The notes beneath the pieces were generated by a model. The model did no database searches, was not told the origin of the DNA, and was given only the letters and a program-made list of their open reading frames with translations. Shown in pieces: positions 1-64,000 of a stretch of DNA of 64,000 nucleotides. Made by a program: the position numbers and the translations under genes. Within the stretch, counting starts at the first letter, position 1; every line of letters begins with the position of its first letter. Source of the stretch: a virus; the IMG/VR virus record IMGVR_UViG_3300045996_001458, positions 18,068 through 82,067 of that record, one strand, 5' to 3'.

Positions 1-2
1 GG

Positions 3-395
3 TCACGACTCCTCCTCGTCCACTTCGACAGCCTGAAGCGCGGTGATGGCGGCCATCCGGTTCTCGCGGGTGCGCTTCTTGTCCCACGTCTCCACGGCCT
101 TGCGTGCGGCCCAGGACAGGTTCTGGTGGCGCAGGTTCTCCAGCACAGCCCGGGCCTCATCGCTGCCCGCGGGGGCGCAGAAGGCCAGCCGGAAGCCGTT
201 GGCGGCCGTGGACTTGGTCATCAGTCCGTGGATCTCGAACGTGTCCGTGCCGGCCGCGACGGTGAACGTCTCCGCCCACACCTTCGTTACCGTGGTCGTC
301 GTGACTCCGCGCAGTTGGCGGCGATAGTTGTCCTCGGTCCAGATCACCACCTCCGCTCCCGGCTTCAACCAGTCGGGGCGCTCCACTTCGGTCAT
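3..395 (-). CDS. Hypothetical early protein, 130 aa
   Basis: Function not recognised. The ATG at 395 follows a GGAAGGCGGAGGG ribosome-binding site and overlaps the stop of the upstream 30-aa gene (ATGA), so this start is preferred over an upstream GTG at 437. The N-terminal half is beta-rich (PGAEVVIWTEDNYRRQL); the C-terminal half is basic and helical (NLSWAARKAVETWDKKRTRENRM) with an acidic end. It is the last gene of the leftward early operon visible here; the operon probably continues past the window edge. Confidence 0.75.
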   Translation of the reverse strand: MTEVERPDWLKPGAEVVIWTEDNYRRQLRGVTTTTVTKVWAETFTVAAGTDTFEIHGLMTKSTAANGFRLAFCAPAGSDEARAVLENLRHQNLSWAARKAVETWDKKRTRENRMAAITALQAVEVDEEES

Positions 396-484
396 CCCTC
401 CGCCTTCCACCATCCGCAGCAAGGGCACCAGCACCACTCCCAGTCGTCGTCCGGTGTCGAGCGCACGAACACGTCGTCGGTCAT
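392..484 (-). CDS. Cys/Trp-rich micro-protein, 30 aa
   Basis: A 30-codon gene with ATG at 484 after GGGGAGAG, coupled by a 4-bp overlap to the next gene. The C-terminus CWCPCCGWWKAEG holds four cysteines and four tryptophans in the last stretch, so metal binding or membrane/RNA contact is possible. Too short for homology; support is the RBS, the coupling and typical codon use. Confidence 0.55.
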   Translation of the reverse strand: MTDDVFVRSTPDDDWEWCWCPCCGWWKAEG

Positions 485-515
485 TGCTCTCCCCTTCCGG
501 GAGTGAGAGGGATGG

Positions 516-740
516 TCAGAGGCCGAGCAAGCCGCCGGACTCGCGGCGCTTCCACCACACGTCCAGCCGACGGGACTTGCGGTTGCCCATGCGCCACTGG
601 ACGCCGCACCTTCCGGGGCAGACGCCACGCGTGCGCGGTCCGTGCGCCCGCTTGTCCCACGTGGCGACGGCGTGGCACTCGGGGCAACGGTGCGGCTTGT
701 CCTCGTTGCGGGTGACCCATCGCAGTTTGGCTGTGGTCAC
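516..740 (-). CDS. Small zinc-ribbon protein, 74 aa
   Basis: GTG start at 740 lies just after AAGGAGAG. The protein has CPEC near residues 20-23 and CPGRC near 43-47, a two-knuckle zinc-ribbon layout, then a basic tail (KSRRLDVWWKRRESGG). Such ribbons in phage early regions usually bind nucleic acid or host RNA polymerase; no specific role can be assigned. Confidence 0.65.
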   Translation of the reverse strand: MTTAKLRWVTRNEDKPHRCPECHAVATWDKRAHGPRTRGVCPGRCGVQWRMGNRKSRRLDVWWKRRESGGLLGL

Positions 741-771
741 GTCTCTCCTTGGTCTTGGTACGGGATATGGG

Positions 772-975
772 TCAGGACAGGGGGCGGAGTCGGGTGAGGT
801 CACCGGCCACGTTCAGGCGTTCCACCGTGAACACCGTCAGTTCGTCCGCCGGCTCCCCGTCGAGCCACCACGTGCCACCCTCCGGGTTGTAGGCGAGGCG
901 ACCGGAGGCGTACAGGGCACGGACCTGTTCCTCAAGGAGCTGGACGGCCTGGGCGATGTCGTCTGTGTCGGCCAT
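772..975 (-). CDS. Hypothetical protein, 67 aa
   Basis: ATG at 975 after GGAG. Residues 1-27 form an amphipathic helix (DIAQAVQLLEEQVRALYASGRL); the rest is a small beta unit (TWWLDGEPADELTVFTVERL). No family recognised. It lies in the run of separately initiated small genes at the left edge. Confidence 0.6.
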   Translation of the reverse strand: MADTDDIAQAVQLLEEQVRALYASGRLAYNPEGGTWWLDGEPADELTVFTVERLNVAGDLTRLRPLS

Positions 976-1027
976 GGTGCACTCCGTTCGGCTCGGTGGT
1001 GGGTGTTCGGCCCCTTCGGGGGAGGGC

Positions 1028-1348
1028 CTACGGCACTGACGGGGCGGAGGTCGCGGCGGCGTCTTCGAGGTGCTTCACCTTGGCCTGCAACCCGGCGATC
1101 TGCTCGCGCAACTGGTCCACGTACGTCTTGCCGTTCCACACCGGCTCGCCGTTCTCATCGGCGACCTCGTACGCCTCCATGTCCTCGAACACCACGTCCA
1201 GGCTGTACTTCCGCTTGTACCCGGAGCACTGAAGGCACAGAGACGGAACGCGCTCGTGCGCCTTCTCGACGGCCGATTCGTCGTCGTCAGCCTCGACCCT
1301 GATGGTCAGGTCGGCGTTCGGCATGAACCGGACAAGGAACTCGGGCAT
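1028..1348 (-). CDS. Hypothetical protein with C-terminal coiled coil, 106 aa
   Basis: ATG at 1348 after GAGGAGAAGAG. The N-terminal part (MPEFLVRFMPNADLTIRVEADDDESAVEKA) looks like a small alpha/beta fold; a single CLQC pair follows, and residues about 78-98 (VDQLREQIAGLQAKVKHLEDA) form a heptad coiled coil. Function unknown. Confidence 0.65.
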   Translation of the reverse strand: MPEFLVRFMPNADLTIRVEADDDESAVEKAHERVPSLCLQCSGYKRKYSLDVVFEDMEAYEVADENGEPVWNGKTYVDQLREQIAGLQAKVKHLEDAAATSAPSVP

Positions 1349-1438
1349 CTCTTCTCCTCGGGGTTGGGGGTCAGTCGGTCATCGGGACGAGACGACCGCA
1401 GGGGGCGGGGCGGGCGGTGGAGTGGTGGCCTCCCGGGA

Positions 1439-1756
1439 TTAGGCGTCGGTGTCCCACCGGAACGACCCGCCCTCGTAAGCGCAGGACCGGTCCGTGGTCT
1501 TGTACGTCGCGTCGCCGCCACCGTTGCCGCGCGCGTTGTTGATCGCCCACAGGTCGGCGTCCTGCACGGCCTCGTCGGCGCGGCGGAACAACTCGGCCAG
1601 CGGCGAGAACGCGTCGTACAGGTCGGCGTCGGTGCTGTCCATCAAGTCGCGGGCGGTGTGCAGGTGAGCGAGCGCCGCCTTGACGTGCCGGCCGACGAGC
1701 ATGGCCGTGGCCCGGTCCATGACCACGGGCTTGATGCCCTCCGGTTCGATGTGCAT
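1439..1756 (-). CDS. Hypothetical helical protein, 105 aa
   Basis: ATG at 1756 follows GGAAGGAAG; the upstream part of the open frame is arginine-rich and has poor codon bias, so it is excluded. The central region (RATAMLVGRHVKAALAHLHTARDL... LAELFRRADEAV) is a two-helix bundle. No family recognised. Confidence 0.65.
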   Translation of the reverse strand: MHIEPEGIKPVVMDRATAMLVGRHVKAALAHLHTARDLMDSTDADLYDAFSPLAELFRRADEAVQDADLWAINNARGNGGGDATYKTTDRSCAYEGGSFRWDTDA

Positions 1757-1825
1757 CGCTGCTTCCTTCCGGTCTGAACATCCGTGGCGTGGGCGCGTCC
1801 CCCGGCCGCGCCCCACCATGGCGGT

Positions 1826-2125
1826 TCAGGCGGACGCGCGCGGCAGGACGCTGACCGGGACCTCGCGGGTGTCGGGGTCGCAACCGAGGGGGCAGCCGTA
1901 GGTGCAGGAGTGGATCAGCGCGTACCGGAGCACCGCGCCCTGCTTGCGGACGTACAGCTTGCAGCCGTAGCCGCACTCCCGCATGACCTGCACCTCGGAC
2001 CACTCGCGGACCGGCTTGACGTAGATCCGGACGTGCTGGGCGATCTCCCGGGCCTCGCTGCCCACGATCCGGATGCGGGTGGGCGCGGCGGTGTCGGTCG
2101 TGGACTGGGTGAGCGTGGCGGTCAT
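1826..2125 (-). CDS. Cys-rich hypothetical protein, 99 aa
   Basis: ATG at 2125 after GGGAGACGAC. Six cysteines fall in a pattern CGYGC ... CTYGCPLGC, consistent with a small metal-binding knuckle. This is the first minus-strand gene downstream of the triple TGTCATGACA operator, so it is probably expressed from the divergent promoter there and controlled by the ribbon-helix-helix protein. Confidence 0.65.
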   Translation of the reverse strand: MTATLTQSTTDTAAPTRIRIVGSEAREIAQHVRIYVKPVREWSEVQVMRECGYGCKLYVRKQGAVLRYALIHSCTYGCPLGCDPDTREVPVSVLPRASA

Positions 2126-2160
2126 GTCGTCTCCCTTGGCGGCGGTTCCGGGCCTTCCCC

Positions 2161-2233
2161 GGTGTCATGACACCACGGTACAGTGGGTGTCATGACACCG
2201 GCAAGAGGTTCAGCAGAGAAATGTCATGACACC
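2161..2233. promoter_or_regulatory. Triple palindromic operator between divergent genes
   Basis: Three copies of a palindrome: GGTGTCATGACACC at 2161-2174 and 2186-2199 (exact) and TGTCATGACACC at 2222-2233. Centre spacings are 25 and 35 bp. A -10-like TACAGT (2179-2184) points right and TACCGT points left between copies one and two, so bound protein would block both promoters. The adjacent plus-strand ribbon-helix-helix protein is the obvious candidate regulator. A further exact TGTCATGACA occurs at 35231-35240. Confidence 0.7.
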
Positions 2234-2428
2234 CTTAACGGCGTGACCGGCAGGAGCGGGAAGGGCACCGCGCGGCAGACCGTCCGCATCGACGAGGACC
2301 TGTGGGCCAAGCTCGGCGCGGCCTGCGAATCCGCCGGCATTGACCGGTCCGCCGCGTTGCGCGCGTTCGCCCGCTGGTACGTCGGGGAGGGCGACGCCGA
2401 ACTCCCCGAGCGCCCTGCTCCCGAGTAG
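2192..2428 (+). CDS. Ribbon-helix-helix DNA-binding protein
   Basis: The only plus-strand gene in the left 30 kb. The conserved part (ARQTVRIDEDLWAKLGAACESAGIDRSAALRAFARWYV) has one beta strand followed by two helices, as in Arc/CopG ribbon-helix-helix proteins that bind palindromic DNA as dimers. The start is uncertain: ATG at 2192 would be leaderless from the TACAGT -10 box and lies inside the second operator; a GTG at 2243 would leave only the DNA-binding domain. Likely an autoregulated early repressor. Confidence 0.75.
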   Translation: MTPARGSAEKCHDTLNGVTGRSGKGTARQTVRIDEDLWAKLGAACESAGIDRSAALRAFARWYVGEGDAELPERPAPE

Positions 2429-2437
2429 CCCTCCCGG

Positions 2438-2575
2438 TCAGGCAGCGGACGGAGACGGCGGGTCGAACACCGCGGCCACCTCGTCCAACGCCTCGTACAT
2501 CTCCTCCAGTGTCAGCCCCGGTCCGTCCGCCGTCACCGACCATCCGGCGGCGGGGACCTCCCATGCCCAACTCAT
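2438..2575 (-). CDS. Small acidic protein, 45 aa
   Basis: Short gene with ATG at 2575 after GAGGAGACGAC. It begins MSWAWEVPAAGWSVTADGPG and carries an acidic helix (LTLEEMYEALDEVAAVF). It is convergent with the ribbon-helix-helix gene (10 bp between stops). Function unknown. Confidence 0.55.
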   Translation of the reverse strand: MSWAWEVPAAGWSVTADGPGLTLEEMYEALDEVAAVFDPPSPSAA

Positions 2576-2615
2576 GTCGTCTCCTCTCGTGTCGTCAGTC
2601 GTGCGGTCACGCTGG

Positions 2616-2894
2616 TCACGATTGCGTCCGGGTGAGCTTCAGCCAGGACCACTGGTCGTCGTGCTCGGTGATCTCGTAGCCGTAGCCGTGCTTCATGGCC
2701 AACAGGTCGGCCTGCGGAACGTTGGCCAACTGGATGGCCATCTCCAGGACGGGCGGACGCTCGTACTCCAGTCGCGCGTCGAGCGCGCCCATCTCCCAGC
2801 CCGCCACGTAGGACTGGTCGTCGTGGGGGCCGCCCTTGGTCGCGACGGTGACAAACGGCATCACCAGCCCGTAGCCCTGCTCTTCCTCGCTCAC
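2616..2894 (-). CDS. Hypothetical protein, 92 aa
   Basis: GTG at 2894 after GAGGAGGCAGC, overlapping the stop of the RuvC-like gene by 4 bp, so translation is coupled. Sequence features are VTVATKGGPHDDQSYVAGWEMGALDARL and a tryptophan-containing C-terminus. No family recognised. Confidence 0.65.
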   Translation of the reverse strand: MSEEEQGYGLVMPFVTVATKGGPHDDQSYVAGWEMGALDARLEYERPPVLEMAIQLANVPQADLLAMKHGYGYEITEHDDQWSWLKLTRTQS

Positions 2895-3448
2895 GCTGCC
2901 TCCTCGTTCGTCGGCCTGAGCTTCGCCACCACGTCGGCCCGGTAGTCCGTCACCGGGTACGGCAGGGGTCCATCGAGCAGGTGCACACCCACCGCGGCCA
3001 GCCACAGGGCGTCCCGCTCGTCGGAGCTGGTCGCCAGCACCTCGGGGAACGCCTCAGCCATGGCGGCCTTCATGGCGGCCTTGTCCGCACGCCCGTTGCC
3101 CGTCGCGTAGAGCTTCAGCGTGTTCGGGTGCACTTCCACCACCCGGGCACCCCGGTAGACGAGCGCCGAGATGGCCAGATACCAGAGGCCCGCGCGTTCG
3201 TTGGTCGAGGTGGACGCCGGGTTCGGCACCATGGCCTCCACGACCACGAGGTCGGCCGGGTGGACCCAGTCCACGATGGCAGTCTTGAGCCGGTGCAGCA
3301 CTTCGCAGCGATCCATGGGGTCGGCGAGCGTGGTCACGCCCGCCTCGCCCTTCTTGGCCGTCTCCATCACCGTGGTGCCCAGACCCCAGGTGATGCGGGC
3401 CAAGCCGCTGGAGGTGAGCGAGAGGTCAAGGCCGACGACGGCGCTCAC
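2891..3448 (-). CDS. RuvC-like Holliday junction resolvase/nuclease
   Basis: About 185 aa. It starts with the RNase H-fold signature VVGLDLSLTSSG, followed by VVVEAM (second acidic residue, about residue 75) and a late acidic pair in SSDERDALWLAAVG, matching the D-E-D/D layout of RuvC-type resolvases. GTG at 3448 is preceded by GAGGAGCCCTG. In phages this fold resolves four-way junctions from recombination-dependent replication or trims DNA before packaging. Exact substrate unknown. Confidence 0.75.
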   Translation of the reverse strand: MSAVVGLDLSLTSSGLARITWGLGTTVMETAKKGEAGVTTLADPMDRCEVLHRLKTAIVDWVHPADLVVVEAMVPNPASTSTNERAGLWYLAISALVYRGARVVEVHPNTLKLYATGNGRADKAAMKAAMAEAFPEVLATSSDERDALWLAAVGVHLLDGPLPYPVTDYRADVVAKLRPTNEEAA

Positions 3449-3792
3449 CAGGGCTCCTCGGTGCACTCGGCGTTCGCTTCCCAGCCTGTCGGGTATGCCT
3501 TGACCAGCTCGTCCCAGACGCCCACGCCGCTGTGCACCGCTCGCAGTTCGCTGCACGGGTAGGCCGCACCGCTCTTGGAGCAGAGCGCGCCGTCCTCGAA
3601 CATCGGGCCGTGGTCGGCGAATACGGCAGCCGTGGTCAGGTCACCTGTCGACAGCAGCCGGTCTGCCTCCTTGGCGTGGGCCCCGTTGACTGCCATGAAC
3701 GAGCCGGGCAGCCATGCCACGATGCCCGCCGCCGCCACGTGGATCTCGGCGTCGAGGAGCATCCGCTCCACGTCGCCCTCGTCGGGGCTCAC
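3445..3792 (-). CDS. Hypothetical protein, 115 aa
   Basis: GTG at 3792 overlaps the upstream gene's stop. The N-terminal segment (VERMLLDAEIHVAAAGIVAWLPGSFMAVNGAHAKEADRLL) is helical; three cysteines follow in the C-terminal half. Family not recognised. It is co-transcribed with the RuvC-like nuclease. Confidence 0.6.
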   Translation of the reverse strand: MSPDEGDVERMLLDAEIHVAAAGIVAWLPGSFMAVNGAHAKEADRLLSTGDLTTAAVFADHGPMFEDGALCSKSGAAYPCSELRAVHSGVGVWDELVKAYPTGWEANAECTEEPW

Positions 3793-4622
3793 CCCCCACC
3801 GCCTTCGATGTCGTCGGCCGGGTCGGACCCGACGACGTACTCGACGCTCATCGCCACCTCGCCGCACAGGCACGCGGTGGACTCGACCGTCGCCGTGCCT
3901 GGCCACCGGTGTCCGCCCGGAGGGCAAGTCGCGGGCACACCAGTCGCGGCGTCACCCGCCATCGCCGTCAGCACCGAGCACGGCGCGGGCACGAGCACGT
4001 CAACCTGCCCCTCCCACTCGCCCTGTTCCGGACCGGTCAGGACCGAACACGCCAGGCACGCGACCGTCGGCGTGTCGCCGTAGCATCCCGCCGGGGTGTC
4101 GTGGTCGCAGTCACCCTCGGCGCAGCTCTCGTCCATCAGCAGCACCGGGCGATGCGCGGTCACATGCCCCAGCACCCGCGGCCAGCGTTCGCTGTCCGCG
4201 TCGTAGTCCCGCTCCGCACGGCGGTCGGCGAGGAGTCGTCGGCAGATCCGCACCGCGATCAGCGGATCGACCGGCACCAGGGACAGGGCGTGCGTCTCGG
4301 CGCCGGTCGGGGTGAGCACCGCGAGTTCGACCTCCTCCGTGCCGCGTTGGAGAGCGACGGACCACGCGCACTCCGGGCACAGCGTGTGGTTGTCGACGTG
4401 CCTGTTGCCGCGTGCGAAGCCGCCCCAGTGGCGGGCGATGACCGCGGTCGAGCCGCACTCCGTCGCAGCGCGGACGCGTCGGGCGGAACTGTCGCCCATC
4501 TCCACCGCGCGGACCGCGTGGTCGTGGCCGATGGCGTGGATCGGGCCGGGCCTGTCGTCGATGCCGATGACGTGCGACACGGCGGGGATGGGTGGTAGCG
4601 GTTCAACCTCGGTGTCGATCAC
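3789..4622 (-). CDS. Large Cys-rich hypothetical protein, 277 aa
   Basis: GTG at 4622 lies after GGAGGCGAG and overlaps the upstream stop; the N-terminal extension to 4775 is rejected. Several cysteine clusters are visible (CPECAWSV, CAEGDCDHD, CLACSVL, CPPGGH, CLCGE), suggesting two or more zinc sites. The first third contains RWMG-type basic residues and VIGIDDRPGPIHAIGHDH. No function can be assigned. Confidence 0.6.
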   Translation of the reverse strand: MIDTEVEPLPPIPAVSHVIGIDDRPGPIHAIGHDHAVRAVEMGDSSARRVRAATECGSTAVIARHWGGFARGNRHVDNHTLCPECAWSVALQRGTEEVELAVLTPTGAETHALSLVPVDPLIAVRICRRLLADRRAERDYDADSERWPRVLGHVTAHRPVLLMDESCAEGDCDHDTPAGCYGDTPTVACLACSVLTGPEQGEWEGQVDVLVPAPCSVLTAMAGDAATGVPATCPPGGHRWPGTATVESTACLCGEVAMSVEYVVGSDPADDIEGGGG

Positions 4623-5017
4623 GACTCGCCTCCGTCCGGCCCGCCATGCGATGCCGGGTGCCACCAGTCGCATGGCGGCTCGGTCTGCCTTCGGCGCAAC
4701 CCCCGACCGTCGCGGATCTGCTGCGACAGGTCGGCCAGCATCGCGTTGAGCGTGTTCGAGATCGCCGCCAACCACATGCTGTTACCCGTGGCGTCGCCCT
4801 CCCACAGGTCCGCGATGGCGTGGATGGTGCCGATCACCACGTCCTTCGCCGTGTGCGGTACGCCGGAGTCGGTCAGCCGCAGGAGCGTCGAGTGCAGACG
4901 TCGGGCCACCTCGCGTCCCATCTCCAAGTCGTCTTCGAAGCCGCCCGCCTTCGCGGCCCGGTCGAGGTCGTAGCGCACGGCGTCCACATCCGTGCGCGGG
5001 TTGCCGGTGTCGTTCAC
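4619..5017 (-). CDS. Helical hypothetical protein, 132 aa
   Basis: GTG at 5017 after AAGGAGCCGAG, overlapping the upstream stop. Almost entirely helical (LDRAAKAGGFEDDLEMGREVARRLHSTLLRL and MWLAAISNTLNAMLADLSQQI), with a His/Gly-rich tail. Family not recognised. Confidence 0.65.
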   Translation of the reverse strand: MNDTGNPRTDVDAVRYDLDRAAKAGGFEDDLEMGREVARRLHSTLLRLTDSGVPHTAKDVVIGTIHAIADLWEGDATGNSMWLAAISNTLNAMLADLSQQIRDGRGLRRRQTEPPCDWWHPASHGGPDGGES

Positions 5018-5247
5018 GACTCGGCTCCTTCGATGTCGTCGGCCATCAGTTCCAGGTCTCCGGAGTCCGGCCAGTCCTCGTCGGTGCCCTCGTCGTCCAT
5101 CAACTCGACCAACTCGCGGAGCACCGCCGCGGTGGCGGCCTTCGCCAAGGCGTCGTAGGTCAGGTCCGTCGACCCTTGGCCAGTGAGCGCCTTTCGGGCG
5201 GCGATCACAAGCCGGACAGCGGCGTCTGTCTCGTCGGTCAAATCCAT
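5014..5247 (-). CDS. Small acidic helical protein, 77 aa
   Basis: ATG at 5247 after GAGGAGACC. Very acidic C-terminal half (ELMDDEGTDEDWPDSGDLELMADDIEGAES), which could mimic DNA or bind a basic partner. It is coupled to the following gene by a 4-bp overlap. Confidence 0.6.
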   Translation of the reverse strand: MDLTDETDAAVRLVIAARKALTGQGSTDLTYDALAKAATAAVLRELVELMDDEGTDEDWPDSGDLELMADDIEGAES

Positions 5248-5250
5248 GTC

Positions 5251-5460
5251 TCAGGTCTCCTCACTAGCGCCAGCGGGGTTCAGGCCGTCAGCGGCGATCT
5301 CAGGGGGTCGGACGGTGGCATTGCGTCGGGTCGCGGCGATCCACTGCTGCCACTCGGGCAGCAACCACCACGGAGGCCTCGGGTCACATCGGGGGTTGGA
5401 GTGGCGGGACCGCCCGAGACGGGGGTCGAGCGGTGTCCCGCACTCCACGCACTTCAGCAA
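5251..5460 (-). CDS. Small zinc-finger-like protein, 69 aa
   Basis: Starts with MLKCVECGTPLDPRL and has a further Cys in NPRCDP, a split zinc knuckle, then PWWLLPEWQQWIAATRRNA. The only good start is a TTG at 5460 with no strong RBS, 10 bp after ssb, so it probably depends on translation of ssb. Function unknown. Confidence 0.5.
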   Translation of the reverse strand: MLKCVECGTPLDPRLGRSRHSNPRCDPRPPWWLLPEWQQWIAATRRNATVRPPEIAADGLNPAGASEET

Positions 5461-5470
5461 AGTTCAGCCA

Positions 5471-5944
5471 TCAGAACGGGGGTTCCGAGTCGAACCCCGA
5501 TGCGCCCTGACGGGCGGGAGCCGGCGGCGCAGATCCCCACGGATCGTCAGCCGCTGCCGGTCGGGAGTCGGTGCCGGAGCGCTCCGCCTTGGACACCTTG
5601 GCCGTGGCGTAGCGGAGGTTCGGGCCGATGCCGTCCAGCAACAGCGACACACCGGAGCGCTTCTCGCCCGTGGCCCGGTCCTCCCACTGCTCGGTCTTCA
5701 GACGGCCGGTCACCACGACCTCGGTGCCGCGGGTGAGGGACTCGGCCATCGACTCGGCCAGTTCCTTGAACGCCGTGGCCCGGACGAAGAACACGTCCCC
5801 GTCTTCCCACTCCTGGGTCGAGGGGTTCTTGCGGCGGGAGTTGAACGCGAGGTTCACGGTGCACACCGCGGTGCCGTTCCCGGCGAACCTGAGCTCCGGA
5901 TCGGCGGTCGCCCGGCCGATACCGGTCAACGTGGGCAGGGACAT
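5471..5944 (-). CDS. ssb: Single-stranded DNA-binding protein
   Basis: 157 aa with an OB-fold of the bacterial SSB type: LTGIGRATADPELRFAGNGTAVCTVNLAFNSRR, DVFFVRATAFKELAESMAESLTRGTEVVVTGRLKTEQWED and a beta strand SGVSLLLDGIGP. A flexible linker ends in an acidic, aromatic tip (SGFDSEPPF), the equivalent of the DDDIPF peptide used to recruit partner proteins. It lies directly upstream of the small zinc-finger gene and follows the helicase loader and initiator, forming the replication module. Confidence 0.92.
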   Translation of the reverse strand: MSLPTLTGIGRATADPELRFAGNGTAVCTVNLAFNSRRKNPSTQEWEDGDVFFVRATAFKELAESMAESLTRGTEVVVTGRLKTEQWEDRATGEKRSGVSLLLDGIGPNLRYATAKVSKAERSGTDSRPAAADDPWGSAPPAPARQGASGFDSEPPF

Positions 5945-5945
5945 G

Positions 5946-6635
5946 TCAGGCAGCTCCCTTGCTCTGGCCGCCGCGGCGGCGGTCGTCGCCCTTGAGGACG
6001 ACTCGGGTGGTCATCTCGACGAGCCGGGACGTGACCCGGTCGCCGAGGATGGGCTTGAGGTCGGCGGGCTTCACGTTGCTGGTGATCAGCGTCGGCAGCT
6101 CCCGCTCGTAGCGGTGGTTGATCAGCCGGTAGTCGACTTCCTCGGTCCACTCCGTCGACTTCGCCGCGCCGAGGTCGTCGATGACCAGCAGGCGCGTGTT
6201 GGCGATCGAGCGAAACTCCTCCTCGGAGTCGACCCGTGGTCTCGGACGCAGGCGGGCGTAGATGTCCGCAGCGGTGGAGAACTGCCACGAGCACATCAGC
6301 CCGGACAGGGACAGGGCGCGTACGGCGCCGTAGGCCTGGAACGTCTTGCCCGTGCCGGTGGGTCCGAGGATCAGCAGGGATCGCCCGGTTGTGAGCGCGA
6401 CCGCGGCGCGGCCGGTGTCGCGCACCGCGTCGCTCACGAGGTCGCGCACCCAGTCGCGGATGGCGGGCACGTCAGCAACAGCCTCGGCGTAGTGGACCGG
6501 GATGGCCTTGCGGTTGTACTCCACGCCGCGCTCCACCGCCTCGCGGGCCATGAGCAGGCGCTCCCTCCGCTCGTCGTCGCCGAAGGGCAGCAACTCCTCC
6601 GACTCCAGGGAGATCACCACGGGGTCGATGTCCAC
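5946..6635 (-). CDS. DnaC/IstB-type helicase loader ATPase
   Basis: 229 aa AAA+ protein. Walker A GPTGTGKT and Walker B LLVIDDLG are intact, followed by LPTLITSNVKPADL (sensor region) and the basic RVTSRLVEM motif seen in DnaC/IstB loaders. GTG at 6635 follows GAGGAG and overlaps the initiator stop (TAGTG). It should load a host or phage replicative helicase at the origin with the adjacent initiator; no phage helicase gene is seen in this window, so the host DnaB is the likely client. Confidence 0.85.
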   Translation of the reverse strand: MDIDPVVISLESEELLPFGDDERRERLLMAREAVERGVEYNRKAIPVHYAEAVADVPAIRDWVRDLVSDAVRDTGRAAVALTTGRSLLILGPTGTGKTFQAYGAVRALSLSGLMCSWQFSTAADIYARLRPRPRVDSEEEFRSIANTRLLVIDDLGAAKSTEWTEEVDYRLINHRYERELPTLITSNVKPADLKPILGDRVTSRLVEMTTRVVLKGDDRRRGGQSKGAA

Positions 6636-7408
6636 TACAGCTCCTCGTCGTAGGCCGACTGGTCGGCCGGGTTGGTCCATGCCTGGTGTCCGCCGACCAC
6701 TCGCAGGTGCGGCTGTTCTGGCTCGTCTTCCCAACGGCCTTGGTTCAGCCAGGTCGCCGGATGGGGGGTGAACTTCGGGTCCTGTCCGGTTCGGATCGCG
6801 GCGAACCTTTGCGCTGCCGCCACCACGGCCGCCGAGTCCGCGCCGTCCTTGAGCGCCTTGGCCCATGCCTTCTCGGCTGCCTTGCGGCCGATCTTGCGGG
6901 GGTAGGCGGCGTAGAAGCGGGCGAAGCTCTCGGCCGTCGAACGTAGAGATGACTGCTCCACTGCTCCACTGCTCCACTGCTCCACTGCTCCGGGCACTGA
7001 GTCTCCGTGGAGTTCCTCACTGTCGTCCTCAGGGAGCGGCTCAGTGAGTCCTTTGTGCATCGGGCATGGTGGGAGCCGGGATGGGGTGGGCCGGTTGGGC
7101 TTCTGGTGCTCCGACCAGTTCACGCAGTGGATGTACTTGCGACCGTCGACTTCGTACCGACAGATAGGTCCTTGCTCACCACGGAGCCCAACTTGCATCT
7201 GTTCGAGCCAGTCGTCGATGCGTCCGGAGGTGATTTTCTCGTCGTGAGGGAAGCAGTCACCGGCGATCCGCTTGGGCGCGTCGATGCCCCTGCCGCGGTC
7301 GTCCAGGTACCCCCAGAGGAGGACGAAGAAGTAGCGCATCTCGAACGGCCAGGACGCCACGAGGTCGGAGGTCCGCAGTTCAGGCTTGATGGAACGGATG
7401 CGCGCCAT
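6635..7408 (-). CDS. Replication initiator (DnaD/O-like)
   Basis: 257 aa. The N-terminal domain (MARIRSIKPELRTSDLVASW... RYFFVLLWGYLDDRGRGIDAPKRIAGDCFP) is typical of phage replication-initiation proteins with a winged-helix fold. A low-complexity linker with QWSSGAV repeats follows, then a C-terminal partner domain (FARFYAAYPRKIGRKAAEKAWAKAL) like those that contact helicase loaders. ATG at 7408 overlaps the HNH stop (TGATG). Five 8-bp repeats inside the linker may form the origin, as iterons do in the lambda O gene. Confidence 0.78.
   Translation of the reverse strand: MARIRSIKPELRTSDLVASWPFEMRYFFVLLWGYLDDRGRGIDAPKRIAGDCFPHDEKITSGRIDDWLEQMQVGLRGEQGPICRYEVDGRKYIHCVNWSEHQKPNRPTPSRLPPCPMHKGLTEPLPEDDSEELHGDSVPGAVEQWSSGAVEQSSLRSTAESFARFYAAYPRKIGRKAAEKAWAKALKDGADSAAVVAAAQRFAAIRTGQDPKFTPHPATWLNQGRWEDEPEQPHLRVVGGHQAWTNPADQSAYDEEL
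6952..6991. repeat. Five tandem 8-bp repeats in initiator gene (candidate origin)
   Basis: Five exact head-to-tail copies of ACTGCTCC occupy 40 bp within the linker coding region of the replication initiator. The unit is not a multiple of three, so gain or loss of one copy shifts the frame. Position between the DNA-binding and partner domains mirrors the lambda origin. Either an origin or a slippage-prone tract; the sequence alone does not decide. Confidence 0.6.
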
Positions 7409-7695
7409 CAGACGTTCGCCCCCTTCCGGGCGTTGCAGGAGTTGCAGAGAGCCTGCAAGTTGTCCACCTCGAACTTGCCGCCGAACAGGTACGGCCACAC
7501 GTGGTCAAGCGCCAGGTAGCGCACTCCGAACTTGCCGTTCGGCTTCCGGTAGGTGTCGCCGAGCGCGAACTCCCCGTCGTAGCCCTCAGGAACCACGGGC
7601 TTCCACCCGCAGGACTTGCAGGCGTACCCGTCACGCTCGTAGACGGCAAGACGGGTGCGCTTGAGCCGGGTGAGGCCGACCTTGGGCCGGGCCAT
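7408..7695 (-). CDS. HNH endonuclease
   Basis: 95 aa. The layout CKSCGW ... LALDHVWPYLFGGKFEVDNLQALCNSCNARKG is a complete His-Asn-His motif with two CxxC zinc knuckles. ATG at 7695 overlaps the upstream stop; the upstream open frame is rejected for poor codon bias. Sits among replication genes; could be a free-standing homing-type nuclease or a junction/branch nuclease. Confidence 0.85.
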   Translation of the reverse strand: MARPKVGLTRLKRTRLAVYERDGYACKSCGWKPVVPEGYDGEFALGDTYRKPNGKFGVRYLALDHVWPYLFGGKFEVDNLQALCNSCNARKGANV

Positions 7696-7961
7696 CAGGC
7701 TGCCCCCTCGATCGGTTCGTTTACACCCAGTTCCAGACGGGTCCGGATGCGGGCGGTGGTGTACTCGGTCATGCAGGTGTGCTCGGCGATCTCCCGGTCC
7801 GTCCAGCGGCGCTGGTGCAGATGCCACACCAGGTCCTCACGGTCCCTGGTGTCCAGGACTTCCGCCGGGAGGCGGCCTTCCCAGCAGGCGAGCCACAGTG
7901 CACGGCGGGACCGGGGAACGATCGGCACCTCTTCGTTGGGTGCCGGTCGGTGGTGGTCCAT
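7695..7961 (-). CDS. Small HTH protein, 88 aa
   Basis: ATG at 7961 after AAGGAGGCGAGC. The C-terminal part (LVWHLHQRRWTDREIAEHTCMTEYTTARIRTRLEL) is a helix-turn-helix of the sigma/LuxR-like kind. The N-terminus is proline-rich and extended. Probably DNA-binding and coupled to the HNH gene. Confidence 0.65.
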   Translation of the reverse strand: MDHHRPAPNEEVPIVPRSRRALWLACWEGRLPAEVLDTRDREDLVWHLHQRRWTDREIAEHTCMTEYTTARIRTRLELGVNEPIEGAA

Positions 7962-7999
7962 GCTCGCCTCCTTGCTTGGTGGGGATGGGTGGAGAGAGG

Positions 8000-8332
8000 T
8001 CACGCCGACGCTGGGCCGACGTCGGTCAGCGGGACTCCGGCGGCCAGCTGCTCACGCCACTGCCAGCGCATCTCGGCAGCCGTGTCGCCGTCCTCCATCG
8101 CCTGGTTCACCCAGACGGCGAGGCGGTGGGCACGGTCCGGGTCGTACTCGTGCAGCGCGGCGAGGAAGGCGGTTGTCGTGAATGCGAACTGGGTGCGCAG
8201 CGCGTTGTAGAGGGCACCACCCATGTCGCCGCGGTCGACGCAGCCGACGATCTTCTCCTCGGCCACGTCGGCGTCGGCGAGCGCGTGACGCATGAACGAT
8301 CCTGCGTCCTTGATCTCGGGCTTGTCGCTCAT
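8000..8332 (-). CDS. Helical hypothetical protein, 110 aa
   Basis: ATG at 8332 after GGGGAGAGCGGC, overlapping the upstream HNH stop. It resembles the protein at 18036-18404 in general plan: a helix with HEYDPDRAHRLAVWV, then DTAAEMRWQWREQLAAGVPL (compare AGELAYEWRQQITAGEPL in the other). The two are probable paralogues. Function unknown. Confidence 0.65.
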   Translation of the reverse strand: MSDKPEIKDAGSFMRHALADADVAEEKIVGCVDRGDMGGALYNALRTQFAFTTTAFLAALHEYDPDRAHRLAVWVNQAMEDGDTAAEMRWQWREQLAAGVPLTDVGPASA

Positions 8333-8859
8333 GCCGCTCTCCCCATCTCGACCTGCAACGGGTGGGGCTCGCACTCCACCCAGCCGTTCTGTCCGTTCCC
8401 GTCCGGTTCACCCGGCATGGCCCAGTGGTCCCGGAACCGCAGCACCGGCCACGTCTCCGGGGTGACCATCGGGCCGCTCGGCACCAGCCAGCCCTCACGG
8501 GTCGCCCACTGGCGGGCCTGGTTCTCGATCTCGTCGTGACACATGCCGGGCGTGGTGGCCGACCCGCACACCGTCACGAGGTTGCACATCGTGTTCTTCC
8601 CGCCCCTGCCCCTCGGTAGGCGGTGCTGGAGGGAGTAGTACGGCGGGACGATGTCGTGACCGCACACTTGACACGTGGCGTCGTCTCGTGCGAGCACTGC
8701 CTTGCGCATCTTCTCGGACGGGCCGGTGTAGCGCGCGGCCTTCCGCTTCGGTGCAGGCTTGCCCTCTCTTCCGTTCCCTGTGGAGCGGAGGGAGGAGCGG
8801 CGGAGGGGTTGCCCTGTGGGCATCGGGGTCTTGCGCCGGAGTGGTTCGCCGGGCTTCAT
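8329..8859 (-). CDS. HNH endonuclease with basic N-terminus
   Basis: 176 aa. A basic tail (MKPGEPLRRKTPMPTGQPLRRSSLR) precedes CQVCGHDIVPPYYSLQHRLPRGRGGKN and CNLVTVCGS ... GMCHDEIE, a zinc-stabilised HNH core of the type common in actinophages. ATG at 8859 overlaps the next gene (ATGA). The C-terminal 60 residues are tryptophan-rich and unassigned. Confidence 0.82.
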   Translation of the reverse strand: MKPGEPLRRKTPMPTGQPLRRSSLRSTGNGREGKPAPKRKAARYTGPSEKMRKAVLARDDATCQVCGHDIVPPYYSLQHRLPRGRGGKNTMCNLVTVCGSATTPGMCHDEIENQARQWATREGWLVPSGPMVTPETWPVLRFRDHWAMPGEPDGNGQNGWVECEPHPLQVEMGRAA

Positions 8860-9341
8860 GAACTCACCTCGGCGCGCTCGACAACCGGACGCCACACGTG
8901 CTCCGGGAACCTCAGCACCGACTCGTACTCCGGCAGGTCTTCGGCCGGCACGTGAAAGCGGAGCGAGGTCGACGTGGCCGGTAGCGGCTCGGCGTCGAAC
9001 ATGGTGAAGAACCGGGGCGTGCAACCCGTCAACCCGGCGAGCAGGCATAGTTGCTCCCACGTCGGGTACAGCTCGCCCGCTTCCCATCGGTCCACATCCG
9101 GCTCTTCCGCACCGCAAGCCACGTCCACCTCCGGGCCGTACAGGTCTGCCATGTTGAGTGCGGTGGTGATACGCCACGGCACGACGAGCCCGGCGGCCCA
9201 CTTGCGGCGGCCCTTGGCCATATCGCGTTCGTGGCTGGCTTCCGCCTGGTGCTTGCGGGCGAGGATCGCCGTGCGACGCCGTTGCGCTTCAGCGGGATCA
9301 AGTCGCTGGCCGGCCTTGCCCCACCGCTTCCGCTCGCTCAC
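8856..9341 (-). CDS. Hypothetical protein with HTH-like segment, 161 aa
   Basis: GTG at 9341 after GGAGGGCGGAGCA. A basic N-terminal helix (AEAQRRRTAILARKHQAEASHERDMAKGRRKWAAG) is followed by ALNMADLYGPEVDVACGAEEPDVDRWEAGELYPTWEQLCLLAGLTGC, which resembles an XRE-type five-helix domain. The C-terminus PEYESVLRFPEHVWRPVV is unassigned. Probably DNA-binding. Confidence 0.6.
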   Translation of the reverse strand: MSERKRWGKAGQRLDPAEAQRRRTAILARKHQAEASHERDMAKGRRKWAAGLVVPWRITTALNMADLYGPEVDVACGAEEPDVDRWEAGELYPTWEQLCLLAGLTGCTPRFFTMFDAEPLPATSTSLRFHVPAEDLPEYESVLRFPEHVWRPVVERAEVSS

Positions 9342-9724
9342 TGCTCCGCCCTCCCCGTCAACCGTCCGGTCTCGAACGCGGACTTCCACAGTTCGTCGAT
9401 CCGCTCGATCGGGTCCTTCCAGCCGGGCAGGGCGAGGTCGAGCGCGTCGTGCAGCCACTCTGATGGCGGTTCGGGGCACCCGCCGTCGCCAACGTGCACC
9501 AACGCCCAGCCACGTTCGGCGAGTCGGTCACGGAACGAGCCATCGGTGATGGAGTCGAGCACCGCCGACGCCACGGCCTCGCCGACCCAGTCGGCAGGCC
9601 GGTCCGGGCGGTTGTCGACGACCCGCCGCCACTCGGCCTCGCGCTTCTCGGTCGCGCGGTGCACGGCGTCGCGCTCCGCCTTGGGCATCGCCTCCCAAGT
9701 GGCTTCGTCGATGGGCCCGCTCAC
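9338..9724 (-). CDS. Hypothetical protein, 128 aa
   Basis: GTG at 9724 after GAGGAGGGGCA. Helical, with a basic N-terminal segment (KAERDAVHRATEKREAEWRRVV) and tryptophan-rich C-terminal half. No family recognised. Coupled to its neighbours on both sides by 4-bp overlaps. Confidence 0.62.
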   Translation of the reverse strand: MSGPIDEATWEAMPKAERDAVHRATEKREAEWRRVVDNRPDRPADWVGEAVASAVLDSITDGSFRDRLAERGWALVHVGDGGCPEPPSEWLHDALDLALPGWKDPIERIDELWKSAFETGRLTGRAEQ

Positions 9725-10104
9725 TGCCCCTCCTCGTCGTTGTGCTCGTACAACAGGCAGTTAAGCCCTGCCCCCATGGCCAAGTCGTAGGTGTGACGTG
9801 CCCCTTTGGAGTGGTTGTGGATGAACGCGAGGATCAGATGCGGCCCGGAGCCGACCAGTTCGACCATCTCGGCGTTCCGCCGGAAGCCTGCGGCCCTGCC
9901 GTACCGCTTCCAGTCCGCCGGGTGCCGCTCCACCGCACCGCCCAGGTCACGCCAGATACCGGCAGCCTGCCGGTCCCCCTGCGGGGCGTCGCCGTGATGC
10001 AGCACCGCGTCCGGGTAGTAGGCGTGGATCTCGGTCAACTTCTCCCGCACCACGGACCAGCGTGTCCAGGAGCGCGAGATCGTCACGAGAATCCGGGGGC
10101 TCAC
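9721..10104 (-). CDS. DUF2493-like SLOG nucleotide-binding protein
   Basis: 127 aa. The N-terminus ILVTISRSWTRW matches the glycine/serine turn that opens the DUF2493 (YspA/SLOG) Rossmann fold; HHGDAPQGDRQAAGIW and RAAGFRRNAEMVELVG are the later conserved blocks, and HLILAFIHNHSKGARHTYDLA completes it. SLOG domains bind nucleotide-derived ligands and occur in defence and stress systems; in phages their role is unproven. Confidence 0.75.
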   Translation of the reverse strand: MSPRILVTISRSWTRWSVVREKLTEIHAYYPDAVLHHGDAPQGDRQAAGIWRDLGGAVERHPADWKRYGRAAGFRRNAEMVELVGSGPHLILAFIHNHSKGARHTYDLAMGAGLNCLLYEHNDEEGQ

Positions 10105-10457
10105 ACCGCACCTCCCGGAACCTGGTACATGGCCCGGATAGAGGCCCCGATCGACTGGTACGCCCGCAGCTTCTCCGTCAGCGCGCGGGCGGTGCGCTCA
10201 GCGTGCCTGAACGCCACCTCCGCGACGTCGGCCGCTTCCAGCTCCTTCTCAGTGGCGAGGATCGCCGCATACTTCTTCGCGTGCGCCGGCCCGGTCCAGT
10301 TGATGTAGGCGTGGGCGAACGCCACGTCGTAGGCGCGTCGGGCGTCACGTGCCTTGGCCTCCGCGTTGGACACCACGGGCACGCCGCGGGCGATGTCGTT
10401 GGCCACAGCGCTGATCTGCTGCTCGATGTCCACCGGGTTGAGAACGTCTCCGGTCAT
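10101..10457 (-). CDS. Coiled-coil hypothetical protein, 118 aa
   Basis: ATG at 10457. Almost fully helical: NAEAKARDARRAYDVAFAHAYINW and ATEKELEAADVAEVAFRHAERTARALTEKLRAYQS. Genes of this appearance often accompany phage recombination modules; the candidate annealing protein is two genes upstream. Function unknown. Confidence 0.62.
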   Translation of the reverse strand: MTGDVLNPVDIEQQISAVANDIARGVPVVSNAEAKARDARRAYDVAFAHAYINWTGPAHAKKYAAILATEKELEAADVAEVAFRHAERTARALTEKLRAYQSIGASIRAMYQVPGGAV

Positions 10458-11233
10458 GCCGCATCCGCCCCCAACCACGACTGCACGTACACCGCGGTCG
10501 TGCCGAGAACGCGGGCGGCCTCCAGCGGGGTCAGCCCGTCGTTGACCAGCCGCACCGCCGCTTCGACCCGATCGGCTTTCGTGAGGTCGGCCGGTCGCTC
10601 ACCGGTCATGTACGCCTGAACCCGGTCTTCGTCGTAGCCGGTGAAGTTCGGGGTGGCGCGAGGGTCGTCGATCGCGCCGTCGCTCCACGCGGCGGGAGAG
10701 GGGTAGCCGCGTGACTCGGCGTAGATCCGCGCCCTGGCCGACGGGCCGGGCTCCCCGCCCAACTCCCGATAGAGGGTGGCCACCTTGTAGGCGAACCGGT
10801 ATGACACGCACGGCTTGGTCATCGTCGTCATCAACGACTTTCGGGTCGTCCCCAGCCGCCCGGCAACGACCTCAGTGGACCAGCCGAGCCGCATGAGTGC
10901 CTGCACCCTGCGCCGGGTTCCGGTCGCATCCATCCCACGTCGCGAGGCACGGCCCACCAGAGGGACCGACATGATGCCCCGGTGCGTGGACAGGCGGACC
11001 TTTTCCGGACGTCGGGAGAGGACGGAACTGGGGACAGTCTCGCCTACGCCGGCCGCTTCGGCGATCTGGTCCAGGGTCCAGCCGAGTGACTGCAACCGTT
11101 CGATGTGCTCGATCACGGGACCGGAGGGCCGGAAGCCCACGAGGCCCAACCGGGAGGCCTCGGCGTAGTCCGGGTTGCACAGTCCCCCGCGGTGTCGTGC
11201 CCGGAAGCAGCCGGGGCGGATGCAGGTGGTCAT
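10454..11233 (-). CDS. Multi-HTH DNA-binding protein, 259 aa
   Basis: N-terminus CIRPGCFRARHRGGLCNPDY looks like a small zinc element. Three HTH-like repeats follow: LQSLGWTLDQIAEAAGV, LMRLGWSTEVVAGRLGTTRKSL and RLVNDGLTPLEAARVLGTTAVYVQSWL. ATG at 11233 overlaps the next gene. Likely binds DNA or recruits replication proteins; no family name assigned. Confidence 0.65.
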   Translation of the reverse strand: MTTCIRPGCFRARHRGGLCNPDYAEASRLGLVGFRPSGPVIEHIERLQSLGWTLDQIAEAAGVGETVPSSVLSRRPEKVRLSTHRGIMSVPLVGRASRRGMDATGTRRRVQALMRLGWSTEVVAGRLGTTRKSLMTTMTKPCVSYRFAYKVATLYRELGGEPGPSARARIYAESRGYPSPAAWSDGAIDDPRATPNFTGYDEDRVQAYMTGERPADLTKADRVEAAVRLVNDGLTPLEAARVLGTTAVYVQSWLGADAA

Positions 11234-11931
11234 GCCACACCGTCCAGTGGAGCCCGCACAGCCCGGGAGAACTTGACGACGTACTGCCCGGCCCGGGTTG
11301 CGAGCTGCGAGAGGGTGAGCGCGGTGCCTTCCTCTACGCCGAGTAACTCACGGTCGGAGTCTTCGAGCAGCCCCGCCACGTCGATATCCGACGCCGCATT
11401 GGCCCTCGCCGCCGCTTCCTTCCACAAGGCGGTGACGCCGTCCTTGGAGTCGACGTGCAGCCATTTCTTCGTGTACGTCGCGGCGATCACGTTCAGGTCG
11501 TTCGGCGAGGGCTGCTCGTCGGAAGGTGGTCGCCGCCGGGCAGCCTGCTCCACGTCCGGCAGCGGCGCGTCGAGTGCCTCCCGCTGGTTGCGGACGTCTT
11601 CCGCAGTGGACACACCGCGTTTAGTGTCGGCTGCCAGCGCGGCGACGATCGCCCTACCCCAGGCAGAGGTCTCGGCGTTCTGCAACTCCGACCCGCGGGT
11701 GAACCGAGTACGGCCGGGAAACGGCTCATACGCCATACCCACTCCGGGGCACAGGTCGTCAGGCGTGCGGTACGCCGCGGCGACCACGACGATGTAGGTC
11801 TGACCGGCCAACTCCTCGATCGCGTAGGGATTCGCCCGGTCGTTGGGCTGCAACGAGCCCTCCGGATACTTGGTGCGGAACTCGACGATGCGCTCGGCGA
11901 CGTCGACGTAGTCCATCTCGATGTCGCTCAC
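11230..11931 (-). CDS. Candidate Erf/Rad52-like single-strand annealing protein
   Basis: 233 aa. The core DVAERIVEFRTKYPEGSLQP, AAAYRTPDDLCPGVGMAYEPFPGRTRF and NAETSAWGRAIVAALAADTKRGVST resembles the Erf-family pattern, where an A-T/S-x-x-R helix lies before the conserved G-I/V. That would make it the phage recombinase that anneals single strands, fitting its position by SSB and the RuvC-like gene. The codon at 11344-11346 is TTA (Leu), rare in this genome. Erf assignment is inferred, not certain. Confidence 0.5.
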   Translation of the reverse strand: MSDIEMDYVDVAERIVEFRTKYPEGSLQPNDRANPYAIEELAGQTYIVVVAAAYRTPDDLCPGVGMAYEPFPGRTRFTRGSELQNAETSAWGRAIVAALAADTKRGVSTAEDVRNQREALDAPLPDVEQAARRRPPSDEQPSPNDLNVIAATYTKKWLHVDSKDGVTALWKEAAARANAASDIDVAGLLEDSDRELLGVEEGTALTLSQLATRAGQYVVKFSRAVRAPLDGVA

Positions 11932-12527
11932 TCCGAACCTCCGGCAGGCAGTGCCACGAGTTGGCCGTCGAGGTCGACCACGCCGGCCGCCCACATCTCT
12001 TCCACGATGTCCGCACCGCCGTCCTGAACGGTCACCCGCAAGGTCCCCTCCGGGGTGGACACGGTGAGCCCCGGCGGTGCCTTCTCCCCGACCTCACCGC
12101 CGAACCCCACCGGCTCTCCGGCGGCCTGCGACTTCAAGACCAACTCGTTGATGACGTAGTCGGGTACCTCGGTGACCTCGTCCAGCAGGAACGGGGCGTG
12201 CTCACGCAGGACTGCGATCACGTCGGCTTGCGACCCGATCACCACGGTCTTCGTCTCTGCCTTCCCGGGGTAGTTCGCCCGGACCCACATCTCCACCTCG
12301 CGGCGACTGTCCACCGTGGCGCGGTTCTTCGGCTTGGACTTGTTGACCTCGACGATTGCCTGCTCAGGGCAGGTCGGGTTGGACACAGTGCTGTTGTCGC
12401 CCTTGGCGAGGAGGCCGGCCACGACGTTGCGGGCATCCCGCTCGGCTTCGGTCACCCGGTTCTTCAGCACGGTGAGGACGCCGAGCTTCAGCAGGGCGGC
12501 GTCACGCGGGGACAGTTCGGCGTTCAC
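11928..12527 (-). CDS. Hypothetical recombination-module protein, 199 aa
   Basis: GTG at 12527 overlaps the WhiB stop. The N-terminal helix (SPRDAALLKLGVLTVLKNRVTEAERDARNVVAGLL) is followed by VVIGSQADVIAVLREHAPFLLDEVTEVPDYVINELVLKSQAAG and a beta-rich C-terminus. It is directly upstream of, and overlaps, the annealing-protein candidate, suggesting a shared role. Family not recognised. Confidence 0.6.
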   Translation of the reverse strand: MNAELSPRDAALLKLGVLTVLKNRVTEAERDARNVVAGLLAKGDNSTVSNPTCPEQAIVEVNKSKPKNRATVDSRREVEMWVRANYPGKAETKTVVIGSQADVIAVLREHAPFLLDEVTEVPDYVINELVLKSQAAGEPVGFGGEVGEKAPPGLTVSTPEGTLRVTVQDGGADIVEEMWAAGVVDLDGQLVALPAGGSE

Positions 12528-12964
12528 GCCTTCACCTCTTCGGGGATAGTCCACGAGCCTGAGCACGTGGTGTCGGTCCTCTTGTCCGTGTGGTCGTAGG
12601 TACGTCCGATGGCGTCCAGACCGACCGGCCGCTCACACACCCGGCACGGATGGCGCTTGGTCTGCGACCGCCGCGACGGGAGCGGCGGGGAGGGGGCGAC
12701 CGGGGAGGCCTTGGCCATGCCGTCCCGGTCCCGCTTCGACAGGCCACCCCACACGCCGTGTTCCTGATCGGTGGCCAGTGCCCAGGCGCGGCATCCGTCC
12801 ATCACCCGGCACTCGGTCATGCAGATCGACTTGGCCCGGTCGATCTCCTCCGCGACGACGCTGTGCCACAGGTCCGGTTCGTGCCGTCCGCTTCCGCAGG
12901 CCGCCTTGGTGTCGATGCGCTCCAGCTCTTCGCGGACGGATCGCGGCGGGAGGGTGGCGGTCAT
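12524..12964 (-). CDS. WhiB-family transcription factor, variant Cys spacing
   Basis: 146 aa. Residues about 22-85 carry the WhiB plan: a first Cys in KAACGSG, a cluster SICMTECRVMDGC, and GVWGGLSKRDRD (the G[VI]WGG turn that contacts sigma factor region 4). The cluster is C-x3-C-x5-C and not the usual C-x2-C-x5-C. A C-terminal extension (CRVCERPVGLDAIGRTYDHTDKRTDTTCSGSW) adds a possible zinc site. WhiB proteins bind an iron-sulphur cluster and redirect host sigma-A transcription; phage versions can alter host gene expression. Confidence 0.85.
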   Translation of the reverse strand: MTATLPPRSVREELERIDTKAACGSGRHEPDLWHSVVAEEIDRAKSICMTECRVMDGCRAWALATDQEHGVWGGLSKRDRDGMAKASPVAPSPPLPSRRSQTKRHPCRVCERPVGLDAIGRTYDHTDKRTDTTCSGSWTIPEEVKA

Positions 12965-13590
12965 GGTCGTGGCACCTCCCTGGTCTCCGTCGGAGTGGCG
13001 GTCCAGGTGAGGCTGTACTCGCAACCCTCGCGGGGCTCGTCGTAGTCGCCCGGCCCGTGCACGACGACCTTCGTCGGTCGGCCGTCGCGGTCAGCGGTGA
13101 CATGCACCGTGACGCCACCGACGTTCATCCACCACGTGCAGTTGTCCATCTGCTCCACGTGCAGCCAGCGACCTACCACCAGCTCGTCGAACTCGGCGTT
13201 CGGGAACAGATGCCCGCGGTGGTGCTCCGTGTCCGCGCTGACGCTGCGGTTGCTGAAACTGTGCGTCGGGGTCTGCTCACCGTCGGTCCAGGTGTGCACG
13301 CGAACGGTCCACGGCGAACCGGGACGGCGGAGCCGTGGAGTCTTGACCGGAGCGCCGGAGGCCTCGGAGCGAAGCGACCCGGATCCCTCCCGTGTGGAGT
13401 CCCCAGAGAGGGAGAGCAACCCGGCGGTGGCGAGCTTGGTCACCACGTCGGCGGTGACGGCCTCGATTCCGGGGAACCTTCCGAGGCGTGACAGGAGGAC
13501 GTTGACGACGACACGGCTGGCGTCTTCGACAGCGCGCTGGACGACCGCCGGGACGGATGGGGTGTCGGGGGAAGCAGCGTCAGCGGTCAC
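12961..13590 (-). CDS. Hypothetical protein, 209 aa
   Basis: GTG at 13590 overlaps the upstream stop. N-terminal helices (VPAVVQRAVEDASRVVVNVLLSRLG, AVTADVVTKLATAGLLSL) are followed by a linker and a beta-rich domain (WLHVEQMDNCTWWMNVGGVTVHVTADRDGRPTKVVVHG). No family recognised. Confidence 0.6.
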   Translation of the reverse strand: MTADAASPDTPSVPAVVQRAVEDASRVVVNVLLSRLGRFPGIEAVTADVVTKLATAGLLSLSGDSTREGSGSLRSEASGAPVKTPRLRRPGSPWTVRVHTWTDGEQTPTHSFSNRSVSADTEHHRGHLFPNAEFDELVVGRWLHVEQMDNCTWWMNVGGVTVHVTADRDGRPTKVVVHGPGDYDEPREGCEYSLTWTATPTETREVPRP

Positions 13591-13778
13591 CGGGCACCGC
13601 CTCGGCGAGCGCGTGCGGCCTGGTTGAGGTCGGCCAGGTGCTTCCGCTGGTCGGCGCGGATGGAGATCCCGACGTCGGTCCACAGGCCCTTGACCTCTTT
13701 GCGCAGGCTGTGGACTTCGACGGCGAGGCCGACCATCAGGAGGAAGTTCGCGCAGGAGAAGATGAACAGTCCGGTCAT
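13587..13778 (-). CDS. Small membrane-anchored protein, 63 aa
   Basis: One N-terminal membrane segment (GLFIFSCANFLLMVGLAVEV, residues 3-22) then a charged helix (SLRKEVKGLWTDVG... RADQRKHLADLNQAARARRG). Resembles single-pass phage early proteins that sit in the host membrane. Coupled to both neighbours. Confidence 0.65.
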   Translation of the reverse strand: MTGLFIFSCANFLLMVGLAVEVHSLRKEVKGLWTDVGISIRADQRKHLADLNQAARARRGGAR

Positions 13779-14317
13779 GGCTGCTGGGTGTTCCTCTCAG
13801 TGGGGTCGGGCGGGACGACACCGTGCGCCTCAGGCCAGAGGTACGACGTGAGGTGACCCGGCAGGAACAGCGGATGGCCCGGCTGCCCGTCCTTGGTGAG
13901 GGCGAGCACGTGCAGGCGCACACCCGCACAGATCAGCGAACCGACCGTGCGTTGAACGTCCGCCATGTCGGCGTTGGCACCCCAGGCGCACACGGTCAGG
14001 GCGTCTTCCTTGGCGCGGTGAAGGTGGGTTGCGTTGTCCGGTCCGACCGGGTCTGCGTGCCGCTTCAGCGCCTTCGGGTCGCGGGAGCGCAGCGCATACA
14101 GGTTGCGGACGACGATGCCGCCGTAGCCCCACGCCTTGGCGTACCGGACGCACTTGCGGATGGTGGCGTCGTCGGCGTCCGCGTCGGCGGTCGAGGGGTT
14201 GAGCATGATCCAGCCGACGGCGGGCTCGGGTGCCCACGTGCGGCGCAGCTCGTAGCGGTAGGTACCGCAAGGGCTCAGGACAGCGCTGCTCGTCAGCCCG
14301 AACAGATCGGCGGCCAT
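13775..14317 (-). CDS. DUF1643 family protein
   Basis: 180 aa. The segments YRYELRRTWAPEPAVGWIMLNPSTADADADDATIRKCVRYAKAWGYGGIVVRNLYALRSRDPKAL and ALTVCAWGANADM match DUF1643, a phage- and bacterium-borne family of unknown biochemical role. ATG at 14317 overlaps the upstream 57-aa gene by one base (TGATG). Confidence 0.85.
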   Translation of the reverse strand: MAADLFGLTSSAVLSPCGTYRYELRRTWAPEPAVGWIMLNPSTADADADDATIRKCVRYAKAWGYGGIVVRNLYALRSRDPKALKRHADPVGPDNATHLHRAKEDALTVCAWGANADMADVQRTVGSLICAGVRLHVLALTKDGQPGHPLFLPGHLTSYLWPEAHGVVPPDPTERNTQQP

Positions 14318-14490
14318 CAAAGCTTCCCGCCTTTCTTGGTGGCGGACGGCGTCCGACGGGCTGCGTACGCCGCCATGCAGGCGTGTTCGTCGTCGCAGCC
14401 GTGGCGCTGCTCGCCGGTCGCGCCGGTGTAGTCGCGGCAGCCGCCTTGGCAGGGCTGCCCGCAGGTGTCGCAGACGTGGTCGGTGGGCAT
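14317..14490 (-). CDS. Small Cys/His-rich zinc protein, 57 aa
   Basis: A short gene with ATG at 14490 overlapping the upstream stop (TGATG) and ending at the DUF1643 start. Seven cysteines in HVCDTCGQPCQGGCRDY and HGCDDEHACMAAY suggest one or two zinc sites. Basic C-terminal tail (ATKKGGKL). Function unknown. Confidence 0.6.
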   Translation of the reverse strand: MPTDHVCDTCGQPCQGGCRDYTGATGEQRHGCDDEHACMAAYAARRTPSATKKGGKL

Positions 14491-14798
14491 CACGGCTTCC
14501 CGCCTTCCTGGGAGACACCGGATGGGCGCGGGTGACGGATCTCGTCGGCGGCGTCGATGAGCTTCAGGCGGACCAGCCCGAGACCGAGCTTCTGCGCCGC
14601 GCGGGCCTTGCGGTCCTCGGGCTTGACGATGGGCTTCTGGTCGATGCGCTGCTTCCAGGCGTCAAGCTCGGCGATTAGGACGTCCAGCACAGCCGCTGTC
14701 GCCTTGCGTGCGGCTTCGTCGGTGTGCCGGTCGTCGGGGGTGTGGTCGACCAGCGGGACGGCGGCGGCGTGGACGAGGCGGTCGGTGAAGGCGCTCAC
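14490..14798 (-). CDS. Helical hypothetical protein, 102 aa
   Basis: GTG at 14798 after GAGGAGGAGCA. Helical throughout (HTDEAARKATAAVLDVLIAELDAWKQRID, RAAQKLGLGLVRLKLIDAADEI). No family recognised. Coupled to the ASCH gene upstream. Confidence 0.62.
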   Translation of the reverse strand: MSAFTDRLVHAAAVPLVDHTPDDRHTDEAARKATAAVLDVLIAELDAWKQRIDQKPIVKPEDRKARAAQKLGLGLVRLKLIDAADEIRHPRPSGVSQEGGKP

Positions 14799-15358
14799 TG
14801 CTCCTCCTCGGGTGTCGGGTTGGCCGGAGCGGGGATGTCGAGGGTGATGCTCACTTCGAGCAGCGCAGGCGGGGCGGGCTCCTCCCACGAGGCGACGATC
14901 TGACCGACCGGGCAGTCCGATTCGCAGTCGAACTCCGCGTCGGTTCCGCAGTGCCCGCAGGGCCCGTAGGCGTGGTGCCGGGTCGGGTTGTGGGAGCGGC
15001 AGCCGCAGGTCTCGCCGTCGCGGTAGCGCCACTCGACGCGGGTCACCTCGTCGTCCACGTGCATCCGCTGCGCCTCGACGAAGAACCTGCGCACGAACTC
15101 GACCGGGAACATGCCGGGGAAGCCCTCGCGCGCGACGTCGTCGGCGGTGATCGCGGACAGTGGTTCGCGCCGGACGCTGACCACTTCGACATCCACGATC
15201 CGCACCAGCGGCTCACCCTTGCGGCGGCCCATGACCTTGCGGCACAACGTGAGGAAGTCACCCGGTTCGAGATTGGCCCAGCCCTTGCGGCGGGTGACGG
15301 TCTTGGAGCGGTCGCGGACCTGCTGCTCGGTGAACGAGACGGACATCAGGCGCGGCAT
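14795..15358 (-). CDS. ASCH-domain protein with zinc insert
   Basis: 187 aa. Opens with MSVSFTEQQVRDRSKTVTRRKGWANLEPGDFLTL and LVRIVDVEVVSVRREPLSAIT, the PUA-like ASCH fold that binds RNA or modified nucleotides. Residues about 115-150 add cysteines (TCGCRSHN, GPCGHCGTDAEFDCESDC), an insert not part of the basic ASCH core. In phages ASCH proteins can be nucleases or translation-linked RNA binders. Confidence 0.8.
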   Translation of the reverse strand: MPRLMSVSFTEQQVRDRSKTVTRRKGWANLEPGDFLTLCRKVMGRRKGEPLVRIVDVEVVSVRREPLSAITADDVAREGFPGMFPVEFVRRFFVEAQRMHVDDEVTRVEWRYRDGETCGCRSHNPTRHHAYGPCGHCGTDAEFDCESDCPVGQIVASWEEPAPPALLEVSITLDIPAPANPTPEEEQ

Positions 15359-15359
15359 G

Positions 15360-15479
15360 TCAGGCCTCCCAGAACGTCTGGTCGTCCGGGGTCACCCGGA
15401 TCAGCAGGGCCAGCACCAACGGGATCAGCCCTGCGCCCACGGCGATGGCGATGATGGTGATGATCTGGTGTGCGGGCAT
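15360..15479 (-). CDS. Single-pass membrane micro-protein, 39 aa
   Basis: ATG at 15479 overlaps the upstream stop. Sequence is a long hydrophobic segment (IITIIAIAVGAGLIPLVLALL) with a short charged tail. One of several membrane micro-proteins in the early operon. Confidence 0.55.
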   Translation of the reverse strand: MPAHQIITIIAIAVGAGLIPLVLALLIRVTPDDQTFWEA

Positions 15480-16159
15480 CACGCCTCCTCGGATGGGATG
15501 GGGGTGTCTCCGTCCACAGCGGGAGCGGAGGGACGGGGCGCGTCGGTGCGGTTCCAGCCGCCGATGTCGTCGCCGTAGTCGTCGTCCTCGGCCGTGTCTT
15601 GGCCACGCGCGTACGGCGTGCCGCACAGCTCGTGCCGGATAGAGAACGGGGCTGCGGCGGCGGTGTGGTAGCCGCACTCGGCCATCGGCTCGGCCGGGGT
15701 CGCGGCGTCCTCGCGTGCGGCGAGACCGGCGAGGTCGGCGCGCGGGGCCCGCGGTGCGGCGGCGGCGAGTTCGTCGCCGATCCCCATGGAGTAGGTGGGG
15801 ATGTCCTCCAAGTCGCCCACGCTGTCGACGGTCAGGCCACGCGAGGTGAGCCACGCGACGAGCCCATTCCACGCGGCCGGGTGCACCAGGAGCGCGCGCA
15901 CCTCCCCGTCCGCTGCTGCGGGTGCCGGTCCCGCATTGGTCTGCATGTCGGCGACCGGAAACCGTTGGGGCACCGTTCCGGATGAGTCAGCTTGTGCGGG
16001 ATTGGTCTGCTCCGGTGCGGGTGCCGGGTCCGTGGTGGGAGTGGCCCCGGCGAGCTGGCGCAGCTTCCACGCCACGTCTACGGCCGGGACCGTGCCGGTG
16101 CGCCGGTTGAGGACGTTGGCCCACGTCAGCAGTTCGGCGCGGAGGGTGGAGTCGTTCAC
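15479..16159 (-). CDS. Hypothetical protein, 226 aa
   Basis: GTG at 16159 after GAGGGGG. N-terminal helix (TLRAELLTWANVLNRRTGTVPAVDVAWKLRQLAG), a Pro/Ala/Gln-rich linker, then a middle domain and an acidic C-terminal tail (DTAEDDDYGDDIGGW). Possibly regulatory or scaffolding. No family recognised. Confidence 0.58.
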   Translation of the reverse strand: MNDSTLRAELLTWANVLNRRTGTVPAVDVAWKLRQLAGATPTTDPAPAPEQTNPAQADSSGTVPQRFPVADMQTNAGPAPAAADGEVRALLVHPAAWNGLVAWLTSRGLTVDSVGDLEDIPTYSMGIGDELAAAAPRAPRADLAGLAAREDAATPAEPMAECGYHTAAAAPFSIRHELCGTPYARGQDTAEDDDYGDDIGGWNRTDAPRPSAPAVDGDTPIPSEEA

Positions 16160-16635
16160 TGGTCGTCCCCCTCGGTGACATGGCTGTCCTGGGCGCGGTG
16201 CATGTAGCTCTGCAATTCGCGGGGCAGGTGCCGCCACCACAGGCGATGTGGCGAGTGCGCCGGACCGTCGGTGTGGCCGATGGAGGTAGCGGCGTAGGTC
16301 CACCCGAACGTCTCGCCGCACCCGCACGACACCGCGACCGTCGCGTCCCTGCCCCTCCCGCCGGGCCTGCCATCGGTGCGCGGCGGGTGGGCGTCGAACA
16401 CGTCACGGTGGCCGGGGCATAGGTGCAGGGCGAACGAGCCCGTGCACCGCTCCGAGTAGGTCAAGCCGGTGCGTCCGCGGCGTGCCGGGTAAGGGCTGGA
16501 CCGGTACGGCTCGATGTGGTCGGACGAGTCCAGCCGACGCCACCCTGTCGGCAGGATGATCGCGTCGTCGCGCAACTCGGCGTGGTCGCAGCGGAGCGCA
16601 TCGCAGAGGAAACGGTAGACGGACTGGACGGTCAC
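16156..16635 (-). CDS. Hypothetical protein, 159 aa
   Basis: GTG at 16635 overlaps its upstream neighbour. Contains SVYRFLCDALRCDHAELRDD and a Cys/His pair region (RCTGSFALHLCPGHRDVFD ... VSCGCGETFGW). Composition suggests a metal site. Function unknown. Confidence 0.58.
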   Translation of the reverse strand: MTVQSVYRFLCDALRCDHAELRDDAIILPTGWRRLDSSDHIEPYRSSPYPARRGRTGLTYSERCTGSFALHLCPGHRDVFDAHPPRTDGRPGGRGRDATVAVSCGCGETFGWTYAATSIGHTDGPAHSPHRLWWRHLPRELQSYMHRAQDSHVTEGDDQ

Positions 16636-17411
16636 CCCGTCACCCCCGGCCCAGAACCCGCGACGGCGAGAGTGACCCCGAGGTCGGCCAGCACGTGGCG
16701 TGCCATCTCTCGCAGCCGGTCGCGGTCCTCGTCCTCCAGCCACGTGTTCCAGCGCTTCTCCTGCCGCTCCGGGCTGGCCGCGCCGTCGCCGTACGGCGGC
16801 TCACCCTGGCGTCGGCCGTTCATGCGGAACAGCCAGCGCGCCAGCCGCTCCGCCGCGTCGTCGGGGATGGTGCGGGCACCGGCAGAGCGGGCACGTCGGG
16901 CGCTCGCGTGCAGTTCCTCGCACTCGGCGCGGAGGATGTTCATCGAGTGGAGGTGACGGTCGATCATCTCGCTGGCGGCTGCCCGACCTGCGGACACGCG
17001 TCTGGCCAGCCCCCGCGCCACCGACGACCACGCCTCCCGCTCGGCACGAACGGCGTTCAGGCTGGCGATCGTCTCGTCGTGGGTGCGGGCCTCGCCACGG
17101 TGCAAGTCGGCGAGCTTGTCCCGCTCGCGGCGGGCCCGGTCGAGGTCGGCGCGCAACCCCGCGATCCGCTCGTCGCGCTCCGCCTTGGCGTCGGCCAGCA
17201 TCAGCACGAACGCCTCGTGCCGAGAGGTGATCTCCCGCTCGATCGCGGGCACGACGTCTTCGAACACTCGCAAGACGGACAGCGCGTCGTCGTCATCCAC
17301 CAGGTCGGCCGCGATCAGCCGTCGCTCGAAGTCGCCGCCGATCGTGCGGCGGAGGTAGGCGCGCAGTGCTTCGGTGTCGGGGGCGGGCGACACGGGCTCG
17401 GGGGTGGTCAC
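16632..17411 (-). CDS. Long coiled-coil protein, 259 aa
   Basis: GTG at 17411. Residues about 50-150 are a long heptad coiled coil (AKAERDERIAGLRADLDRARRERDKLADLHR, ASLNAVRAEREAWSSV), then a basic helix cluster and an acidic tail. Resembles structural or tethering proteins; no enzyme motif. Confidence 0.6.
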   Translation of the reverse strand: MTTPEPVSPAPDTEALRAYLRRTIGGDFERRLIAADLVDDDDALSVLRVFEDVVPAIEREITSRHEAFVLMLADAKAERDERIAGLRADLDRARRERDKLADLHRGEARTHDETIASLNAVRAEREAWSSVARGLARRVSAGRAAASEMIDRHLHSMNILRAECEELHASARRARSAGARTIPDDAAERLARWLFRMNGRRQGEPPYGDGAASPERQEKRWNTWLEDEDRDRLREMARHVLADLGVTLAVAGSGPGVTG

Positions 17412-17722
17412 GATGCACGCTCCTCGGAGTAGGTGGGCTCGATCCACAGGTGCACCGCCACGTCGGCGGTGAACGCGCGCTCCATCTCGCGGCGGGTCTG
17501 CTCGCCCACGTAGTCGCCCTGCATCGCGCACGCCACCACCACGTCGGCCGCGTCGATGAGCTGGTACCAACGGTCCACGTGCAACTCGAACGCCACATCG
17601 TCGTCCCGCACCGGCTTGTGCACGGTGTAGCCCTCGGCGAGGTAGTGCCGTTCGGCGGCGTTCAGGGCGTCCACGGCGCGGGTGACCGAGCCGCACAGCA
17701 CGGCGGTCTTCTGCTCGGTCAT
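17408..17722 (-). CDS. Nucleoside-deoxyribosyltransferase/SLOG-like Rossmann protein
   Basis: 104 aa. TAVLCGSVTR opens a Rossmann-like fold; LIDAADVVVACAMQGDYVGEQTRREMERAF carries the G-x-x-x-G-x-x-T-x-x-E pattern typical of nucleoside 2-deoxyribosyltransferase-like and DUF4406-type proteins, where the Glu contacts the sugar. It may act on nucleotide pools or be a sensor. This is the second nucleotide-fold protein of the operon. Confidence 0.58.
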   Translation of the reverse strand: MTEQKTAVLCGSVTRAVDALNAAERHYLAEGYTVHKPVRDDDVAFELHVDRWYQLIDAADVVVACAMQGDYVGEQTRREMERAFTADVAVHLWIEPTYSEERAS

Positions 17723-18039
17723 CCCTGATCCCTGTAGGCGTCGTTGGTGGGCTCGACCCACAGCAGGCCGTTACGGGCGGCGCTGCCGGTCTCGCGGACT
17801 TGGTGAATGCGCACCGGCACGGCGGGCTTGCCCTGCCGGTCGAACTTCGCCTGGATCGTCAGCAGCCCGTTCGGGCGGTGCAGCGACGAGGTGGCGAACG
17901 CCTGCTTCATGGCGCGCTCGGCGATGAACACGGCGTCCGCGAAGTCCACCGCGCGCACGCCGGTGAACACCGTGACGGCCACGCGGTGCTCGACCAGCTC
18001 GCCGCCGCTGCCCGTGGGGTCCGGGGTGGAGGGGATCAC
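17719..18039 (-). CDS. Hypothetical protein, 106 aa
   Basis: GTG at 18039. Central part GELVEHRVAVTVFTGVRAVDFADAVFIAERAMKQAF is an alpha/beta unit; the rest is extended with ILWVEPTNDAYR-like ending. No family recognised. Coupled to both neighbours. Confidence 0.58.
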   Translation of the reverse strand: MIPSTPDPTGSGGELVEHRVAVTVFTGVRAVDFADAVFIAERAMKQAFATSSLHRPNGLLTIQAKFDRQGKPAVPVRIHQVRETGSAARNGLLWVEPTNDAYRDQG

Positions 18040-18404
18040 AGGGACACCTCCGTGGCGTCCGGCGCGATCGGGGACAGCGGCTCGCCAGCCGTGATCTGCT
18101 GCCGCCACTCGTAGGCCAGTTCGCCTGCGTACGAGTCGGTGAAGATGCCGTCCGGTCCCAACGCCCACGGCACCAGGCGGTCGGCAAGTTCCGGGTCGAG
18201 GCGGCGCAGGTTCTCCAGCAGGATGACGATGGTCGTGTGGTGGATGAACCACGCCTGACTCATCGACCGGGTCTGCTTTGACAGGTCGAGGTCCAGCATC
18301 GCCGCAAAGTTGGCCTGCGCGCGACCAAGGGCGTCGTCGATGAACGCGGCGGACGTTGTGCCGGCGTCTGTCGGCGTTGCCGCCGAGGGGATGGGGGTGG
18401 ACAT
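18036..18404 (-). CDS. Hypothetical protein, probable paralogue of 8000-8332
   Basis: 122 aa. ATG at 18404 after GAGGAGACCCCC. FHRPEL-type helices and ELAYEWRQQITAGEPLSPI recall the protein at 8000-8332 (EMRWQWREQLAAGVPLTDV), with the same order of elements. Function unknown; internal duplication is likely. Confidence 0.62.
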   Translation of the reverse strand: MSTPIPSAATPTDAGTTSAAFIDDALGRAQANFAAMLDLDLSKQTRSMSQAWFIHHTTIVILLENLRRLDPELADRLVPWALGPDGIFTDSYAGELAYEWRQQITAGEPLSPIAPDATEVSL

Positions 18405-18431
18405 GGGGGTCTCCTCAGGTCTGGTGGTCGG

Positions 18432-18505
18432 TGCCCCCGCCGGGGTTCGAACCCGGACGGGTCCGCTTTTAAGGCGGCTGCCTCTGCCGGTTGGGCTACG
18501 GGGGC
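18432..18505 (-). tRNA. tRNA with UAA anticodon, class I body
   Basis: Folds as acceptor GCCCCCG/CGGGGGC, a D-arm with GCC/GGC, anticodon stem GCCGC/GCGGA (one G-A mismatch) enclosing loop CTTAAAA, a 5-nt variable loop and T-arm CCGGG-TTCGAAC-CCCGG. Loop positions 34-36 read UAA, decoding UUA. The discriminator is A followed by CC but not CCA. Leucine tRNAs normally have a long variable arm, absent here, so charging identity is open. The 3' end of the next gene overlaps its 5' end. Confidence 0.85.
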
Positions 18506-18927
18506 GTTGGACGAACGAGCGGATTCGGTGGCGCGTCCGGACAGCCGACCGGGACACGCCCGGAGGGGATGCCGTAGTGGCGGCGTGCGGCGCACCAGTG
18601 CAGGCCGAACGCGTCCACGCCGCCGTCGACGTGGGCGAGGGCCGCGATCCCGGCGACAAGGACGTTGAACACCTCCCCGGTCTCGCCGGGCCGGTGCCCT
18701 CCGTGCTGGAGGATGTCGCCGTACTGACCGAGCACGGTGGCGGCGCGGGACGTGGTGGGCGGCCCGATGACGGCGACCGCGGACATCACCTGCTCCCGCA
18801 CCCCGGCGGTGTCGTCGATCCGCCCGCCGTCGGGATCGGTGAGCATGCGCAGCATCACCGCCGCCTGCAAGGCGGTGACGAGGTGCCCGGACCGGGCGGC
18901 GGGGCTCATAGAGGTCGGGTCGGTCAT
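18496..18927 (-). CDS. Hypothetical protein, 143 aa, overlaps tRNA
   Basis: ATG at 18927; stop lies inside the tRNA 5' arm. Helical N-terminus (LVTALQAAVMLRML, REQVMSAVAVIGPP) and DAFGLHWCAARRHYGIPSG later. No family recognised. The overlap implies that translation can run into the tRNA region of the transcript. Confidence 0.6.
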   Translation of the reverse strand: MTDPTSMSPAARSGHLVTALQAAVMLRMLTDPDGGRIDDTAGVREQVMSAVAVIGPPTTSRAATVLGQYGDILQHGGHRPGETGEVFNVLVAGIAALAHVDGGVDAFGLHWCAARRHYGIPSGRVPVGCPDAPPNPLVRPTPP

Positions 18928-19601
18928 GCCGCCGGCTCTTCGTCGTCGTACCGGAAGACCCGCTTGTCCAGCCGGTACCTACCCGATGGCTTCTCGCCCT
19001 CGTGCCACAACTCCCGGAACCGGCCACGGGCGCGGGCGAGAAGCGATTTGAGCGTGCTCATCTCGATGTCCAAGGCGGCGGCGGTCGCCCGGTAGTCGTC
19101 CAACGCTCCCAGGGCTGCGAGCGCTTGCACTTGCCGGTCTGTGAGTTCGTCGAGGATCTGTCGCAGGGCGATGCGGTCGACCACCGCGGACTCACACGAT
19201 GAAGTGGTGCGGCACCACCCCGCCCAGTAGCGGGCGAACGCCGGCGACGATCCGGGACCAGCAGCACCACCGATGGTCTTGGCCTTGTAGTAGCCGTGAT
19301 GGTGGTAGTGGTCGCTGACCACCGCGTAGATGCCCAATTGCCCGGCGCGGACCAGGTCGTGGCGTGGCGGGGCGGTCTCACTGGCACAGAGGTGCTCGGC
19401 GATGGCGGAGTAGGCGATGTCGTAGCGCTCGTGCCAGTCCATGCCCATCGGGCCGACGGTGTGCACGGCGAGACGCGCGATGCCGTGAAGATCGCGGAGG
19501 CTGTAGCCCCAGGGTAGTTCGGAGCCGGCCGCGAACCGGTCGGCACGGACCGGGGTCGCGAACGTCGGTTCGCGCTCGGGGTAGTAGGTGCGGGCAACCA
19601 T
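18924..19601 (-). CDS. Sigma-factor-like HTH protein
   Basis: 225 aa. LRDLHGIARLAVHTVGPMGMDWHERYDIAYSAIAEHL resembles sigma region 2, and LRQILDELTDRQVQALAALGALDDYRATAAALDIEMSTLKSLLARARGRFRELWH is a region-4-like HTH of ECF/sigma-70 type. An insert of unclear role lies between. It could redirect RNA polymerase with the WhiB protein or act as an HTH regulator. ATG at 19601 follows GAGGAGACCCCC. Confidence 0.68.
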   Translation of the reverse strand: MVARTYYPEREPTFATPVRADRFAAGSELPWGYSLRDLHGIARLAVHTVGPMGMDWHERYDIAYSAIAEHLCASETAPPRHDLVRAGQLGIYAVVSDHYHHHGYYKAKTIGGAAGPGSSPAFARYWAGWCRTTSSCESAVVDRIALRQILDELTDRQVQALAALGALDDYRATAAALDIEMSTLKSLLARARGRFRELWHEGEKPSGRYRLDKRVFRYDDEEPAA

Positions 19602-19611
19602 GGGGGTCTCC

Positions 19612-21060
19612 TCAGGCCGCGGCGGCGGCAGACAGGTGGGCGAGCAGGTAGGCGATCGCGGCGGCACCCTGCTGCCAGACGACGCCGTTGCCCAAGATCG
19701 TGAGCATCTGGTTTCGGGACAGGCCCGGGACACCGGTGACGTGGCCGGCATCCAAGCCCATCAACCACTGGACGAACGCTGGGTTCAGGACCGGGTTGCC
19801 TTTGGCGCTGGTGATGGTCGGCCAAGGGGCGGGGCGCCCGAGGATGGCCGCCCACCGGTCGACAGCGGGGCCGTAGTCACCCCAGTCGAGTCCGACGGCG
19901 GGGCGCTCGTCGAAGACTCCGGGGACAGCAGGTAGTAGCCCAGAACTTCCGGCAAGGTGCTGAACCCATCCCTGACGTGCTGCATCGCCGAGGGCGCCGT
20001 CATGGAGTTGTTCCCGTCGGTCGTTCTCGGTGTCGGCAGCAGGCTCACCGTGGTCCGCAGGTCCGGTGCTCCCGTCCCGTGCGGTCCCGGCCCGTTCGCG
20101 TCCGAGGCTGTCGGGGTGGGCAGCAGTGCCCCGTGCAGGCAGGTCGCGTCGCCGCGCTGGTTCGCGCCCTTCCCGTCCCGCGCCGTCGGCGTCGGAAGCA
20201 GGGTTTGCACCGCCGACGGCAACATCAAGTCCCCGGACGAGCCGCGCTGGTTCGGCCCGCCCTTCGTCCCGTCCGTTGCCCGCGGGGTTGGGAGCAACCC
20301 CGCGGGCAACGGACGGGACGGCAATGACGAAGACGCGGAATCGTCCGTGAGGGGCGCCCACGTCGGCTGCCCGTAGGCCGCACCAGCGTGCGTCATACCC
20401 GAGGCGGGCCAGGTCCCCGAGAACGGTTCCGATGGCTCGAACAATGAGGGCGTCCGCCCGCTGTGCGGCGGAAGCTGCCCGGCGTCGTCGTCCCACGTAG
20501 CGAAGGCGCGCGGCTTGGACACGGTGCAGAAGCTCCTTGTTTCCGGATCGGGCGGCACGGGCTTGGGCACGCGCGAGGTAGGCGAGCCCCTGGTCGCACT
20601 GGTCGCGGTCTTCCCAGGCGGCGACCAGGTCCGCGGTGGGCGGGGCGCCGCGGGCGGTGAGCAGACCGCGGACGTTCTCGATGACGACCAAGCGCGGCCG
20701 GAGAGCGCCGATGGCGCGGCCCATCTGCCCCCACAGGCCCGAGCGGGTGCCCTCGTACAGGCCGTCTTGCTTGCCGGCGGCGGACACGTCAGTGCACGGG
20801 AACCCGCCGGTGAGCACGTCCACCGGTTCGACCTGTGACCAGTCCACGTGCGACACGTCGCCGAGATTGGGGACGTCGGGGTGGTGGTGGGCCAGCACGG
20901 CGCAGGCACCGGGGTCGATGTCGGACACCCACGCCAGTTCACCGCCGAGCACTTGGCGCACGGCCATGTCGAGCCCGCCGTAGCCGCTGAAGAGTGAGCC
21001 GACGCGGAGCCCGTGCGGGTGTGGTGCCCCGGGTAGCGGCGGGTACGGGGGCGGGGTCAT
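19612..21060 (-). CDS. C5-cytosine DNA methyltransferase
   Basis: Motif I SLFSGYGGLDMA, motif IV GGFPCTDVSAAGK (catalytic Cys), motif VI VVIENVRG and motif VIII ADVGAPHGRFRVF are present. The C-terminus LTILGNGVV and VLNPAFVQWLMGLDAG are family-typical. In the middle (about 19920-20460) another frame shows a better third-base GC bias and LLPTP repeats, so the target-recognition region is ambiguous. The product may protect phage DNA from host restriction. ATG at 21060 overlaps the upstream zinc gene. Confidence 0.85.
   Translation of the reverse strand: MTPPPYPPLPGAPHPHGLRVGSLFSGYGGLDMAVRQVLGGELAWVSDIDPGACAVLAHHHPDVPNLGDVSHVDWSQVEPVDVLTGGFPCTDVSAAGKQDGLYEGTRSGLWGQMGRAIGALRPRLVVIENVRGLLTARGAPPTADLVAAWEDRDQCDQGLAYLARAQARAARSGNKELLHRVQAARLRYVGRRRRAASAAQRADALIVRAIGTVLGDLARLGYDARWCGLRAADVGAPHGRFRVFVIAVPSVARGVAPNPAGNGRDEGRAEPARLVRGLDVAVGGANPASDADGAGREGREPARRRDLPARGTAAHPDSLGRERAGTARDGSTGPADHGEPAADTENDRREQLHDGALGDAARQGWVQHLAGSSGLLPAVPGVFDERPAVGLDWGDYGPAVDRWAAILGRPAPWPTITSAKGNPVLNPAFVQWLMGLDAGHVTGVPGLSRNQMLTILGNGVVWQQGAAAIAYLLAHLSAAAAA
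19920..20460 (-). other. Alternative coding frame inside the methyltransferase gene
   Basis: In a second minus-strand frame this stretch is open and encodes WPASGMTHAGAAYGQPTWAP followed by four LLPTP-x-x-x-D motifs. In 20161-20220, third positions are G/C in 17 of 19 codons of this frame versus 10 of 18 in the main frame; the pattern is similar at 19921-19980. The flanking methyltransferase motifs are in the main frame. Reading out and back would need +1 then -1 shifts. Confidence 0.5.
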
Positions 21061-21254
21061 GCCGGGTCCTCCGGGGTGACGACCTCGGACGACTCGTCGT
21101 GCCCGTCGGGGCAGATGTCCTTGCCCTGGAGGCGCTTCCAACCGTGCCCTCTGGCCTCACGGCGGATGTCCGGGGCGAGGGCGAGCGGGTCTCCGCCGTC
21201 GTACCAGTTGGCGCAGCTGTCGCAGAACAGGGCGCGCGTGACGACGATGCTCAT
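21057..21254 (-). CDS. Small zinc-binding protein, 65 aa
   Basis: ATG at 21254. MSIVVTRALFCDSCANWYDGGDP holds one knuckle, and DICPDGHDE supplies Cys/His for a second. The RALFCDSC opening is like those of small phage zinc-ribbon proteins. It overlaps the methyltransferase start. Confidence 0.65.
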   Translation of the reverse strand: MSIVVTRALFCDSCANWYDGGDPLALAPDIRREARGHGWKRLQGKDICPDGHDESSEVVTPEDPA

Positions 21255-21568
21255 TGGACACCACCGCGGGGTGCGGGGGTGGGCTCGGACCGGTCCCCAC
21301 CCGACACACCGAACCGCAGATCGCGCGCAGCTTCGGCGTACTCGTCGATCCGAACCGAGTGCTCCGCCCACGTGTTGGTCGTCTCTTCGCGGGAGGCGAG
21401 CTCGCGGCCGTGAAGTTCGCGGCTGGTCAACTCCTCCAGCACCACGGAAGTGATCTGCGCTGCCAACGCGTCGATGTCGTCGTCGGCGAGCGTGACCTTG
21501 CGGTCGGTGGCGACCTTGGCCACCTCGTAGGCTGCCGCGTTCTTCAGGTTGTCGCCGAGTTGGCTCAT
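21251..21568 (-). CDS. Helical hypothetical protein, 105 aa
   Basis: ATG at 21568 overlaps the next gene. Helical (NLKNAAAYEVAKVATDRKVTLADDDIDALAAQITSVVLEEL) with a charged middle (SRELHGRELASREETTN). No family recognised. Confidence 0.62.
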   Translation of the reverse strand: MSQLGDNLKNAAAYEVAKVATDRKVTLADDDIDALAAQITSVVLEELTSRELHGRELASREETTNTWAEHSVRIDEYAEAARDLRFGVSGGDRSEPTPAPRGGVQ

Positions 21569-22170
21569 CCCTGCTCACCTCGCAGGGAGGCGGTGTACTC
21601 GGCATCCCGACGGCGCATCTCGTCCAGCTCGTTGACGTACCTCCGCACCTGCTCCAGCAGGTGGTTCCAGATGGTGTCCAGCGGCCGGTCCGGCATCGGG
21701 TCGCCGGGGTAGACGGCCTGGAGCAGGTCGCGGACGCACTCGTCGGCCTGGGTGGTGTCCAGGACCGGGAGGGCGGCGGCCGTGCCCGGTGGCGTCAGGC
21801 CGTTGGCCGCCAGGTAGGTGCGGATGATCTCGGGCAGAGAGCCCTCGTGCACGAAGAGCATGTGCGGGTGGTTGTACTCGTCGGGGTCGTCGCAGATGGA
21901 CTCGCCGGTGACGATCCAGGGCCGAAGCCAGATCTCCTGTTCCTCGCCCGGCGGGACGCGGCGGACCTCGGACACGAGCGGGGTGATGGTGCGGATGCCG
22001 ACTAGGGGCATCTCAACCCGGACACGGGGGCCGGGGTCGTTCGGGTACATGAGGCTCGGCGGTTCGACCACGACGCCGTAGTCGTCGTCGCGGGACTGGC
22101 TGTCGAGTTGGACTCGGTCGCCGACCTTCAGTTCGGTCACGGCGTCGTCGGTGATGTGAGAGTGGTCCAC
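21565..22170 (-). CDS. Hypothetical protein, 201 aa
   Basis: GTG at 22170 after GGAAGGCGG. LKVGDRVQLDSQSRDDDYGVVVEPPSL forms an SH3-like beta barrel start; the rest is mixed with PLDTIWNHLLEQVRRYVNELDEMRRRD at the C-terminus. No family recognised. Confidence 0.6.
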   Translation of the reverse strand: MDHSHITDDAVTELKVGDRVQLDSQSRDDDYGVVVEPPSLMYPNDPGPRVRVEMPLVGIRTITPLVSEVRRVPPGEEQEIWLRPWIVTGESICDDPDEYNHPHMLFVHEGSLPEIIRTYLAANGLTPPGTAAALPVLDTTQADECVRDLLQAVYPGDPMPDRPLDTIWNHLLEQVRRYVNELDEMRRRDAEYTASLRGEQG

Positions 22171-22172
22171 GG

Positions 22173-22313
22173 TCAGAGCCGCCTTCCGGTGTCGAGGTCG
22201 TGCGTCTGCGGGGTCCATGGCCCCACGCCCCGGTAGCGGCACAGCAGGACGTAGGCGGCTGCCGCGCTGACGGGTTCCGACGTCTCGGCGTCCGGAGAGA
22301 TCAGGTCGGTCAT
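22173..22313 (-). CDS. Small hypothetical protein, 46 aa
   Basis: ATG at 22313. Begins MTDLISPDAETSEPVSAAAAYVLLCRYRG and ends TPQTHDLDTGRRL. Codon third positions are mainly G/C. No family recognised; assigned on position and codon bias in an otherwise short gap. Confidence 0.48.
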   Translation of the reverse strand: MTDLISPDAETSEPVSAAAAYVLLCRYRGVGPWTPQTHDLDTGRRL

Positions 22314-22317
22314 CGGC

Positions 22318-23199
22318 TCAGCCCTTCGGGGTGGAGTCGGGAGTGGTGTAGCCGTTGCCCTTGCAGTGGGAGCAGGCCACGACGTTCATGTCCCGCACCT
22401 GCTCCACGAGGTCGGTGACGATCCGGTCCAACTCGGCTACGGCAGCGGCCTTGGACTCGGCGTAGATCGCACGCGGCGGCCGGAGTTCGAGCCGCTTGTC
22501 CACGTGCGTGGAGACGATCTTCTCCTTGCCGCGCAGCTTCTTCCCGCTAGTCCCGTACCGGTCGCGCCACCACGTCTGCGGCTCGTCCCACGGCAGCGAC
22601 AGGTGGACGGCGATCTCGGTGCCGTTGGTGTAGACGTTCTTCACATGCGGCAGCGGACGCAACGCCTCGGCGACGTACTCCCACACGTTGTGGAGCTGAC
22701 CGGGGCGCAGGTGTCCGAACGGTGCGAACAACTCGTGGCTGACGCCGTTGTACCAGCGGTACTCGGTGTGCTCGTCAAGCCCACCGCCGGTCAGGACTTG
22801 GTGGTTGCTGAAGTCGGCGGTGTGCTGCTCGCCCGGCAGGTCTTCGGCGACCCTGCGGTACAGCCGCCACGCAAGGTCTTCGTCTTCCGCGGCGAGCACG
22901 GCGTGCCGCTCGGGAGTGATGCTTGCCGGAAACTTCTCCGACGCGGTGGCCGGGTCGGCGAGTTCGTAGCCGAGCGTGCGCGACACCGGTCGGCCCGTCC
23001 ACGTGACGGTGGTCAGCTTGTGGTCCGCGGCGATCAGCTTGCGGGCGGTGTCGATGGTGACGCGGCCGGGCTGGTCGGAGGTGAGGGTGGTGACGAGGCT
23101 CGTGTAGGTGGTCGGGATGTCGCCGAGCGGGTAGTACCAGCGGGGACCGGCGGGGGTGTCCTCGTGGACGCACCAGCGCGGGAGGAGGTCGTCGTTCAC
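22318..23199 (-). CDS. Hypothetical protein with CxxCxGxG element, 293 aa
   Basis: GTG at 23199. The body has several WYY/WRDRYG aromatic-rich beta segments (PRWYYPLGDIPTTY, EPQTWWRDRYG) and helices. Near the C-terminus MNVVACSHCKGNGYTT is one half of a DnaJ-type zinc ribbon. Family not recognised. Confidence 0.58.
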   Translation of the reverse strand: MNDDLLPRWCVHEDTPAGPRWYYPLGDIPTTYTSLVTTLTSDQPGRVTIDTARKLIAADHKLTTVTWTGRPVSRTLGYELADPATASEKFPASITPERHAVLAAEDEDLAWRLYRRVAEDLPGEQHTADFSNHQVLTGGGLDEHTEYRWYNGVSHELFAPFGHLRPGQLHNVWEYVAEALRPLPHVKNVYTNGTEIAVHLSLPWDEPQTWWRDRYGTSGKKLRGKEKIVSTHVDKRLELRPPRAIYAESKAAAVAELDRIVTDLVEQVRDMNVVACSHCKGNGYTTPDSTPKG

Positions 23200-23546
23200 C
23201 GGCCCGCCTCCGTGGTGGTCTTCCCCTCAACCAGGGAGGAGGGGGCGGAGTCACGCTTCCGGTAGCGGGTCACGGTCTTCTCGTACGGCTCCACCACGTA
23301 AGCCGTGGCGTCCGGCTGGGGCTCTTGCTTCTCTGTCGCGCCCACCTCGGCCTCGATCGCCGCGAACGTCCCGTCGGGGAGGCTGTAGACGTTGGCCTCG
23401 CGGTAGCCCCAGCGGTTCTTCTTGACGATCCAGGTGTGGACCTGGAGGAATCCGCCGTCGAACAGGTCGTAGAGGTACTCGCCGGGGTCGACGTCAGGCA
23501 TGGACGCGGTGATCGCGTCGACCAGCCGCACGGCGTCGGTGCTCAC
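23196..23546 (-). CDS. Hypothetical protein, 116 aa
   Basis: GTG at 23546. GEYLYDLFDGGFLQVHTWIVKKNRWGYREANVYSLPDGTFAAIEAE is an alpha/beta unit; a flexible basic tail follows (YEKTVTRYRKRDSAPS). No family recognised. Confidence 0.6.
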   Translation of the reverse strand: MSTDAVRLVDAITASMPDVDPGEYLYDLFDGGFLQVHTWIVKKNRWGYREANVYSLPDGTFAAIEAEVGATEKQEPQPDATAYVVEPYEKTVTRYRKRDSAPSSLVEGKTTTEAGR

Positions 23547-23782
23547 TTCTCGGTCCCTTCGGGGCAGTCGTCGGTACGGGGGGACAACTCGCTGGCGAAC
23601 TCGACGAAGGTGCCGTAGCGCTCGAAGACGGCGACGTCCACGACGTTCCCCGACACGCGGGCAACCGTGGCCTTCTGTTTGCGGCCGAAGAGGTTGGTCC
23701 ACCACACGAGGTCCCCGGGCTTGTACGGGTCGCCCTCCGGGCTCTGGTCGCCCACAAGGGCGATCTGACGAGGGTTAGTCAT
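23543..23782 (-). CDS. SH3-like hypothetical protein, 79 aa
   Basis: ATG at 23782, where the upstream gene ends in GATGACTAA. Sequence YKPGDLVWWTNLFGRKQKATVARVSGNVVDVAVFERYGTFVEF looks like a small beta barrel (KOW/SH3-like). Function unknown. Confidence 0.6.
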   Translation of the reverse strand: MTNPRQIALVGDQSPEGDPYKPGDLVWWTNLFGRKQKATVARVSGNVVDVAVFERYGTFVEFASELSPRTDDCPEGTEK

Positions 23783-24287
23783 CGGCCCCGCCACCCTCGG
23801 TGTCGGAGGAGACCGCGAGCAGCGGCTTGCAGATCCACTCGACGTCCTCGACGACCCGGGTCACGGTGGTGGTGGGGACGGCGGCCAGAGCGACCGGGTC
23901 CGGGATCTCCTCGGCCACCTCGCGGGTGCCGGTGACGACCCGCTCACACACCTCGCCTCGGCTCGCGAGGGCGGCGAACCCGACGGGGCCGTGCTTCAGA
24001 AGCACCTTGTAGACGTCGCCGAACGCGTCCTTCATGACCTCGAAGCCGTGCGCCAGCGCGGCACGGGCGATGGCTGCCATGGCGGCCTTGTCCTGCACGT
24101 AGAACACGTTCGAGGCGTCGAGGTAACCGGCGTGGTCGGCCAGTTCCGGGTTGGCCTCGATCATGTCGGCCAGGGCGCGGAGTCCGGCGGCCTGCCGATG
24201 GGCGAGGGTCGGCTGGGTCGCAGAGGCTGCGGTCACTTCGGGCTCCAGTTCTCGGGCGGTGGTCAGGTCGGTGCCGGTCACGGTCAT
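23775..24287 (-). CDS. Helical hypothetical protein, 170 aa
   Basis: ATG at 24287. Largely helical (LAHRQAAGLRALADMIEANPELADHAGYL, KAAMAAIARAALAHGFEVMKDAFG) with a beta C-terminus (VALAAVPTTTVTRVVEDVEWICKPLL). No family recognised. Confidence 0.6.
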   Translation of the reverse strand: MTVTGTDLTTARELEPEVTAASATQPTLAHRQAAGLRALADMIEANPELADHAGYLDASNVFYVQDKAAMAAIARAALAHGFEVMKDAFGDVYKVLLKHGPVGFAALASRGEVCERVVTGTREVAEEIPDPVALAAVPTTTVTRVVEDVEWICKPLLAVSSDTEGGGADD

Positions 24288-24454
24288 CCCCTCTTCTCGC
24301 AGGCGTCGTCATCCGGGGAGCACGGCCAGCACGGGTCGTCCTCCTGGCAGGGCGTCACGTGTTCGGTGACGGTGACCTCTGCGGGAGGGGTGGTGTCCTC
24401 GCATCCGGAGAGGAGGAGGACCGCGGCGAAGACTGCGGAGAGGGGGGCCCTCAC
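24284..24454 (-). CDS. Small phage lipoprotein, 56 aa
   Basis: GTG at 24454 overlaps both neighbours. A basic residue and hydrophobic stretch (MRAPLSAVFAAVLLLSGCED) end in a lipobox LLSGC with Cys at about residue 18. The mature part is acidic and has four more cysteines (CQEDDPCWPCSPDDDACEKRG). Such short lipoproteins in temperate phages often block superinfection; this is inference. Confidence 0.65.
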   Translation of the reverse strand: MRAPLSAVFAAVLLLSGCEDTTPPAEVTVTEHVTPCQEDDPCWPCSPDDDACEKRG

Positions 24455-24666
24455 TTCGCCACTTCCTTGGCAACCTCACCGATGACGTGCCCGACGATCA
24501 GGCGGAGCATCAACACGAACGAGATGACCAGCGACGCCTCGTACGACATCGTCGGGAGGAACTGCCACCACTCGTGGTGCAGCACGCCGACGGTGAGCAT
24601 GAGCATCCACGCGCCGAGGAACACGGAGGCGGCGAGGATGGCGATCCCTGCGATGAACTTGCTCAC
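24451..24666 (-). CDS. Two-TM membrane protein, 71 aa
   Basis: GTG at 24666. Two hydrophobic segments (FIAGIAILAASVFLGAWMLMLTVG and EASLVISFVLMLRLIVGHVIG), with a short basic C-tail (EVAKEVAK). Next to the small lipoprotein, so both may act at the envelope. Confidence 0.62.
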   Translation of the reverse strand: MSKFIAGIAILAASVFLGAWMLMLTVGVLHHEWWQFLPTMSYEASLVISFVLMLRLIVGHVIGEVAKEVAK

Positions 24667-24887
24667 GACTGGCCTCCGGTGAACCGACTGTTGGCGATGG
24701 CCCTCAGGTCGCCGTACGTCAACCCGGTGCGCTCGTTGGGCGAGTAGGCGTTCGAGGTGGCGGTGATGGCGTACTCGTCGTCGGGCTGGTCGGGGAACAG
24801 TTCGAGCACGTGCCCGAGCCGCGCCCACGGGTCGTCGCCGGGGTGCGGGTGGTGGGCGGCGAAGTCCTGACGTTCGCGGTCGTTCAT
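24663..24887 (-). CDS. Hypothetical protein, 74 aa
   Basis: ATG at 24887 overlaps the next gene. Contains HHPHPGDDPWARLGHVLELFPDQ, NAYSPNERTGLTYGDLRAIANS. No family recognised. Confidence 0.58.
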   Translation of the reverse strand: MNDRERQDFAAHHPHPGDDPWARLGHVLELFPDQPDDEYAITATSNAYSPNERTGLTYGDLRAIANSRFTGGQS

Positions 24888-25180
24888 GCCGCACTCCCTG
24901 TCGGGTGCTCGGAGTTCCAGTCGGACAGGCGGTCCACACCGGAGTCTGGGGTGAGGTGGACGGGGTTGCCGTCGGGGTTGGCGTGCCCGGTCCAGCCGAT
25001 GAGGTGCGCGTGGTACAGCACCGTGAAGTGGGTCTCGATCTCCGGCGCCATGTACGCGTGGTCGACGTAGGCCCAACCCCTGGGGGGCGGTGCGTCGCCG
25101 GAGTGGTGCAGCACCTGGCCTTCGCCGACGGACCAGAGTGCGTCGTGGAGGTCCCGGTCGTAGTGGACATCGGTCATCAT
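24884..25180 (-). CDS. Hypothetical protein, 98 aa
   Basis: ATG at 25180 (an in-frame ATG at 25177 is equally possible). Acidic with HYDRDLHDALWSVGEGQVLHH, YMAPEIETHFTVLYHAHLIGW. No family recognised. Confidence 0.56.
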   Translation of the reverse strand: MMTDVHYDRDLHDALWSVGEGQVLHHSGDAPPPRGWAYVDHAYMAPEIETHFTVLYHAHLIGWTGHANPDGNPVHLTPDSGVDRLSDWNSEHPTGSAA

Positions 25181-25464
25181 CGGGTCACCCACCCGTTGAG
25201 CGTCACCGTGCCGGCGGGAGTCGGACAGACCCTCCACAGGTCGGAGCCATTGACCGGCACGGTGACGATCTTCTCGTCGTGCCGCAGTTCCACCAACGTC
25301 GTGATCTGTCGGACGGTCATGTCACGACCGCCGACCCACTGGTAGCCGCCCATCGGCTTCTTGTGAGTGGAGTCCCACGCGCCCCGCGTGGCGTTCCACT
25401 CGATCGCGTCGTCGGCGACGTGGCGGAGCATCGCCACCCGCTCGGGCGTCTTCGCGATGCTCAC
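25177..25464 (-). CDS. Hypothetical protein, 95 aa
   Basis: GTG at 25464 overlaps the next gene. Mixed alpha/beta: RVAMLRHVADDAIEWNATRGAW, YQWVGGRDMTVRQITTLVELRHD, with a beta hairpin at the C-terminus. No family recognised. Confidence 0.56.
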   Translation of the reverse strand: MSIAKTPERVAMLRHVADDAIEWNATRGAWDSTHKKPMGGYQWVGGRDMTVRQITTLVELRHDEKIVTVPVNGSDLWRVCPTPAGTVTLNGWVTR

Positions 25465-25718
25465 GACGCCACCGCCGCGTCCCGGACGTCCGCCGGGAAC
25501 GCGCCCAGCAGCTCGCCGAGGTAGACCTCCCGCTCGTGGACACGCCGGACCAGCGTCTCGGCCGTGTCCAACTGGCCTGGCCGCACCGACATGGGGTCAC
25601 GTCGCTGCTGTAGGACCAGGACGTCCCGGTCCCGACACAACACCTCGTACTCGGTGTGCCGCTGGACCTTCTCGCTGGCGAGGAACTTGCAGACCGCGGC
25701 GACTTCGGCCGGAGTCAT
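25461..25718 (-). CDS. Helical hypothetical protein, 85 aa
   Basis: ATG at 25718. Sequence AEVAAVCKFLASEKVQRHTEYEVLCRDRDVLVLQQRRDPM then VRRVHEREVYLGELLGAFPAD. No family recognised; coupled on both sides. Confidence 0.56.
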   Translation of the reverse strand: MTPAEVAAVCKFLASEKVQRHTEYEVLCRDRDVLVLQQRRDPMSVRPGQLDTAETLVRRVHEREVYLGELLGAFPADVRDAAVAS

Positions 25719-25900
25719 GACGACACCTGCATGTCCCGGTCGTCGGACAGGTCACCGGCGAACGACACGGCGACGTGCCGGTGGTGGTCGGGCTTCACCC
25801 ACACCACGCCCCGATGTTGGCGGACAACGTCGTAGGCGGTGCCCTGGGGGGCGTCGGTGCGGTGGCGTCCGGTGATGCGGACCGAATCGTCGGTGCTCAC
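25715..25900 (-). CDS. Small hypothetical protein, 61 aa
   Basis: GTG at 25900. VRITGRHRTDAPQGTAYDVVRQHRGVVWVKPDHHRHVAVSFAGDL is a compact beta-rich unit. No family recognised. Confidence 0.52.
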   Translation of the reverse strand: MSTDDSVRITGRHRTDAPQGTAYDVVRQHRGVVWVKPDHHRHVAVSFAGDLSDDRDMQVSS

Positions 25901-26292
25901 GACCCCACCTCCGCGTCGTCCTCGTCGTCCTTGGGGATCTCGCCGGGCTCGTGCACGGTGTCGGTGTAGTCGCCGACCTCGGTCGCGCCGCCGCAGTTTC
26001 CGCACTCGAACCGGGTCTGCGCCGCCATGTCGAACGGCATGGCCGGCATCCCTTGGTGCTCCTCGGTCGAGACGACGAGGCCGTAGAACATGTCGGTCTC
26101 GCAGGTCGCGCACTCCATGGACAGGTAGAAGGCGCCGTTCTGCCGGACGAGCGGAGACCAGTCCGCGACGTCCTTGTCGGACAACTGCCTCACGTTCGAC
26201 GGGGTGTCCAACAGCACGGCCGTCCATCCACCGGCCTTATTGCGCCAGGCGATGGAGTAGCCCTTCGGGCTGATGCGGCGTTCGCTGCTCAT
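25897..26292 (-). CDS. Zinc-ribbon hypothetical protein, 131 aa
   Basis: ATG at 26292. Paired knuckles MECATCETDMF and FECGNCGGATE are spaced as in zinc ribbons, with an acidic tail (GEIPKDDEDDAEVGS). Opens RRISPKGYSIAWRNKAGGWTAVLLDT. Likely nucleic-acid or polymerase contact. Confidence 0.62.
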   Translation of the reverse strand: MSSERRISPKGYSIAWRNKAGGWTAVLLDTPSNVRQLSDKDVADWSPLVRQNGAFYLSMECATCETDMFYGLVVSTEEHQGMPAMPFDMAAQTRFECGNCGGATEVGDYTDTVHEPGEIPKDDEDDAEVGS

Positions 26293-26717
26293 CACGCACC
26301 ACCGAGGATGTTGCGCAGGTCGTCGATCAGTGCTTGGACTAGGCCGGTGTCGTGCGGGGCGTCGAACTCATCGAGCAAGGCCAAGGCCGCAACGACACGT
26401 TCCCCGTCGCCCGACTCCACTGCGCTCGTGCTGTTGAGCTGGTCAATCAGGTGCGCGATCGCGACCTCGTGGTCCTTGACGTCGTCGAGCATGACGAGGT
26501 CGCCGTAGTCCTCCACGGTGCCGTCAGTCCTTGCTGGGAATACGGCCGTCTCGCAGGACTTGTACCCCGCGATGACAGGGGGTAGGTCCACGGCGCTCAC
26601 GGCGTAGTGCAGGCCGCCGATCTCGACATGCCACGCCTCGCCGTGCCAGCCGGGGGCAGTGCGTGAGTGCACGAGGACATCGGCGCGGGTGTACTGGGTA
26701 GACTGTTCGGTAACCAT
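26292..26717 (-). CDS. Hypothetical protein, 141 aa
   Basis: ATG at 26717 after AGGAGCTCCCAG; not overlapped upstream, so it begins a new translational unit after a hairpin. WHVEIGGLHYAVSAVDLPPV and VVAALALLDEFDAPHDTGLVQALIDDLRNIL are visible. No family recognised. Confidence 0.6.
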   Translation of the reverse strand: MVTEQSTQYTRADVLVHSRTAPGWHGEAWHVEIGGLHYAVSAVDLPPVIAGYKSCETAVFPARTDGTVEDYGDLVMLDDVKDHEVAIAHLIDQLNSTSAVESGDGERVVAALALLDEFDAPHDTGLVQALIDDLRNILGGA

Positions 26718-26746
26718 CTGGGAGCTCCTAACTCCTCGTGTGGCCA

Positions 26747-26783
26747 GCGGTCTCTCGCGTCTTGCACGGGCGCGGGAGACCGC
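26747..26783 (-). terminator. GC-rich hairpin between early sub-operons
   Basis: Arms GCGGTCTCTCGCG (26747-26759) and CGCGGGAGACCGC (26771-26783) pair with one wobble across an 11-nt loop. No U-tract follows on the minus strand. It separates two blocks of overlapping genes, so it may terminate, attenuate or protect an RNA end. Confidence 0.5.
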
Positions 26784-26795
26784 GTCCTGTATGGA

Positions 26796-26903
26796 TCAGT
26801 TGTCGGTGGCGAGCAGGACCTGTTCGCGGTCCCACTGCTCGTCGTCCAGGTCGATCGGCCCGATGGCCTCTACGTAGGCGGCGTCCATCTCGTCCTCGGT
26901 CAC
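26796..26903 (-). CDS. Acidic micro-protein, 35 aa
   Basis: GTG at 26903 overlaps the upstream stop. Sequence is strongly acidic (TEDEMDAAYVEAIGPIDLDDEQWDREQ). Assigned on coupling and codon bias. Confidence 0.5.
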   Translation of the reverse strand: MTEDEMDAAYVEAIGPIDLDDEQWDREQVLLATDN

Positions 26904-27172
26904 GCCGCACGCCCCGTACGGGACCGGTCGGCGAACGCCTTGACCAAGTCCGGCCCCAGGTAGCGGGCGAGGGCACCCCCGTCGCCGGCGAGGATGTCGG
27001 CGAGGACGTCGAGTGGGATGTTCAGCGAATGGACCTTGCCGCGGCGCATGCGCGACAGGCGCATATCGAGACGGTGGGCGTCGAGGCATGGCTGGCACGC
27101 GAGGGTTCCGGTGCGGATGTGCTGCCCGTGACCGCGCGGCGTTCCGTGCTCGATGGAGGCCATCTCGCTCAT
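26900..27172 (-). CDS. Hypothetical basic protein, 90 aa
   Basis: ATG at 27172. ACQPCLDAHRLDMRLSRMRRGKVHSLNIPLDVLADIL carries a CxxC and a basic helix. Similar proteins carry a WhiB-like or HTH role, but no family is recognised here. Confidence 0.55.
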   Translation of the reverse strand: MSEMASIEHGTPRGHGQHIRTGTLACQPCLDAHRLDMRLSRMRRGKVHSLNIPLDVLADILAGDGGALARYLGPDLVKAFADRSRTGRAA

Positions 27173-27294
27173 CACTTGCCGCCCTTCCGCTTGCGGGCCG
27201 CCTCACGGAGTACCTGCTCGACACCGCGCTCCATGCGTTGGAGGTCGCGTTCCGAGACTTTCTTGCGGCCGAAGAGGCGTCGGAGGAGTCCCAT
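27172..27294 (-). CDS. Basic micro-protein, 40 aa
   Basis: ATG at 27294, overlapping both neighbours. Sequence MGLLRRLFGRKKVSERDLQRMERG then REAARKRKGGK is highly basic and amphipathic, as in membrane-attaching or nucleic-acid binding peptides. Confidence 0.52.
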   Translation of the reverse strand: MGLLRRLFGRKKVSERDLQRMERGVEQVLREAARKRKGGK

Positions 27295-27503
27295 CACGCC
27301 ACCGCCTCGCTGTAGTTCCGGGTAGTGGTGCCGTCGTCGAGGAACCAGACGCCCGGCCTGCCCGGGACCGGGCCGATCTCGACCGAGTCCAACCGCACGC
27401 CTCTGTCCGTGCGCTCTCCGTCGACCGGGATGAAGAACTCCCAGCGGTCACCGGCGCCGACGAAGATCCCGATGTACTGGATGGCGCGCTCGCGGTCGGT
27501 CAT
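27294..27503 (-). CDS. Hypothetical protein, 69 aa
   Basis: ATG at 27503. RERAIQYIGIFVGAGDRWEFFIPVDGERTDRGVRLDSVEIGP is a beta-rich unit. No family recognised. Confidence 0.55.
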   Translation of the reverse strand: MTDRERAIQYIGIFVGAGDRWEFFIPVDGERTDRGVRLDSVEIGPVPGRPGVWFLDDGTTTRNYSEAVA

Positions 27504-27721
27504 CACGCACCCGCCCGGAACGTCGGCGAGTCGGTCTCCATGCGCCACGCGAACATCAGCCGCACCAACGGGTCACCGGTGAGCGCGCGGGCCTGCTCGA
27601 TGTCACGCCCGCCCAGAATGGAGAGCAGTCGGTCGTCGGCGGCGATCACGTTGTGGGCCTCGCGGACCCCCCCGGGGGACGCGGGGAGGTACGCGAGGAG
27701 TCTGCGGACGAGGGTGATCAC
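27503..27721 (-). CDS. Hypothetical protein, 72 aa
   Basis: GTG at 27721. VRRLLAYLPASPGGVREAHNVIAADDRLLSILGGRDIEQARALT is helical. No family recognised. Coupled on both sides. Confidence 0.55.
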   Translation of the reverse strand: MITLVRRLLAYLPASPGGVREAHNVIAADDRLLSILGGRDIEQARALTGDPLVRLMFAWRMETDSPTFRAGA

Positions 27722-27963
27722 GCCGCACCGTCCACCGGCAGCGGCCCGTAGGGCACCACGTCGAACGTCACGCGGGTGGTGTCGGTCTCCGTGTCGTACA
27801 CGGCGTGCTTCGGGGTGAACTTCTCGCCCATCGTGTTCGGGCCGACGATCATCGTCGGGAACGACCGGGCGTCGGCGTACACCACACCGGGGTAGGTGGC
27901 GGCGAACTCCTTGGCGAACTTCACTGTGGGCTCCTCGGCGGTAGGAGAGGTACGGGGGTTCAT
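27718..27963 (-). CDS. Hypothetical protein, 81 aa
   Basis: ATG at 27963. VKFAKEFAATYPGVVYADARSFPTMIVGPNTMGEKFTP then a beta C-terminus (TTRVTFDVVPYGPLPVDG). It is overlapped by the stop of the IS110-like gene, hence in the same transcript. Confidence 0.56.
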   Translation of the reverse strand: MNPRTSPTAEEPTVKFAKEFAATYPGVVYADARSFPTMIVGPNTMGEKFTPKHAVYDTETDTTRVTFDVVPYGPLPVDGAA

Positions 27964-28853
27964 GCGGCACTCGCCCTGTCCGGCCCGGGCGCAGGGACGT
28001 GCACATCGGTGACGCCGTGCAGTCGTCGGGCCTCGATCCACAAGTCCTTCAGCACCGTCTTGGCGATGGCACGCAGAGCGCGACCGTGCTGGTGCGCGGG
28101 CGGCAACGGGGAGCCGACTTCGGCCGGCTTGCCACTGGGTCCGCATTGTTTGCAGGGCACGTTGTGCACCGCGTCGGCGTACTTCGCCCGCGTCTCGTCG
28201 TAAACCGTGCGGTACTTCGAACCGGACGGGGCCTTCACGCACGAGGTGGCGATGAGCCACGCCCGCTTGCGGGCCTCTTGGGACCAGTTCGACTTCTGTC
28301 CGCGCGTCCGCTTGGGCGCGGTTGAATGGCTCCCGCCAGCGTTCACCATCTGGGTTTCGAGCACATAATGGCTGGCGGGAAGTTGGGTCCCAGTGGTGCG
28401 GGCGCCTTGGGTTTCGTCGCACGAATGACCACTGGGAAGTGTGTGGTATCCGCAGTACGCCCAGAGTTCGGACACGGTGCGGGGCCGCTGGTGCAGGGTG
28501 TTCCAGTACGGGTCGCCGATCTCGCCGAGCAGGCGGGCCAACTGCTTCTCGCCGACGCCGGTGGCCTGTTTGATCCACGGACCCCACTGCGAGCGGCGCA
28601 TGTGCGACTGGAGCTGCTTGATCGCCTGGTCCTCCACGGCGGCCAGCGCTTCCAGCGACAGCGCGATGCGCTTCACGTCACGGTGGTCCTCGGGGAGTCC
28701 GAGGCTGCGGCGGATGCCGTCGTCGTCCACCTCGGTTGAGGTGAGCTGACGGAACCGGTTCCCGCTGGCGACGCGCAGGGACTCAAGGTCGTCCACCTGG
28801 GACGCGAGGATCTTCAGGAGCGGGTCGAAGAGCAGACCGTTGGGGTTGTTCAC
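27960..28853 (-). CDS. IS110-like (Transposase_20) C-domain protein, 297 aa
   Basis: The N-terminal 90 residues are helical and lack a DEDD/RuvC nuclease. Residues 94-136 (GVGEKQLARLLGEIGDP ... LWAYCGYH) match the helix-hairpin-helix of the IS110/IS116 transposase C-domain; residues 175-300 continue it (KRTRGQKSNWSQEARKRAWLIATSC, HGRALRAIAKTVLKDLW), with an added CKQCGPSG knuckle. Residues about 140-175 are encoded by two copies of the hairpin unit that also forms the array upstream. GTG at 28853 follows AAAGGAG, only 18 bp from the array. A domesticated RNA- or DNA-hairpin-dependent protein is inferred. Confidence 0.7.
   Translation of the reverse strand: MNNPNGLLFDPLLKILASQVDDLESLRVASGNRFRQLTSTEVDDDGIRRSLGLPEDHRDVKRIALSLEALAAVEDQAIKQLQSHMRRSQWGPWIKQATGVGEKQLARLLGEIGDPYWNTLHQRPRTVSELWAYCGYHTLPSGHSCDETQGARTTGTQLPASHYVLETQMVNAGGSHSTAPKRTRGQKSNWSQEARKRAWLIATSCVKAPSGSKYRTVYDETRAKYADAVHNVPCKQCGPSGKPAEVGSPLPPAHQHGRALRAIAKTVLKDLWIEARRLHGVTDVHVPAPGPDRASAA
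28331..28437 (-). repeat. Two hairpin units inside the IS110-like gene
   Basis: Unit A 28331-28380 has arms TCCCGCCAGC/GCTGGCGGGA and unit B 28388-28437 arms TCCCAGTGGT/ACCACTGGGA; both enclose a 30-nt loop with core CGAAACCCA (minus strand), separated by the linker AGTTGGG. Same design as the upstream array. They encode protein residues 140-175, between two conserved blocks of the Transposase_20 domain. Confidence 0.88.
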
Positions 28854-28870
28854 GGTGACTCCTTTGGTTA

Positions 28871-29157
28871 CCGACCAGGGCGCATGTCATCTGGGTTTCG
28901 CATCGTCATTGGCCCGGTCGGGAAGTTGGGTGCCGAAGGCGGTCCCGCCATGGGTTCCGCAAGCACGTTGGCCTTCGGCAAGTTGGGTGCCCGGACGGAA
29001 AGACCTTGGGTGTCGGACGGCCTTTGGTCCGGGCAATCTGAGTGCCAGCGGGGCGCAGGCTGTATGGGCCTCGGCAGGAGCGTGGCCCGGCTGGCGAGTT
29101 GGGATGCCAGCCTGACGGGAACCCTTTGGGCTTTGCGTACATCCTGGTCAGGCTGGC
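28871..29157 (-). repeat. Array of five variable-stem hairpin units upstream of IS110-like gene
   Basis: Five head-to-tail units fill the only intergenic gap of this operon: U1 28871-28921, U2 28932-28979, U3 28989-29034, U4 29044-29095, U5 29106-29157. Each has 8-11 bp arms that differ in sequence between units but pair within a unit (for example GCCGAAGGC/GCCTTCGGC, GCCAGCCTGAC/GTCAGGCTGGC). Every loop is exactly 30 nt: CA, nine variable bases, a core near CGAAACCCA, nine variable bases, C. Linkers are near ACCCAACTT (minus strand). It would lie in the 5' leader of the gene, which is where IS110 elements encode bridge RNA. Confidence 0.9.
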
Positions 29158-29163
29158 AAGTCA

Positions 29164-29658
29164 TCAGTGCTTCAACACCTCTCGACCGACCTCGGGGTCG
29201 AGCGATGCGACGGTGTCCACCCCGAACTCCGTCACGGCGGTCAGCAGGCGCTCGTAGCGCTCCGCCTCCGCCAGAACCTCGGCGGCCTTGCTCCGCCGCG
29301 AAGAGACCAGGTACTCCAGGTCCCGCGCGGAGCAGTCACCGAGACGCTTCCACGACTCGCCCACGTACACGGAAGCGGAGAGTTCGGCGCTGTACCAGTC
29401 GATCAGGGCGGCCGTCGCGGCACTCGCCGTTCGCTGACCGGACTTCGTCTTGTACGTCGCCGGATCGGCCGCGGGCTGCACGACCGGGCGGGACAGGACG
29501 TGGCGGACGTACTCCCGCAACGTCACCGACACCACCACGTGCGCCTCGGCGTCCGTCAGGTTGGACAGCAACTTCTCCGTGACCACACCGGGGTCCGGGT
29601 CGTGCTTGCCCAACTCGGCGATAGCCGTCCGGAGATCGCTCGAAGACTCGATGCTCAC
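29164..29658 (-). CDS. Hypothetical protein, 164 aa
   Basis: ATG at 29658 overlaps the antirepressor stop. Helical: TEKLLSNLTDAEAHVVVSVTLREYVRHVLSRP and SKAAEVLAEAERYERLLTAVTEFGVDTVASL. Proteins of this appearance often follow KilAC antirepressors in actinophages. Its stop is 7 bp from the hairpin array, so array transcripts probably arise by read-through of this gene. Confidence 0.62.
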   Translation of the reverse strand: MSIESSSDLRTAIAELGKHDPDPGVVTEKLLSNLTDAEAHVVVSVTLREYVRHVLSRPVVQPAADPATYKTKSGQRTASAATAALIDWYSAELSASVYVGESWKRLGDCSARDLEYLVSSRRSKAAEVLAEAERYERLLTAVTEFGVDTVASLDPEVGREVLKH

Positions 29659-30485
29659 GCCACACCGTCCTCATCCAGGACGAGCGGAGCGGTCCCACCC
29701 ATCCGCTTGTGCAGATAGGACAGACCAGCCACCGTCACCCGCACCTGCGGCTTCGCCGGCACCTCCTCCTTGGTGTAGGAGTCGACCCGCGTACGGGGCC
29801 GCAGGGTGACGTGTGCCGAGTGGTTCGAGTACGGCTTGTCACCGGGGCCGATCAGCCGCCAGGACCGCAGCAGCTCGAACAGCCGGCGCTGGCCGGTGGA
29901 GATCGACGGATCCCGGTTGAGGATGTAGGCGGCCTCCCGCACCGAGTAGTCCGCGCCGGTGTCCGCGAGGACGTCCCACGACACGGCGCGGGGACGCAGC
30001 TCGATGACCTCGGCCTCGGCGGTGTCGGCACGCAGCGCTTCACGATCCGCGCGGTCCGCCTCGGCGATGACCATCTCCGCCAGCTCGCGGCGACCGATGG
30101 CAGTGACGTCCACGCGGGGTGCGGTCTCCGCCTCGCGGGTCTTCACAGCGAAGTAGACACGCGCCTCGGCGACGGCCTTCTTCGTGTCGTCACCGGCCAT
30201 CGCGGTCAGGTACGCCGCGAAGCGGGTGAGCCGGTAGTCGTCCAAGCGCTGGTTGCCCCACCGCCCGCCATCACTTCCCGCGGCCAGGAAGTGATGGTCT
30301 GCCGAATCGGCACCTTCGACCAGCGACAGGGAGTACCTGGCCTTGGAGATGACGGCCGCGAAGTTCTCCCACTTCAGGTAGTCCATCACCGGGGCGAGGT
30401 CGCGCCCGGTCCAGAACTCGCCGGCCTCGTCGGTGCGACGGATGGCATCGAACTGGGACGAGCCGAAAAGGGTGAGGTCGGTCAT
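29655..30485 (-). CDS. Phage antirepressor with KilAC domain
   Basis: 276 aa. The N-terminal part (FDAIRRTDEAGEFWTGRDLAPVMDYLKWENFAAVISKA ... RLTRFAAYLTAMAGDDTKKAVAEARVYFAVKTREAE) is the BRO/DinD-like damage-linked domain. The C-terminal part (VSWDVLADTGADYSVREAAYILNRDPSISTGQRRLFELLRSW, HVTLRPRTRV) is KilAC/ANT. Such proteins bind and inactivate the lysogeny repressor or otherwise promote lytic growth. It is the first large gene of the early operon. Confidence 0.85.
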   Translation of the reverse strand: MTDLTLFGSSQFDAIRRTDEAGEFWTGRDLAPVMDYLKWENFAAVISKARYSLSLVEGADSADHHFLAAGSDGGRWGNQRLDDYRLTRFAAYLTAMAGDDTKKAVAEARVYFAVKTREAETAPRVDVTAIGRRELAEMVIAEADRADREALRADTAEAEVIELRPRAVSWDVLADTGADYSVREAAYILNRDPSISTGQRRLFELLRSWRLIGPGDKPYSNHSAHVTLRPRTRVDSYTKEEVPAKPQVRVTVAGLSYLHKRMGGTAPLVLDEDGVA

Positions 30486-30495
30486 GTCGTCCGCC

Positions 30496-30723
30496 TCACG
30501 CCGCGTCGGCGATGAGGGCGTCGATGAGGCCGAGGGCTTCCTCGCCGAACAGCCGGCTGACCTCGGTGACGGGGATGTAGAGGCGGTTGCCGAGGCGGGT
30601 GACCGCGATCTCGCCGTTTTGGATGGCGACCCTGACGGCCTTGACCTTCATGCCGGTGATCTGGGCGAACTCGGCGGGAGTGAGGGACACCCGCTTCGGC
30701 CGGGGGCTGTTCTGGGGGGTCAT
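30496..30723 (-). CDS. xis: Excisionase-like HTH protein
   Basis: 75 aa with a MerR-like/HTH_17 fold: LTPAEFAQITGMKVKAVRVAIQNGEIAVTRLGNRLYIPVTEVSRLF. Position as the first minus-strand gene of the lysis-lysogeny switch, opposite the repressor, suits either excisionase or Cro. Palindromic and CGGTAA boxes recur in its promoter and in the right arm of attP, which favours excisionase with autoregulation. Confidence 0.7.
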   Translation of the reverse strand: MTPQNSPRPKRVSLTPAEFAQITGMKVKAVRVAIQNGEIAVTRLGNRLYIPVTEVSRLFGEEALGLIDALIADAA

Positions 30724-30901
30724 ACCGGAAACCCTAGGTGGAGTTACCGGTAACTACAAGAACTTGGACCTCCGACTTCCGGTAATTTCGGGTAGCCGGT
30801 TGACCACTTGCCGTCAACATCCACTACCTGTAACCAGTTGTTTACCCGGCTAGCTCCAGTTGGATGTAGATGGACCTAGTTGGATCGGGCATGATGACCC
30901 T
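30724..30901. promoter_or_regulatory. Divergent switch promoter region with operators
   Basis: Non-coding gap between the excisionase-like gene and the XRE repressor. It has a perfect palindrome GTTACCGGTAAC (30743-30754), related CCGGTAA boxes nearby, and a direct repeat AGTTGGAT at 30858-30865 and 30878-30885 (20 bp apart, two helical turns) just before the repressor start. The first set lies toward xis, the second toward the repressor, as expected for a two-regulator switch. Confidence 0.65.
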
Positions 30902-31297
30902 ATGACGACAGACGCGGGACGTGTATGGCTCGGCGAGAAGGTGCAGGAGCACCGCAAGCGACTGCGCCTCAGTAAGGAAGAGGCGGCCCGACGGGCCGGT
31001 GTCAACGTCAAGACCTGGACGCAGGTCGAGCGGGGCGAGGTGGTTCGCGACACCACCTACGTCGGAGTCGAGGAGGCGCTGGAGTGGCAGAGCGGTAGCG
31101 CAGAGGCCGTACTGGACGGCAACGATCCAGTCGTGGTCGAGCGCGCCCAGGAAGAGCCACCCGACGAGGTCGCCGAGCTCGCCCGGCTCTTGGAGGTGGT
31201 ACGGGACAAGTTCGGGGACTCCGTGTACACCGAGGCGATCCGTGTCGTCGAACGCACACGTACCGACACGAAGCGTGACCGTCACAACCTTGCGTAG
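30902..31297 (+). CDS. XRE-family lysogeny repressor candidate
   Basis: 131 aa. The N-terminal HTH (WLGEKVQEHRKRLRLSKEEAARRAGVNVKTWTQVERGEVVRDTTYVGVEEAL) is XRE/Cro-C1 type; a helical C-terminal part (DEVAELARLLEVVRDKFGDSVYTEAIRVVERTR) probably dimerises. There is no RecA-type cleavage domain. It is divergent from xis/antirepressor and precedes the integrase, so it is the best immunity repressor candidate. The ATG at 30902 has no clear RBS and may be leaderless. Confidence 0.8.
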   Translation: MTTDAGRVWLGEKVQEHRKRLRLSKEEAARRAGVNVKTWTQVERGEVVRDTTYVGVEEALEWQSGSAEAVLDGNDPVVVERAQEEPPDEVAELARLLEVVRDKFGDSVYTEAIRVVERTRTDTKRDRHNLA

Positions 31298-31426
31298 CTC
31301 GATCGGTCCAGTTCGCTACTCCATACGAGGTCGAACACCCACCGAACAGCGCAGCCGAACGGCGTAACAATCCGCATCTCTGCGGCGTTAATCCCTAGGT
31401 CAGGTGAAGTTGTCGGGGAGGCCGCC

Positions 31427-31768
31427 TTGTACCGAGTCGTGCTGATCACGCTCGCCGTGTCCGTTGTCGCAACCGCTGCCACCACCGCCATCAATCTTCT
31501 CGTCGACACCAATGTCGGCCCGGCCCGCTTCGGCGCCGACCTCATCTGGTCCGCCACCATCGCCTCATGGCTCGTCGTCGCCATGACGTGGTGCACCGAA
31601 CGTGTCGTCACCAGCAACCGCAACGGCTGGAAGAAGGTCAGCGCGAAAGTCGACAAGGTCGAGACCCGCCTGGGCGAGGTAGAGGACGCGATGTCCGACA
31701 TCGACAAGGAGCGTGTCCAGGCCAACGCCGTGGTGGTGCAACTGTTCAGGAACCGGCAGGCGAAGTAG
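31427..31768 (+). CDS. Two-TM membrane protein with coiled coil, 113 aa
   Basis: TTG at 31427 follows GGGGAGG. Two hydrophobic segments (VVLITLAVSVVATAATTAINLLV and ADLIWSATIASWLVVAMTW) are followed by a heptad helix (KVSAKVDKVETRLGEVEDAMSDIDKERVQANAV). Lies between repressor and integrase, so it is likely expressed in the lysogen; superinfection exclusion is possible but unproven. Confidence 0.65.
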   Translation: MYRVVLITLAVSVVATAATTAINLLVDTNVGPARFGADLIWSATIASWLVVAMTWCTERVVTSNRNGWKKVSAKVDKVETRLGEVEDAMSDIDKERVQANAVVVQLFRNRQAK

Positions 31769-31780
31769 AAGGGACCAGCC

Positions 31781-32977
31781 ATGGGCAGGCCGCCGCTTGA
31801 ACCTGGCACCGCAGGCAGCATCACCGTCACAGCCCTACCGGAGGGCGGCCATGTCGCCCGATGCCGGTTCGGCGACTACGACGGCGTCACCCGCCCGGTC
31901 GAGCGTCGCGGAAAGAACCAGCAGGCCGCGCGTGCGAACCTCCAGAAGGCGCTGAAGGATCGCAAGCGACTGGGTGGCGACGGTGAGATCGGCCCGGAGA
32001 CCTTCGTGAAGGAGCTCGCCGAGCTGTGGTTCACCAAGATCGAGGAGCGGGTGGCCGCCGGCAAACGGTCGCCGGGAACCGCGCGGACCTACCGCATCTA
32101 CATGGACTCGCTCGTGATCCCGCTCATGGGCAAACTCCGCCTCCGGCAGGTAACCGTGGGACGAGTCGACGCGCTCATCGCCGCGGCAGTGAAGGAGAAA
32201 GGGCCGGGTGCGGCGAAGACCACGCGGGCGGTGATCTCGGGCATCCTCGGCATCGCCGTCAGGCACGACGTACTCGACGCGAACCCGACCCGCGAGGCCG
32301 AGGTGATCGAGTCCCCCGACAAGAAGCCGGCCAGGGCGCTGACGCTGGACGAGGTGGCGCTCATACGTGGGAAGGTCCGCAGCGACAAGCGGTCCGCGGC
32401 GCGGGACCTCCCCGACTTGGTGGACATGCTGCTTGCCACGGGACTACGCATCGGTGAGGTCTGCGCGATCACCTGGGACTCGCTGAATCTCGACGCGCGG
32501 ACTGTCGAGGTTCGGGGGGTGGTGATCAGAGTCAAAGGCCAGGGCCTCACCATCAAGACGTATCCGGGGTCCAAGACGAAACACCGGACGCTGCTTCTTC
32601 CTCGATGGGCCGTCGCGATGCTGCTCGATCGGCAGGTGAGGCAGATACCGAACGAGTGGAACGTGGTGTTCACGTCCCCAAGGGGATTCCTGCGCGACCC
32701 CAGTAATACAAACGCGGATCTGCGGGACGTTCTCGACAAGGCCGCCGTCGATGATCAGGGCATGGAGGTGTTCCCTGCGATGGAGTGGGTGACGAGCCAT
32801 GTCCTCGGCCGCAAGACGGTGCTCACGCTGATGAACCTCGCCGGGCTTCCGGCCAGCGCGGCGGCGGACCAGGCGGGACACTCGAAGGTGTCGATGACGC
32901 AGGACCACTACTTCGGCAGGAAGACCACCGACACGGGGGCCGCAGACCTGCTGGACGACCTGTTCGAGTCCAAGTAG
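31781..32977 (+). CDS. int: Tyrosine integrase
   Basis: 398 aa. An arm-binding N-terminal region, a SAM-like core-binding domain (FVKELAELWFTKIEERVAAGKRSPGTARTYRIY) and a catalytic domain with Arg in LLATGLRIGEV, Lys/His region, AGHSKVSMTQDHYFG with the nucleophile Tyr. The middle box reads SHVLGRKT, that is H-x3-R where H-x2-R is usual. Arm-type repeats and a tRNA-Asn 3' core follow directly. Catalyses site-specific integration and, with the excisionase, excision. Confidence 0.9.
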   Translation: MGRPPLEPGTAGSITVTALPEGGHVARCRFGDYDGVTRPVERRGKNQQAARANLQKALKDRKRLGGDGEIGPETFVKELAELWFTKIEERVAAGKRSPGTARTYRIYMDSLVIPLMGKLRLRQVTVGRVDALIAAAVKEKGPGAAKTTRAVISGILGIAVRHDVLDANPTREAEVIESPDKKPARALTLDEVALIRGKVRSDKRSAARDLPDLVDMLLATGLRIGEVCAITWDSLNLDARTVEVRGVVIRVKGQGLTIKTYPGSKTKHRTLLLPRWAVAMLLDRQVRQIPNEWNVVFTSPRGFLRDPSNTNADLRDVLDKAAVDDQGMEVFPAMEWVTSHVLGRKTVLTLMNLAGLPASAAADQAGHSKVSMTQDHYFGRKTTDTGAADLLDDLFESK

Positions 32978-33046
32978 ATCCGGACAAGTCCTTCTGTTTC
33001 CGTGGGGTAAGCGTGGGGTACACCTGGTCATGACCCCTACAAGACG

Positions 33047-33075
33047 ATCGCCCCAGGCCTGTGACCTGGGGCGAT
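33047..33075. terminator. Strong hairpin after integrase
   Basis: Arms ATCGCCCCAGG (33047-33057) and CCTGGGGCGAT (33065-33075) pair perfectly over a 7-nt loop. It lies between int and the tRNA-like core. It can end int transcription and, in the integrated state, could terminate the rebuilt host tRNA gene on the other strand. Confidence 0.7.
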
Positions 33076-33122
33076 GGCTCCCCCTACTGGATTCGAACCA
33101 GTAACCCTTCGATTAACAGTCG
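33075..33122 (-). other. attP core: 3' half of a tRNA-Asn gene
   Basis: On the minus strand this reads as the anticodon loop (CTGTTAA, anticodon GUU) through the T-arm and acceptor to GCCA, matching tRNA-Asn. The 5' half is missing: bases before the anticodon arm cannot form the D-arm or acceptor strand. This is the usual core carried by phages that integrate into a tRNA gene and restore its 3' end. Confidence 0.85.
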
Positions 33123-33307
33123 CCGCTTGGCTGACCAGGGAACTTTCGGTAACAAGACAGCTTGATAGCGGTTCGGACATCCCGGTAACTCCCGGTAAGT
33201 CAGTCAAGGTTCTCGGGTTTCCGTGGGGTAAACGTCGGGTTTGATCACGACCGGGGCATGGGACGGCCCCCGTCTCCAGGGAGTACGGGGGCCGCCATCC
33301 CACCGGG

Positions 33308-33508
33308 TCAGAAGCCCAGGCGGTCGCACCTGGCCGCAGCGAGGAACGCCCCCGCTGAGGCTGCGGTGAACACCAGGACACTCGACGTGTTCTTCGAGTC
33401 GCGCACGCCGATCACCGTCGTTGTGATCGCCAGTTCCACACAGTTGCCGCCTTCGCCGCCGCTTCGAGCGCTCTTGCGCCATGCGACATCGGACAGGTCT
33501 GGATTCAT
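33308..33508 (-). CDS. DUF397 protein
   Basis: 66 aa with the family pattern WRKSARSGGEGGNCVELA ... VIGVRDSKNTSSVLVF ... AGAFLAA. ATG at 33508 follows AAGGAGGTCGGG; it lies 19 bp downstream of the XRE-DUF5753 gene. DUF397 proteins pair with such regulators in actinomycete chromosomes (WhiJ/AbaA-type loci) where they affect development and antibiotic production. Its presence beside attP in a phage suggests a cargo module. Confidence 0.92.
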   Translation of the reverse strand: MNPDLSDVAWRKSARSGGEGGNCVELAITTTVIGVRDSKNTSSVLVFTAASAGAFLAAARCDRLGF

Positions 33509-33527
33509 CCCGACCTCCTTTGTGCTC

Positions 33528-34382
33528 TCACAGGTTCGAGGCAACTGTAGTCAGGCAGGTCACGCTGTCGTTCGGCGTCATGGCCATCCCGGAGAGCTGG
33601 GAGAACATCGCCTCGTAACGATTCAGATCCGCAGCCTTCTCCAGGTACAGCGACCCGCGGCCGTTCTCCAGGTAGACGGTGTTCATGCGCGGCTCGTCGT
33701 CGAACCCGAGCAGAAGGAACGGCGCCGTCATCGCCGGGTGTGCGCCCGCCTCGAACGGGAGCACCTGGATCGTGACGTGCGGAAGGTCGGCCAACTCGGC
33801 GAGGTGCCGCAGTTGCTCCGCCATGACCTCCCCGCCGCCGACCTTGCGTAGGAGCACGGCCTCGTTCAGGACGGCGTGCAACGTGGGCGGTTCGTCGTCC
33901 GTCAGCCGCTGCTGTCGGGCGCGGCGCAGTTCCACCTGCCTGTCCAGTTCCGGCGGCGTGGACTCGGGCCGGTTCGCCAAGGCGACGGCGCGAGCGTACC
34001 CCGGCGTCTGGAGCAGGCCCGGGATCAGTTCCGACTCGTAGGCGCGCAGCGTCGAGGCGTCGTGCTCATAGCCGAGGAAGAGCCGGAACCAGTCCGGCAC
34101 GAGCTTGGAGTACGTCACCCAGTAGCCAGGCTGGTTGGCCTCTTCGGCGAGTTCGAGCAGGCGGGCACGGTCGGCGTCGGCCATCCCGTACTTGGGCGCG
34201 AGCAACTTGATGTACATCGGTTTGATCAGTTGCTTGCCGCCCTCGATCTTCGACAGCGTCCCCGGCGTCACCTCGATCTCCGCGGCGGCTTCCTTCGGGG
34301 TCACGTCCGCGATGGTGCGGAAGCGGCGGAGCTCGTCGCCGAGCTGCCACCGACGGATCGTGGGACGTGACTTGCTGGGCAT
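33528..34382 (-). CDS. XRE regulator with DUF5753 (WhiJ-like)
   Basis: 284 aa. N-terminal HTH (LGDELRRFRTIADVTPKEAAAEIEVTPGTLSKIEGGK) followed by DUF5753 (YEHDASTLRAYESELIPGLLQTPGYARAVALA, RQQRL, LPHVTIQVLPFEAGAHPAM). Standard length for actinomycete WhiJ-like regulators; partner is the DUF397 gene. ATG at 34382. Probably represses a promoter in the 34383-34685 gap. Could act on host developmental genes in the lysogen; this is inference from the family. Confidence 0.9.
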   Translation of the reverse strand: MPSKSRPTIRRWQLGDELRRFRTIADVTPKEAAAEIEVTPGTLSKIEGGKQLIKPMYIKLLAPKYGMADADRARLLELAEEANQPGYWVTYSKLVPDWFRLFLGYEHDASTLRAYESELIPGLLQTPGYARAVALANRPESTPPELDRQVELRRARQQRLTDDEPPTLHAVLNEAVLLRKVGGGEVMAEQLRHLAELADLPHVTIQVLPFEAGAHPAMTAPFLLLGFDDEPRMNTVYLENGRGSLYLEKAADLNRYEAMFSQLSGMAMTPNDSVTCLTTVASNL

Positions 34383-34685
34383 GTTCTCCTCCGGTGTCTG
34401 GGTGTGCGGCTACATCCTGCACCGCATCGACGCCCAGTTTCCTAGCACTTTCACCCGTCCGGCTAGTGCGTGCAGGAAATTCCTGAGCTACATTTCCTCT
34501 GCGCCCACTGCCGGTCGGTGGGAGGCAGCCCGGTCCCGCAGGCTCTCACAGGTTCGCGGGGCCGGGCCAAGGTCCCCGCCGGATCCTTCACCTGACTCGG
34601 CGGGTCGCCCGGTCCCTATGGCCGGGCAGGTGTCGGGGCATCGTCGCCGGTGTCCCGGCACCCCGGGCTCATGGACGGAGGAGCG
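34383..34685. other. Intergenic region between WhiJ-like gene and plus-strand genes
   Basis: About 300 bp with no convincing gene. Contains a dyad AGGAAATTCCT (34474-34484), nearby TTTCCT boxes, and a copy of GCTCTCACAGGTTCG (34542-34556) that also occurs at the 3' end of the regulator gene (33524-33538). Likely holds divergent promoters for the regulator (minus) and the plus-strand small-gene operon. Confidence 0.5.
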
Positions 34686-34949
34686 ATGAGCACCCTGCTG
34701 GCTGTCGCGTTACTGGTCGGAGCCCTCCGCGCCCTGCTCTACGTGATCTGGCTTCTCGCCCGCCCCCACAGGGCGATGTACGAGGAGATCGCCGCGCGGT
34801 GCGCAGCCCTCAACACCTCCGTCCCCGACCCCTCGGTGGACGGAACGGCCACGGCCGGGGCGGGAACCCCCGACTCTGCTCCGGTCGTGGCCCGTCGTCG
34901 TGTCGGCTGGTGGAGCGGAAGCGCCCCGGCCCACAGGCGGGTGGCGTGA
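34686..34949 (+). CDS. Small single-pass membrane protein, 87 aa, with TTA codon
   Basis: ATG at 34686 after GGAGGAGC. One membrane segment (LLAVALLVGALRALLYVIWLLA) then a soluble tail. Codon 9 (34710-34712) is TTA, rare in this genome and read by a UAA tRNA. First gene of a plus-strand operon of micro-proteins that overlap by a few bases. Function unknown. Confidence 0.65.
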   Translation: MSTLLAVALLVGALRALLYVIWLLARPHRAMYEEIAARCAALNTSVPDPSVDGTATAGAGTPDSAPVVARRRVGWWSGSAPAHRRVA

Positions 34950-35161
34950 TGGACGTCGTCCTCGGTGTGTGCGTGGCCCTCGTCCTCGCCGGCCCGTACG
35001 CGGTCGGCCTGATGCTGGACCCCACTGTCGTCCCCCGTGGGTATCGCTGGATCTCCGTGCCGGGCCGTGTCAGTGGGTCCGGGTCGGCACGGGAGGAGGT
35101 GGGCACGTCCGACGCTCCCCTGACGGACGTGCCCACCTCGCGCCGCGGGGAGGGGCCGTGA
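34949..35161 (+). CDS. Small membrane protein, 70 aa
   Basis: ATG at 34949 overlaps the previous stop (TGATG). One membrane segment (VVLGVCVALVLAGPYAVGLML) and a soluble tail. Second gene of the plus-strand operon. Confidence 0.6.
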   Translation: MDVVLGVCVALVLAGPYAVGLMLDPTVVPRGYRWISVPGRVSGSGSAREEVGTSDAPLTDVPTSRRGEGP

Positions 35162-35238
35162 CCGGGCCGGGGATCGAGACGTACCGGCCGCCCGCCGGCG
35201 GGCCGGCGAACGACAGCGCTGATGGGAGCGTGTCATGA
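35158..35238 (+). CDS. Micro-protein, 26 aa
   Basis: GTG at 35158 overlaps the previous stop and the stop overlaps the next ATG (TCATGA). Sequence MTGPGIETYRPPAGGPANDS then ADGSVS. Supported only by its tight coupling in the operon. Confidence 0.4.
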   Translation: MTGPGIETYRPPAGGPANDSADGSVS

Positions 35239-35240
35239 CA
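35231..35240. promoter_or_regulatory. Isolated TGTCATGACA operator copy
   Basis: Exact match to the core of the triple operator at 2161-2233, centred on the ATG at 35235. Chance occurrence is low for a 10-bp palindrome in 64 kb, but the ATG constrains part of it. Confidence 0.5.
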
Positions 35241-35606
35241 AGGGCCTCCGCCGAGGTGGTCAAACGGGCGCTTCTCGCCTACCCCAACCTGCGGATGCTG
35301 CTGCGGTTGGACGGGACAGGCTGGGTGTGGCTGCCGCCGCCGACGGACGAGCAGGGTGAGGTGCGGGAGATCCACGGCGTGCGTTTCTGGCTCGACACCG
35401 GCCGGGACCAGGTCGACGCGCTGCGGGTCCGGTCGGAGCTCGACGCCGCCGCCGTACGGACCGACAGCGAGGGCGGGATCCTCTGGAAACGCGATGGGGG
35501 GCTGGTCGACGTGGTTGAAGCGCTGATCGGGTTGCCGCCGCCCGACTCGCCGCACGCGCCGCGCCTGGTGATCGGCCACGCACCTCGGGACCAGTGGTGG
35601 TCGTGA
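35235..35606 (+). CDS. Hypothetical protein, 123 aa
   Basis: ATG at 35235 lies inside the TGTCATGACA palindrome. Alpha/beta protein with ASAEVVKRALLAYPNLRMLLRLDGTGWVWLPPP and LVDVVEALIGLPPPD. No family recognised. Translation start could be blocked by a protein bound to the palindrome. Confidence 0.65.
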   Translation: MTRASAEVVKRALLAYPNLRMLLRLDGTGWVWLPPPTDEQGEVREIHGVRFWLDTGRDQVDALRVRSELDAAAVRTDSEGGILWKRDGGLVDVVEALIGLPPPDSPHAPRLVIGHAPRDQWWS

Positions 35607-35737
35607 GCGACACCGAACTCCAACCGAAGCCGGACCCGTCGGTGTGCATCTGCCGGTGGAAACGATCGCCCTACGCCGGTATGTCCGACGTGCGTGTACC
35701 GAACCCGGCGTGCCCCTTCCCCGGGCACGCCGGCTAG
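35603..35737 (+). CDS. Cys-containing micro-protein, 44 aa
   Basis: GTG at 35603 overlaps the previous stop. Sequence has SVCICRWKRSPYAGM and PACPFPGHAG: three cysteines and a histidine that could bind one metal ion. Ends with TAG at 35735. Confidence 0.5.
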   Translation: MSDTELQPKPDPSVCICRWKRSPYAGMSDVRVPNPACPFPGHAG

Positions 35738-35778
35738 TAGCCACCACTCCCGGTTCCGCACCCCTCCGGGAGTGGACA

Positions 35779-35816
35779 TGACGCCCCCTTGCGCACCCCC
35801 ACGTGAGGGGGCGTCA
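35779..35816. terminator. Hairpin, GACGCCCCC type
   Basis: TGACGCCCCCT (35779-35789) and AGGGGGCGTCA (35806-35816) pair perfectly over 16 nt. Marks the end of the first plus-strand gene block. A shorter relative occurs at 36034-36064. Confidence 0.6.
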
Positions 35817-35850
35817 CCCCACCCGCCGCCACAGAGAGGCAGTCACCGAC

Positions 35851-36012
35851 ATGGGCTGGAAGATGTCCCGCGAGGAGTTCGAAGCCCGCGCCCTGCACAC
35901 GCTGGAGGAGTCGTACACCGTGCGCCCCACGCCGCGGAACGCGGAGGCGACCGACGCCGAGGCCGCCGAGACGCCCTCGGCGCCCTCGGGACCCGCAGCG
36001 ACCGCGGACTGA
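35851..36012 (+). CDS. Small acidic protein, 53 aa
   Basis: ATG at 35851. Sequence MGWKMSREEFEARALHTLEESYTVRP then an acidic Ala/Pro-rich tail. Lies between two related GACGCCCC hairpins. Function unknown. Confidence 0.52.
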   Translation: MGWKMSREEFEARALHTLEESYTVRPTPRNAEATDAEAAETPSAPSGPAATAD

Positions 36013-36033
36013 TGCCGAGGCTCACGCCGACCC

Positions 36034-36064
36034 GACGCCCCTCGGCTTCGACCCGGGGGGCGTC
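36034..36064. terminator. Hairpin, second GACGCCCC type
   Basis: GACGCCCC (36034-36041) and GGGGCGTC (36057-36064) pair, both followed by ACCC as at 35779-35816. The two related hairpins flank one small gene, so it may be a separate transcription cassette. Confidence 0.55.
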
Positions 36065-36096
36065 ACCCTGCCCGCACGAAGACTGAGGAGAGAGTC

Positions 36097-36183
36097 ATGT
36101 CCTGGGTGAAGAGGATCGAGTCCGAGCCGGTCAAGCAGCCGGGGTCGCCGTGCCCCGACGATCCGCCGACGGACAAGTCGTGA
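36097..36183 (+). CDS. Micro-protein, 28 aa
   Basis: ATG at 36097 after GAGGAGAGAGTC. Sequence MSWVKRIESEPVKQPGSPCP then DDPPTDKS. Strong RBS; overlaps the next gene by 4 bp. Confidence 0.5.
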   Translation: MSWVKRIESEPVKQPGSPCPDDPPTDKS

Positions 36184-36302
36184 GCGCGTTAGCCGCGGCC
36201 CGGCGCTGGGCGGTCGCCGCCTGGCGCCGGGCGTCGGCGCCGGTGGACCAGACGGACGACGAGCTGCGGTGGGACGAGCAGCACTGGCAGGTCGCGCCGT
36301 GA
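36180..36302 (+). CDS. Small basic/acidic protein, 40 aa, with TTA codon
   Basis: GTG at 36180 overlaps the previous stop. Fourth codon (36189-36191) is TTA. Sequence LAAARRWAVAAWRRA then an acidic C-terminus (DQTDDELRWDEQHWQ), an amphipathic charge split. Function unknown; expression could depend on a UAA tRNA. Confidence 0.52.
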   Translation: MSALAAARRWAVAAWRRASAPVDQTDDELRWDEQHWQVAP

Positions 36303-36354
36303 CGTCTGGCTCCCCGCAGTCATGCGGCCTACCCTGCTGTCCGGAGGTGCCGCC

Positions 36355-36627
36355 GTGTACGTGATCGCCAACCGCAGGACCGGGCAGACGTTGACCTCGA
36401 CCACCGACCCGTACCGGGCGCGGCTGCTGGCGTGCGGGTTCGAGCAGTACTCGGCGCGCGGTGCGGTCCGGCCGGACATCGGCGGGGTCAACCACTACTG
36501 CCACGTCGGGCGGCTGCGGATGGGTCAGCCCCACCCGTACGAGGCAGGCGCGCGGAGGCTGTTGGACGCGGAGCGGGACGCGCTGGCCCGTGGCGTGGTC
36601 GAGCGCTTGGCCGGGCGGCTCCCGTAG
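36355..36627 (+). CDS. Hypothetical protein, 90 aa
   Basis: GTG at 36355 follows GGAGGTGCCGCC and is preferred to the ATG at 36322. Sequence YVIANRRTGQTLTSTTDPYRARLLACGFEQYSARGAV then EAGARRLLDAERDALARGVVERL. Last plus-strand gene before the convergent gap with the RapZ-like gene. Confidence 0.62.
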   Translation: MYVIANRRTGQTLTSTTDPYRARLLACGFEQYSARGAVRPDIGGVNHYCHVGRLRMGQPHPYEAGARRLLDAERDALARGVVERLAGRLP

Positions 36628-36637
36628 CCGGAGGTCG

Positions 36638-36674
36638 GGTTCGACACCCCGATGTATTCATAGGTGATCGAAGC
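36638..36674 (+). repeat. 37-bp conserved site, copy A
   Basis: Lies in the convergent gap after 36627. Identical at 32 of 37 positions to copy B (38169-38205, opposite orientation); shared blocks are GGTTCGACACC, GATGTAT and GATCGAAGC. The site has partial dyad symmetry. Followed by a hairpin with arms CGCCCCG/CGGGGCG (36696-36723). Stoperator-like or recombination-site function possible. Confidence 0.7.
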
Positions 36675-36738
36675 ATCCCCCCCGGGCATGCCGGACGCCC
36701 CGCACCTCCTCGGGCACGGGGCGGCGCAGGCGGCGGAG

Positions 36739-37140
36739 CTACGTCGGCCGCTTGGCGGTGAGGACGCGGGGCAGGTGGACGTGCAGGTGCCGCACGGTGA
36801 CGTCCACCTCCGCGAAGGCGAGCAGCAGTGCGAGGTCGGACGCCAGGGCCACCGAGCGGTGCCGGCCGCCGGCGCAGCCGAACGCCGCGGTCACGGGCTT
36901 CAGTCGTGCCATGGAGCGGACGAGCCGCGCCGTGGTCGACGCCAGCTCCACGGCTCCGGGCGTGGCGAACACGAACCGGGACACGTCCTCGTCCAGGCCG
37001 GTCCGGTCGAGCATGTCGGCGCCCGGGACGTGGGCGGGGTCGGCCAGCAGGCGGCGCAGGTCGAGCGTGATGTCCACGGTGTCGAGTTCGGGCGTGGGCG
37101 GGTGCAGGTAGCCGAAGGACAGGACGGTGACGGGGTGCAT
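36739..37140 (-). CDS. Standalone RapZ C-domain-like protein
   Basis: 133 aa. The core SFGYLHPPTPELDTVDITLDLRRLLADP and AFGCAGGRHRSVALASDLALLLAFAEVDVTVRHLHVHLPR matches the C-terminal domain of RapZ, whose G-C-T-G-G-x-H-R-S loop binds ligand; the N-terminal ATPase domain is absent. RapZ C-domains bind sRNA or a sugar phosphate. GTG/ATG start at 37140; flanked by the two 37-bp sites. Function in a phage is unknown. Confidence 0.78.
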   Translation of the reverse strand: MHPVTVLSFGYLHPPTPELDTVDITLDLRRLLADPAHVPGADMLDRTGLDEDVSRFVFATPGAVELASTTARLVRSMARLKPVTAAFGCAGGRHRSVALASDLALLLAFAEVDVTVRHLHVHLPRVLTAKRPT

Positions 37141-37210
37141 GACGGGCCTCTCGCTGGAGTCTCGGTGGGGAACGGAAAGGGGGCGGCCCCCGGAGGGGCC
37201 GCCGGTCCCG

Positions 37211-37393
37211 TCACCGGTTGAGGTGGTTCTCCAGGGCCTCGGCCTGGGCCTGGGTGAGGTTGAAGTACTTGGTCTGGGCCGGGTTGTTGATGTCGGCGGT
37301 GGTGCCGTCGTGGGTGAGGGCCTTGAGGATGGTGCTGCGGCTGTCGGTGACGAAGAAGCCGTTCCCCAGCTTGATCATGTTGTAGCGCTCCAT
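37211..37393 (-). CDS. Small phage protein, 60 aa
   Basis: ATG at 37393 after GAGGAGGACACC. Sequence MERYNMIKLGNGFFVTDSRS then TILKALTHDG and LTQAQAEALENHLNR. Product of the leftward one of two matched divergent promoters. No family recognised. Confidence 0.6.
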   Translation of the reverse strand: MERYNMIKLGNGFFVTDSRSTILKALTHDGTTADINNPAQTKYFNLTQAQAEALENHLNR

Positions 37394-37433
37394 GGTGTCC
37401 TCCTCGGCGGTGGTGTTCCTTGCTGCTGTAACC

Positions 37434-37462
37434 ATCATGTCCCACTGTGGGACGTTACGCAA
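37434..37462 (-). promoter_or_regulatory. Leftward promoter with operator in spacer
   Basis: On the minus strand -35 TTGCGT, 17-bp spacer, -10 CATGAT. The spacer contains the palindrome GTCCCACTGTGGGAC (37439-37453). Drives the gene starting at 37393. Same design as the rightward promoter at 37511-37539. Confidence 0.68.
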
Positions 37463-37510
37463 GCACCTGTCAGGGGAACCACTCGAACGGAGCAACTCGG
37501 AGGCGGAAGC

Positions 37511-37539
37511 TTGCACTGTGCCCCACAGTGGGGCATTAT
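37511..37539 (+). promoter_or_regulatory. Rightward promoter with operator in spacer
   Basis: -35 TTGCAC, 17-bp spacer, -10 CATTAT, with palindrome GCCCCACAGTGGGGC (37520-37534) in the spacer. Drives the two plus-strand genes starting at 37577. Matching spacing, boxes and operator core in both promoters indicate one shared regulator. Confidence 0.7.
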
Positions 37540-37576
37540 GGCTACACACACAGGACACGCCGCCACGGAGGACGAC

Positions 37577-37813
37577 ATGACCACCAACGCCACCGCCGTC
37601 ATCACCGCCGTCATCGCAGACGCGAACGGTAACCCGTTCACCGAGGAACAGGTCATCGACCGCGAGCCGATCGAGCACGACATCGAGCGCGACTTGTCCA
37701 CCGTGTCGTTGTCCGCCGCAGACCTGGGCTGCGAGCCGGGCACGCTCTACCGCGTGTCGCTGGTGGACGACGAGGACCGCGTCCTCGGCTCCCGTGAGGT
37801 CGTCGCGCTGTGA
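37577..37813 (+). CDS. Hypothetical protein, 78 aa
   Basis: ATG at 37577 after ACGGAGGACGAC. Sequence TTNATAVITAVIADANGNPFTEEQVIDREPIEHDIERDLSTVSLSAADLGCEPGTLYRVSLVDDEDRVLG is a small beta-rich protein. Its stop overlaps the HTH gene. No family recognised. Confidence 0.62.
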   Translation: MTTNATAVITAVIADANGNPFTEEQVIDREPIEHDIERDLSTVSLSAADLGCEPGTLYRVSLVDDEDRVLGSREVVAL

Positions 37814-38157
37814 CCGAGGTGTGGACCACCGACCAGGTAGCCCAGCACCTCGGTATCGAGCCCCGCTCGGTGCGCAAGACCATGTCCCGGTGGGGTATCG
37901 CCGTGAGCGGGAGGGAGCCCGGTCGGGCGGGCGCGAACCTGTACCCCGCCGACGAGGTCCGCGCGGGCAAGTCGGCGTCCCAGGGCAAGGGCAACCGGAC
38001 CTTCCGCAAGCTCACTGCGGCCCAGCTCGACGAGATCCGTTCGGCGCACGGGCAGCGCACCTCAGCCGAGGTGGCGGCCGACTACGGCGTGTCCTCCGGG
38101 TACGTCCGCGCCTTGTGGGCGGAGCGGCATCGGCAGGCGTCCGCCCAGTCGGAGTAG
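37810..38157 (+). CDS. Double-HTH regulator
   Basis: 115 aa. Two HTH-like segments: TTDQVAQHLGIEPRSVRKTMSRWGIAV (HTH_17 style) and LTAAQLDEIRSAHGQRTSAEVAADYGVSSGYVRALW. GTG at 37810 overlaps the upstream stop. Candidate regulator of the matched divergent promoters just upstream. Confidence 0.7.
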   Translation: MTEVWTTDQVAQHLGIEPRSVRKTMSRWGIAVSGREPGRAGANLYPADEVRAGKSASQGKGNRTFRKLTAAQLDEIRSAHGQRTSAEVAADYGVSSGYVRALWAERHRQASAQSE

Positions 38158-38168
38158 CCCGGCCAACC

Positions 38169-38205
38169 GCTTCGATCCCATATGGATACATCTCGGTGTC
38201 GAACC
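38169..38205 (-). repeat. 37-bp conserved site, copy B
   Basis: Inverted relative to copy A at 36638-36674; 32/37 identical. Contains CCATATGG at its centre. Sits in the convergent gap between the double-HTH gene and the P63C gene, directly before the terminator at 38226-38257. Confidence 0.7.
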
Positions 38206-38225
38206 AGCACTCGCGCACGACGAAA

Positions 38226-38257
38226 CGGCCCCACCCTCCCGTAGGAGAGTGGGGCCG
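38226..38257. terminator. Bidirectional terminator hairpin
   Basis: Arms CGGCCCCAC (38226-38234) and GTGGGGCCG (38249-38257) with an inner CTCCC/GGAG pairing give a long, GC-rich stem between convergent genes. No long U-tract on either strand. Confidence 0.65.
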
Positions 38258-38278
38258 GTTGCTGTCCGCGCGACGATG

Positions 38279-39277
38279 TCAATCGGTATCGATGACCAGG
38301 GGTAGTCGGGTCTGGGTCGAGAAGGCGCGGTCGAACATGTCCTCGAAGTCCTTCTTGTCCCTGGCGATGCGCATCAGGGTGGTCACCGTCGAGATCTGCT
38401 TGTCCAGGTGCGGGTTCCCGGTGTCCGCGGTGAGGAACTGGTGGTGCTTGTACGCCCGGCGGCCGCTGGCGTTCTTCGGGTTCAACGCCCGCAACTCCTC
38501 CAGCACCCCCGGGGGCAGTTGCTCGTAGACGTACTTGTTGACGAGCCTGCCGACGTAGGGCGTCCGCTTCGACGTGCCCGGCTTGTACTCCCATCCCTGG
38601 AGTCGGTAGATCTCCTGGAAGAACTCGTTGGGGAAGCGCTTCACCCAGGGCATCAGCTCACGCTGCACGTACGCCTCCAGGATGCGCTGGAGTTCGTCGC
38701 GTGCACGCACCTCCTGGTAGCCGGTGGCCTCGTCGACCAGCGCCAGGATGCCGATCCTGGCGAGCGCGCGGATCAGGATCTCCGCCATGCGGGCGACCGG
38801 CTGCTGGTTCGGGGTGAGGCGGCCGTTCTCGCGGGCTTCCAGGTAGACCTCGCACACCATGGGCAGCATCTCCGCCCGGTATCCCCACGAGCGCATGGGG
38901 TGGCCGGCCTCCTTGTAGGCGATCGGCGCGGCGAGCTCGTTCAACTCGGGCGAGATGTAGGGCTGGAGGTTCTGCGCGGACAGGAACGGCGCGCGGGCCT
39001 CGCTGCCGTGCCGGGTACTGCGGGACTTGTCGGGGTTGCGGCCGAGGACGGTCAGGACGGTGGACTGGCTCAGGACCCGCGTGCCGTCGGTGAGCACCGC
39101 GCACGAGATCAACCGGTCGCCGATGACGAGTTCGCCGACGTGGGTGGCGGTCTGGATCGTCGACCCCCAGCGGGCCTCCGCGGCTTGGCGGGCGATCTCC
39201 GCGCGGCGATGTCCGGTCAGGTTGGCCGCCCTCGCCTTGCCGCCCTCGCTCGCCTTGCTGCTGATGTCGTCGGTCAC
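38279..39277 (-). CDS. P63C-domain protein
   Basis: 332 aa. The middle and C-terminal parts (LSARAPFLSAQNLQPYI, RLTPNQQPVARMAEILIRALARIGILALVDEATGYQ, VQRELMPWVKRFPNEFFQEIYRLQGWEYKPGTSKRTPYVGRLVNKYVYEQLPPGVLEEL) match the phage P63C family. The N-terminal GGKARAANLTGHRRAEIARQAAEARW is basic. Function of P63C proteins is unknown; many are DNA-associated. GTG at 39277 after GGAGGTGCT. Own promoter and operators upstream. Confidence 0.82.
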   Translation of the reverse strand: MTDDISSKASEGGKARAANLTGHRRAEIARQAAEARWGSTIQTATHVGELVIGDRLISCAVLTDGTRVLSQSTVLTVLGRNPDKSRSTRHGSEARAPFLSAQNLQPYISPELNELAAPIAYKEAGHPMRSWGYRAEMLPMVCEVYLEARENGRLTPNQQPVARMAEILIRALARIGILALVDEATGYQEVRARDELQRILEAYVQRELMPWVKRFPNEFFQEIYRLQGWEYKPGTSKRTPYVGRLVNKYVYEQLPPGVLEELRALNPKNASGRRAYKHHQFLTADTGNPHLDKQISTVTTLMRIARDKKDFEDMFDRAFSTQTRLPLVIDTD

Positions 39278-39294
39278 AGCACCTCCACTCGTTG

Positions 39295-39307
39295 CTTGCC
39301 CAGCAAG
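39295..39307. promoter_or_regulatory. Operator CTTGC-N3-GCAAG, proximal
   Basis: CTTGCCCAGCAAG, a 5+3+5 dyad, overlapping a probable minus-strand promoter (TTGGTG, 17 bp, CATGCT) ahead of the P63C gene. A second copy of the same half-sites is at 39408-39420. Confidence 0.62.
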
Positions 39308-39407
39308 CATGCCACACCGGGCTAGTTTCACCAACTCTCCGGCCAGTAAGGAACCGCCAGCTAGAGGGGCTGAAAGTGCCTGCTGGGGGTCGACCTGGTC
39401 GGCTGTT

Positions 39408-39420
39408 CTTGCTCGGCAAG
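39408..39420. promoter_or_regulatory. Operator CTTGC-N3-GCAAG, distal
   Basis: CTTGCTCGGCAAG, same half-sites and spacing as at 39295-39307, 113 bp away. The pair suggests cooperative binding or looping by an unknown dimer, possibly the P63C protein or a phage antirepressor. Confidence 0.58.
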
Positions 39421-39446
39421 CAGGTCATGCAGGATCAACGACGAAA

Positions 39447-39488
39447 CGCCCCCATCCTGCCGACCCGGGGGCCAACAGGATGGGGGCG
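39447..39488 (-). terminator. Terminator hairpin after BRO antirepressor
   Basis: Arms CGCCCCCATCCTG (39447-39459) and CAGGATGGGGGCG (39476-39488), 13 bp perfect. Lies 56 bp after the BRO gene stop, so it ends that transcript and isolates the P63C promoter. Confidence 0.75.
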
Positions 39489-39543
39489 CTCGCCTGCCCG
39501 CGCGAGGGGTTCGCGGGGCTACCTGCCGGGAAGGTGGCAGGTG

Positions 39544-40230
39544 TCAGAAGTCGGCACGCGGGACACCGTCCAACTGGAGGCGCAGTTGGTGCCACTGCAA
39601 CCGCTCCAGCATCCGACCGCGGGTCTCGGTGATCCTCGCGGCGATCTTCGGCACGTGGAAGTCGAGGACGTTCACGCTGCCCGTGTCGGTCAGCCAGAAC
39701 CAGTCCTGGTACTTCGAGCGGGGGTTGCCGTTCTGGCGGAGGACGCCACCGGCGCGGAGGGCTCCGGTGATCTGGGTGACGGACAGCTTCAGGCCGTAGC
39801 GCTGGTAGAGCAACTGGGACAGCTGCTCCCAGGTCAGGGACTGCGGGTCGTCGATCACGCTGTAGTGGCCGCGCTTGCGGATCGCCGGCAGCACCTCGCC
39901 GAACACCCAGGTCTGGAACCGTTCGACCCGGTTCCGGATCACGGCATCCTGGATACGCGCGGAGACGCGCTGACCGATGGCGCGGTAGAACCCCTCCTCG
40001 GTCAGGTACCACACGCCGAGATCCTGTGGGCGCGTCAATGCGCCCACGGTGCGACCTGCGGAAACAGTGTCCTTGAACTTGCAGTGCTCGGGCAGGGTCC
40101 GGGCCAGGTCTGCGCCCTTCCTGTACCCGAGAGCCTCCGCGACAAGCATCCCGTGGACACGGAAGGCGTCATCGGTGAACTCGACCGCGATCTCGAACTC
40201 TCCGTTGTTGAACAGCTGGACAGCTGACAT
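39544..40230 (-). CDS. BRO-N antirepressor
   Basis: 228 aa. FNNGEFEIAVEFTDDAFRVHGMLVAEALGYRKGADLARTL, TVGALTRPQDLGVWYLTEEGFYRAIGQRVSARIQDAVIRNRVERFQTWVFGEVLPAIRKRGHY is the BRO-N domain of phage antirepressors. A C-terminal domain (LTWEQLSQLLYQRYGLKLSVTQITGALRAGGVLRQNG) resembles a winged-helix partner. ATG at 40230. Separate transcript between its own terminator and the late operon end; second antirepressor of the phage. Confidence 0.85.
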   Translation of the reverse strand: MSAVQLFNNGEFEIAVEFTDDAFRVHGMLVAEALGYRKGADLARTLPEHCKFKDTVSAGRTVGALTRPQDLGVWYLTEEGFYRAIGQRVSARIQDAVIRNRVERFQTWVFGEVLPAIRKRGHYSVIDDPQSLTWEQLSQLLYQRYGLKLSVTQITGALRAGGVLRQNGNPRSKYQDWFWLTDTGSVNVLDFHVPKIAARITETRGRMLERLQWHQLRLQLDGVPRADF

Positions 40231-40272
40231 GGAGGGGCGAACCCTCTCTCCGGGACCGGCAGGACTGGTTGT

Positions 40273-40315
40273 CGCGCCCGGCCGGCCACCAGTCCCATAG
40301 GACCGGCCGGGCGCG
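40273..40315. terminator. Long perfect GC-rich hairpin
   Basis: Arms CGCGCCCGGCCGG (40273-40285) and CCGGCCGGGCGCG (40303-40315) pair perfectly. It is followed on the plus strand by six A and on the minus strand lies just after the T-tract of the terminator at 40317-40342. Probably part of the same boundary. Confidence 0.65.
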
Positions 40316-40316
40316 C

Positions 40317-40342
40317 AAAAAACCCAGGACCGTCGCCCTGGG
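40317..40342 (-). terminator. Intrinsic terminator of the late operon
   Basis: On the minus strand a stem CCCAGG/CCTGGG is followed by TTTTTT, the classic intrinsic terminator. It lies 50 bp after the last lysis gene, so it ends the late transcript that begins beyond 63945. Confidence 0.85.
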
Positions 40343-40392
40343 CTCGTCTTGGTGTAGCGCGAGGAGTCGCGGCTACATGTCGCGGTTGGTTC

Positions 40393-40764
40393 TCACTCGA
40401 CGTCGGACCACGGACCTGCGGTGATCGCCGGCGGGACCGGGGCCACGACGTTCGGGCGGACCAGCACGCCGGTCAGCAGCAGCTCGACCACGACCATGGC
40501 GGTGGACTGCATGTCGGGGGACAGACTCAGGCCGAACGCCAGGCCGACGGCGATCGCGGCCTTGAAGAAGCCGACGAGCGCGGCCACCAGGCCCTCGCCC
40601 TTCAGGGTCCAGGCGGTGACGACACCGAGCAGCGCGGCGACACCGGCGTTCAGCAGACCCTGCTGGTCGGTGGTCAGCGGGAAGACGGCGGCGGAGACGA
40701 GGGCGATCAAGCCGGACGCCAGCGCCAGCCAGTAGGCCGGCTCGCGGCCGAAGATCCGGTTCAT
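40393..40764 (-). CDS. Small membrane protein (holin candidate), 123 aa
   Basis: Three to four hydrophobic segments: YWLALASGLIALVSAAVFPL, LLNAGVAALLGVVTAW, LVAALVGFFKAAIAVGLAFGL and VVELLLTGVLV. Directly downstream of the amidase, last gene of the late operon. Length and topology suit a holin or antiholin. Confidence 0.7.
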   Translation of the reverse strand: MNRIFGREPAYWLALASGLIALVSAAVFPLTTDQQGLLNAGVAALLGVVTAWTLKGEGLVAALVGFFKAAIAVGLAFGLSLSPDMQSTAMVVVELLLTGVLVRPNVVAPVPPAITAGPWSDVE

Positions 40765-40774
40765 GGGGTGCCTT

Positions 40775-41758
40775 TCAGGTGGTCGGGCTGGTGTTGGCGA
40801 GCCGGCGGGTCAGCTCGTCCACGATCTGGTCGGCCTGGTCGGTGTTGTCCTCGCCGAGCACGGCGCGCACGGCGTCCTTGATGTGCGGCAGCTGCGCGGC
40901 CGCCACCTGCTCCGGGGTCGGCGTGTGCCGCTCCACGGCCGCATCCACCACGCGCTCCAGTTCGGCGGGCGTGATGTCGGGGTCGGCCGCGACCGCCGCG
41001 AGCGTGGCCCTGATCGCGGCCAGCTGCTCGTAGATGGTCGGCCCGAGCAGGTGGGTCGCCCCAGCGCCGCCGGGGCGCAGGTCGAACGCGATGGCACGCT
41101 GCGCCATCGCCAGGAACGCCGGGTAGTCGCGGTTGGCGTCGAGCGGCATGTCGTCCTCCTCGGTTCCGTTGAGTAGCGCCATGAACCGGGCGCGGGGGAA
41201 GGTGTCGAAGGTCCGGCCGCCCTCGGTGACGTAGCCGGGGTCACGCCGGTCGTCCCACTGGATCTCGGCGTGGGTGATGAACCCGACGGGGCCACCGCCG
41301 GTCGCGCGGGCGTGGTCCAACTCCGCCTTCGTCGCCCAGCGCAGCGGGATGCCGTTGTCGAGCGCGATCTTCCGCAGGCCGCTTCTGCCGTCCGGCCCGA
41401 GCGCGGACATGCGCAGCGTCTTGTCAATCCAGTTCTCGGGGACGTTGCGCCAGTCCGTGGTGCGCTTGCTGATCTCGTGGCCGTAGGTGCACGAGTTGTA
41501 GTTCGACGCGTGCCACGCCGTGTAGCCGGAGGGCAGCAGGAAGATCCACGAGTCGGCGTCGGACCCGCTGTGCCAACTGACGTCGCGGTCGGTGGTGGCG
41601 GCGTAGTGCGAGACGTTCTCGGCGGACAGGTCGTTCAGCGTGTCGAGGTCGTCGGCGCCCGCAGTGATGTGGACAACGATCGCCAGCAGGCGGTTGTTAC
41701 GGGTCGTGTAGTAGTTGGGGCCGTACGGGTTGGGCCGGTCCAGGAGGTAGAAGCCCAC
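40775..41758 (-). CDS. Endolysin, N-acetylmuramoyl-L-alanine amidase
   Basis: 327 aa. Amidase_2/PGRP fold: IVVHITAG (first zinc His), GYTAWHASNYNSCTYGHEISK and VGFITHAEIQWDDRRDPG (third zinc ligand region). It cleaves the amide bond between N-acetylmuramic acid and L-alanine in peptidoglycan. The C-terminal 110 residues are helical and may bind the cell wall. GTG at 41758 after GAGGTGA. Confidence 0.88.
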   Translation of the reverse strand: MGFYLLDRPNPYGPNYYTTRNNRLLAIVVHITAGADDLDTLNDLSAENVSHYAATTDRDVSWHSGSDADSWIFLLPSGYTAWHASNYNSCTYGHEISKRTTDWRNVPENWIDKTLRMSALGPDGRSGLRKIALDNGIPLRWATKAELDHARATGGGPVGFITHAEIQWDDRRDPGYVTEGGRTFDTFPRARFMALLNGTEEDDMPLDANRDYPAFLAMAQRAIAFDLRPGGAGATHLLGPTIYEQLAAIRATLAAVAADPDITPAELERVVDAAVERHTPTPEQVAAAQLPHIKDAVRAVLGEDNTDQADQIVDELTRRLANTSPTT

Positions 41759-41767
41759 GGGGTCACC

Positions 41768-42133
41768 TCACGCTGCTGTTGGGTCGGGGTAGAGCGGGGG
41801 CGGGTCGGAGACGTGGCCGCCGAGTTCGCGGACCTGTTCGGCGATGTTGCGGTCCCACCGCTCGTGGAAGCGGAGCCGGGTCGCCTGCGCCGCGTCACGT
41901 GCCTCCTGTGCCCGCTGCGCGGTCTCCAGCTCCGTGATCCGGCCGCGCAGCGCGGACATGTCCTCCCGGACGCCCTTCACCCAGTCGGCGCTCGCGTCCT
42001 GGATGACCTGGGCGGCCTCGGCGTTCTTGAGCCGGTTCTCGGGTCGCGCCTTGACCAGCAGAACCAGCGCGGTGATGAGAGCGGCCAGTCCCGTCCCACC
42101 ACCGAGCCATGCGGCTACGGAGGTAGGGCTCAT
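41768..42133 (-). CDS. Membrane protein with coiled coil, 121 aa
   Basis: ATG at 42133 overlaps the next gene. One N-terminal membrane segment (VAAWLGGGTGLAALITALVLLV) then a long helix (GVREDMSALRGRITELETAQRAQEARDAAQATRLRF). Holin- or spanin-like in topology; part of the lysis block. Confidence 0.62.
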   Translation of the reverse strand: MSPTSVAAWLGGGTGLAALITALVLLVKARPENRLKNAEAAQVIQDASADWVKGVREDMSALRGRITELETAQRAQEARDAAQATRLRFHERWDRNIAEQVRELGGHVSDPPPLYPDPTAA

Positions 42134-42576
42134 GATCTGCCCGCCTTGTCGATCTCCTTCAGGTCGACGGTGATCTCCCAGACCCGCCAGACGGCCGCCG
42201 TCCACACGCCGCCGACGACGAGCACGAACGACAACGCCCGCGGCCCGGCGGCGGCCAACGTCCACAGGGAGTAGGCGAAGCACAGTCCGCCCAGCAGGGT
42301 CAGCCCGGCGCGCTCGATCTCCAGGCCGCGCAGGTTCTGCCGGAACCGCACCATGGCCACGCCGAACAAGGCCAGCGCGCACCCGGCGGTGAGACACCCG
42401 AAGAACAGGTAGATCCCCCACGCCGGGATGATGCGCGCGCTGCTGCCCGACACCTTGGCCAATGCGAGGAGCGACACCGCGCCCCAGGTCATGAGCAGGG
42501 CGGTGAGGCACACCTCGAACGGCTGGTCTCCCGTCCTCACCGGAACGGGCACTTGTCCTTCTCGGATCACTATCAC
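42130..42576 (-). CDS. Four-TM protein (holin candidate), 148 aa
   Basis: GTG at 42576. Hydrophobic segments CLTALLMTWGAVSLLALAKV, IYLFFGCLTAGCALALFGVAM, AGLTLLGGLCFAYSLWTLA and LSFVLVVGGVWTAAVW. Adjacent to endolysin and two other small membrane proteins, so at least one of the three should be the holin. Confidence 0.62.
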   Translation of the reverse strand: MIVIREGQVPVPVRTGDQPFEVCLTALLMTWGAVSLLALAKVSGSSARIIPAWGIYLFFGCLTAGCALALFGVAMVRFRQNLRGLEIERAGLTLLGGLCFAYSLWTLAAAGPRALSFVLVVGGVWTAAVWRVWEITVDLKEIDKAGRS

Positions 42577-42642
42577 TGTCTCCGTACCCCCCGACAGGGC
42601 CGATGGAAAGACGAAAGGGTTGTGGCGTACGGAGACGCCGGG

Positions 42643-44373
42643 TCAGAGCGAGGTACGGCCGGAGCCGTCCAGGTGGTAGCGACGGGCGAGAGTCGCGACG
42701 GCCGACGACATCTCCGCCTGGGTGAGCGCCCGGTCGTAGACGACGACCTCCAGGTACTGGGCGTCGGCGTAAGCCCCGGTGCCGCCGGAATTCGCGCCGA
42801 GCGTGAAACCCGCCAGGCCGTAGGCACTTCCGTTGACGAGCGGCACGGACGCCGGGTCGAGACCGTGGGTGTAGACCATGGTGCCGGGTCCGTCGTAGAC
42901 GACTCCGTACACCTGCCACGCCTGGTTCCCGGCGTACGTCCACTGGGAGGCCGGGGCGGACAGGCCTCCCGCGCTGGGCGCGACGACGTTGTCCACCGGC
43001 AGTTGCAGGGACGCGTACACCCCGGCGCGACCTGACCACAGATGGCCGGTGCTCGTGGTAGTGGCGGTGCCGCACCGCGCTACGGCGAGCACCGTGAGCG
43101 GACCCGTGTAGGTCGTCGACCACGCCGAGGTCTGAAGTGGCCTCCCGCCCGTGACGTCCACCGCCTGGTGGGTGGTGTGGGCGTTGTGCCGCAGCACCGG
43201 GGCTGTGCCGGTGGGCAGCAGGGGTGACGTCTCCGTGCCGGTGTACGGCGCCCACGACGTGACCGCCGAACCGTCCGTTCCGGTGAGGTCGCTCGCCCGC
43301 CATGCGGCCAACACACCCGGCAGTGGGACCGGGTCGGCTTCGGGCAGCGGAGCGGAGGTGACCGGTGGGGCTTGCGGGGCGAGGATCGCGTCACCGATCA
43401 GGTCGGCCAGCAACGCGGACCCCCGGTCGGTGAGGTGGACGCCGTCCGGGCCGATGAGCCGGTCCACGTCGGACGCCCGGTCGATCGGGAACGCCCCGGA
43501 CGCGTCGAGGAACTGCGTGTCGGGGAGTTCGTCGGCGAGTTCCGCCAGCGCGGCGCCGAACTCCGCCCACGTGGACTGCGGTGTGGTGACGTCGAACCGC
43601 CGGTGCTGGTGGACGAGCAGGATGCTCGGCGGCTCCGGGCACGCGGCACGCACCATCTTCAGCGCCTTGCGGGTAGAGGCCTTGAACGAGACCGCCGACG
43701 AGGTGCCGTTGTAGTCGGCCCAGTCGTTGGAGCCGACCATCCAGATCAGCAGCGACGGAGACAGTGAAGCTACGGCCCGGTTGTGGGTGCGGCTCGGCTG
43801 GACGGCCTGGGCGTACAACTGCGCCGCGGTGCCGCCGTGGCCGGCGTTGACGATCCGCACTCCCCCGACCTCGGCCTGCACCCCGCCGATGGTCGTCGTG
43901 GCGTGCGCGGTGATGGTCACCGTGTGCTGCCCGTACCCCAGGTTGGGTGAGGTCCACACCCCGTCGTAGCGTTCGGACGATCCCGTCGTGCTCGGGGCCA
44001 CCGGGTGGTGGACACCGTCGATCGTCACCGTGAACGTCCCGGCCGCCATCGGACCCTGCTTGTGCTGCACGCTGACCCGCTCGCACGTCATGGTGCGGGA
44101 CATGGAGGCGTTCGCTTCGAGGCGGCGGGTGAAACGGGACAGGCCCGCGTTGACCACCGCCGTGGTGCCGGTGGTTGCCCATCCGGGGTGGTCGGCGAGA
44201 TAGCTCGCGCCACCACCGAAACGGGCGGCCAGCATGGACGCCACGGTGGTCTCCACGGCCGTCGTGTGGCCCGCGCTGTAGTGCCCGTGGATGTTGCTGG
44301 AGCCGATCATCACTGCGGTGACCGGCTGGTGCGCCCGCCACGAGTAGGCGGTACGCCACGACCACAAGCCCAT
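42643..44373 (-). CDS. SGNH hydrolase-lectin tail protein
   Basis: 576 aa. VMIGSSNIHGHYSAGH gives the catalytic Ser block; LLIWMVGSNDWADYNG is the GxND block; LIGPDGVHLTDRG is the D-x-x-H block. So residues 20-330 form a SGNH/GDSL esterase. Residues about 350-560 (VLAAWRASDLTGTDGSAVTSW ... VVYDRALTQAEMSSAVATLARRY) are a LamG/concanavalin-like domain. Probably a tail fibre that deacetylates or cleaves esters on host surface glycans. Confidence 0.82.
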   Translation of the reverse strand: MGLWSWRTAYSWRAHQPVTAVMIGSSNIHGHYSAGHTTAVETTVASMLAARFGGGASYLADHPGWATTGTTAVVNAGLSRFTRRLEANASMSRTMTCERVSVQHKQGPMAAGTFTVTIDGVHHPVAPSTTGSSERYDGVWTSPNLGYGQHTVTITAHATTTIGGVQAEVGGVRIVNAGHGGTAAQLYAQAVQPSRTHNRAVASLSPSLLIWMVGSNDWADYNGTSSAVSFKASTRKALKMVRAACPEPPSILLVHQHRRFDVTTPQSTWAEFGAALAELADELPDTQFLDASGAFPIDRASDVDRLIGPDGVHLTDRGSALLADLIGDAILAPQAPPVTSAPLPEADPVPLPGVLAAWRASDLTGTDGSAVTSWAPYTGTETSPLLPTGTAPVLRHNAHTTHQAVDVTGGRPLQTSAWSTTYTGPLTVLAVARCGTATTTSTGHLWSGRAGVYASLQLPVDNVVAPSAGGLSAPASQWTYAGNQAWQVYGVVYDGPGTMVYTHGLDPASVPLVNGSAYGLAGFTLGANSGGTGAYADAQYLEVVVYDRALTQAEMSSAVATLARRYHLDGSGRTSL

Positions 44374-44385
44374 CGGTGTCCTTCG

Positions 44386-44976
44386 TCAGAGGTTGGTGCC
44401 GCCGGTCGCTCCGGTGTCGACACCCTGGTCGATCACCATCAACTCGGTGCGGCGCACGGAGTCCGTGAACAGGCTCGCGGTTCCGGTACCGGTTTCGCGG
44501 GCCACGCAGAGGATCAGCGAGATGGTGAGGTTGGATCCGGGCACGAACACGGTGTCGATGTGGCTGGTGTTGCCCCAGCCCTCGTAGACCTGGGCGCCGG
44601 GCATCACCGTGGACGAGGTGGTGGCGATCCCTGCCGTGTTGTAGCGGATCTCGATCCGGATGGTGTCGGTGTTGACGGTCGAGGTGGGGTGCACGGTGCC
44701 GGTGGTGATCCGGTAGTTGCGGCCTGCCACGAGGGGGATGTCGTCGAGCCGGATCACACCCACCGCGGTCGTGCTGGTGGAGCCGGTCGACGGGGTGGTG
44801 CGTCGGTGTCGCTTGATGATGCCGCGCGCGGACACCGATTCGAGCGAGTCGATCCGGTCGTCCAGACTGTCGACCGTGAGATCGGCCGCGTCGGCGAGGG
44901 CTTTGATGTCGATCGGTACGTTGGGTGCGGCCGTCCCGGCCGGGTAGGGCCACGAGTAGTTCGCGGTTACGCCCAT
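44386..44976 (-). CDS. Minor tail protein, 196 aa
   Basis: NYSWPYPAGTAAPNVPIDIKALADAADLTVDSLDDRIDSL is the shaft-like N-terminus seen in actinophage tail-tip proteins; a beta-rich part follows (GRNYRITTGTVHPTSTVNTDTIRIEIRYNTAGIATTSS). Lies between fibre hydrolase and baseplate genes. Confidence 0.7.
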   Translation of the reverse strand: MGVTANYSWPYPAGTAAPNVPIDIKALADAADLTVDSLDDRIDSLESVSARGIIKRHRRTTPSTGSTSTTAVGVIRLDDIPLVAGRNYRITTGTVHPTSTVNTDTIRIEIRYNTAGIATTSSTVMPGAQVYEGWGNTSHIDTVFVPGSNLTISLILCVARETGTGTASLFTDSVRRTELMVIDQGVDTGATGGTNL

Positions 44977-44977
44977 G

Positions 44978-45916
44978 TCACCTCCTCCAGTCGATGCGGA
45001 TCGCGCCGGCCATGCCGCTTTTGCTCAGCCCGTACATGCGCATGTAGGGGGCGCCCTTGATGCCGATGGAGCCGCCGGAGTCCACAAGGGCCTGGCCCAG
45101 TGAGGCGGGGAGCCCGAACCAGCCCTCTTGGCCGACCGACAACGCAACGTCGGCGTAGTGGGCACCCCAGGTGAGCGCTCCGCCCGGTTGCCAGTTGTCG
45201 GCGACCCAGTAGGCGTGCATGTTCTGCGCCGCGTACACCCCGCCCGACGTTCGGCCCAGCCAGATGGACAGTCCGGTGACGGTGACGCCGGCGAGGGTTC
45301 CTCTCGGCTGTCCGCCGTAGAACCAGGCTCCCTCGTTGGCGGTCCCGTACGTGCCTTGGATGACGTCGCCGTTGTCGTCGGTGCGCCACCCGGACCGGTA
45401 GGTTCCGACGTCCACTGCCTGGAAGGTGTGGTTGCCTGTGATCGGCGCCGTCGGAGGCGGTGGCGGTGGCGGGACGGCGACCGGCGGCGGGAGTGTGGTG
45501 CCGATAGTGTCGAGCACCAGCCCGGAGTAGATGCCGCCGCGCCAGTCGACAGCGACCTGATCCCCCACGACCGGCGTGTAGTTGCCGAGGAACGGGAGCT
45601 CCACCGTGGAGTAGCCGGGGACCGTGACCTCGATGACGGTGGGGATGAGACCGGGAACCTTGGTGACCGTGCAGACCCGAGGCAGTGGGCCGGTCACCGG
45701 TCCGACGACGTCGAGCCGCGCTCCTTGGCGGAGCACGAGCACCGGGTCTCCGGCGATCGGGATGTACCCGGCGCAGGAGAGGAGCTTGCCCGCGTGTAGG
45801 TGACCGCCGAGGTAGATGTCCACTGTGGTGGCGTTGACCGTTGCGATGGAGCCGGTGAGGACTTCGACGCCCGATCCGACCCGTCCGGCGATCTCGTCTG
45901 CCAGGGTCACGGTCAC
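44978..45916 (-). CDS. Tail protein with proline-rich linker, 312 aa
   Basis: GTG at 45916 overlaps the upstream stop. The N-terminal part is OB-like beta barrels (ATVDIYLGGHLHAGKLLSCAG, PVVGDQVAVDWRGGIYSG), then PPPVAVPPPPPPPTAP, then a beta-sandwich (HTFQAVDVGTYRSGW ... AGAIRIDWRR). Probable baseplate or fibre component. Confidence 0.68.
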   Translation of the reverse strand: MTVTLADEIAGRVGSGVEVLTGSIATVNATTVDIYLGGHLHAGKLLSCAGYIPIAGDPVLVLRQGARLDVVGPVTGPLPRVCTVTKVPGLIPTVIEVTVPGYSTVELPFLGNYTPVVGDQVAVDWRGGIYSGLVLDTIGTTLPPPVAVPPPPPPPTAPITGNHTFQAVDVGTYRSGWRTDDNGDVIQGTYGTANEGAWFYGGQPRGTLAGVTVTGLSIWLGRTSGGVYAAQNMHAYWVADNWQPGGALTWGAHYADVALSVGQEGWFGLPASLGQALVDSGGSIGIKGAPYMRMYGLSKSGMAGAIRIDWRR

Positions 45917-47052
45917 CCCCAGACCTGCGAGCCGGGAACGGTGACGACCATCGTCATCAGCGTCGCCGGGATGGGCCAGGTGATGGACGTGACGGTTCCG
46001 GTCATCGTCCGGTCGGGCAGCGCGATCGCCACGAGGTCGTCCAGTTCCAGGGCGGGGTTGGCGACGCACTGCACGGTGATGGGCACGACGCGTTCGCTGA
46101 CGAGCCGCTGAAGTCGGGTGTAGGCGTCGGCCTCGGCGACTTCCTGCGAGGTGATCAGCGGCGACGAGTGCCCGTAGGGAACCCGGCCGAACGGTCCTCC
46201 CCACCTCAACGGCCCTGAGTCCTCGGTGACGACACCTTGTACGGCCACCCCTTCGGGGGTGGTGCCGCCGGAGATCACCGCGTTGTAGATCGACGACCGG
46301 TCCAGCTTCCGTTGCCAGCCGACGATCTGACCGTTACGACCTACGGTGACCGTCCACACCGGGTCACCGGACGGGACCTTCGGGTACAGCGACAGCGCAC
46401 CGTTCGGGTTGATGCGGGCGACCATGCCGATCACGTCGGCCAGGTCCTGGATCGCCTGGGTCCGCGAGGTCTGGTAGGCGATCGACGCCGGGATCGGCGA
46501 GTCGTCCACGGCGGACAGGTCGGCGATCGGCACGTGATCCCTCGCCAACCGCTTGATCTCCTCCACCACCGACGACAGCGACTCCGGGGCCTCGGGTGCC
46601 AGGAACCTCGCCTCGTCGATGCGGGACATCCGGTCGGAGGCCTGAACGTCCACCTGGACCGCGCGGGCCACCCACGTCGGATCGGTGGCGAGTCGGCCGC
46701 GGTAGTAGGCGTCCCACGACTCGTCGGGGTCGGAGGAGTCGATGCGATACCAGCCCAGCGACACGTAGCCCGCGGTGCCGGCACCGGTCCGCAGACCACA
46801 CCGCACCTGGAGTTCGGAGCCGAACGGGGCGAGCGGGGCGTTGTAGGAGGTGGGGATCAGCGTCCCGTCCGTGTCCCGGACGGTGAGGCTGAGGGCCCCA
46901 TGGATGGCACGTGCCGCGTCCCTCGTGACCGAACCGCCCGTGACCGGCAGGTTGGGGTACACCAGTTCCCCGTCGTACCAGGCATCCACCTGAACCAGCG
47001 GGACGAACGAACCTTCCATTGCGTCCAGGACGCTGCGACCGACCGTCTGCAC
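45913..47052 (-). CDS. DUF5047-like tail/baseplate protein
   Basis: 379 aa. VQVDAWYDGELVYPNLPVTGGSVTRDAARAIHGALSLTV and DLADVIGMVARINPNGALSLYPKVP, TVTVGRNGQIVGWQRKLDRSSIYNAVISGG match the central tail-hub pattern of actinophages (DUF5047). Equivalent to the hub/spike protein of siphovirus tails. Confidence 0.72.
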   Translation of the reverse strand: MQTVGRSVLDAMEGSFVPLVQVDAWYDGELVYPNLPVTGGSVTRDAARAIHGALSLTVRDTDGTLIPTSYNAPLAPFGSELQVRCGLRTGAGTAGYVSLGWYRIDSSDPDESWDAYYRGRLATDPTWVARAVQVDVQASDRMSRIDEARFLAPEAPESLSSVVEEIKRLARDHVPIADLSAVDDSPIPASIAYQTSRTQAIQDLADVIGMVARINPNGALSLYPKVPSGDPVWTVTVGRNGQIVGWQRKLDRSSIYNAVISGGTTPEGVAVQGVVTEDSGPLRWGGPFGRVPYGHSSPLITSQEVAEADAYTRLQRLVSERVVPITVQCVANPALELDDLVAIALPDRTMTGTVTSITWPIPATLMTMVVTVPGSQVWG

Positions 47053-47880
47053 CTACAGCCCCCTGAGCATGTCCAGATACGTCGGATAGAGGGCGAGCAG
47101 GTCGTTGTAGGTGGCCGCCTCGGCGAGCAGGTCGTCGTAGGTGCGGGGCTGCACGACGATCCCCGCTCCGGGTCCGCGGACGGTGTCGGCGGTCATCGAG
47201 TAGAGCGTCGCCCCGTCCCATCCGTCGTCCGGTGTGGGGATGTACTCGGCGATGGACAGGTAGGTGAGCCCGCTCAACTGCCGGATCAGGGTGGCCGGGG
47301 TGCGCAGGCACACCGGGTACGCCTGGTCGAGCAGCTCCTCCAACGCCGCCGCCACCACAGGGGTGCGGGCGTCCAAGGTCAGCGGCATGCCCGACGCCGC
47401 CTGACGCGTTCCACCCATCCCGACCGGTGTGGGTGATCCGACGATGCCCGCCACGGTGACAGCCATCGCGCGGGACGCGGGCAGGAAACTCGGGACCGTG
47501 ACCATCAGATCGCGTGGGGTGGTCAGGCCGACCTGCATGGCCGACGTCGGGTCCAGCGGATCCTGAAGCCATCCGTCCGTGACCGCCACTGTGACCGCGG
47601 TGCCGGTGGACTCCTCCGACGGGATGCCGGAGGAGTCGTAGCCGACGGACGTGTACACGATGGACGTTCCCAGCGGTGCCTCGTAGTCCACCACCAGGTG
47701 GTCTCCGGACACCTCCGCCCGTGACGCCCCCCGCACAACGGACCGCTGCCCTGCCCACGTGCGGTAGATGGTGATCTCGTCGACATCCACGGGCATCGGC
47801 GTGATCAGGATCTCCACCCGCGGGCAGGGGTCGGCGGTGGTGAGGGCGGTGAGCGTCGGCGCCGGTGGGGTGGTCGTCAC
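47053..47880 (-). CDS. Distal tail-like protein, 275 aa
   Basis: Directly downstream of the tape measure gene (stop/start overlap TAGTG), the usual place for the distal tail protein. N-terminal beta domain (RVEILITPMPVDVDEITIYRTW, VYTSVGYDSSGIPSE), second beta domain with RDLMVTVPSFLPASRAMAVTV, and a C-terminal helix (YDDLLAEAATYNDLLALYPTYLDML). Confidence 0.72.
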   Translation of the reverse strand: MTTTPPAPTLTALTTADPCPRVEILITPMPVDVDEITIYRTWAGQRSVVRGASRAEVSGDHLVVDYEAPLGTSIVYTSVGYDSSGIPSEESTGTAVTVAVTDGWLQDPLDPTSAMQVGLTTPRDLMVTVPSFLPASRAMAVTVAGIVGSPTPVGMGGTRQAASGMPLTLDARTPVVAAALEELLDQAYPVCLRTPATLIRQLSGLTYLSIAEYIPTPDDGWDGATLYSMTADTVRGPGAGIVVQPRTYDDLLAEAATYNDLLALYPTYLDMLRGL

Positions 47881-50800
47881 TACGGCCTCCCTCGCAACTG
47901 CACCTCACGGGCGACATGAGCCACAGCACGATCGGCGACGACCTGCATCCGTCCGATGATCGAGCCGTCGGTATCGACCAAGGTCAACGTGGACGGGAAC
48001 GCCGGGGCCGCGGCGGACACCGAGGTCGGCGCGGCGGTCTGGGCGATCCCGCCGAGCGCGAACCTTTTGATCAGGTCGAACCCGCGATTGCGTGCCAGGT
48101 CGTACAGCAGCGCCAACGACCTCGGATGGTTGTTGTCCGGGATGTAGTACTCGTTGTCCCGGATCCGGTCGCCCACGACCCGCCACGTGTTCGGTGGCAC
48201 CACCTGTGCGATACCGGCCGCCATCGGCGTGAGCTTGTGGACACCGCCCGACGCGAACGCCTTGACCAAGTTGCCATCGCGGTTGACCAGGTTCGGCTGG
48301 CCAAGTCCGGGCAGTGCGCCTCGGTACTGGAGATTGACCACCTTCGTCGCCGGGGTGGCCAGGAAGTTGTTCAACTCCTGTCGAGCCGACGCCGAGTTGG
48401 CCGTGATCGTCACATTGTTCGGCGTGGTGGTCACGGTGTACCCGAGGTCGATCAGCTTGGCTTTGGCCTCGTCGGACAATGACCTGACTGTGATGGGCTT
48501 GTCCGGAGGGACCTTGTCCACCAATGCCTTGAGGACGATCAGCTCACGCTGGGTGTCGCTCATGCCCGGAGTCTGGATGAGCGTCGAGACGTCCTCGGGG
48601 ATGAGGCCGTACCGGTTGGCCAGGTCGGTTGCCTGCTGGGCAGTCAAGCCCATCTGGCCGGCCTGGGCGATGAACGCCTCACGGGTCGTCTGCACCGCCG
48701 CCGTGGCCTTGCCGAGCGCGACAGTCATCGTGTCGCCCTGGCTGATCGACAGGTCGTAGGTCTTCTGTGCCACTTCCGCAGTGGTGCCGGAGATGTCCTG
48801 AAGACCTTCGAACAGCCTGCGGCCGTTCTGGGTGACCGTGTTTATCGAGCCGTCGGCGTTGAGTAGTGCCGCGCCCCAGCCCTGCGTCTTGTCGACGTTT
48901 GCGCCGAATGCCTCGCCGAGGTTGCTCAACTGCTCGTTGAGGCGGGCGTTCGCCGCTTCGAGGTTGACAGACCCGCCGGAGAGCGCGTCAAGCGCATCCC
49001 GCAGAGCCCTGGCGCGGTCGTCGGCGCTGGCCGTCTCCTCGGACAGGACGCTCATCGCCGAGGCGAGTGTGCGTCCAGAGTCGCTGGAGTCCAGCATGGA
49101 GGCGCGGCCGTCACGGATGGCCTGGTCAAGGTTGCGCTCTTCCTGCTGCGCCTCACTGAACCCCTTGGCGAGTCCGTCGATGGAGCCAAGCAGGTCGAGG
49201 GCCGCCTGGCCGGTCTCGTTGTACCGGCCAGTCCATGCCTGCGACCCGTCTTCCAGCGTGACGAACTCGTGGTTCGCGTCCGCGACTGCCTGCAACTTGG
49301 TGCGGAGCCCGTCGAGCGCTTCACCGTTACCGAGCGTCGCGTCGGTCAACTGTGTCAGGCTGATACCGGCTGCACGTGCAGCGTCGGCCACCGACTGTTC
49401 GGAGTCGGCGACCTTGGTGTTCTGGATGTCCTGCGCCTGCCGTGCACGCACGGCTTCGTTGACCTGGCCGTTGGACTCCCGCAGTGCCGCGACGAGGCCG
49501 TCCACGCGCGAGGAGTGCTCGGCCGTCTTCTTGGCTGCGTCCTGCTGGTGCGACGCCAGCAGTGACAGGCCGACGCCTGCCGCCGCGATCGCGACACCCC
49601 ACGGACCACCGAGGGCGCCGACAAGGCTTCCAGCGGCGGACACCAGACCGCGGGCTCCCGCCGCTGCGACACCGCCCGCGACGGCACCGAACTGACCGAG
49701 CGAGTTGACGGCGCCGGTCACCGCACCCGGTACTCGCTGGAAGGTGTCGATGACGCCGACGCCGACTGCGGTCGGAATTAGGGCGAGCCGACCGGGAAGG
49801 CTGGACACGGCGTCGCCGATCGACGTCACCATGCGCCGCATACCGGCTGCGGCGTTGATCGCCGCCACATCCATTCCGGTGGGAATGGCCTTGACCGCCG
49901 ACACGATCGCAGACGCACGGGAGGACACAGCCTCGCGCGCGGAGTCGAACGTCGATCGCACCGCCGGGCCGAAGCCGCCGATCTTCTCTCCTGCCGCCTG
50001 AACCTCGATGGCCGTCCGGTTCACACCGGTGGCGACAGCGGGACCGAGGCGGCCCAGGGACTCCGCTGCGATGCCTGCACCGAGGGCTGCCCGCTCGGAC
50101 CCCTTCGAGATGACGTCGAACGTCCTCTGGTAGGTCGACGCCATGGCCGCGATCGCGGGAGACCGCTCGGCGAGTGCGCCGATGGCCGCGGTGGTGGCGC
50201 CGATCGGCCGACCTGCCGACTCCGCCTCGCGACGAAGGTCGCCCATGACGTCGGTGAAGCTGCGAAGCGCAACCACGCCGCCGAGTTGAGTGGTCCGGTA
50301 CGCGGCGAGCGCCGCGTCCAAGCGCCCGATGCTCTGTCCGTTGGCCGCGGCAAGTGCGGCCTGAACCCGCATCTCCCCGCTGAACTGACGGACGCCCGGA
50401 AGCGCGTCCGAGTTGCCGAGCGCGGAGGACGCCACCCTGTACGCGATGAGCCCCAGGACTGCGGCCTGTAGCGGGCCAGGGAGTGCCGCCACACCCGAGG
50501 CGATGCCGCCGATCAGGTCTCCGACCGGGCCCAGCACATCGGTTGCGAGTGCGAGGCCGTCGCCGAGCAGGCCGATGCCGGTCGCGAGCGCGGACACCGC
50601 ACCGTCGCCGTCCACCGCGGACAGCGCGAGGTCACGAATCCCTTCGGCTGCCGGACGGGCACCGTCGACCACGTCGTCGAGGACGTCGGTAAACTGCCCC
50701 CACGCACGCAGTGCGACGTTGAGGCCTTCGTTCCCGATCGCCAGTCCACCGCCGGCCAGCGGGGCGAGCACGTCCTTGGCCGCGTCCTGAAGCACTGAGG

Positions 50801-51998
50801 CACGGGAGCGGACGGCCTCCGCGAGGCGCGGTCCGTAGACCTCGCCGACCGCGACAGCGGCTTCCAGTGCCTTGACCACCCCGTCGCCGAGGCCTTCCAA
50901 GTGTCCGGTCGCGGACCGGACGAGCCCTTCCAGGGGGCCGTCGATCGCCTCGTAGATTTCGATGCCCGTGGTCTCGGCCTGCGACACCAGGCCGTCCCAC
51001 GCGCCGCCGAGGCCTTGGGTCTTGGCGGCGGCAACCTCGGCCGCGCCACCTGCACGGCCGACCGCCTTGCCCATGTCGTCGAAGGCCTTGGCGCCGGTGC
51101 TAGCCAACGCACTGGCCACTGTCATGCCCTCATTGCCGAAAGCCACGGCCGCCGCGGTGGTGAACTCGGCTTCGGTGAGCCGACCCTTCGCCGCAGCAAG
51201 CTGCTCGGTGATTGCACGCAGCCCGACAAACTTGCCCTCGGCGGTGAAAGCGTTGATCGCCAACGTCTTGAGGGCCGCCGCGGCAGGAACAGACGGGGAA
51301 GCCAGTGAGGCGATCATGCCTCGCAGGGACGTACCGGCCTGCTCGCCGCGGATGCCCTGGGTGGCGATGAGGCCGATGGCCGTGGCCACCGAGTCGATGT
51401 CGGCGCCGACGGTCTTGGCCACCGGTCCGACGTACTTCAACGCGTTCGCGATATCGGTTACTTCACCGCTCGCCGCATTGGCCGTGTTGGCGAGGATATC
51501 CGCGACACGCCCGGCTTCGCCCGCGGCGAGACCGAACTGGTTCAGGGCGTCGCTCTGGATCTCCGCTGCCTGTGCCGCCTCGATTTGCGCAGCCGCAGCG
51601 AGCTGCAAAGTCCCCTTCGCCGCGGTCATCGCCTCGTCGACCGACAAGCCGCCCTTCGCCAGTTCCTTCATGGCGGCGGCAGCGTCGGCCGCGGAGGTGC
51701 CGGGGAGGGTGATGTCCGAACCGAGCTGCTTGGCGAGGTCGCCGACGCGGGACATCGTGATGCCCGTGGCGCCGGTGACGGCCTGAAGCTCGTTCATATT
51801 TGCCGTGTACTCGTTACCCAGCGTTATGATCGACTTCAGTCCGACCGCAGCGGCGACGGTCCCGGCGGCGACCGCTAGTCCCAGACCTCTACCGGCGGCG
51901 GTCGCGATGCCACTGGCCGACCGCAGGCCCGAGCCCAACTTGCTAGGGAACTCCCGAAGGTCCGGGACAACCTCGACCTCAACGCGCCCACCCGGCAT
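47880..51998 (-). CDS. Tape measure protein
   Basis: 1372 aa, the longest gene. The N-terminal third (TGITMSRVGDLAKQLGSDITLPGTSAADAAAAMKELAKGG ... DILANTANAASGEVTDIANALKYVGPVAKTVGADIDSVATAIGLIATQGIRGEQAGTSLRGMI) is the TP901-type minor tail domain. Later regions are helical with several hydrophobic segments (AAGARGLVSAAGSLVGALGGPWGVAIAAAGVGLSLLA). Length sets tail length, here about 200 nm by the usual 0.15 nm per residue rule. ATG at 51998. Confidence 0.92.
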   Translation of the reverse strand: MPGGRVEVEVVPDLREFPSKLGSGLRSASGIATAAGRGLGLAVAAGTVAAAVGLKSIITLGNEYTANMNELQAVTGATGITMSRVGDLAKQLGSDITLPGTSAADAAAAMKELAKGGLSVDEAMTAAKGTLQLAAAAQIEAAQAAEIQSDALNQFGLAAGEAGRVADILANTANAASGEVTDIANALKYVGPVAKTVGADIDSVATAIGLIATQGIRGEQAGTSLRGMIASLASPSVPAAAALKTLAINAFTAEGKFVGLRAITEQLAAAKGRLTEAEFTTAAAVAFGNEGMTVASALASTGAKAFDDMGKAVGRAGGAAEVAAAKTQGLGGAWDGLVSQAETTGIEIYEAIDGPLEGLVRSATGHLEGLGDGVVKALEAAVAVGEVYGPRLAEAVRSRASVLQDAAKDVLAPLAGGGLAIGNEGLNVALRAWGQFTDVLDDVVDGARPAAEGIRDLALSAVDGDGAVSALATGIGLLGDGLALATDVLGPVGDLIGGIASGVAALPGPLQAAVLGLIAYRVASSALGNSDALPGVRQFSGEMRVQAALAAANGQSIGRLDAALAAYRTTQLGGVVALRSFTDVMGDLRREAESAGRPIGATTAAIGALAERSPAIAAMASTYQRTFDVISKGSERAALGAGIAAESLGRLGPAVATGVNRTAIEVQAAGEKIGGFGPAVRSTFDSAREAVSSRASAIVSAVKAIPTGMDVAAINAAAGMRRMVTSIGDAVSSLPGRLALIPTAVGVGVIDTFQRVPGAVTGAVNSLGQFGAVAGGVAAAGARGLVSAAGSLVGALGGPWGVAIAAAGVGLSLLASHQQDAAKKTAEHSSRVDGLVAALRESNGQVNEAVRARQAQDIQNTKVADSEQSVADAARAAGISLTQLTDATLGNGEALDGLRTKLQAVADANHEFVTLEDGSQAWTGRYNETGQAALDLLGSIDGLAKGFSEAQQEERNLDQAIRDGRASMLDSSDSGRTLASAMSVLSEETASADDRARALRDALDALSGGSVNLEAANARLNEQLSNLGEAFGANVDKTQGWGAALLNADGSINTVTQNGRRLFEGLQDISGTTAEVAQKTYDLSISQGDTMTVALGKATAAVQTTREAFIAQAGQMGLTAQQATDLANRYGLIPEDVSTLIQTPGMSDTQRELIVLKALVDKVPPDKPITVRSLSDEAKAKLIDLGYTVTTTPNNVTITANSASARQELNNFLATPATKVVNLQYRGALPGLGQPNLVNRDGNLVKAFASGGVHKLTPMAAGIAQVVPPNTWRVVGDRIRDNEYYIPDNNHPRSLALLYDLARNRGFDLIKRFALGGIAQTAAPTSVSAAAPAFPSTLTLVDTDGSIIGRMQVVADRAVAHVAREVQLRGRP

Positions 51999-52106
51999 TT
52001 GGTCCCCCAGACGTACGACTGATCGGACGAAAAGGGGCCATCGGGCGAGCTACGCGGTAACGCCGTTCTGATCCACTACGACTGACGTGCGAGCCCAGGA
52101 GGACAG

Positions 52107-52553
52107 ATGTCGGATCAGGTGGAGCAGTCCAAGGCCCAGTCGCGCCGGTGGATGTGGATCGCGGGCGGTGCCGCAGCGGTCGTCGTAGCTCTGGGGGTAG
52201 TCGTGTGGGCCACGTATCCCGAACCTGCGTTCGAGATGTGGGGAACCGTCTCCCTGGACTCCGACGGCGCGTTCTCGATGAACCCCGAGTGCGGCGGCAA
52301 GGGCGGCTATGACGACATCAACCCCGGTGCCACCGTCACGGTGTACGACGCGGAGAGCAAGGTCGTCGCCACCGGAAAGCTCGACAAGGGGAAGTTCGCC
52401 AGCCAGAAACTGGACGCCCCGTGCGTGTTCACCTTCGCGGTCCCCGGCGTTCCTGGCGGGCACGACTTCTACCAGGTCCAGGTGTCCCACCGCGGCAAGA
52501 TCCCCGTGCCCAGCGAGCAGGCCAAGAGCCTCGTCATGCTGACCCTCGGCTAA
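52107..52553 (+). CDS. Membrane-anchored moron protein, 148 aa
   Basis: Plus-strand gene inside the leftward late operon. ATG at 52107 after GGAGGACAG. One membrane segment (WMWIAGGAAAVVVALGVVVWATY, residues 15-37) and an external beta domain with a Cys pair (MNPECGGKGGYDDINPGATVTVYD ... KLDAPCVFTFAVPGVPGGHDFYQVQVSHRG). The same type occurs in actinobacterial chromosomes. Independent orientation and promoter region (52010-52106) suggest expression in the lysogen. Confidence 0.72.
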   Translation: MSDQVEQSKAQSRRWMWIAGGAAAVVVALGVVVWATYPEPAFEMWGTVSLDSDGAFSMNPECGGKGGYDDINPGATVTVYDAESKVVATGKLDKGKFASQKLDAPCVFTFAVPGVPGGHDFYQVQVSHRGKIPVPSEQAKSLVMLTLG

Positions 52554-53008
52554 CTCAACGTGGCGTCGAACTCATCCAACGACACCATGGTCTTCTCCGC
52601 TGCCGGGGTCTGATGGGCTGCGACCTGCTCCACGTACTGCTGGAGCCGTAGCTCGGCGACCTCGGGCGGCCGGTTGGCGATGGGCGGGATCAGCGGGTGC
52701 GGCGGCGGTTTGATGCCGGCGCGTTCTGCTTCTCTGCGTGCCCGGATGACCTCGCGGTCGTTGGGGTCGACGGTGCGGTCCGCCCAGGCGAGTTCGAGTG
52801 CGTAGTGCTGTGCTTCGAGGAGGAGCGCGGTGTTCTCCTCGTGTGGTCCCCAGTGGCCGTCGAGGTCGTTGACGAGGGCCACGAGATCCACCGCGGGCAG
52901 GGTCCGGAGGCTCTCCCGTAGGTCCAGCCCGTACACCCGCTGGAAGCTTGCGAGGGAGGCGTCCCAACCTGGTCCGATGAGCCAGGTCAGGACGCCGAGG
53001 ATTCCCCC
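52550..53008 (-). CDS. Tail assembly chaperone, frameshift extension
   Basis: Reading frame reached by -1 frameshift from the upstream chaperone at GGGGGAA (53002-53008, minus strand). The joined product continues ...TPGGILGVLTWLIGPGWDASLASFQRVYGL and adds about 150 residues (AWADRTVDPNDREVIRARREAERAGIKPPPHP). No RBS or start codon fits a separate gene. Equivalent to lambda gpGT. Confidence 0.78.
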   Translation of the reverse strand, partial: GGILGVLTWLIGPGWDASLASFQRVYGLDLRESLRTLPAVDLVALVNDLDGHWGPHEENTALLLEAQHYALELAWADRTVDPNDREVIRARREAERAGIKPPPHPLIPPIANRPPEVAELRLQQYVEQVAAHQTPAAEKTMVSLDEFDATLS

Positions 53009-53472
53009 GGCGTGTAGTCGTAGGTGCGGTACACCGTGTCGTCGTCCAGTGCGAACTCGGCCAGGGCCTTCGAGGCGCGGAAGATGTGCGCCTGGGCGAG
53101 CGCCGAGTGCATCCGCGGCATCGATTCCAGCAGGTCGTTCAGTTCCTTGGCCTTCTGCCCGAACGGCAGGTCGGTGTAGGTGACGCTGCCGCCGCTGATC
53201 TTCGCGGCTTCCTCGGCCTTCTTCCGCTCCGCGAGCGCCTTGTCCAGCAGGGCGATGTCCTTGCGGGTGCCGACCAGGTAGGTGAACGCGCCCTGGATCT
53301 CGGCGCTGCGGGCGAACGCGAGGCACCGCAGCGCCTCGACGCCGGTGAGGTCGGTCCGTACGGTCCAGTCCTTGCCGCCGAGCTTCACGACCGCGGGTTC
53401 GAGCAGCCGCGTCGCCAGCATGGCGTCGAGGTCGTAGCTGATTGCCGTTCCGTTCGAGGCGCCTTGCGTCAT
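52987..53472 (-). CDS. Tail assembly chaperone, short form
   Basis: 161 aa, between major tail and tape measure genes. Helical with DLDAMLATRLLEPAVVKLGGKDWTVRTDLTGVEALRCLAF. Ends ...DYTPGESSAS after the slippery heptamer; a fraction of ribosomes should shift to the 52550 frame. ATG at 53472. Equivalent to lambda gpG. Confidence 0.8.
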   Translation of the reverse strand: MTQGASNGTAISYDLDAMLATRLLEPAVVKLGGKDWTVRTDLTGVEALRCLAFARSAEIQGAFTYLVGTRKDIALLDKALAERKKAEEAAKISGGSVTYTDLPFGQKAKELNDLLESMPRMHSALAQAHIFRASKALAEFALDDDTVYRTYDYTPGESSAS

Positions 53473-53488
53473 CGGTGGTGCTCCTTGG

Positions 53489-54037
53489 TCAGGCGATCGG
53501 GTTGTTGTCCGTCACCGGGCGGATCGCGGGGGAACCGTCGTCGGGGATGAGGGCCGTGATCTCCAGGTCCCAGCCGGCGAGGTCGTCGTCGTTGAGGATG
53601 TCGTTGGGGCGGTTGACGAGTTCGGCCTTCTTCAGGAAGTAGGCCTTCTTCTTCGTGCCGTCCACGACGCGGACGATCAGGGCGAACTGCTCCTCGTCGC
53701 CTTCGATCCACTCGTAGCCGCCCATCGCGGAGGAGATCGAGCCGCCGGTGAGCAGCGTGAGGGCGGTGGCCTTGGACAGGTCCACCGGGCGCATGGTGAT
53801 GGTGGCTTCCTCGTCGCCCTTGCGCTGCCGGTAAGTGCCCGTCTTGTTCCAGACGGTCAGCTTCGTGGTCTCGCGGGTGCGGTTGACGTTGAAGCCTGCC
53901 TTGATGCCGCCGAACGCCTCCCATCCGCTGAGGGACGAGGCGAAGATGTCCGCGGGCTCGGCGGTGCCGGCGGGGGCGCGGAAAGCGTCCCCATCCAGCC
54001 ACAAAGCCGCCTTCGACGGGTCGGCGTAGGTAGACAT
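53489..54037 (-). CDS. Major tail protein
   Basis: 182 aa. ATG at 54037 after AGGAGGACTGC. FGGIKAGFNVNRTRETTKLTVWNKTGTYRQRKGDEEATITM, LTLLTGGSISSAMGGYEWIEGDEEQFALIVRVVDGTKKKAYFLKKAEL is the usual beta-sandwich of siphovirus tail tubes. Position upstream of the chaperones supports it. Preceded by interlocked inverted repeats. Confidence 0.86.
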   Translation of the reverse strand: MSTYADPSKAALWLDGDAFRAPAGTAEPADIFASSLSGWEAFGGIKAGFNVNRTRETTKLTVWNKTGTYRQRKGDEEATITMRPVDLSKATALTLLTGGSISSAMGGYEWIEGDEEQFALIVRVVDGTKKKAYFLKKAELVNRPNDILNDDDLAGWDLEITALIPDDGSPAIRPVTDNNPIA

Positions 54038-54078
54038 GCAGTCCTCCTGCACTCATGCCCGTAGTCGGGCCTAGGTAT

Positions 54079-54164
54079 GGGTAGGCGCCCTGGAGGAGTT
54101 GGACAGGCGCGCTTGTGGGGTGTGGACCGGCCCGCCGCCAAGGCGCCTACCCGCGGCGGGCCGG
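54079..54164 (-). promoter_or_regulatory. Interlocked inverted repeats ahead of the major tail gene
   Basis: Two arms alternate: GGGTAGGCGCC (54079-54089) with GGCGCCTACCC (54142-54152), and CCGGCCCGCCGC (54127-54138) with GCGGCGGGCCGG (54153-54164). Order A-B-A'-B' allows a pseudoknot or two exclusive stems. It sits in the gap before the major tail protein gene; control of that gene or an RNA processing site is likely. Confidence 0.65.
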
Positions 54165-54171
54165 AGTTCAT

Positions 54172-54603
54172 CTACTGGTTGTGGATCGTCAGTTCCGCGC
54201 GGACCATCGCCCGATAGAGCGGGGTGTCGTCGCCACGGGACTTGTCGGGCGGGAGCGGTCCGGCGTCGAGGATCCGGGCCGACCAGTGCATCGTCTGGTG
54301 ACGGACGTTGCGGGCGGTTTCCAGCGCCCGCATGGCTCGCATGGCGATACGCCACACCACCGTCTCGGGGTCTTCGTCGCCGGCCTCTACGCGCCATGCG
54401 TCGACCTGCACGATGGGCTTGTACCCGCCGCCTCCCATGGCGCCGAGAGGCGTGGGGAGTTGGAGGGTGACGTAGGGCTCGGTGACGCTTCCCGGCGCGC
54501 GGGTGTAGATGCGCTCTGTCGATCCGAGGGCCTCGACGAACGGCGCGTCGAGGAGGAGGCGGGTCTTGACGGCCAGTGGAACCCAAGGGAGATCCGATTC
54601 CAC
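54172..54603 (-). CDS. Tail terminator/completion protein
   Basis: 143 aa. GTG at 54603. PYVTLQLPTPLGAMGGGGYKPIVQVDAWRVEAGDEDPETVVWRIAMRAMRAL matches the gp17/DUF3168-like tail completion family. Just upstream of the major tail protein in transcription order, as expected. Confidence 0.74.
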   Translation of the reverse strand: MESDLPWVPLAVKTRLLLDAPFVEALGSTERIYTRAPGSVTEPYVTLQLPTPLGAMGGGGYKPIVQVDAWRVEAGDEDPETVVWRIAMRAMRALETARNVRHQTMHWSARILDAGPLPPDKSRGDDTPLYRAMVRAELTIHNQ

Positions 54604-54606
54604 TGC

Positions 54607-54912
54607 TCACCCCTTCGGCTGCCACCCGGTGTAGCGCCCGTGCTGCCGGGCCGCATCGGTGAGTACGGCGTGCGCCGGCGTATCGGACGTGCCGAACTCT
54701 TTCCAGACCGCTTCCGGGTCCGTGTCCTCGACGAACACCCGGTCGCCTTCGTTGCGGACGCCGATACCGTCGCGGTACTCGCCCGTCCGGACAGGAGCGT
54801 TGGCCCGCGCCTCGGTGGCGATCTCCGCCGCGATCTGACGGCGCCGTGGCGTGGACGCCTCGAACGCCTGCCGGATCGCCTCGGTGGGGAACACGGTCAC
54901 CCTGATCGCCAT
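54607..54912 (-). CDS. HK97 gp10-like neck protein
   Basis: 101 aa. ATG at 54912. EAIRQAFEASTPRRRQIAAEIATEARANAPVRTGEYRDGIGVR and FGTSDTPAHAVLTDAARQHG are typical of HK97 gp10-type head-tail connector proteins. Confidence 0.78.
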   Translation of the reverse strand: MAIRVTVFPTEAIRQAFEASTPRRRQIAAEIATEARANAPVRTGEYRDGIGVRNEGDRVFVEDTDPEAVWKEFGTSDTPAHAVLTDAARQHGRYTGWQPKG

Positions 54913-54913
54913 G

Positions 54914-55420
54914 TCAGGCGCTCGTGCCGACGATCAGGATCTTGTAGGTGACCGCCGTGCCCGCGCCCGAGTTGGCCACCCGCAGCAGATCGCCGGTCGC
55001 CGCGGTGACCGCCCAGCCCGCGGTTCCGGGTGCGACGAGGACGGCGCACCCGCCGGGCGGGACGGCGATCGTGTGGGTGGCCGCGCCGAACGGGCCGACG
55101 AACTGGTTGCTGGCCGCAGCGCCGAGGACGACGTTGTTGGTGTTGCCCTCGTCGGCGTACAGGAAGATCGCCTTGATCTTCGCGAACGTCACGGTGCCGC
55201 CGAGGGCGCCGGTGAGGGCGCCCGCAAGGTCGATGTCGGTGGTGGCCGACGCGGCGAGGGTGTTGTTGTCACCCCAGACGAGGTCGGCCTGACCGGCGCC
55301 GGTTCCGCTGGTGAGGGTCTTGGCGTAGGACACGTTCTGTGCAGTGGACGTGCCGCCCAGGTCGGAGGTTCCGGTGAGCAGCGCGTTCACGCCTGCACTG
55401 ATGTTGGTGTAGAGCGCCAT
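54914..55420 (-). CDS. Structural protein (decoration or neck), 168 aa
   Basis: Beta-rich and low in charge (GVNALLTGTSDLGGTSTAQNVSYAKTLTSG, FLYADEGNTNNVVLGAAASNQFVGPF, GGCAVLVAPGTAGWAVTAATGDLLRVAN). Position among the connectors and Thr/Gly-rich composition suggest a virion surface protein. ATG at 55420. Confidence 0.65.
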   Translation of the reverse strand: MALYTNISAGVNALLTGTSDLGGTSTAQNVSYAKTLTSGTGAGQADLVWGDNNTLAASATTDIDLAGALTGALGGTVTFAKIKAIFLYADEGNTNNVVLGAAASNQFVGPFGAATHTIAVPPGGCAVLVAPGTAGWAVTAATGDLLRVANSGAGTAVTYKILIVGTSA

Positions 55421-55450
55421 GTCACGCGACTCCTTGGGAGGCGAGCAGGC

Positions 55451-55810
55451 TCACGCCTGCATGTCGGAGATGAGCCGCGCGGAGGCGGCGAGGAACTTCG
55501 GGTGTCGGGCCGGCCTTCGGGCGACGGCACCGACGATGACGAACTTCTCGCCGGTGGCCTCGTTGACCACGACCGACTTCGCCGTGAGCACGGTCTTGGG
55601 GCCGACGAGGATCGTCCACTGCGAGATGGTGGTGTCCTGGGCCGCGGAGAGTTCCGAGCCCTGCGAGACGTTCGCCACCGGGGACTGGCTAAACCGCGCC
55701 GGCCGGTCCGTCTCCACTGTCGGTGGTCCCGGTCGTTCGTTCCCGCTTTCGGGATCGACCACCGGTGGTCCCGGTGTCGTGATCGTCGCCTTGTCCGGCA
55801 GGTGCGGCAT
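55451..55810 (-). CDS. Head-tail joining protein, 119 aa
   Basis: ATG at 55810 after GGAGGTGGCCG. SQSPVANVSQGSELSAAQDTTISQWTILVGPKTVLTAKSVVVNEATGEKFVIVGAVARRP is a small SH3-like barrel common in head closure proteins. Overlaps the upstream gene by 122 bp in another frame. Confidence 0.7.
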   Translation of the reverse strand: MPHLPDKATITTPGPPVVDPESGNERPGPPTVETDRPARFSQSPVANVSQGSELSAAQDTTISQWTILVGPKTVLTAKSVVVNEATGEKFVIVGAVARRPARHPKFLAASARLISDMQA

Positions 55811-55970
55811 CGGCCACCTCCGGGGTGGAGTCGTCCGGGATGGCGGGCGTGTCGTTCGGGGTGTCGAGGTCCACGGCTCCGTCGCGGAGCAGCTTCTCGG
55901 CGGCCTGGGACTCGCGGGCTGTGTGGTGGACCCGGCCGTCGGCGTCCCTGAGTCGGATGATGTCGGTCAT
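55689..55970 (-). CDS. Small hypothetical virion-region protein, 93 aa
   Basis: ATG at 55970 overlaps the connector stop. MTDIIRLRDADGRVHHTARES then AEKLLRDGAVDLDTPND, with a Gly/Asp/Thr-rich tail. The tail coding part overlaps the head-joining gene by 122 bp; both are accepted because the latter has a strong RBS. Confidence 0.58.
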   Translation of the reverse strand: MTDIIRLRDADGRVHHTARESQAAEKLLRDGAVDLDTPNDTPAIPDDSTPEVADAAPAGQGDDHDTGTTGGRSRKRERTTGTTDSGDGPAGAV

Positions 55971-56362
55971 CAGCAGTCCCCCGCTGGTCGAATGCTGTGC
56001 GGACGTCCGCGGCCTTTGGCGCTGGACGGGGTGAGTTGGTCGACCTGTGCGTCGGTGAGGTCCAGCCCGGCGGCGGAGCGGATGGTCACCGCGTGCTCCG
56101 GGTGGGTTTCGCCGGACACGCCGACGCCGGTGTTGGTGACGGTGATGCATTCCATCGCCAGCCAGCAGCACACTGCTTTGGCGGTGCCGGCTTCGACGAG
56201 GGCGGAGGAGATCCAGGTGTCCAGGCTGGGCAGACGTGCCCGCATGACCGCGGAGACGTCCTCCAACAGCGCCTGACACTGGGCGTCCTCGTCCTCGTCG
56301 AAGCCGGCGGCGCCGAGTCCGAGGCGGATGGCCACGTCCGACGGGAGGGCGTACGTGGCCAT
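55970..56362 (-). CDS. Head-tail connector adaptor (gp15/gp6-like)
   Basis: 130 aa. YALPSDVAIRLGLGAAGFDEDEDAQCQALLEDVSAVMRARLPSLDTW and AKAVCCWLAMECITVTNTGVGVSGETHPEHAVTIRSAAGLDLTDAQVDQL are helical-bundle adaptor features. Follows the capsid genes as usual. Confidence 0.75.
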   Translation of the reverse strand: MATYALPSDVAIRLGLGAAGFDEDEDAQCQALLEDVSAVMRARLPSLDTWISSALVEAGTAKAVCCWLAMECITVTNTGVGVSGETHPEHAVTIRSAAGLDLTDAQVDQLTPSSAKGRGRPHSIRPAGDC

Positions 56363-56365
56363 CGG

Positions 56366-56713
56366 CTACTCCTTCTCGATCAGGCCGCGGTTCTCCAGTT
56401 CGGAGATGAGCGCGCCCTTGGAGTCGAACTTCTCGGTGACGCCCTTGGAGGCGGCGAACTCGATCCACGCCGGTCCGCCGGAGCCGGGCCCGCTACGGGG
56501 TGGCTGCTTGACCACCTCGGCTTGCTCGACCTTGACGGTTCGCGGCGTCTCGGGGATCTCGATCCCGTCGCCCGGCTTGCGGACATCGACTTCGGCCGGG
56601 ACGTCCCACACGTCCGGGTTGGTGATGCGTGCCGCCACCTCGCCGGGTGGGCTGTCGCCCGGCTTGTACCAGGTGCCGTCGAGGTGGACGTGCGTGGTGA
56701 GCTTGCGGACCAT
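56366..56713 (-). CDS. Small structural-region protein, 115 aa
   Basis: ATG at 56713. HVHLDGTWYKPGDSPPGEVAARITNPDVWDV and WIEFAASKGVTEKFDSKGALISELENRGLIE. The C-terminus resembles a HeH/LEM-like helical element seen after capsid genes in actinophages. Confidence 0.65.
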   Translation of the reverse strand: MVRKLTTHVHLDGTWYKPGDSPPGEVAARITNPDVWDVPAEVDVRKPGDGIEIPETPRTVKVEQAEVVKQPPRSGPGSGGPAWIEFAASKGVTEKFDSKGALISELENRGLIEKE

Positions 56714-56723
56714 CGCGCACCTC

Positions 56724-57776
56724 CTACAGGACGTCGGCGACCATCAGGGCGCGCGGGTTGGAGATGACCGGCATGCCGACCGCGTCCACGAAGGTGAATT
56801 CGCGGAACGGCGGGCCCTCCTTGACGATCATGCCCACGATGCCGGGGGCGTCCTCGAAGGACATCTCCGACAGGTTGCTGTTCACCAACTCCAGCGCGGT
56901 GGCCGAGATGCCCCAGGCGGTGTAGCCCAGCGCGCCCGGGGTGGACGGGACGATCATCAGCCGGTCGTCGGCGATGATCGGCGTGGTGGTGCCGTCCACG
57001 TCGACAGCCGCGTCGTAGGTGTTGACCGCCGGGACGCCGTTGGACTCCAGCAGGTTGTTCAGCTCGGTGATCGACACCATCGTGCGGCCCTGGGTCGCCC
57101 CGAACACCGCGTCGATGATCTCCTTGTTGCGGGTCATGAGACGCATTACCCGGTTGGAGGTCCACAGCGCACCGGCCATCGCGCCGCCGTTGGACGTCTT
57201 CCACTGGTCGCACCAGGCGATCAGGTCGGTCAGTACCGTGGCGGTGGTGGTGTTGCTCCACAGGATGGACGGGGCGACGATGTGGCCCTCCGGGGCGCCG
57301 TAGTCGGCCTTCAGGCCTGCGGGCTCGTCGCCGCTGGTGCCGGTGAGCATTGTCAGTTCGAAGTCGGTCAGCACGTCGCCGCGCGCCAACTCCATCCTGT
57401 TGAGGACCTCGCGGGTCAGCCGCTCGGCGTCGTTGTAGATCGCCCGCTCCAGCGCCGCCATCCGGGTACCGCCGGTGCGGGCCATCTGGATCTGCATCCG
57501 CTCGTACTCGCCCATGTTCAGGCTGGACGACAGCGGGGGCAGTCGGACCTTGCCGGTGCGGATGGTGTCGCGCTGCGAGACGTGCAACCGGCCGTCGTAG
57601 GTCCGGAAGCGCGCGACCCGGTTGGTGCGGGTCAGCTCTTCGAGGTCGATCTCGATGTCCTCGAAGTACCGGTTGGGCAGCAGCTGGTCGAGGATGAACC
57701 CGTCGGTGACGGGCACGTCCCGGGTGAAGCTGGTGACGGCGTCGGGGGGGACCGGACCGTCGAAGACGATTGCCAT
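56724..57776 (-). CDS. Major capsid protein (gpE-like)
   Basis: 350 aa. PNRYFEDIEIDLEELTRTNRVARFRTYDGRLHVSQRDTIRTGKVRLPPLSSSLNMGEYERMQIQMA, AGLKADYGAPEGHIVAPSILWSNTTTATVLTDLIAW and PGIVGMIVKEGPPFREFTFVDAVGMPVISNPRALMVADVL match the phage capsid E family. Position and abundance-type codon use fit. Flanked by decoration and scaffold genes. Confidence 0.9.
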   Translation of the reverse strand: MAIVFDGPVPPDAVTSFTRDVPVTDGFILDQLLPNRYFEDIEIDLEELTRTNRVARFRTYDGRLHVSQRDTIRTGKVRLPPLSSSLNMGEYERMQIQMARTGGTRMAALERAIYNDAERLTREVLNRMELARGDVLTDFELTMLTGTSGDEPAGLKADYGAPEGHIVAPSILWSNTTTATVLTDLIAWCDQWKTSNGGAMAGALWTSNRVMRLMTRNKEIIDAVFGATQGRTMVSITELNNLLESNGVPAVNTYDAAVDVDGTTTPIIADDRLMIVPSTPGALGYTAWGISATALELVNSNLSEMSFEDAPGIVGMIVKEGPPFREFTFVDAVGMPVISNPRALMVADVL

Positions 57777-57794
57777 GATCTATGTCCTCTCGGG

Positions 57795-58499
57795 TCAGGC
57801 GGTGAAGTGGACGAGCTTGAGGTCGGCCTGGCCGTTCGCGTCGAGCGTGAACGGCAACCGCGACAGCTTCACGAAGCCGTGCACGAACAGCGCGCCGCCC
57901 GCGTCCTTCGTGGTGTCCAGGAGGTTCGGGACCTTGACGTAGCCGAACAGCAGGCCGGCGCAGGTCTCCAGGCCGCCCGTACCCTCGGTGCCGCCCGCGG
58001 TGGTGGTGGCGACGACGACGGTGCCGGTGCCGCCGGTGGGGGTGGTGGTCATCGCCGCGACGTTGGTGTCGGCCAGGGTGCCGCCGAACGTCACAGTCCA
58101 CGGGCCGCCCGCCGAGCCGGTGACGGTGACGTCCCCCGGAGCGATGTTCGACAGGTTCTCCAAGGCGGTCTGCACTTCGGCCGCCGTGGCCTGGTCGTCC
58201 AGGGACGCGGTGGTCTGGCCGTTCCACGTGATCGTGAAGCTGGTGAGACCGGAGCCGCCGACGGTGAGGGTCTGCACCTCGTCGGTGACGCTGTACGGCC
58301 CGTACAGCCCGGTCGCCGTGATCTTCGCCAGCGGGGTGCCGGACGGGATGTAGCCGTTGGGGTAGTGGACGCCTGCGGTGAACGCGCTGATGTCCAGAAC
58401 GATCGACGGGTTGTCGCCGGGGCCGGTGCCGTGGGGGCCGAGGAGCCAGTCGCGCTTCTCGACCTCGTAGTCGGTCCAGGCGACCGCGATGTCGGTCAT
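57795..58499 (-). CDS. Head decoration protein with Ig-like insert
   Basis: 234 aa. N- and C-terminal parts (DWLLGPHGTGPGDNPSIVLDISAFTAGVHYPNGYIPSGTPLAKITATGLYGPY and GLLFGYVKVPNLLDTTKDAGGALFVHGFVKLSRLPF) are lambda gpD/decoration-like; the middle, Thr/Gly-rich (TSFTITWNGQTTASLDDQATAAEVQTALENLSN ... VTVTGSAGGPWTVTFGGT), is a beta-sandwich insert that could be displayed on the capsid surface. Confidence 0.78.
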   Translation of the reverse strand: MTDIAVAWTDYEVEKRDWLLGPHGTGPGDNPSIVLDISAFTAGVHYPNGYIPSGTPLAKITATGLYGPYSVTDEVQTLTVGGSGLTSFTITWNGQTTASLDDQATAAEVQTALENLSNIAPGDVTVTGSAGGPWTVTFGGTLADTNVAAMTTTPTGGTGTVVVATTTAGGTEGTGGLETCAGLLFGYVKVPNLLDTTKDAGGALFVHGFVKLSRLPFTLDANGQADLKLVHFTA

Positions 58500-58510
58500 G
58501 GGTGTGCCTT

Positions 58511-59131
58511 TCAGGAATGGGCCGGGGGCTTCGCGAAGCGCCTCTGCGCCTCGGCCTTGCCCGCGTCACGACCCGGGGTGCGTGAGGGTTGGTGCAATCC
58601 CTGCCCCGGAAGGGGTGCAGGTCGCGTGTCCGCCTTGACGAGATACGGCTTGGCCGTGGCGAGTTCGGCGATCAGCGCCTTCACGGCCGCGTCGTCGACA
58701 TCGCCGTTGTCGTCGACCTTCACGCCGGCGAGCTGGTCACGGAGCTGGATCACCGCGTCGGCCGGGTCGTTGAACCCGGCGTGTGCCGCCGCGGCCTTGA
58801 CCTCTGCCCCGACCAGTCGGGCGTTGGTCTTCGAGGTGACGTCGGCGCGAGCCGCGGCATCCGCGGCCTTGACGGCCTTCTCCAACTCGGTGGCGTTCTC
58901 CTCCTGGAGCTTGTCGAACTCCGCGGCCTTGGCCTTCAGGTCGTCGTAGCCGTCGTACTTGGCCTGGAGTCGCCGCTTCTCTTCGGCGAACTTCCGGTTC
59001 ACCTCGTCCTGCGTGAACACCTTCGCCGTGGACGGTTCGGTCTTCACGAGGTCCGGCGGAGCGGCCGGCGGTCCGGGGACCGGGGGCGTTACCGAGACAG
59101 GAGTGGGCTGGACTTCCTGGGGCTGGGTCAC
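58511..59131 (-). CDS. Scaffolding protein
   Basis: 206 aa. Pro-rich N-terminus, then a long charged helix (VNRKFAEEKRRLQAKYDGYDDLKAKAAEFDKLQEENATELEKAVKAADAA) and a Gly/Asp C-terminal part with KPYLVKADTRPAPLPGQGLHQPSRTPG. Coiled-coil and capsid-adjacent position are typical scaffold features. Confidence 0.82.
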   Translation of the reverse strand: MTQPQEVQPTPVSVTPPVPGPPAAPPDLVKTEPSTAKVFTQDEVNRKFAEEKRRLQAKYDGYDDLKAKAAEFDKLQEENATELEKAVKAADAAARADVTSKTNARLVGAEVKAAAAHAGFNDPADAVIQLRDQLAGVKVDDNGDVDDAAVKALIAELATAKPYLVKADTRPAPLPGQGLHQPSRTPGRDAGKAEAQRRFAKPPAHS

Positions 59132-59229
59132 TGCATCCTCCGAAAGGGAGTACCGACGAGAAATCCCGGGGTCCTGGGAGCGCCGTCGTCGTGCGACGCA
59201 CCTGCCATGGGCAGGCCCCCACCGGTAGG

Positions 59230-60270
59230 TCAGATCAGGTAGCCGTACCGACGGAGGAGCCGGACGGCGTCCTCGCGGTTCTCGGCGAGTTCGTAGATGG
59301 ACTCGGGCATGAGCCGCGGAGTGGTCGCGCGCCTGTACCTCTGTCCGATCGGGCGGGCCAGTCCGCGGTCGGCCAGACGTTTGCCTGCCAGGCCGCGGAC
59401 GGTTGTGCCCTCGTTGGTGACGTACACCTGCTGCCCGAACACTTCGATGCGCTGAAGTCGCCCGATGTCGCGTCCTTCCCGGATCGCCTGGGCTTCCTCG
59501 TTGGTCAGTCGGGCGCCGGCAGGTGTGAGGCCGTTTGCCCCGCGGCGAGCGTTGACGACCTGGTTGATGTCGGCGCCGTCCCGGATGGCCTGCGCTCCGG
59601 CTTTGGTGAACAGTCGGTCCTGCTCCTCGGCGGCCAGCCCGGCGAAGTACTTCTTCGGGTTGACCGTCCAGTCGTTGGCGTCCTCGCCCGCCGGAATGTG
59701 GATACAGTCACATCGGCGATGCCGGTCGAACGCGTGCTGTGAGCGGTACTTGCGGCCGGCCAGCACGGCGCAGCGTGCACAGGACTTGCCCTTGAGCATC
59801 CGCACGTACCAGAGGGCCGAGCGCCGGGCCTGCATCCCTGTCTGCACTGACGACCGCGCCGTGTCGGTGATGCCGGTTTTGACAATGCTGTTCGCGACGA
59901 AGTCGAAGTGCGAAGCCCAGTCGACGCCGGGTTCACGAAGCGAGTTGGGGGCGAAAACGAGGCTCTGCAACCAGCTCCCGCCACCGTCGCCCTGATCCGC
60001 CCAGGCCGTCGGAACCACAAGGGAATCTGCGGATGGGTCCAGTCCGCCCTCTTCGAGGACGTCGTTGAGGTACGGGTCGGCCATCGTCGCGACCCCGACC
60101 TGAAGCGCCAAGAGCCGATCGCCGATGGACTGCACCGCGTCCCGCCACGCCTCAGGGGATGAGTAGCCGCGGCGGAGAACCTGTGCCAGTAGCGCCAAGG
60201 CCTCCACGACGGCCTCGTCCACCAGGGCGCCGTACGTTTCGCCGACCTCAGCTACGGAGGATGGGAGCAT
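59230..60270 (-). CDS. MuF-like capsid assembly protein
   Basis: 346 aa. ATG at 60270 overlaps the portal stop. Helical N-terminal half; YVRMLKGKSCARCAVLAGRKYRSQHAFDRHRRCDCIHIPAGE is the Cys/His core of phage MuF-type proteins, with FAGLAAEEQDRLF after it. MuF proteins are packaged with or near the portal and help head maturation. Confidence 0.82.
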   Translation of the reverse strand: MLPSSVAEVGETYGALVDEAVVEALALLAQVLRRGYSSPEAWRDAVQSIGDRLLALQVGVATMADPYLNDVLEEGGLDPSADSLVVPTAWADQGDGGGSWLQSLVFAPNSLREPGVDWASHFDFVANSIVKTGITDTARSSVQTGMQARRSALWYVRMLKGKSCARCAVLAGRKYRSQHAFDRHRRCDCIHIPAGEDANDWTVNPKKYFAGLAAEEQDRLFTKAGAQAIRDGADINQVVNARRGANGLTPAGARLTNEEAQAIREGRDIGRLQRIEVFGQQVYVTNEGTTVRGLAGKRLADRGLARPIGQRYRRATTPRLMPESIYELAENREDAVRLLRRYGYLI

Positions 60271-61699
60271 TGGGCACCTGATCCGGGGGCACGGTCGCGT
60301 CGAAGTCACGAAGCGACTGGGCCGCCGTCACACCACGGGTTCGCATCCGCTCACGCAGACCCTTCTTGGTCTGCTCCGAGTAGCCGAGGTCCACCCACGC
60401 CTGCTCGGCATCGATGACACCGCCGCCGACGCCCTTCACCGCGGCATCCATCTTGGACGCCATCGTCGGGGTGGCGGCGTTGCGCCACTTCGACTCCATG
60501 CCGGAAATCTCCGCCGGGTCCTTGCCGAGGATCGCCCACTGGATGCGGCCGGCGCGTTCCCACGCCCCGCCGTACCACAGTTGCCTCTTCTCGGCACGCA
60601 ACACCAGCCGCTCCAGGGAGAACTGGATCGCCTCGGCCGAAGCCGGATTGTCGCTCGCGTACCCCATGTACAGCGGGGGCAGGCCGTACTTGGATGCCGC
60701 GACCTGGGCCAGGGTCTTCAGCGACTCGTGGAAGTTCCGCAGGTCGGAGGCGGGGAACTGTCCGACCTTGGTCTCCGGAGTCGACTCCCCGCGCTTGTCG
60801 TTCGCCGCGTGCGGGATGGCCCACACGTCGCCCATGGCGATCTTCCACAAGGGGATCGGCTTGTCGTTCTCGTCGACAAAGTCCTTCTGCGTCGCCCCCA
60901 CGACCCACTTGCGGCCGACCGCATGGTGCTCGACCGCGGCCATCATGTTCGTGGCGATCTGGTTCGCGCCGTCCAGCGTCGGCTTGAGCTGGAGCAGGTC
61001 GGACGTCCCGTAGCCGCGGGTCGGGTTGGTGAGCATCGGCACGAACGGGACGCTCGGCAACGACGGGTCCTCGGCGATCACACGTGACCAGTCGCCGAGC
61101 GGCTCGACCTCCTCCAACTTGCCCTGATCGTCCAACTCGAACACCCGGCATCGGCCCGGACGGCGGTCGGTGAGGGTCGGCACTTCGGGTATGTACAGGG
61201 CCGCGTGCTTCTGCCCGTGCCCGTCCAGATCCTCGGTCCACTGCTTCATGCCCACCAGCGGCTGCCGGGTCCGCGGGTCCAGCTCGACGGCGACCTGATC
61301 GCAGTACTCGGTGGTCACCATCGGCGAGCCGCCGGGACCATCGGGTCCGACCATCAGGAAATGCAGGCCGGCCACGCTGGATGCCTTGTGCGCCTCGTCG
61401 CTGGCCACCGCGAGGTCGTTGTCGTTCCAGGACTTGACCAGCTCGTCCACCGGCAGCTCGCCGGACAGGAAGCTCTCCAGCCGCAGCCGTTCGATCACCG
61501 ACTCGATGACCAAGTCCGACCACGGCAGTAGCAGGGCGGGGAACCGGTTGTCCTGCTCCGCGATGATTCGCGCGACGTACACGAGATCCTGTTCCAGGTT
61601 CATGTACTGCCACCACAGCAACGCCGAGCGGCGCTGGTGCTCGGCCCGCGCCGTCAACCTGGCCAGCCACTGTTCCGGCGTGAGGTCGGAGAGCTTCAC
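60248..61699 (-). CDS. Portal protein
   Basis: 483 aa. GTG at 61699 after GAGGAGGTC. LARLTARAEHQRRSALLWWQYMNLEQDLVYVARI, LLPWSDLVIESVIERLRLESF, TNPTRGYGTSDLLQLKPTLDGANQIATNMMAAVEHHAVGRKWVVGA and KYGLPPLYMGYASDNPASAEAIQFSLERLVLRAEKRQ are portal (SPP1 gp6-like) features. Forms the 12-subunit DNA entry ring. Confidence 0.9.
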   Translation of the reverse strand: MKLSDLTPEQWLARLTARAEHQRRSALLWWQYMNLEQDLVYVARIIAEQDNRFPALLLPWSDLVIESVIERLRLESFLSGELPVDELVKSWNDNDLAVASDEAHKASSVAGLHFLMVGPDGPGGSPMVTTEYCDQVAVELDPRTRQPLVGMKQWTEDLDGHGQKHAALYIPEVPTLTDRRPGRCRVFELDDQGKLEEVEPLGDWSRVIAEDPSLPSVPFVPMLTNPTRGYGTSDLLQLKPTLDGANQIATNMMAAVEHHAVGRKWVVGATQKDFVDENDKPIPLWKIAMGDVWAIPHAANDKRGESTPETKVGQFPASDLRNFHESLKTLAQVAASKYGLPPLYMGYASDNPASAEAIQFSLERLVLRAEKRQLWYGGAWERAGRIQWAILGKDPAEISGMESKWRNAATPTMASKMDAAVKGVGGGVIDAEQAWVDLGYSEQTKKGLRERMRTRGVTAAQSLRDFDATVPPDQVPNAPILRS

Positions 61700-61709
61700 C
61701 CAGACCTCC

Positions 61710-63494
61710 TCACCTGCTGGACACGACGATCTTTCGTCGCGGCGTCTCGTCGGACTGCTCGGGTAGTGGGTCGCGCTTCCAGGCGTTGACTGCCATGGCC
61801 GCGGCGGGGACGGCGTCGATGCGTGATCCGCCCTTGTCACGGTTGGGTTTCACCGGCCGGATCAAGTCGGGGTTCATCTTCGAGCGGGCGACCTCGACGG
61901 ACTCGAAGCAGAACCGGGCGACCGGGTTGCCGTGGGTCAGGAGCAGCTCGTCCTTGACCAGGCCCATCAGGTCGGTCATGCCCGGGCTGATGCGCTGGAA
62001 GGTCTGGTTGTAGGAATCGATCTCCCACACCCCCGTGCGCTTCTCGACCTCTTGGATCACCGGCTCCATGGACCACTGGTCGGCATCGACGGCGCGGATG
62101 TCGAAGTCTCGGGCGTCCTGCTCGATGCGGTCGTAGACCCGGCCGTAGTCGACGACGTTGCCCTCGGTTACTTCGATCCAGCCCTGCTTGGCCCAGCGGG
62201 AGAACTTGTCCTCGTTGTGCTTGTCCAAGGCGGGCAGTGCGGACTCCGGAAGCCAGAAGCGCCAGAGGGCGTGTATCCACTGTTCTTCCGGAACGAGGAG
62301 GCACCAGGCGGTGAGGTCGAACTTCGCGGACAGGTCGAGGCCGGCCCACGCGACCTTCCCGACAAGGCCGGCGCGGTGGTAGTCGGGGGTGAGCCACAGG
62401 TCCCCGGCGGAGTCGTCGTAGAGGTGCATCGGCATCCACCGGTGCACCTGCGCTACGCGCTGGTTGCCCTGGAACTGCTTGAACCCGTTCTCCTTCGAGG
62501 GCTCGTTGCGGGCCTCCAGCGCCTGCCTGCGCATCGCGTCGCGCGACTTGAACTGGTCCAGGGCAGGGTTCGACCATTTCCAGTTCGCCTCGTCGAAGAC
62601 GTCCGTGGAGATCGGTAGGTGCGGGTGACCGGCGAATGTGCGCCGAATGCCTTCCAACTGCTCGTCGGTGGACGGGATCTTCCTGACGAAGCTGAACGCG
62701 TGCGGCGCGCGGGTCGGGTCCTCCTGGACCCGCTCCGCCTCGTCGATCAGGTCGGCGCCGAACGATGCGGGGTCGTTGGTTTCGGTCGTGGTCGCCAGCA
62801 TCAACTCTTGGAGACGCGTGCCGGCGGCGGTCGTCATGGCTTCCCACAGCGAACCGTCGGGCTGCGACAGCACCTCATCCAGGTTGAACCCGTGCGGGTT
62901 GTGCCCTAGCTCGCCCTCCGCGTCCGCGGTGAGGATCTCGTAGTGCGATCCGGTCTTCTCGTCGACCAGCCGGCGGGCGTTCTTGATGTGCTTGAGCCGC
63001 TTCGACAGCACCGGCGACAACTGCACCATCCGCAGCGCGGGCTCGAACACCTTCCCCGCCTGTTTGGTGTCTTTCGCCGCGCAATAGACCTCGGCGGAGT
63101 CCTCGTCGTCGCCGACCAGCATGTACAGCTGGATGCCCGCGGCCAACTCCGACTTGCCGTTCTTCCTCGCCACCACGATGTAGGCGATGCGGTAGCGGCG
63201 GGCGTAGCACTTCCACTCGTGCGACCACTGGACCTCACCGAAGAGGGGTCGGACGATCTCGTACTCCTGCCAGTCCAGCAGGACGAACGCCGTTCTCTTC
63301 AGTGGCCCCTTGATGTGGACGAGCAGTTCGCGGAAGAACGCCACCACCCGGTCGGCTCGCGGCTTGCAGTAGTGGGCGCCGTACTTCTCGCACGTCTCAC
63401 CGCGGAACCGGTACAGGCACAAATCGCCGGAGTCGTCGTCCGGTCGCCATCGGTCGTCGAGGTCAACCGGAGAGGAGGTCGGCTCCTGGTTCAC
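61710..63494 (-). CDS. terL: Terminase large subunit
   Basis: 594 aa. ATPase part: Walker A-like ARKNGKSELAAG and Walker B GFNLDEVL; nuclease part: WAGLDLSAKFDLTAW, AVDADQW and the late acidic DKGGSRIDAVPAAAMAVNAW. GTG at 63494 overlaps the small terminase gene by 32 bp. Pumps DNA into the procapsid and cuts it. Confidence 0.93.
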   Translation of the reverse strand: MNQEPTSSPVDLDDRWRPDDDSGDLCLYRFRGETCEKYGAHYCKPRADRVVAFFRELLVHIKGPLKRTAFVLLDWQEYEIVRPLFGEVQWSHEWKCYARRYRIAYIVVARKNGKSELAAGIQLYMLVGDDEDSAEVYCAAKDTKQAGKVFEPALRMVQLSPVLSKRLKHIKNARRLVDEKTGSHYEILTADAEGELGHNPHGFNLDEVLSQPDGSLWEAMTTAAGTRLQELMLATTTETNDPASFGADLIDEAERVQEDPTRAPHAFSFVRKIPSTDEQLEGIRRTFAGHPHLPISTDVFDEANWKWSNPALDQFKSRDAMRRQALEARNEPSKENGFKQFQGNQRVAQVHRWMPMHLYDDSAGDLWLTPDYHRAGLVGKVAWAGLDLSAKFDLTAWCLLVPEEQWIHALWRFWLPESALPALDKHNEDKFSRWAKQGWIEVTEGNVVDYGRVYDRIEQDARDFDIRAVDADQWSMEPVIQEVEKRTGVWEIDSYNQTFQRISPGMTDLMGLVKDELLLTHGNPVARFCFESVEVARSKMNPDLIRPVKPNRDKGGSRIDAVPAAAMAVNAWKRDPLPEQSDETPRRKIVVSSR

Positions 63495-63945
63495 GAGGCG
63501 CCTCCCCGATGCTCAGCGACGCCCTGTCGCTCGGCGTCAAGCCAAAGCGAGCCGCGTACCGCTGCACCTGGGCGTCCGCCTCGTTCAGCACGAGGGTCCA
63601 CGGGTTCTTGCCGAGCCGGTTCCCGGTCTGCTCGCCGTTCTTGTTGAACACCGGCATCTCGATCACTTCACCCTCGCGGGCGAGGGCTTGGGCGGCGTTG
63701 CGGCGGCGGACCACCGCATCACACCAGCAAGCGAACGCCTCGGTGTCCCACACGGTCAGCACCTGCTTGGCCTTCAGGTCGTCGGCAAGTCTGTCCCACA
63801 CTGCGCGGGCCTCGTCCGTCAGCCAGTCCGGGGGCTCCACCGACAGGTCGGCCGGCTGAGGCTCGTTCTGGTTGATCCGGTCCTTGCGCTCACCGTGCAG
63901 CAGCGCGAGCTTGGTGGGCCGCTTGCTCGGTCCCCTCTGACCCAT
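63463..63945 (-). CDS. terS: Terminase small subunit
   Basis: 160 aa. ATG at 63945 after GGGAGGTGATC; a GTG at 63954 is within the RBS and rejected. GQRGPSKRPTKLALLHGERKDRINQNEPQP then VWDTEAFACWCDAVVRRRNAAQALAREGEVIE ... GNRLGKNPWTLVLNEADAQVQRYAARFGLTPSDRASL is the P27-type small terminase. The packaging site is usually near this gene or upstream of it, past the window edge. Confidence 0.9.
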   Translation of the reverse strand: MGQRGPSKRPTKLALLHGERKDRINQNEPQPADLSVEPPDWLTDEARAVWDRLADDLKAKQVLTVWDTEAFACWCDAVVRRRNAAQALAREGEVIEMPVFNKNGEQTGNRLGKNPWTLVLNEADAQVQRYAARFGLTPSDRASLSIGEAPREPGADLLSG

Positions 63946-64000
63946 CCTGATCACCTCCCGGTACGGCGGAGTCGAAAACCTGGCAGCGGGGGATGTCCCC

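What the first reader, a model, noticed from the sequence alone, without database searches (positions are those of the whole stretch)
28871..29157. Array of variable-stem hairpins beside an IS110-like protein: possible multi-guide bridge-RNA-like system
Five tandem units fill the gap before a Transposase_20-domain gene. Stems differ in sequence between units but pair within each (compensatory change), which implies selection for structure. Every loop is exactly 30 nt: CA, 9 variable nt, a core near CGAAACCCA, 9 variable nt, C; linkers are near ACCCAACTT. IS110 elements encode a bridge RNA in the 5' leader of their recombinase gene, with paired guide segments in loops. Here the two 9-nt variable segments around a fixed core could be left and right guides, repeated five times. 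RNA processing into single hairpins, or hairpin DNA sites for the protein, are alternatives. I know of no described system of this form.
Basis: partly seen in the sequence, partly recalled or inferred. Interest (0 to 1): 0.96.

Follow-up and report, generated by a model that had tools for sequence, protein, structure and literature searches.

The report
Phage TIGR-TasA hairpin guide-RNA array
This phage locus is a TIGR-Tas system, a recently described RNA-guided DNA-binding machine, with seven hairpin guide units (two hidden inside the protein's own gene), and its relatives show that the paired guides are replaced in place while everything around them stays nearly unchanged.

Summary
Five hairpin units (28871-29158, minus strand) precede the gene at 27960-28853, and two more sit in frame inside it (28330-28437). 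Each is a variable stem around a 30-nt loop: CA, 9-nt spacer A, a core near CGAAACCCA, 9-nt spacer B, C. The protein is not an IS110 recombinase but TasA, the nuclease-free Nop-domain protein of TIGR-Tas (NCBIfam TIGR_Tas E 2e-64; family profile hits TasR 9mty at 1e-26; predicted fold matches TasR and TasH). Stem-loop TIGR arrays were published in 2025 (PMC12045711), so "no described system" is wrong, though the multi-guide, IS110-related idea is close.

Relatives show features that paper's main text does not mention. A small helical partner protein (phrog_4604; here 29164-29658) lies directly upstream in every actinophage tas locus. In 25 of 55 loci, guide units lie in frame inside tasA. In cluster A mycobacteriophages whose tas genes are 97-99% identical, stems stay fixed while both spacers are replaced together (33-50% identical).

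No targets were found in the phage's own genome, relatives, phage collections or mycobacteria. Likely role (inferred): RNA-guided, non-cutting DNA binding used in competition between mobile elements.

The parts
27960..28853 (-). tasA: 297-aa solo Nop-domain Tas protein, GTG start, Shine-Dalgarno AAAGGAG at 28859-28865
   Evidence: NCBIfam TIGR_Tas_endo E 2.1e-64, 217 bits vs cut-off 100; family profile vs PDB: TasR 9mty E 1e-26, TasH 21kl E 1.3e-15; AF2 model pLDDT 88, pTM 0.81; Foldseek best hits TasR and TasH, E about 1e-7
29105..29158 (-). guide unit 1: 12-bp stem; A=GGATGTACG, core CAAAGCCCA, B=AAGGGTTCC
29044..29095 (-). guide unit 2: 11-bp stem, 1 mismatch; A=CGCTCCTGC, core CGAGGCCCA, B=TACAGCCTG
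28988..29035 (-). guide unit 3: 9-bp stem; A=AAGGCCGTC, core CGACACCCA, B=AGGTCTTTC
28931..28980 (-). guide unit 4: 10-bp stem; A=ACGTGCTTG, core CGGAACCCA, B=TGGCGGGAC
28871..28921 (-). guide unit 5: stem with one bulged T; A=ATGACGATG, core CGAAACCCA, B=GATGACATG; ends 5 nt before the tasA Shine-Dalgarno
28388..28437 (-). guide unit 6, in frame inside tasA: 10-bp stem; A=TTCGTGCGA, core CGAAACCCA, B=AGGCGCCCG
   Evidence: encodes part of the disordered loop of the AF2 model (residues 147-171, mostly pLDDT below 50)
28330..28381 (-). guide unit 7, in frame inside tasA: 11-bp stem; A=TTATGTGCT, core CGAAACCCA, B=GATGGTGAA
29164..29658 (-). conserved partner gene (164 aa, phrog_4604, function unknown), directly upstream of the array
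   Evidence: phrog_4604 E 6e-19; homologues upstream of the array in every actinophage tas locus examined and present in 58 of 58 records; AF2 pLDDT 89, helical, no PDB match
29655..30485 (-). KilAC-domain antirepressor, upstream gene of the same-strand cluster (context)
   Evidence: Pfam PF03374 E 2.3e-13; PHROG anti-repressor Ant

Best explanation
This is a TIGR-TasA locus of the stem-loop array type in an actinophage-like virus. The same-strand genes antirepressor, partner, array and tasA are probably one transcript (inferred). TasA, a Nop-domain dimer without a nuclease, would bind single hairpin units cut out of that transcript. Each unit carries two 9-nt spacers, each preceded by a box C (CCA) and followed by a box D (CG). 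Spacer A would pair with one strand of a target and spacer B with the adjacent stretch of the other, so that one target strand reads A followed by the reverse complement of B. Because TasA has no nuclease, the likely outcome is occupation and bending of the target DNA (block of transcription, replication or integration of a competing phage or prophage), not cutting. Shown here: protein family, unit anatomy, covarying stems, conserved partner gene, in-frame units inside tasA, and in-place paired replacement of spacers in relatives. Inferred: processing, DNA binding, role in competition between mobile elements, and a possible feedback in which processing of the units inside tasA or next to its ribosome-binding site limits TasA synthesis. 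The confidence given is for the family and anatomy; for the competition role it is about 0.5.
For: Protein. [quoted passage not shown] PMC12045711). Stem covariation tested without circularity. Every actinophage tas locus examined has the partner directly upstream, and 53 of 55 non-redundant loci have hairpin units. In cluster A mycobacteriophages, partner and tasA are 97-99% identical in DNA and genomes 93-96%, stems 83-100%, spacers only 33-50%. In pairwise comparisons A and B are both different in 273 and both same or near in 34; only 12 are discordant. The same pattern appears in Gordonia phages (stems 90%, spacers 31%). Fixed hardware with turning-over paired guides is what a two-strand targeting system predicts. 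The locus lies by the lysogeny switch (integrase 31781-32977, HTH 30860-31297, antirepressor).
Against: No target was found. There is no excess of A+rc(B) matches in own genomes or in 1.27 Mb of tas-bearing phage DNA for 378 spacer pairs. Nine mycobacteriophage and three Gordonia spacer targets have no full match in 50,697 phage records. Two spacer pairs have none in 397 genomes of one mycobacterial genus. Viral-contig scans gave nothing for one pair and one probable chance match in an unrelated gene for another. No expression or binding data exist for this clade, and neither the paper nor these tools show what TasA does in nature.
Confidence: 0.9

Rival explanations
1. IS110-like recombinase with a multi-unit bridge RNA that directs DNA insertion.
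For: The protein resembles the RNA-binding half of IS110: a close homologue gives 14 bits on the IS110 model, Peregrin TasA gives 14.2 bits on Transposase_20, and PMC12045711 reports a structural link between TIGR and IS110.
Against: No DEDD domain; far below IS110 cut-offs while far above the TIGR_Tas cut-off; single-loop units repeated many times instead of one two-loop bridge RNA.
Confidence: 0.03
2. TIGR-TasA used inside the phage's own programme: guides direct TasA to the phage's own DNA or to the host attachment region to control lysogeny or help the integrase.
For: Locus lies between antirepressor, repressor-like and integrase genes and near repressor, Cro and excise genes in Gordonia phages. 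PMC12045711 proposes TasA as an aid to integrases.
Against: No own-genome match above chance with gaps 0-2. Own or attachment-site targets should be conserved between closely related phages, but spacers are nearly random between phages 93-96% identical.
Confidence: 0.2
3. The hairpins are mobile palindromic elements (like Rickettsia palindromic or REP elements) that happened to insert in and around the gene.
For: Units occur in frame inside coding sequence and in L001 also scattered among tRNA genes.
Against: In-frame units sit at one protein site in 25 of 55 loci; stem sequences differ between units while box motifs and 9-nt spacings are kept; units stay at fixed positions with changed spacers; absent from the rest of the genomes examined.
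Confidence: 0.03

Closest known systems
TIGR-TasA with stem-loop array (Faure et al. 2025, PMC12045711; Peromyscus gut contig, 13 stem-loops)
   Same: Solo Nop-domain TasA; tandem hairpins with variable palindromic stems; two short spacers each flanked by box C and D motifs; linkers between units.
   Different: Here a phrog_4604 partner gene is always directly upstream, units lie in frame inside tasA in many relatives, and loop length is mostly fixed at 30 nt with a loop-repeat-like core. The paper's main text says TasA lacks clear associations with other proteins, apart from ParB-like genes in dual-repeat systems; its supplement was not readable here.
TIGR-TasR / TasH with dual-repeat arrays
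   Same: Same Nop domain; 9-nt spacers A and B; box C CCA.
   Different: No RuvC or HNH nuclease domain here; hairpin stems replace the edge repeats.
IS110 recombinase with bridge RNA
   Same: Distantly related RNA-binding domain; paired guide segments.
   Different: No DEDD catalytic domain; many one-loop units; no IS110 family hit at cut-off.
Box C/D snoRNPs (Nop5 / Nop56 / Nop58)
   Same: Nop fold and C/D-type motifs flanking guides (per PMC12045711; weak Foldseek hits to Nop5 and Prp31).
   Different: No fibrillarin or L7Ae partner; predicted DNA, not RNA, target.
TIGR-TasParB operon (PMC12045711 section 44)
   Same: tasA with a conserved neighbour gene and arrays around them.
   Different: There the arrays are dual-repeat; the partner here has no significant Pfam hit and no PDB fold match.

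Membership tests
TIGR-Tas (TasA, stem-loop array type) | Tas-type Nop-domain protein | tested here: met
   NF052498 217 bits vs cut-off 100; TasR 9mty E 1e-26; Foldseek TasR/TasH E about 1e-7
[quoted passage not shown]
   9-nt spacers; CCA before and CG after most spacers
TIGR-Tas (TasA, stem-loop array type) | Variable but palindromic stems in place of edge repeats | tested here: met
   7.82 of 9 pairs vs 2.84 elsewhere, all pair types used
TIGR-Tas (TasA, stem-loop array type) | Solo Nop domain without nuclease | tested here: met
   297 aa, no nuclease Pfam hit; model starts with the coiled-coil helices
TIGR-Tas (TasA, stem-loop array type) | Array transcribed and processed into tigRNAs bound by Tas | not testable with these tools
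   needs RNA-seq or pull-down
TIGR-Tas (TasA, stem-loop array type) | Spacers A and B pair with adjacent stretches of opposite target strands | tested here: inconclusive
   A and B turn over together, but no target found
IS110 / bridge RNA | N-terminal DEDD RuvC-like catalytic domain | tested here: not met
IS110 / bridge RNA | IS110 family profile above cut-off | tested here: not met
   no hit for the window protein at E 0.1; homologue 14 bits vs cut-off 140
IS110 / bridge RNA | Single bridge RNA with a target loop and a donor loop | tested here: not met
   seven one-loop hairpins
IS110 / bridge RNA | Element ends and transposition | not tested
   no search for element boundaries was made

The most novel reading that the evidence does not exclude
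The actinophage clade is a distinct TIGR type: TasA works with an obligate partner protein (phrog_4604), guide pairs are exchanged in place as A+B units within fixed, address-like stems, and the guides inside the tasA reading frame make guide maturation a brake on TasA synthesis. The partner could be the missing adaptation, processing or effector component of TIGR systems.
Probability: 0.35. Interest if true: 0.9.

Novelty: new variant of a known kind. Interest (0 to 1): 0.7.

Why it matters
PMC12045711 leaves open what nuclease-free TasA does, what TIGR guides target, and how arrays gain and change spacers. This clade gives handles on all three. About 75 sequenced records of cluster A (Fromanvirus-type) mycobacteriophages growing on Mycobacterium smegmatis mc2 155 (RefSeq duplicates included) carry the locus, annotated 'transposase', 'DNA binding protein' or 'hypothetical'. 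They form a natural series: near-identical genes with different guide pairs at fixed positions. The always-present neighbour gene is a concrete candidate for a missing component.

Tried and rejected
Pfam annotation of the window protein as Transposase_20: no hit. Rfam on five loci: no family matches the units. Self-targets in own genomes: none above re-paired controls. Phage-versus-phage targets among tas-bearing phages, six geometries, gaps 0-3: no excess. One 1-mismatch match of window unit 3 (gap 2) falls in the tasA gene of L059/L060, but a few distinct 1-mismatch matches also arise in the re-paired controls, so I do not count it. Phage-collection blastn of padded 18-mers: only a 17-nt chance hit. 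Viral-contig gap patterns: zero and one; the one is in an unrelated large virion-type gene. Host genomes: none. Wobble-codon idea for unit-5 alleles: not supported. Similarity of A to B or rc(B): no robust signal after removing redundancy. Partner fold: no PDB relative; viral hits are its own family.

Full report
WHAT IS THERE. The window is part of an 82-kb IMG/VR virus record, GC 68.6%. On the minus strand run, in order: a KilAC antirepressor (30485-29655), a 164-aa protein of unknown function (29658-29164), an array of five hairpins (29158-28871), and a 297-aa gene (28853-27960) with Shine-Dalgarno AAAGGAG. Two more hairpins of the same design lie in frame inside that gene (28437-28388 and 28381-28330). 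On the plus strand nearby are an HTH protein (30860-31297) and a tyrosine integrase (31781-32977). Every hairpin has the plan: stem, CA, 9 nt (A), core near CGAAACCCA, 9 nt (B), C, stem. The loop is 30 nt in all seven; unit 5 has a bulged T and unit 2 a mismatch.

IS IT MORE THAN CHANCE. Random sequences of the window's first-order composition gave 0-1 strict units per 64 kb; the window has five strict units within the locus and none elsewhere. The array is more stable than all 100 shuffles, z = -4.0. In 55 non-redundant related loci I searched for loops by motif only. Near tasA on the same strand, 292 loops had 7.82 of 9 Watson-Crick flanking pairs; 95 loops elsewhere had 2.84, and partners slid by one gave about 3.0. 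Stems therefore covary.

WHAT THE PROTEIN IS. NCBIfam calls it TIGR-Tas (217 bits, cut-off 100). A family profile hits TasR (9mty, E 1e-26) and TasH (21kl, E 1.3e-15) in the PDB. The AlphaFold2 model (pLDDT 88, pTM 0.81) has TasR and TasH as its only significant Foldseek matches. There is no N-terminal nuclease or DEDD domain, so it is TasA. The 2025 TIGR-Tas paper describes stem-loop arrays with the same anatomy (PMC12045711). The bridge-RNA reading is therefore replaced by TIGR-TasA, a related but distinct system.

RELATIVES. tblastn finds tas in 85 phage records: 77 Mycobacterium, 5 Gordonia, and single Rhodococcus, Arthrobacter and Microcystis phages. Profile searches add 58 viral loci and 6 actinobacterial genome loci. 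(a) Partner: among all loci that hold tas, a homologue of the 164-aa protein lies directly upstream in every one except the distant Microcystis phage; the partner profile hits 58 of 58 records tested; an independent search finds it in 80 phage records of Mycobacterium, Gordonia and Rhodococcus phages. It is helical, without significant Pfam or PDB relatives. (b) Guides inside the gene: of 55 non-redundant loci that hold both genes, 25 have one to five units within the tasA reading frame, at one site in the Nop domain in nearly all cases. In the window model the insert (residues 147-171) is disordered. Cluster A, prophiFSAT01-1, Rich, Morrissey and Peregrin TasA lack the insert, so the protein does not need it. 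(c) Four of the 55 loci have no strict unit (L073, L074, L076, L080); two of these have clear hairpin arrays with changed boxes and longer loops (L076, L080), and for L073 and L074 I found none.

GUIDE TURNOVER. In cluster A mycobacteriophages five units sit at fixed positions. Partner and tasA are 97-99% identical in DNA and genomes 93-96%. Stems are 83-100% identical, but spacers only 33-50%, close to unrelated. Distances are bimodal: identical or near alleles, or unrelated ones. A and B change together: both different 273, both same or near 34, discordant 12. Gordonia phages repeat the pattern (stems 90%, spacers 31%). Spacers A and B also share the same positional base bias (A/T at position 1, G/C at position 6), as expected if both are read by equivalent subunits of a dimer. 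I infer strong diversifying selection, or a dedicated replacement process, acting on guide pairs; which one is not shown.

TARGETS. The published cleavage geometry (8-nt 3' overhang, 'C - 5 rule') implies that one target strand reads A followed by rc(B); this is my derivation. With gaps of 0-2 I found no own-genome match above controls and no excess among tas-bearing phages. With no gap there is none in the phage collection for the 12 pairs tried. With gaps of 0-2 there is none in viral contigs for two pairs beyond one probable chance match, and none in 397 genomes of one mycobacterial genus for two pairs. The natural targets stay unknown.

HOW IT MOST LIKELY WORKS. Shown: family, anatomy, covariation, partner conservation, in-frame units, paired guide turnover. 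Inferred: one transcript carries partner, array and tasA; TasA and a host RNase release single hairpins; the TasA dimer uses A and B to open and hold an 18-bp site without cutting it; rapid guide change reflects conflict with other phages or mobile elements. Units in and next to the tasA message could make guide processing limit TasA production. Confidence is about 0.95 for the family, about 0.5 for competition between mobile elements, and about 0.35 that the partner and in-frame guides define a distinct TIGR type.

NOVELTY. The kind is known (TIGR stem-loop arrays). The main text of the paper says TasA lacks clear associations with other proteins, apart from ParB-like genes with dual-repeat arrays. 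In the parts I read and searched it does not mention guides inside the tas frame or in-place spacer turnover. I could not read its supplement, so I call this a new variant of a known kind with that caveat.

Noticed in passing
L090 5491-7887 (Nocardia suismassiliense contig NZ_LT985366.1): The tasA gene is interrupted by an intein (Hint and LAGLIDADG domains).
   Followed up: no
L001 (IMGVR_UViG_3300020061_000027) 1-3600 and 7300-7355: About twenty tRNA genes and a tmRNA gene with single guide units scattered among them, and one unit in the sense strand of a helicase-like gene.
   Followed up: partly
L004 2581-3855 and L005 2584-3840 (Gordonia phages BENtherdunthat gp59, Spooky gp50): The annotated N-terminal extensions of these proteins are read-through of the guide array, so the start codons are probably misannotated.
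   Followed up: partly
L021 3905-4630 (Microcystis phage Mvi-JY20): A divergent Tas-like gene (E 1e-18) in a cyanophage; no convincing stem-loop unit of this type and no partner gene found.
   Followed up: no
L076 3445-3840 and L080 3740-3970: Arrays with longer loops (38-47 nt) and changed box motifs (e.g. CGCGAAAGCACA), suggesting box sequences coevolve with TasA.
   Followed up: no
cluster A array unit 2 (L006 about 2715-2780): The loop core CACGGCAACTCGCCGCCA itself can form a small hairpin between the two spacers, an expanded loop repeat.
   Followed up: no
window 33528-34382 (-): HTH_31/DUF5753 regulator of the type common in Streptomyces, hinting at the host group.
   Followed up: no
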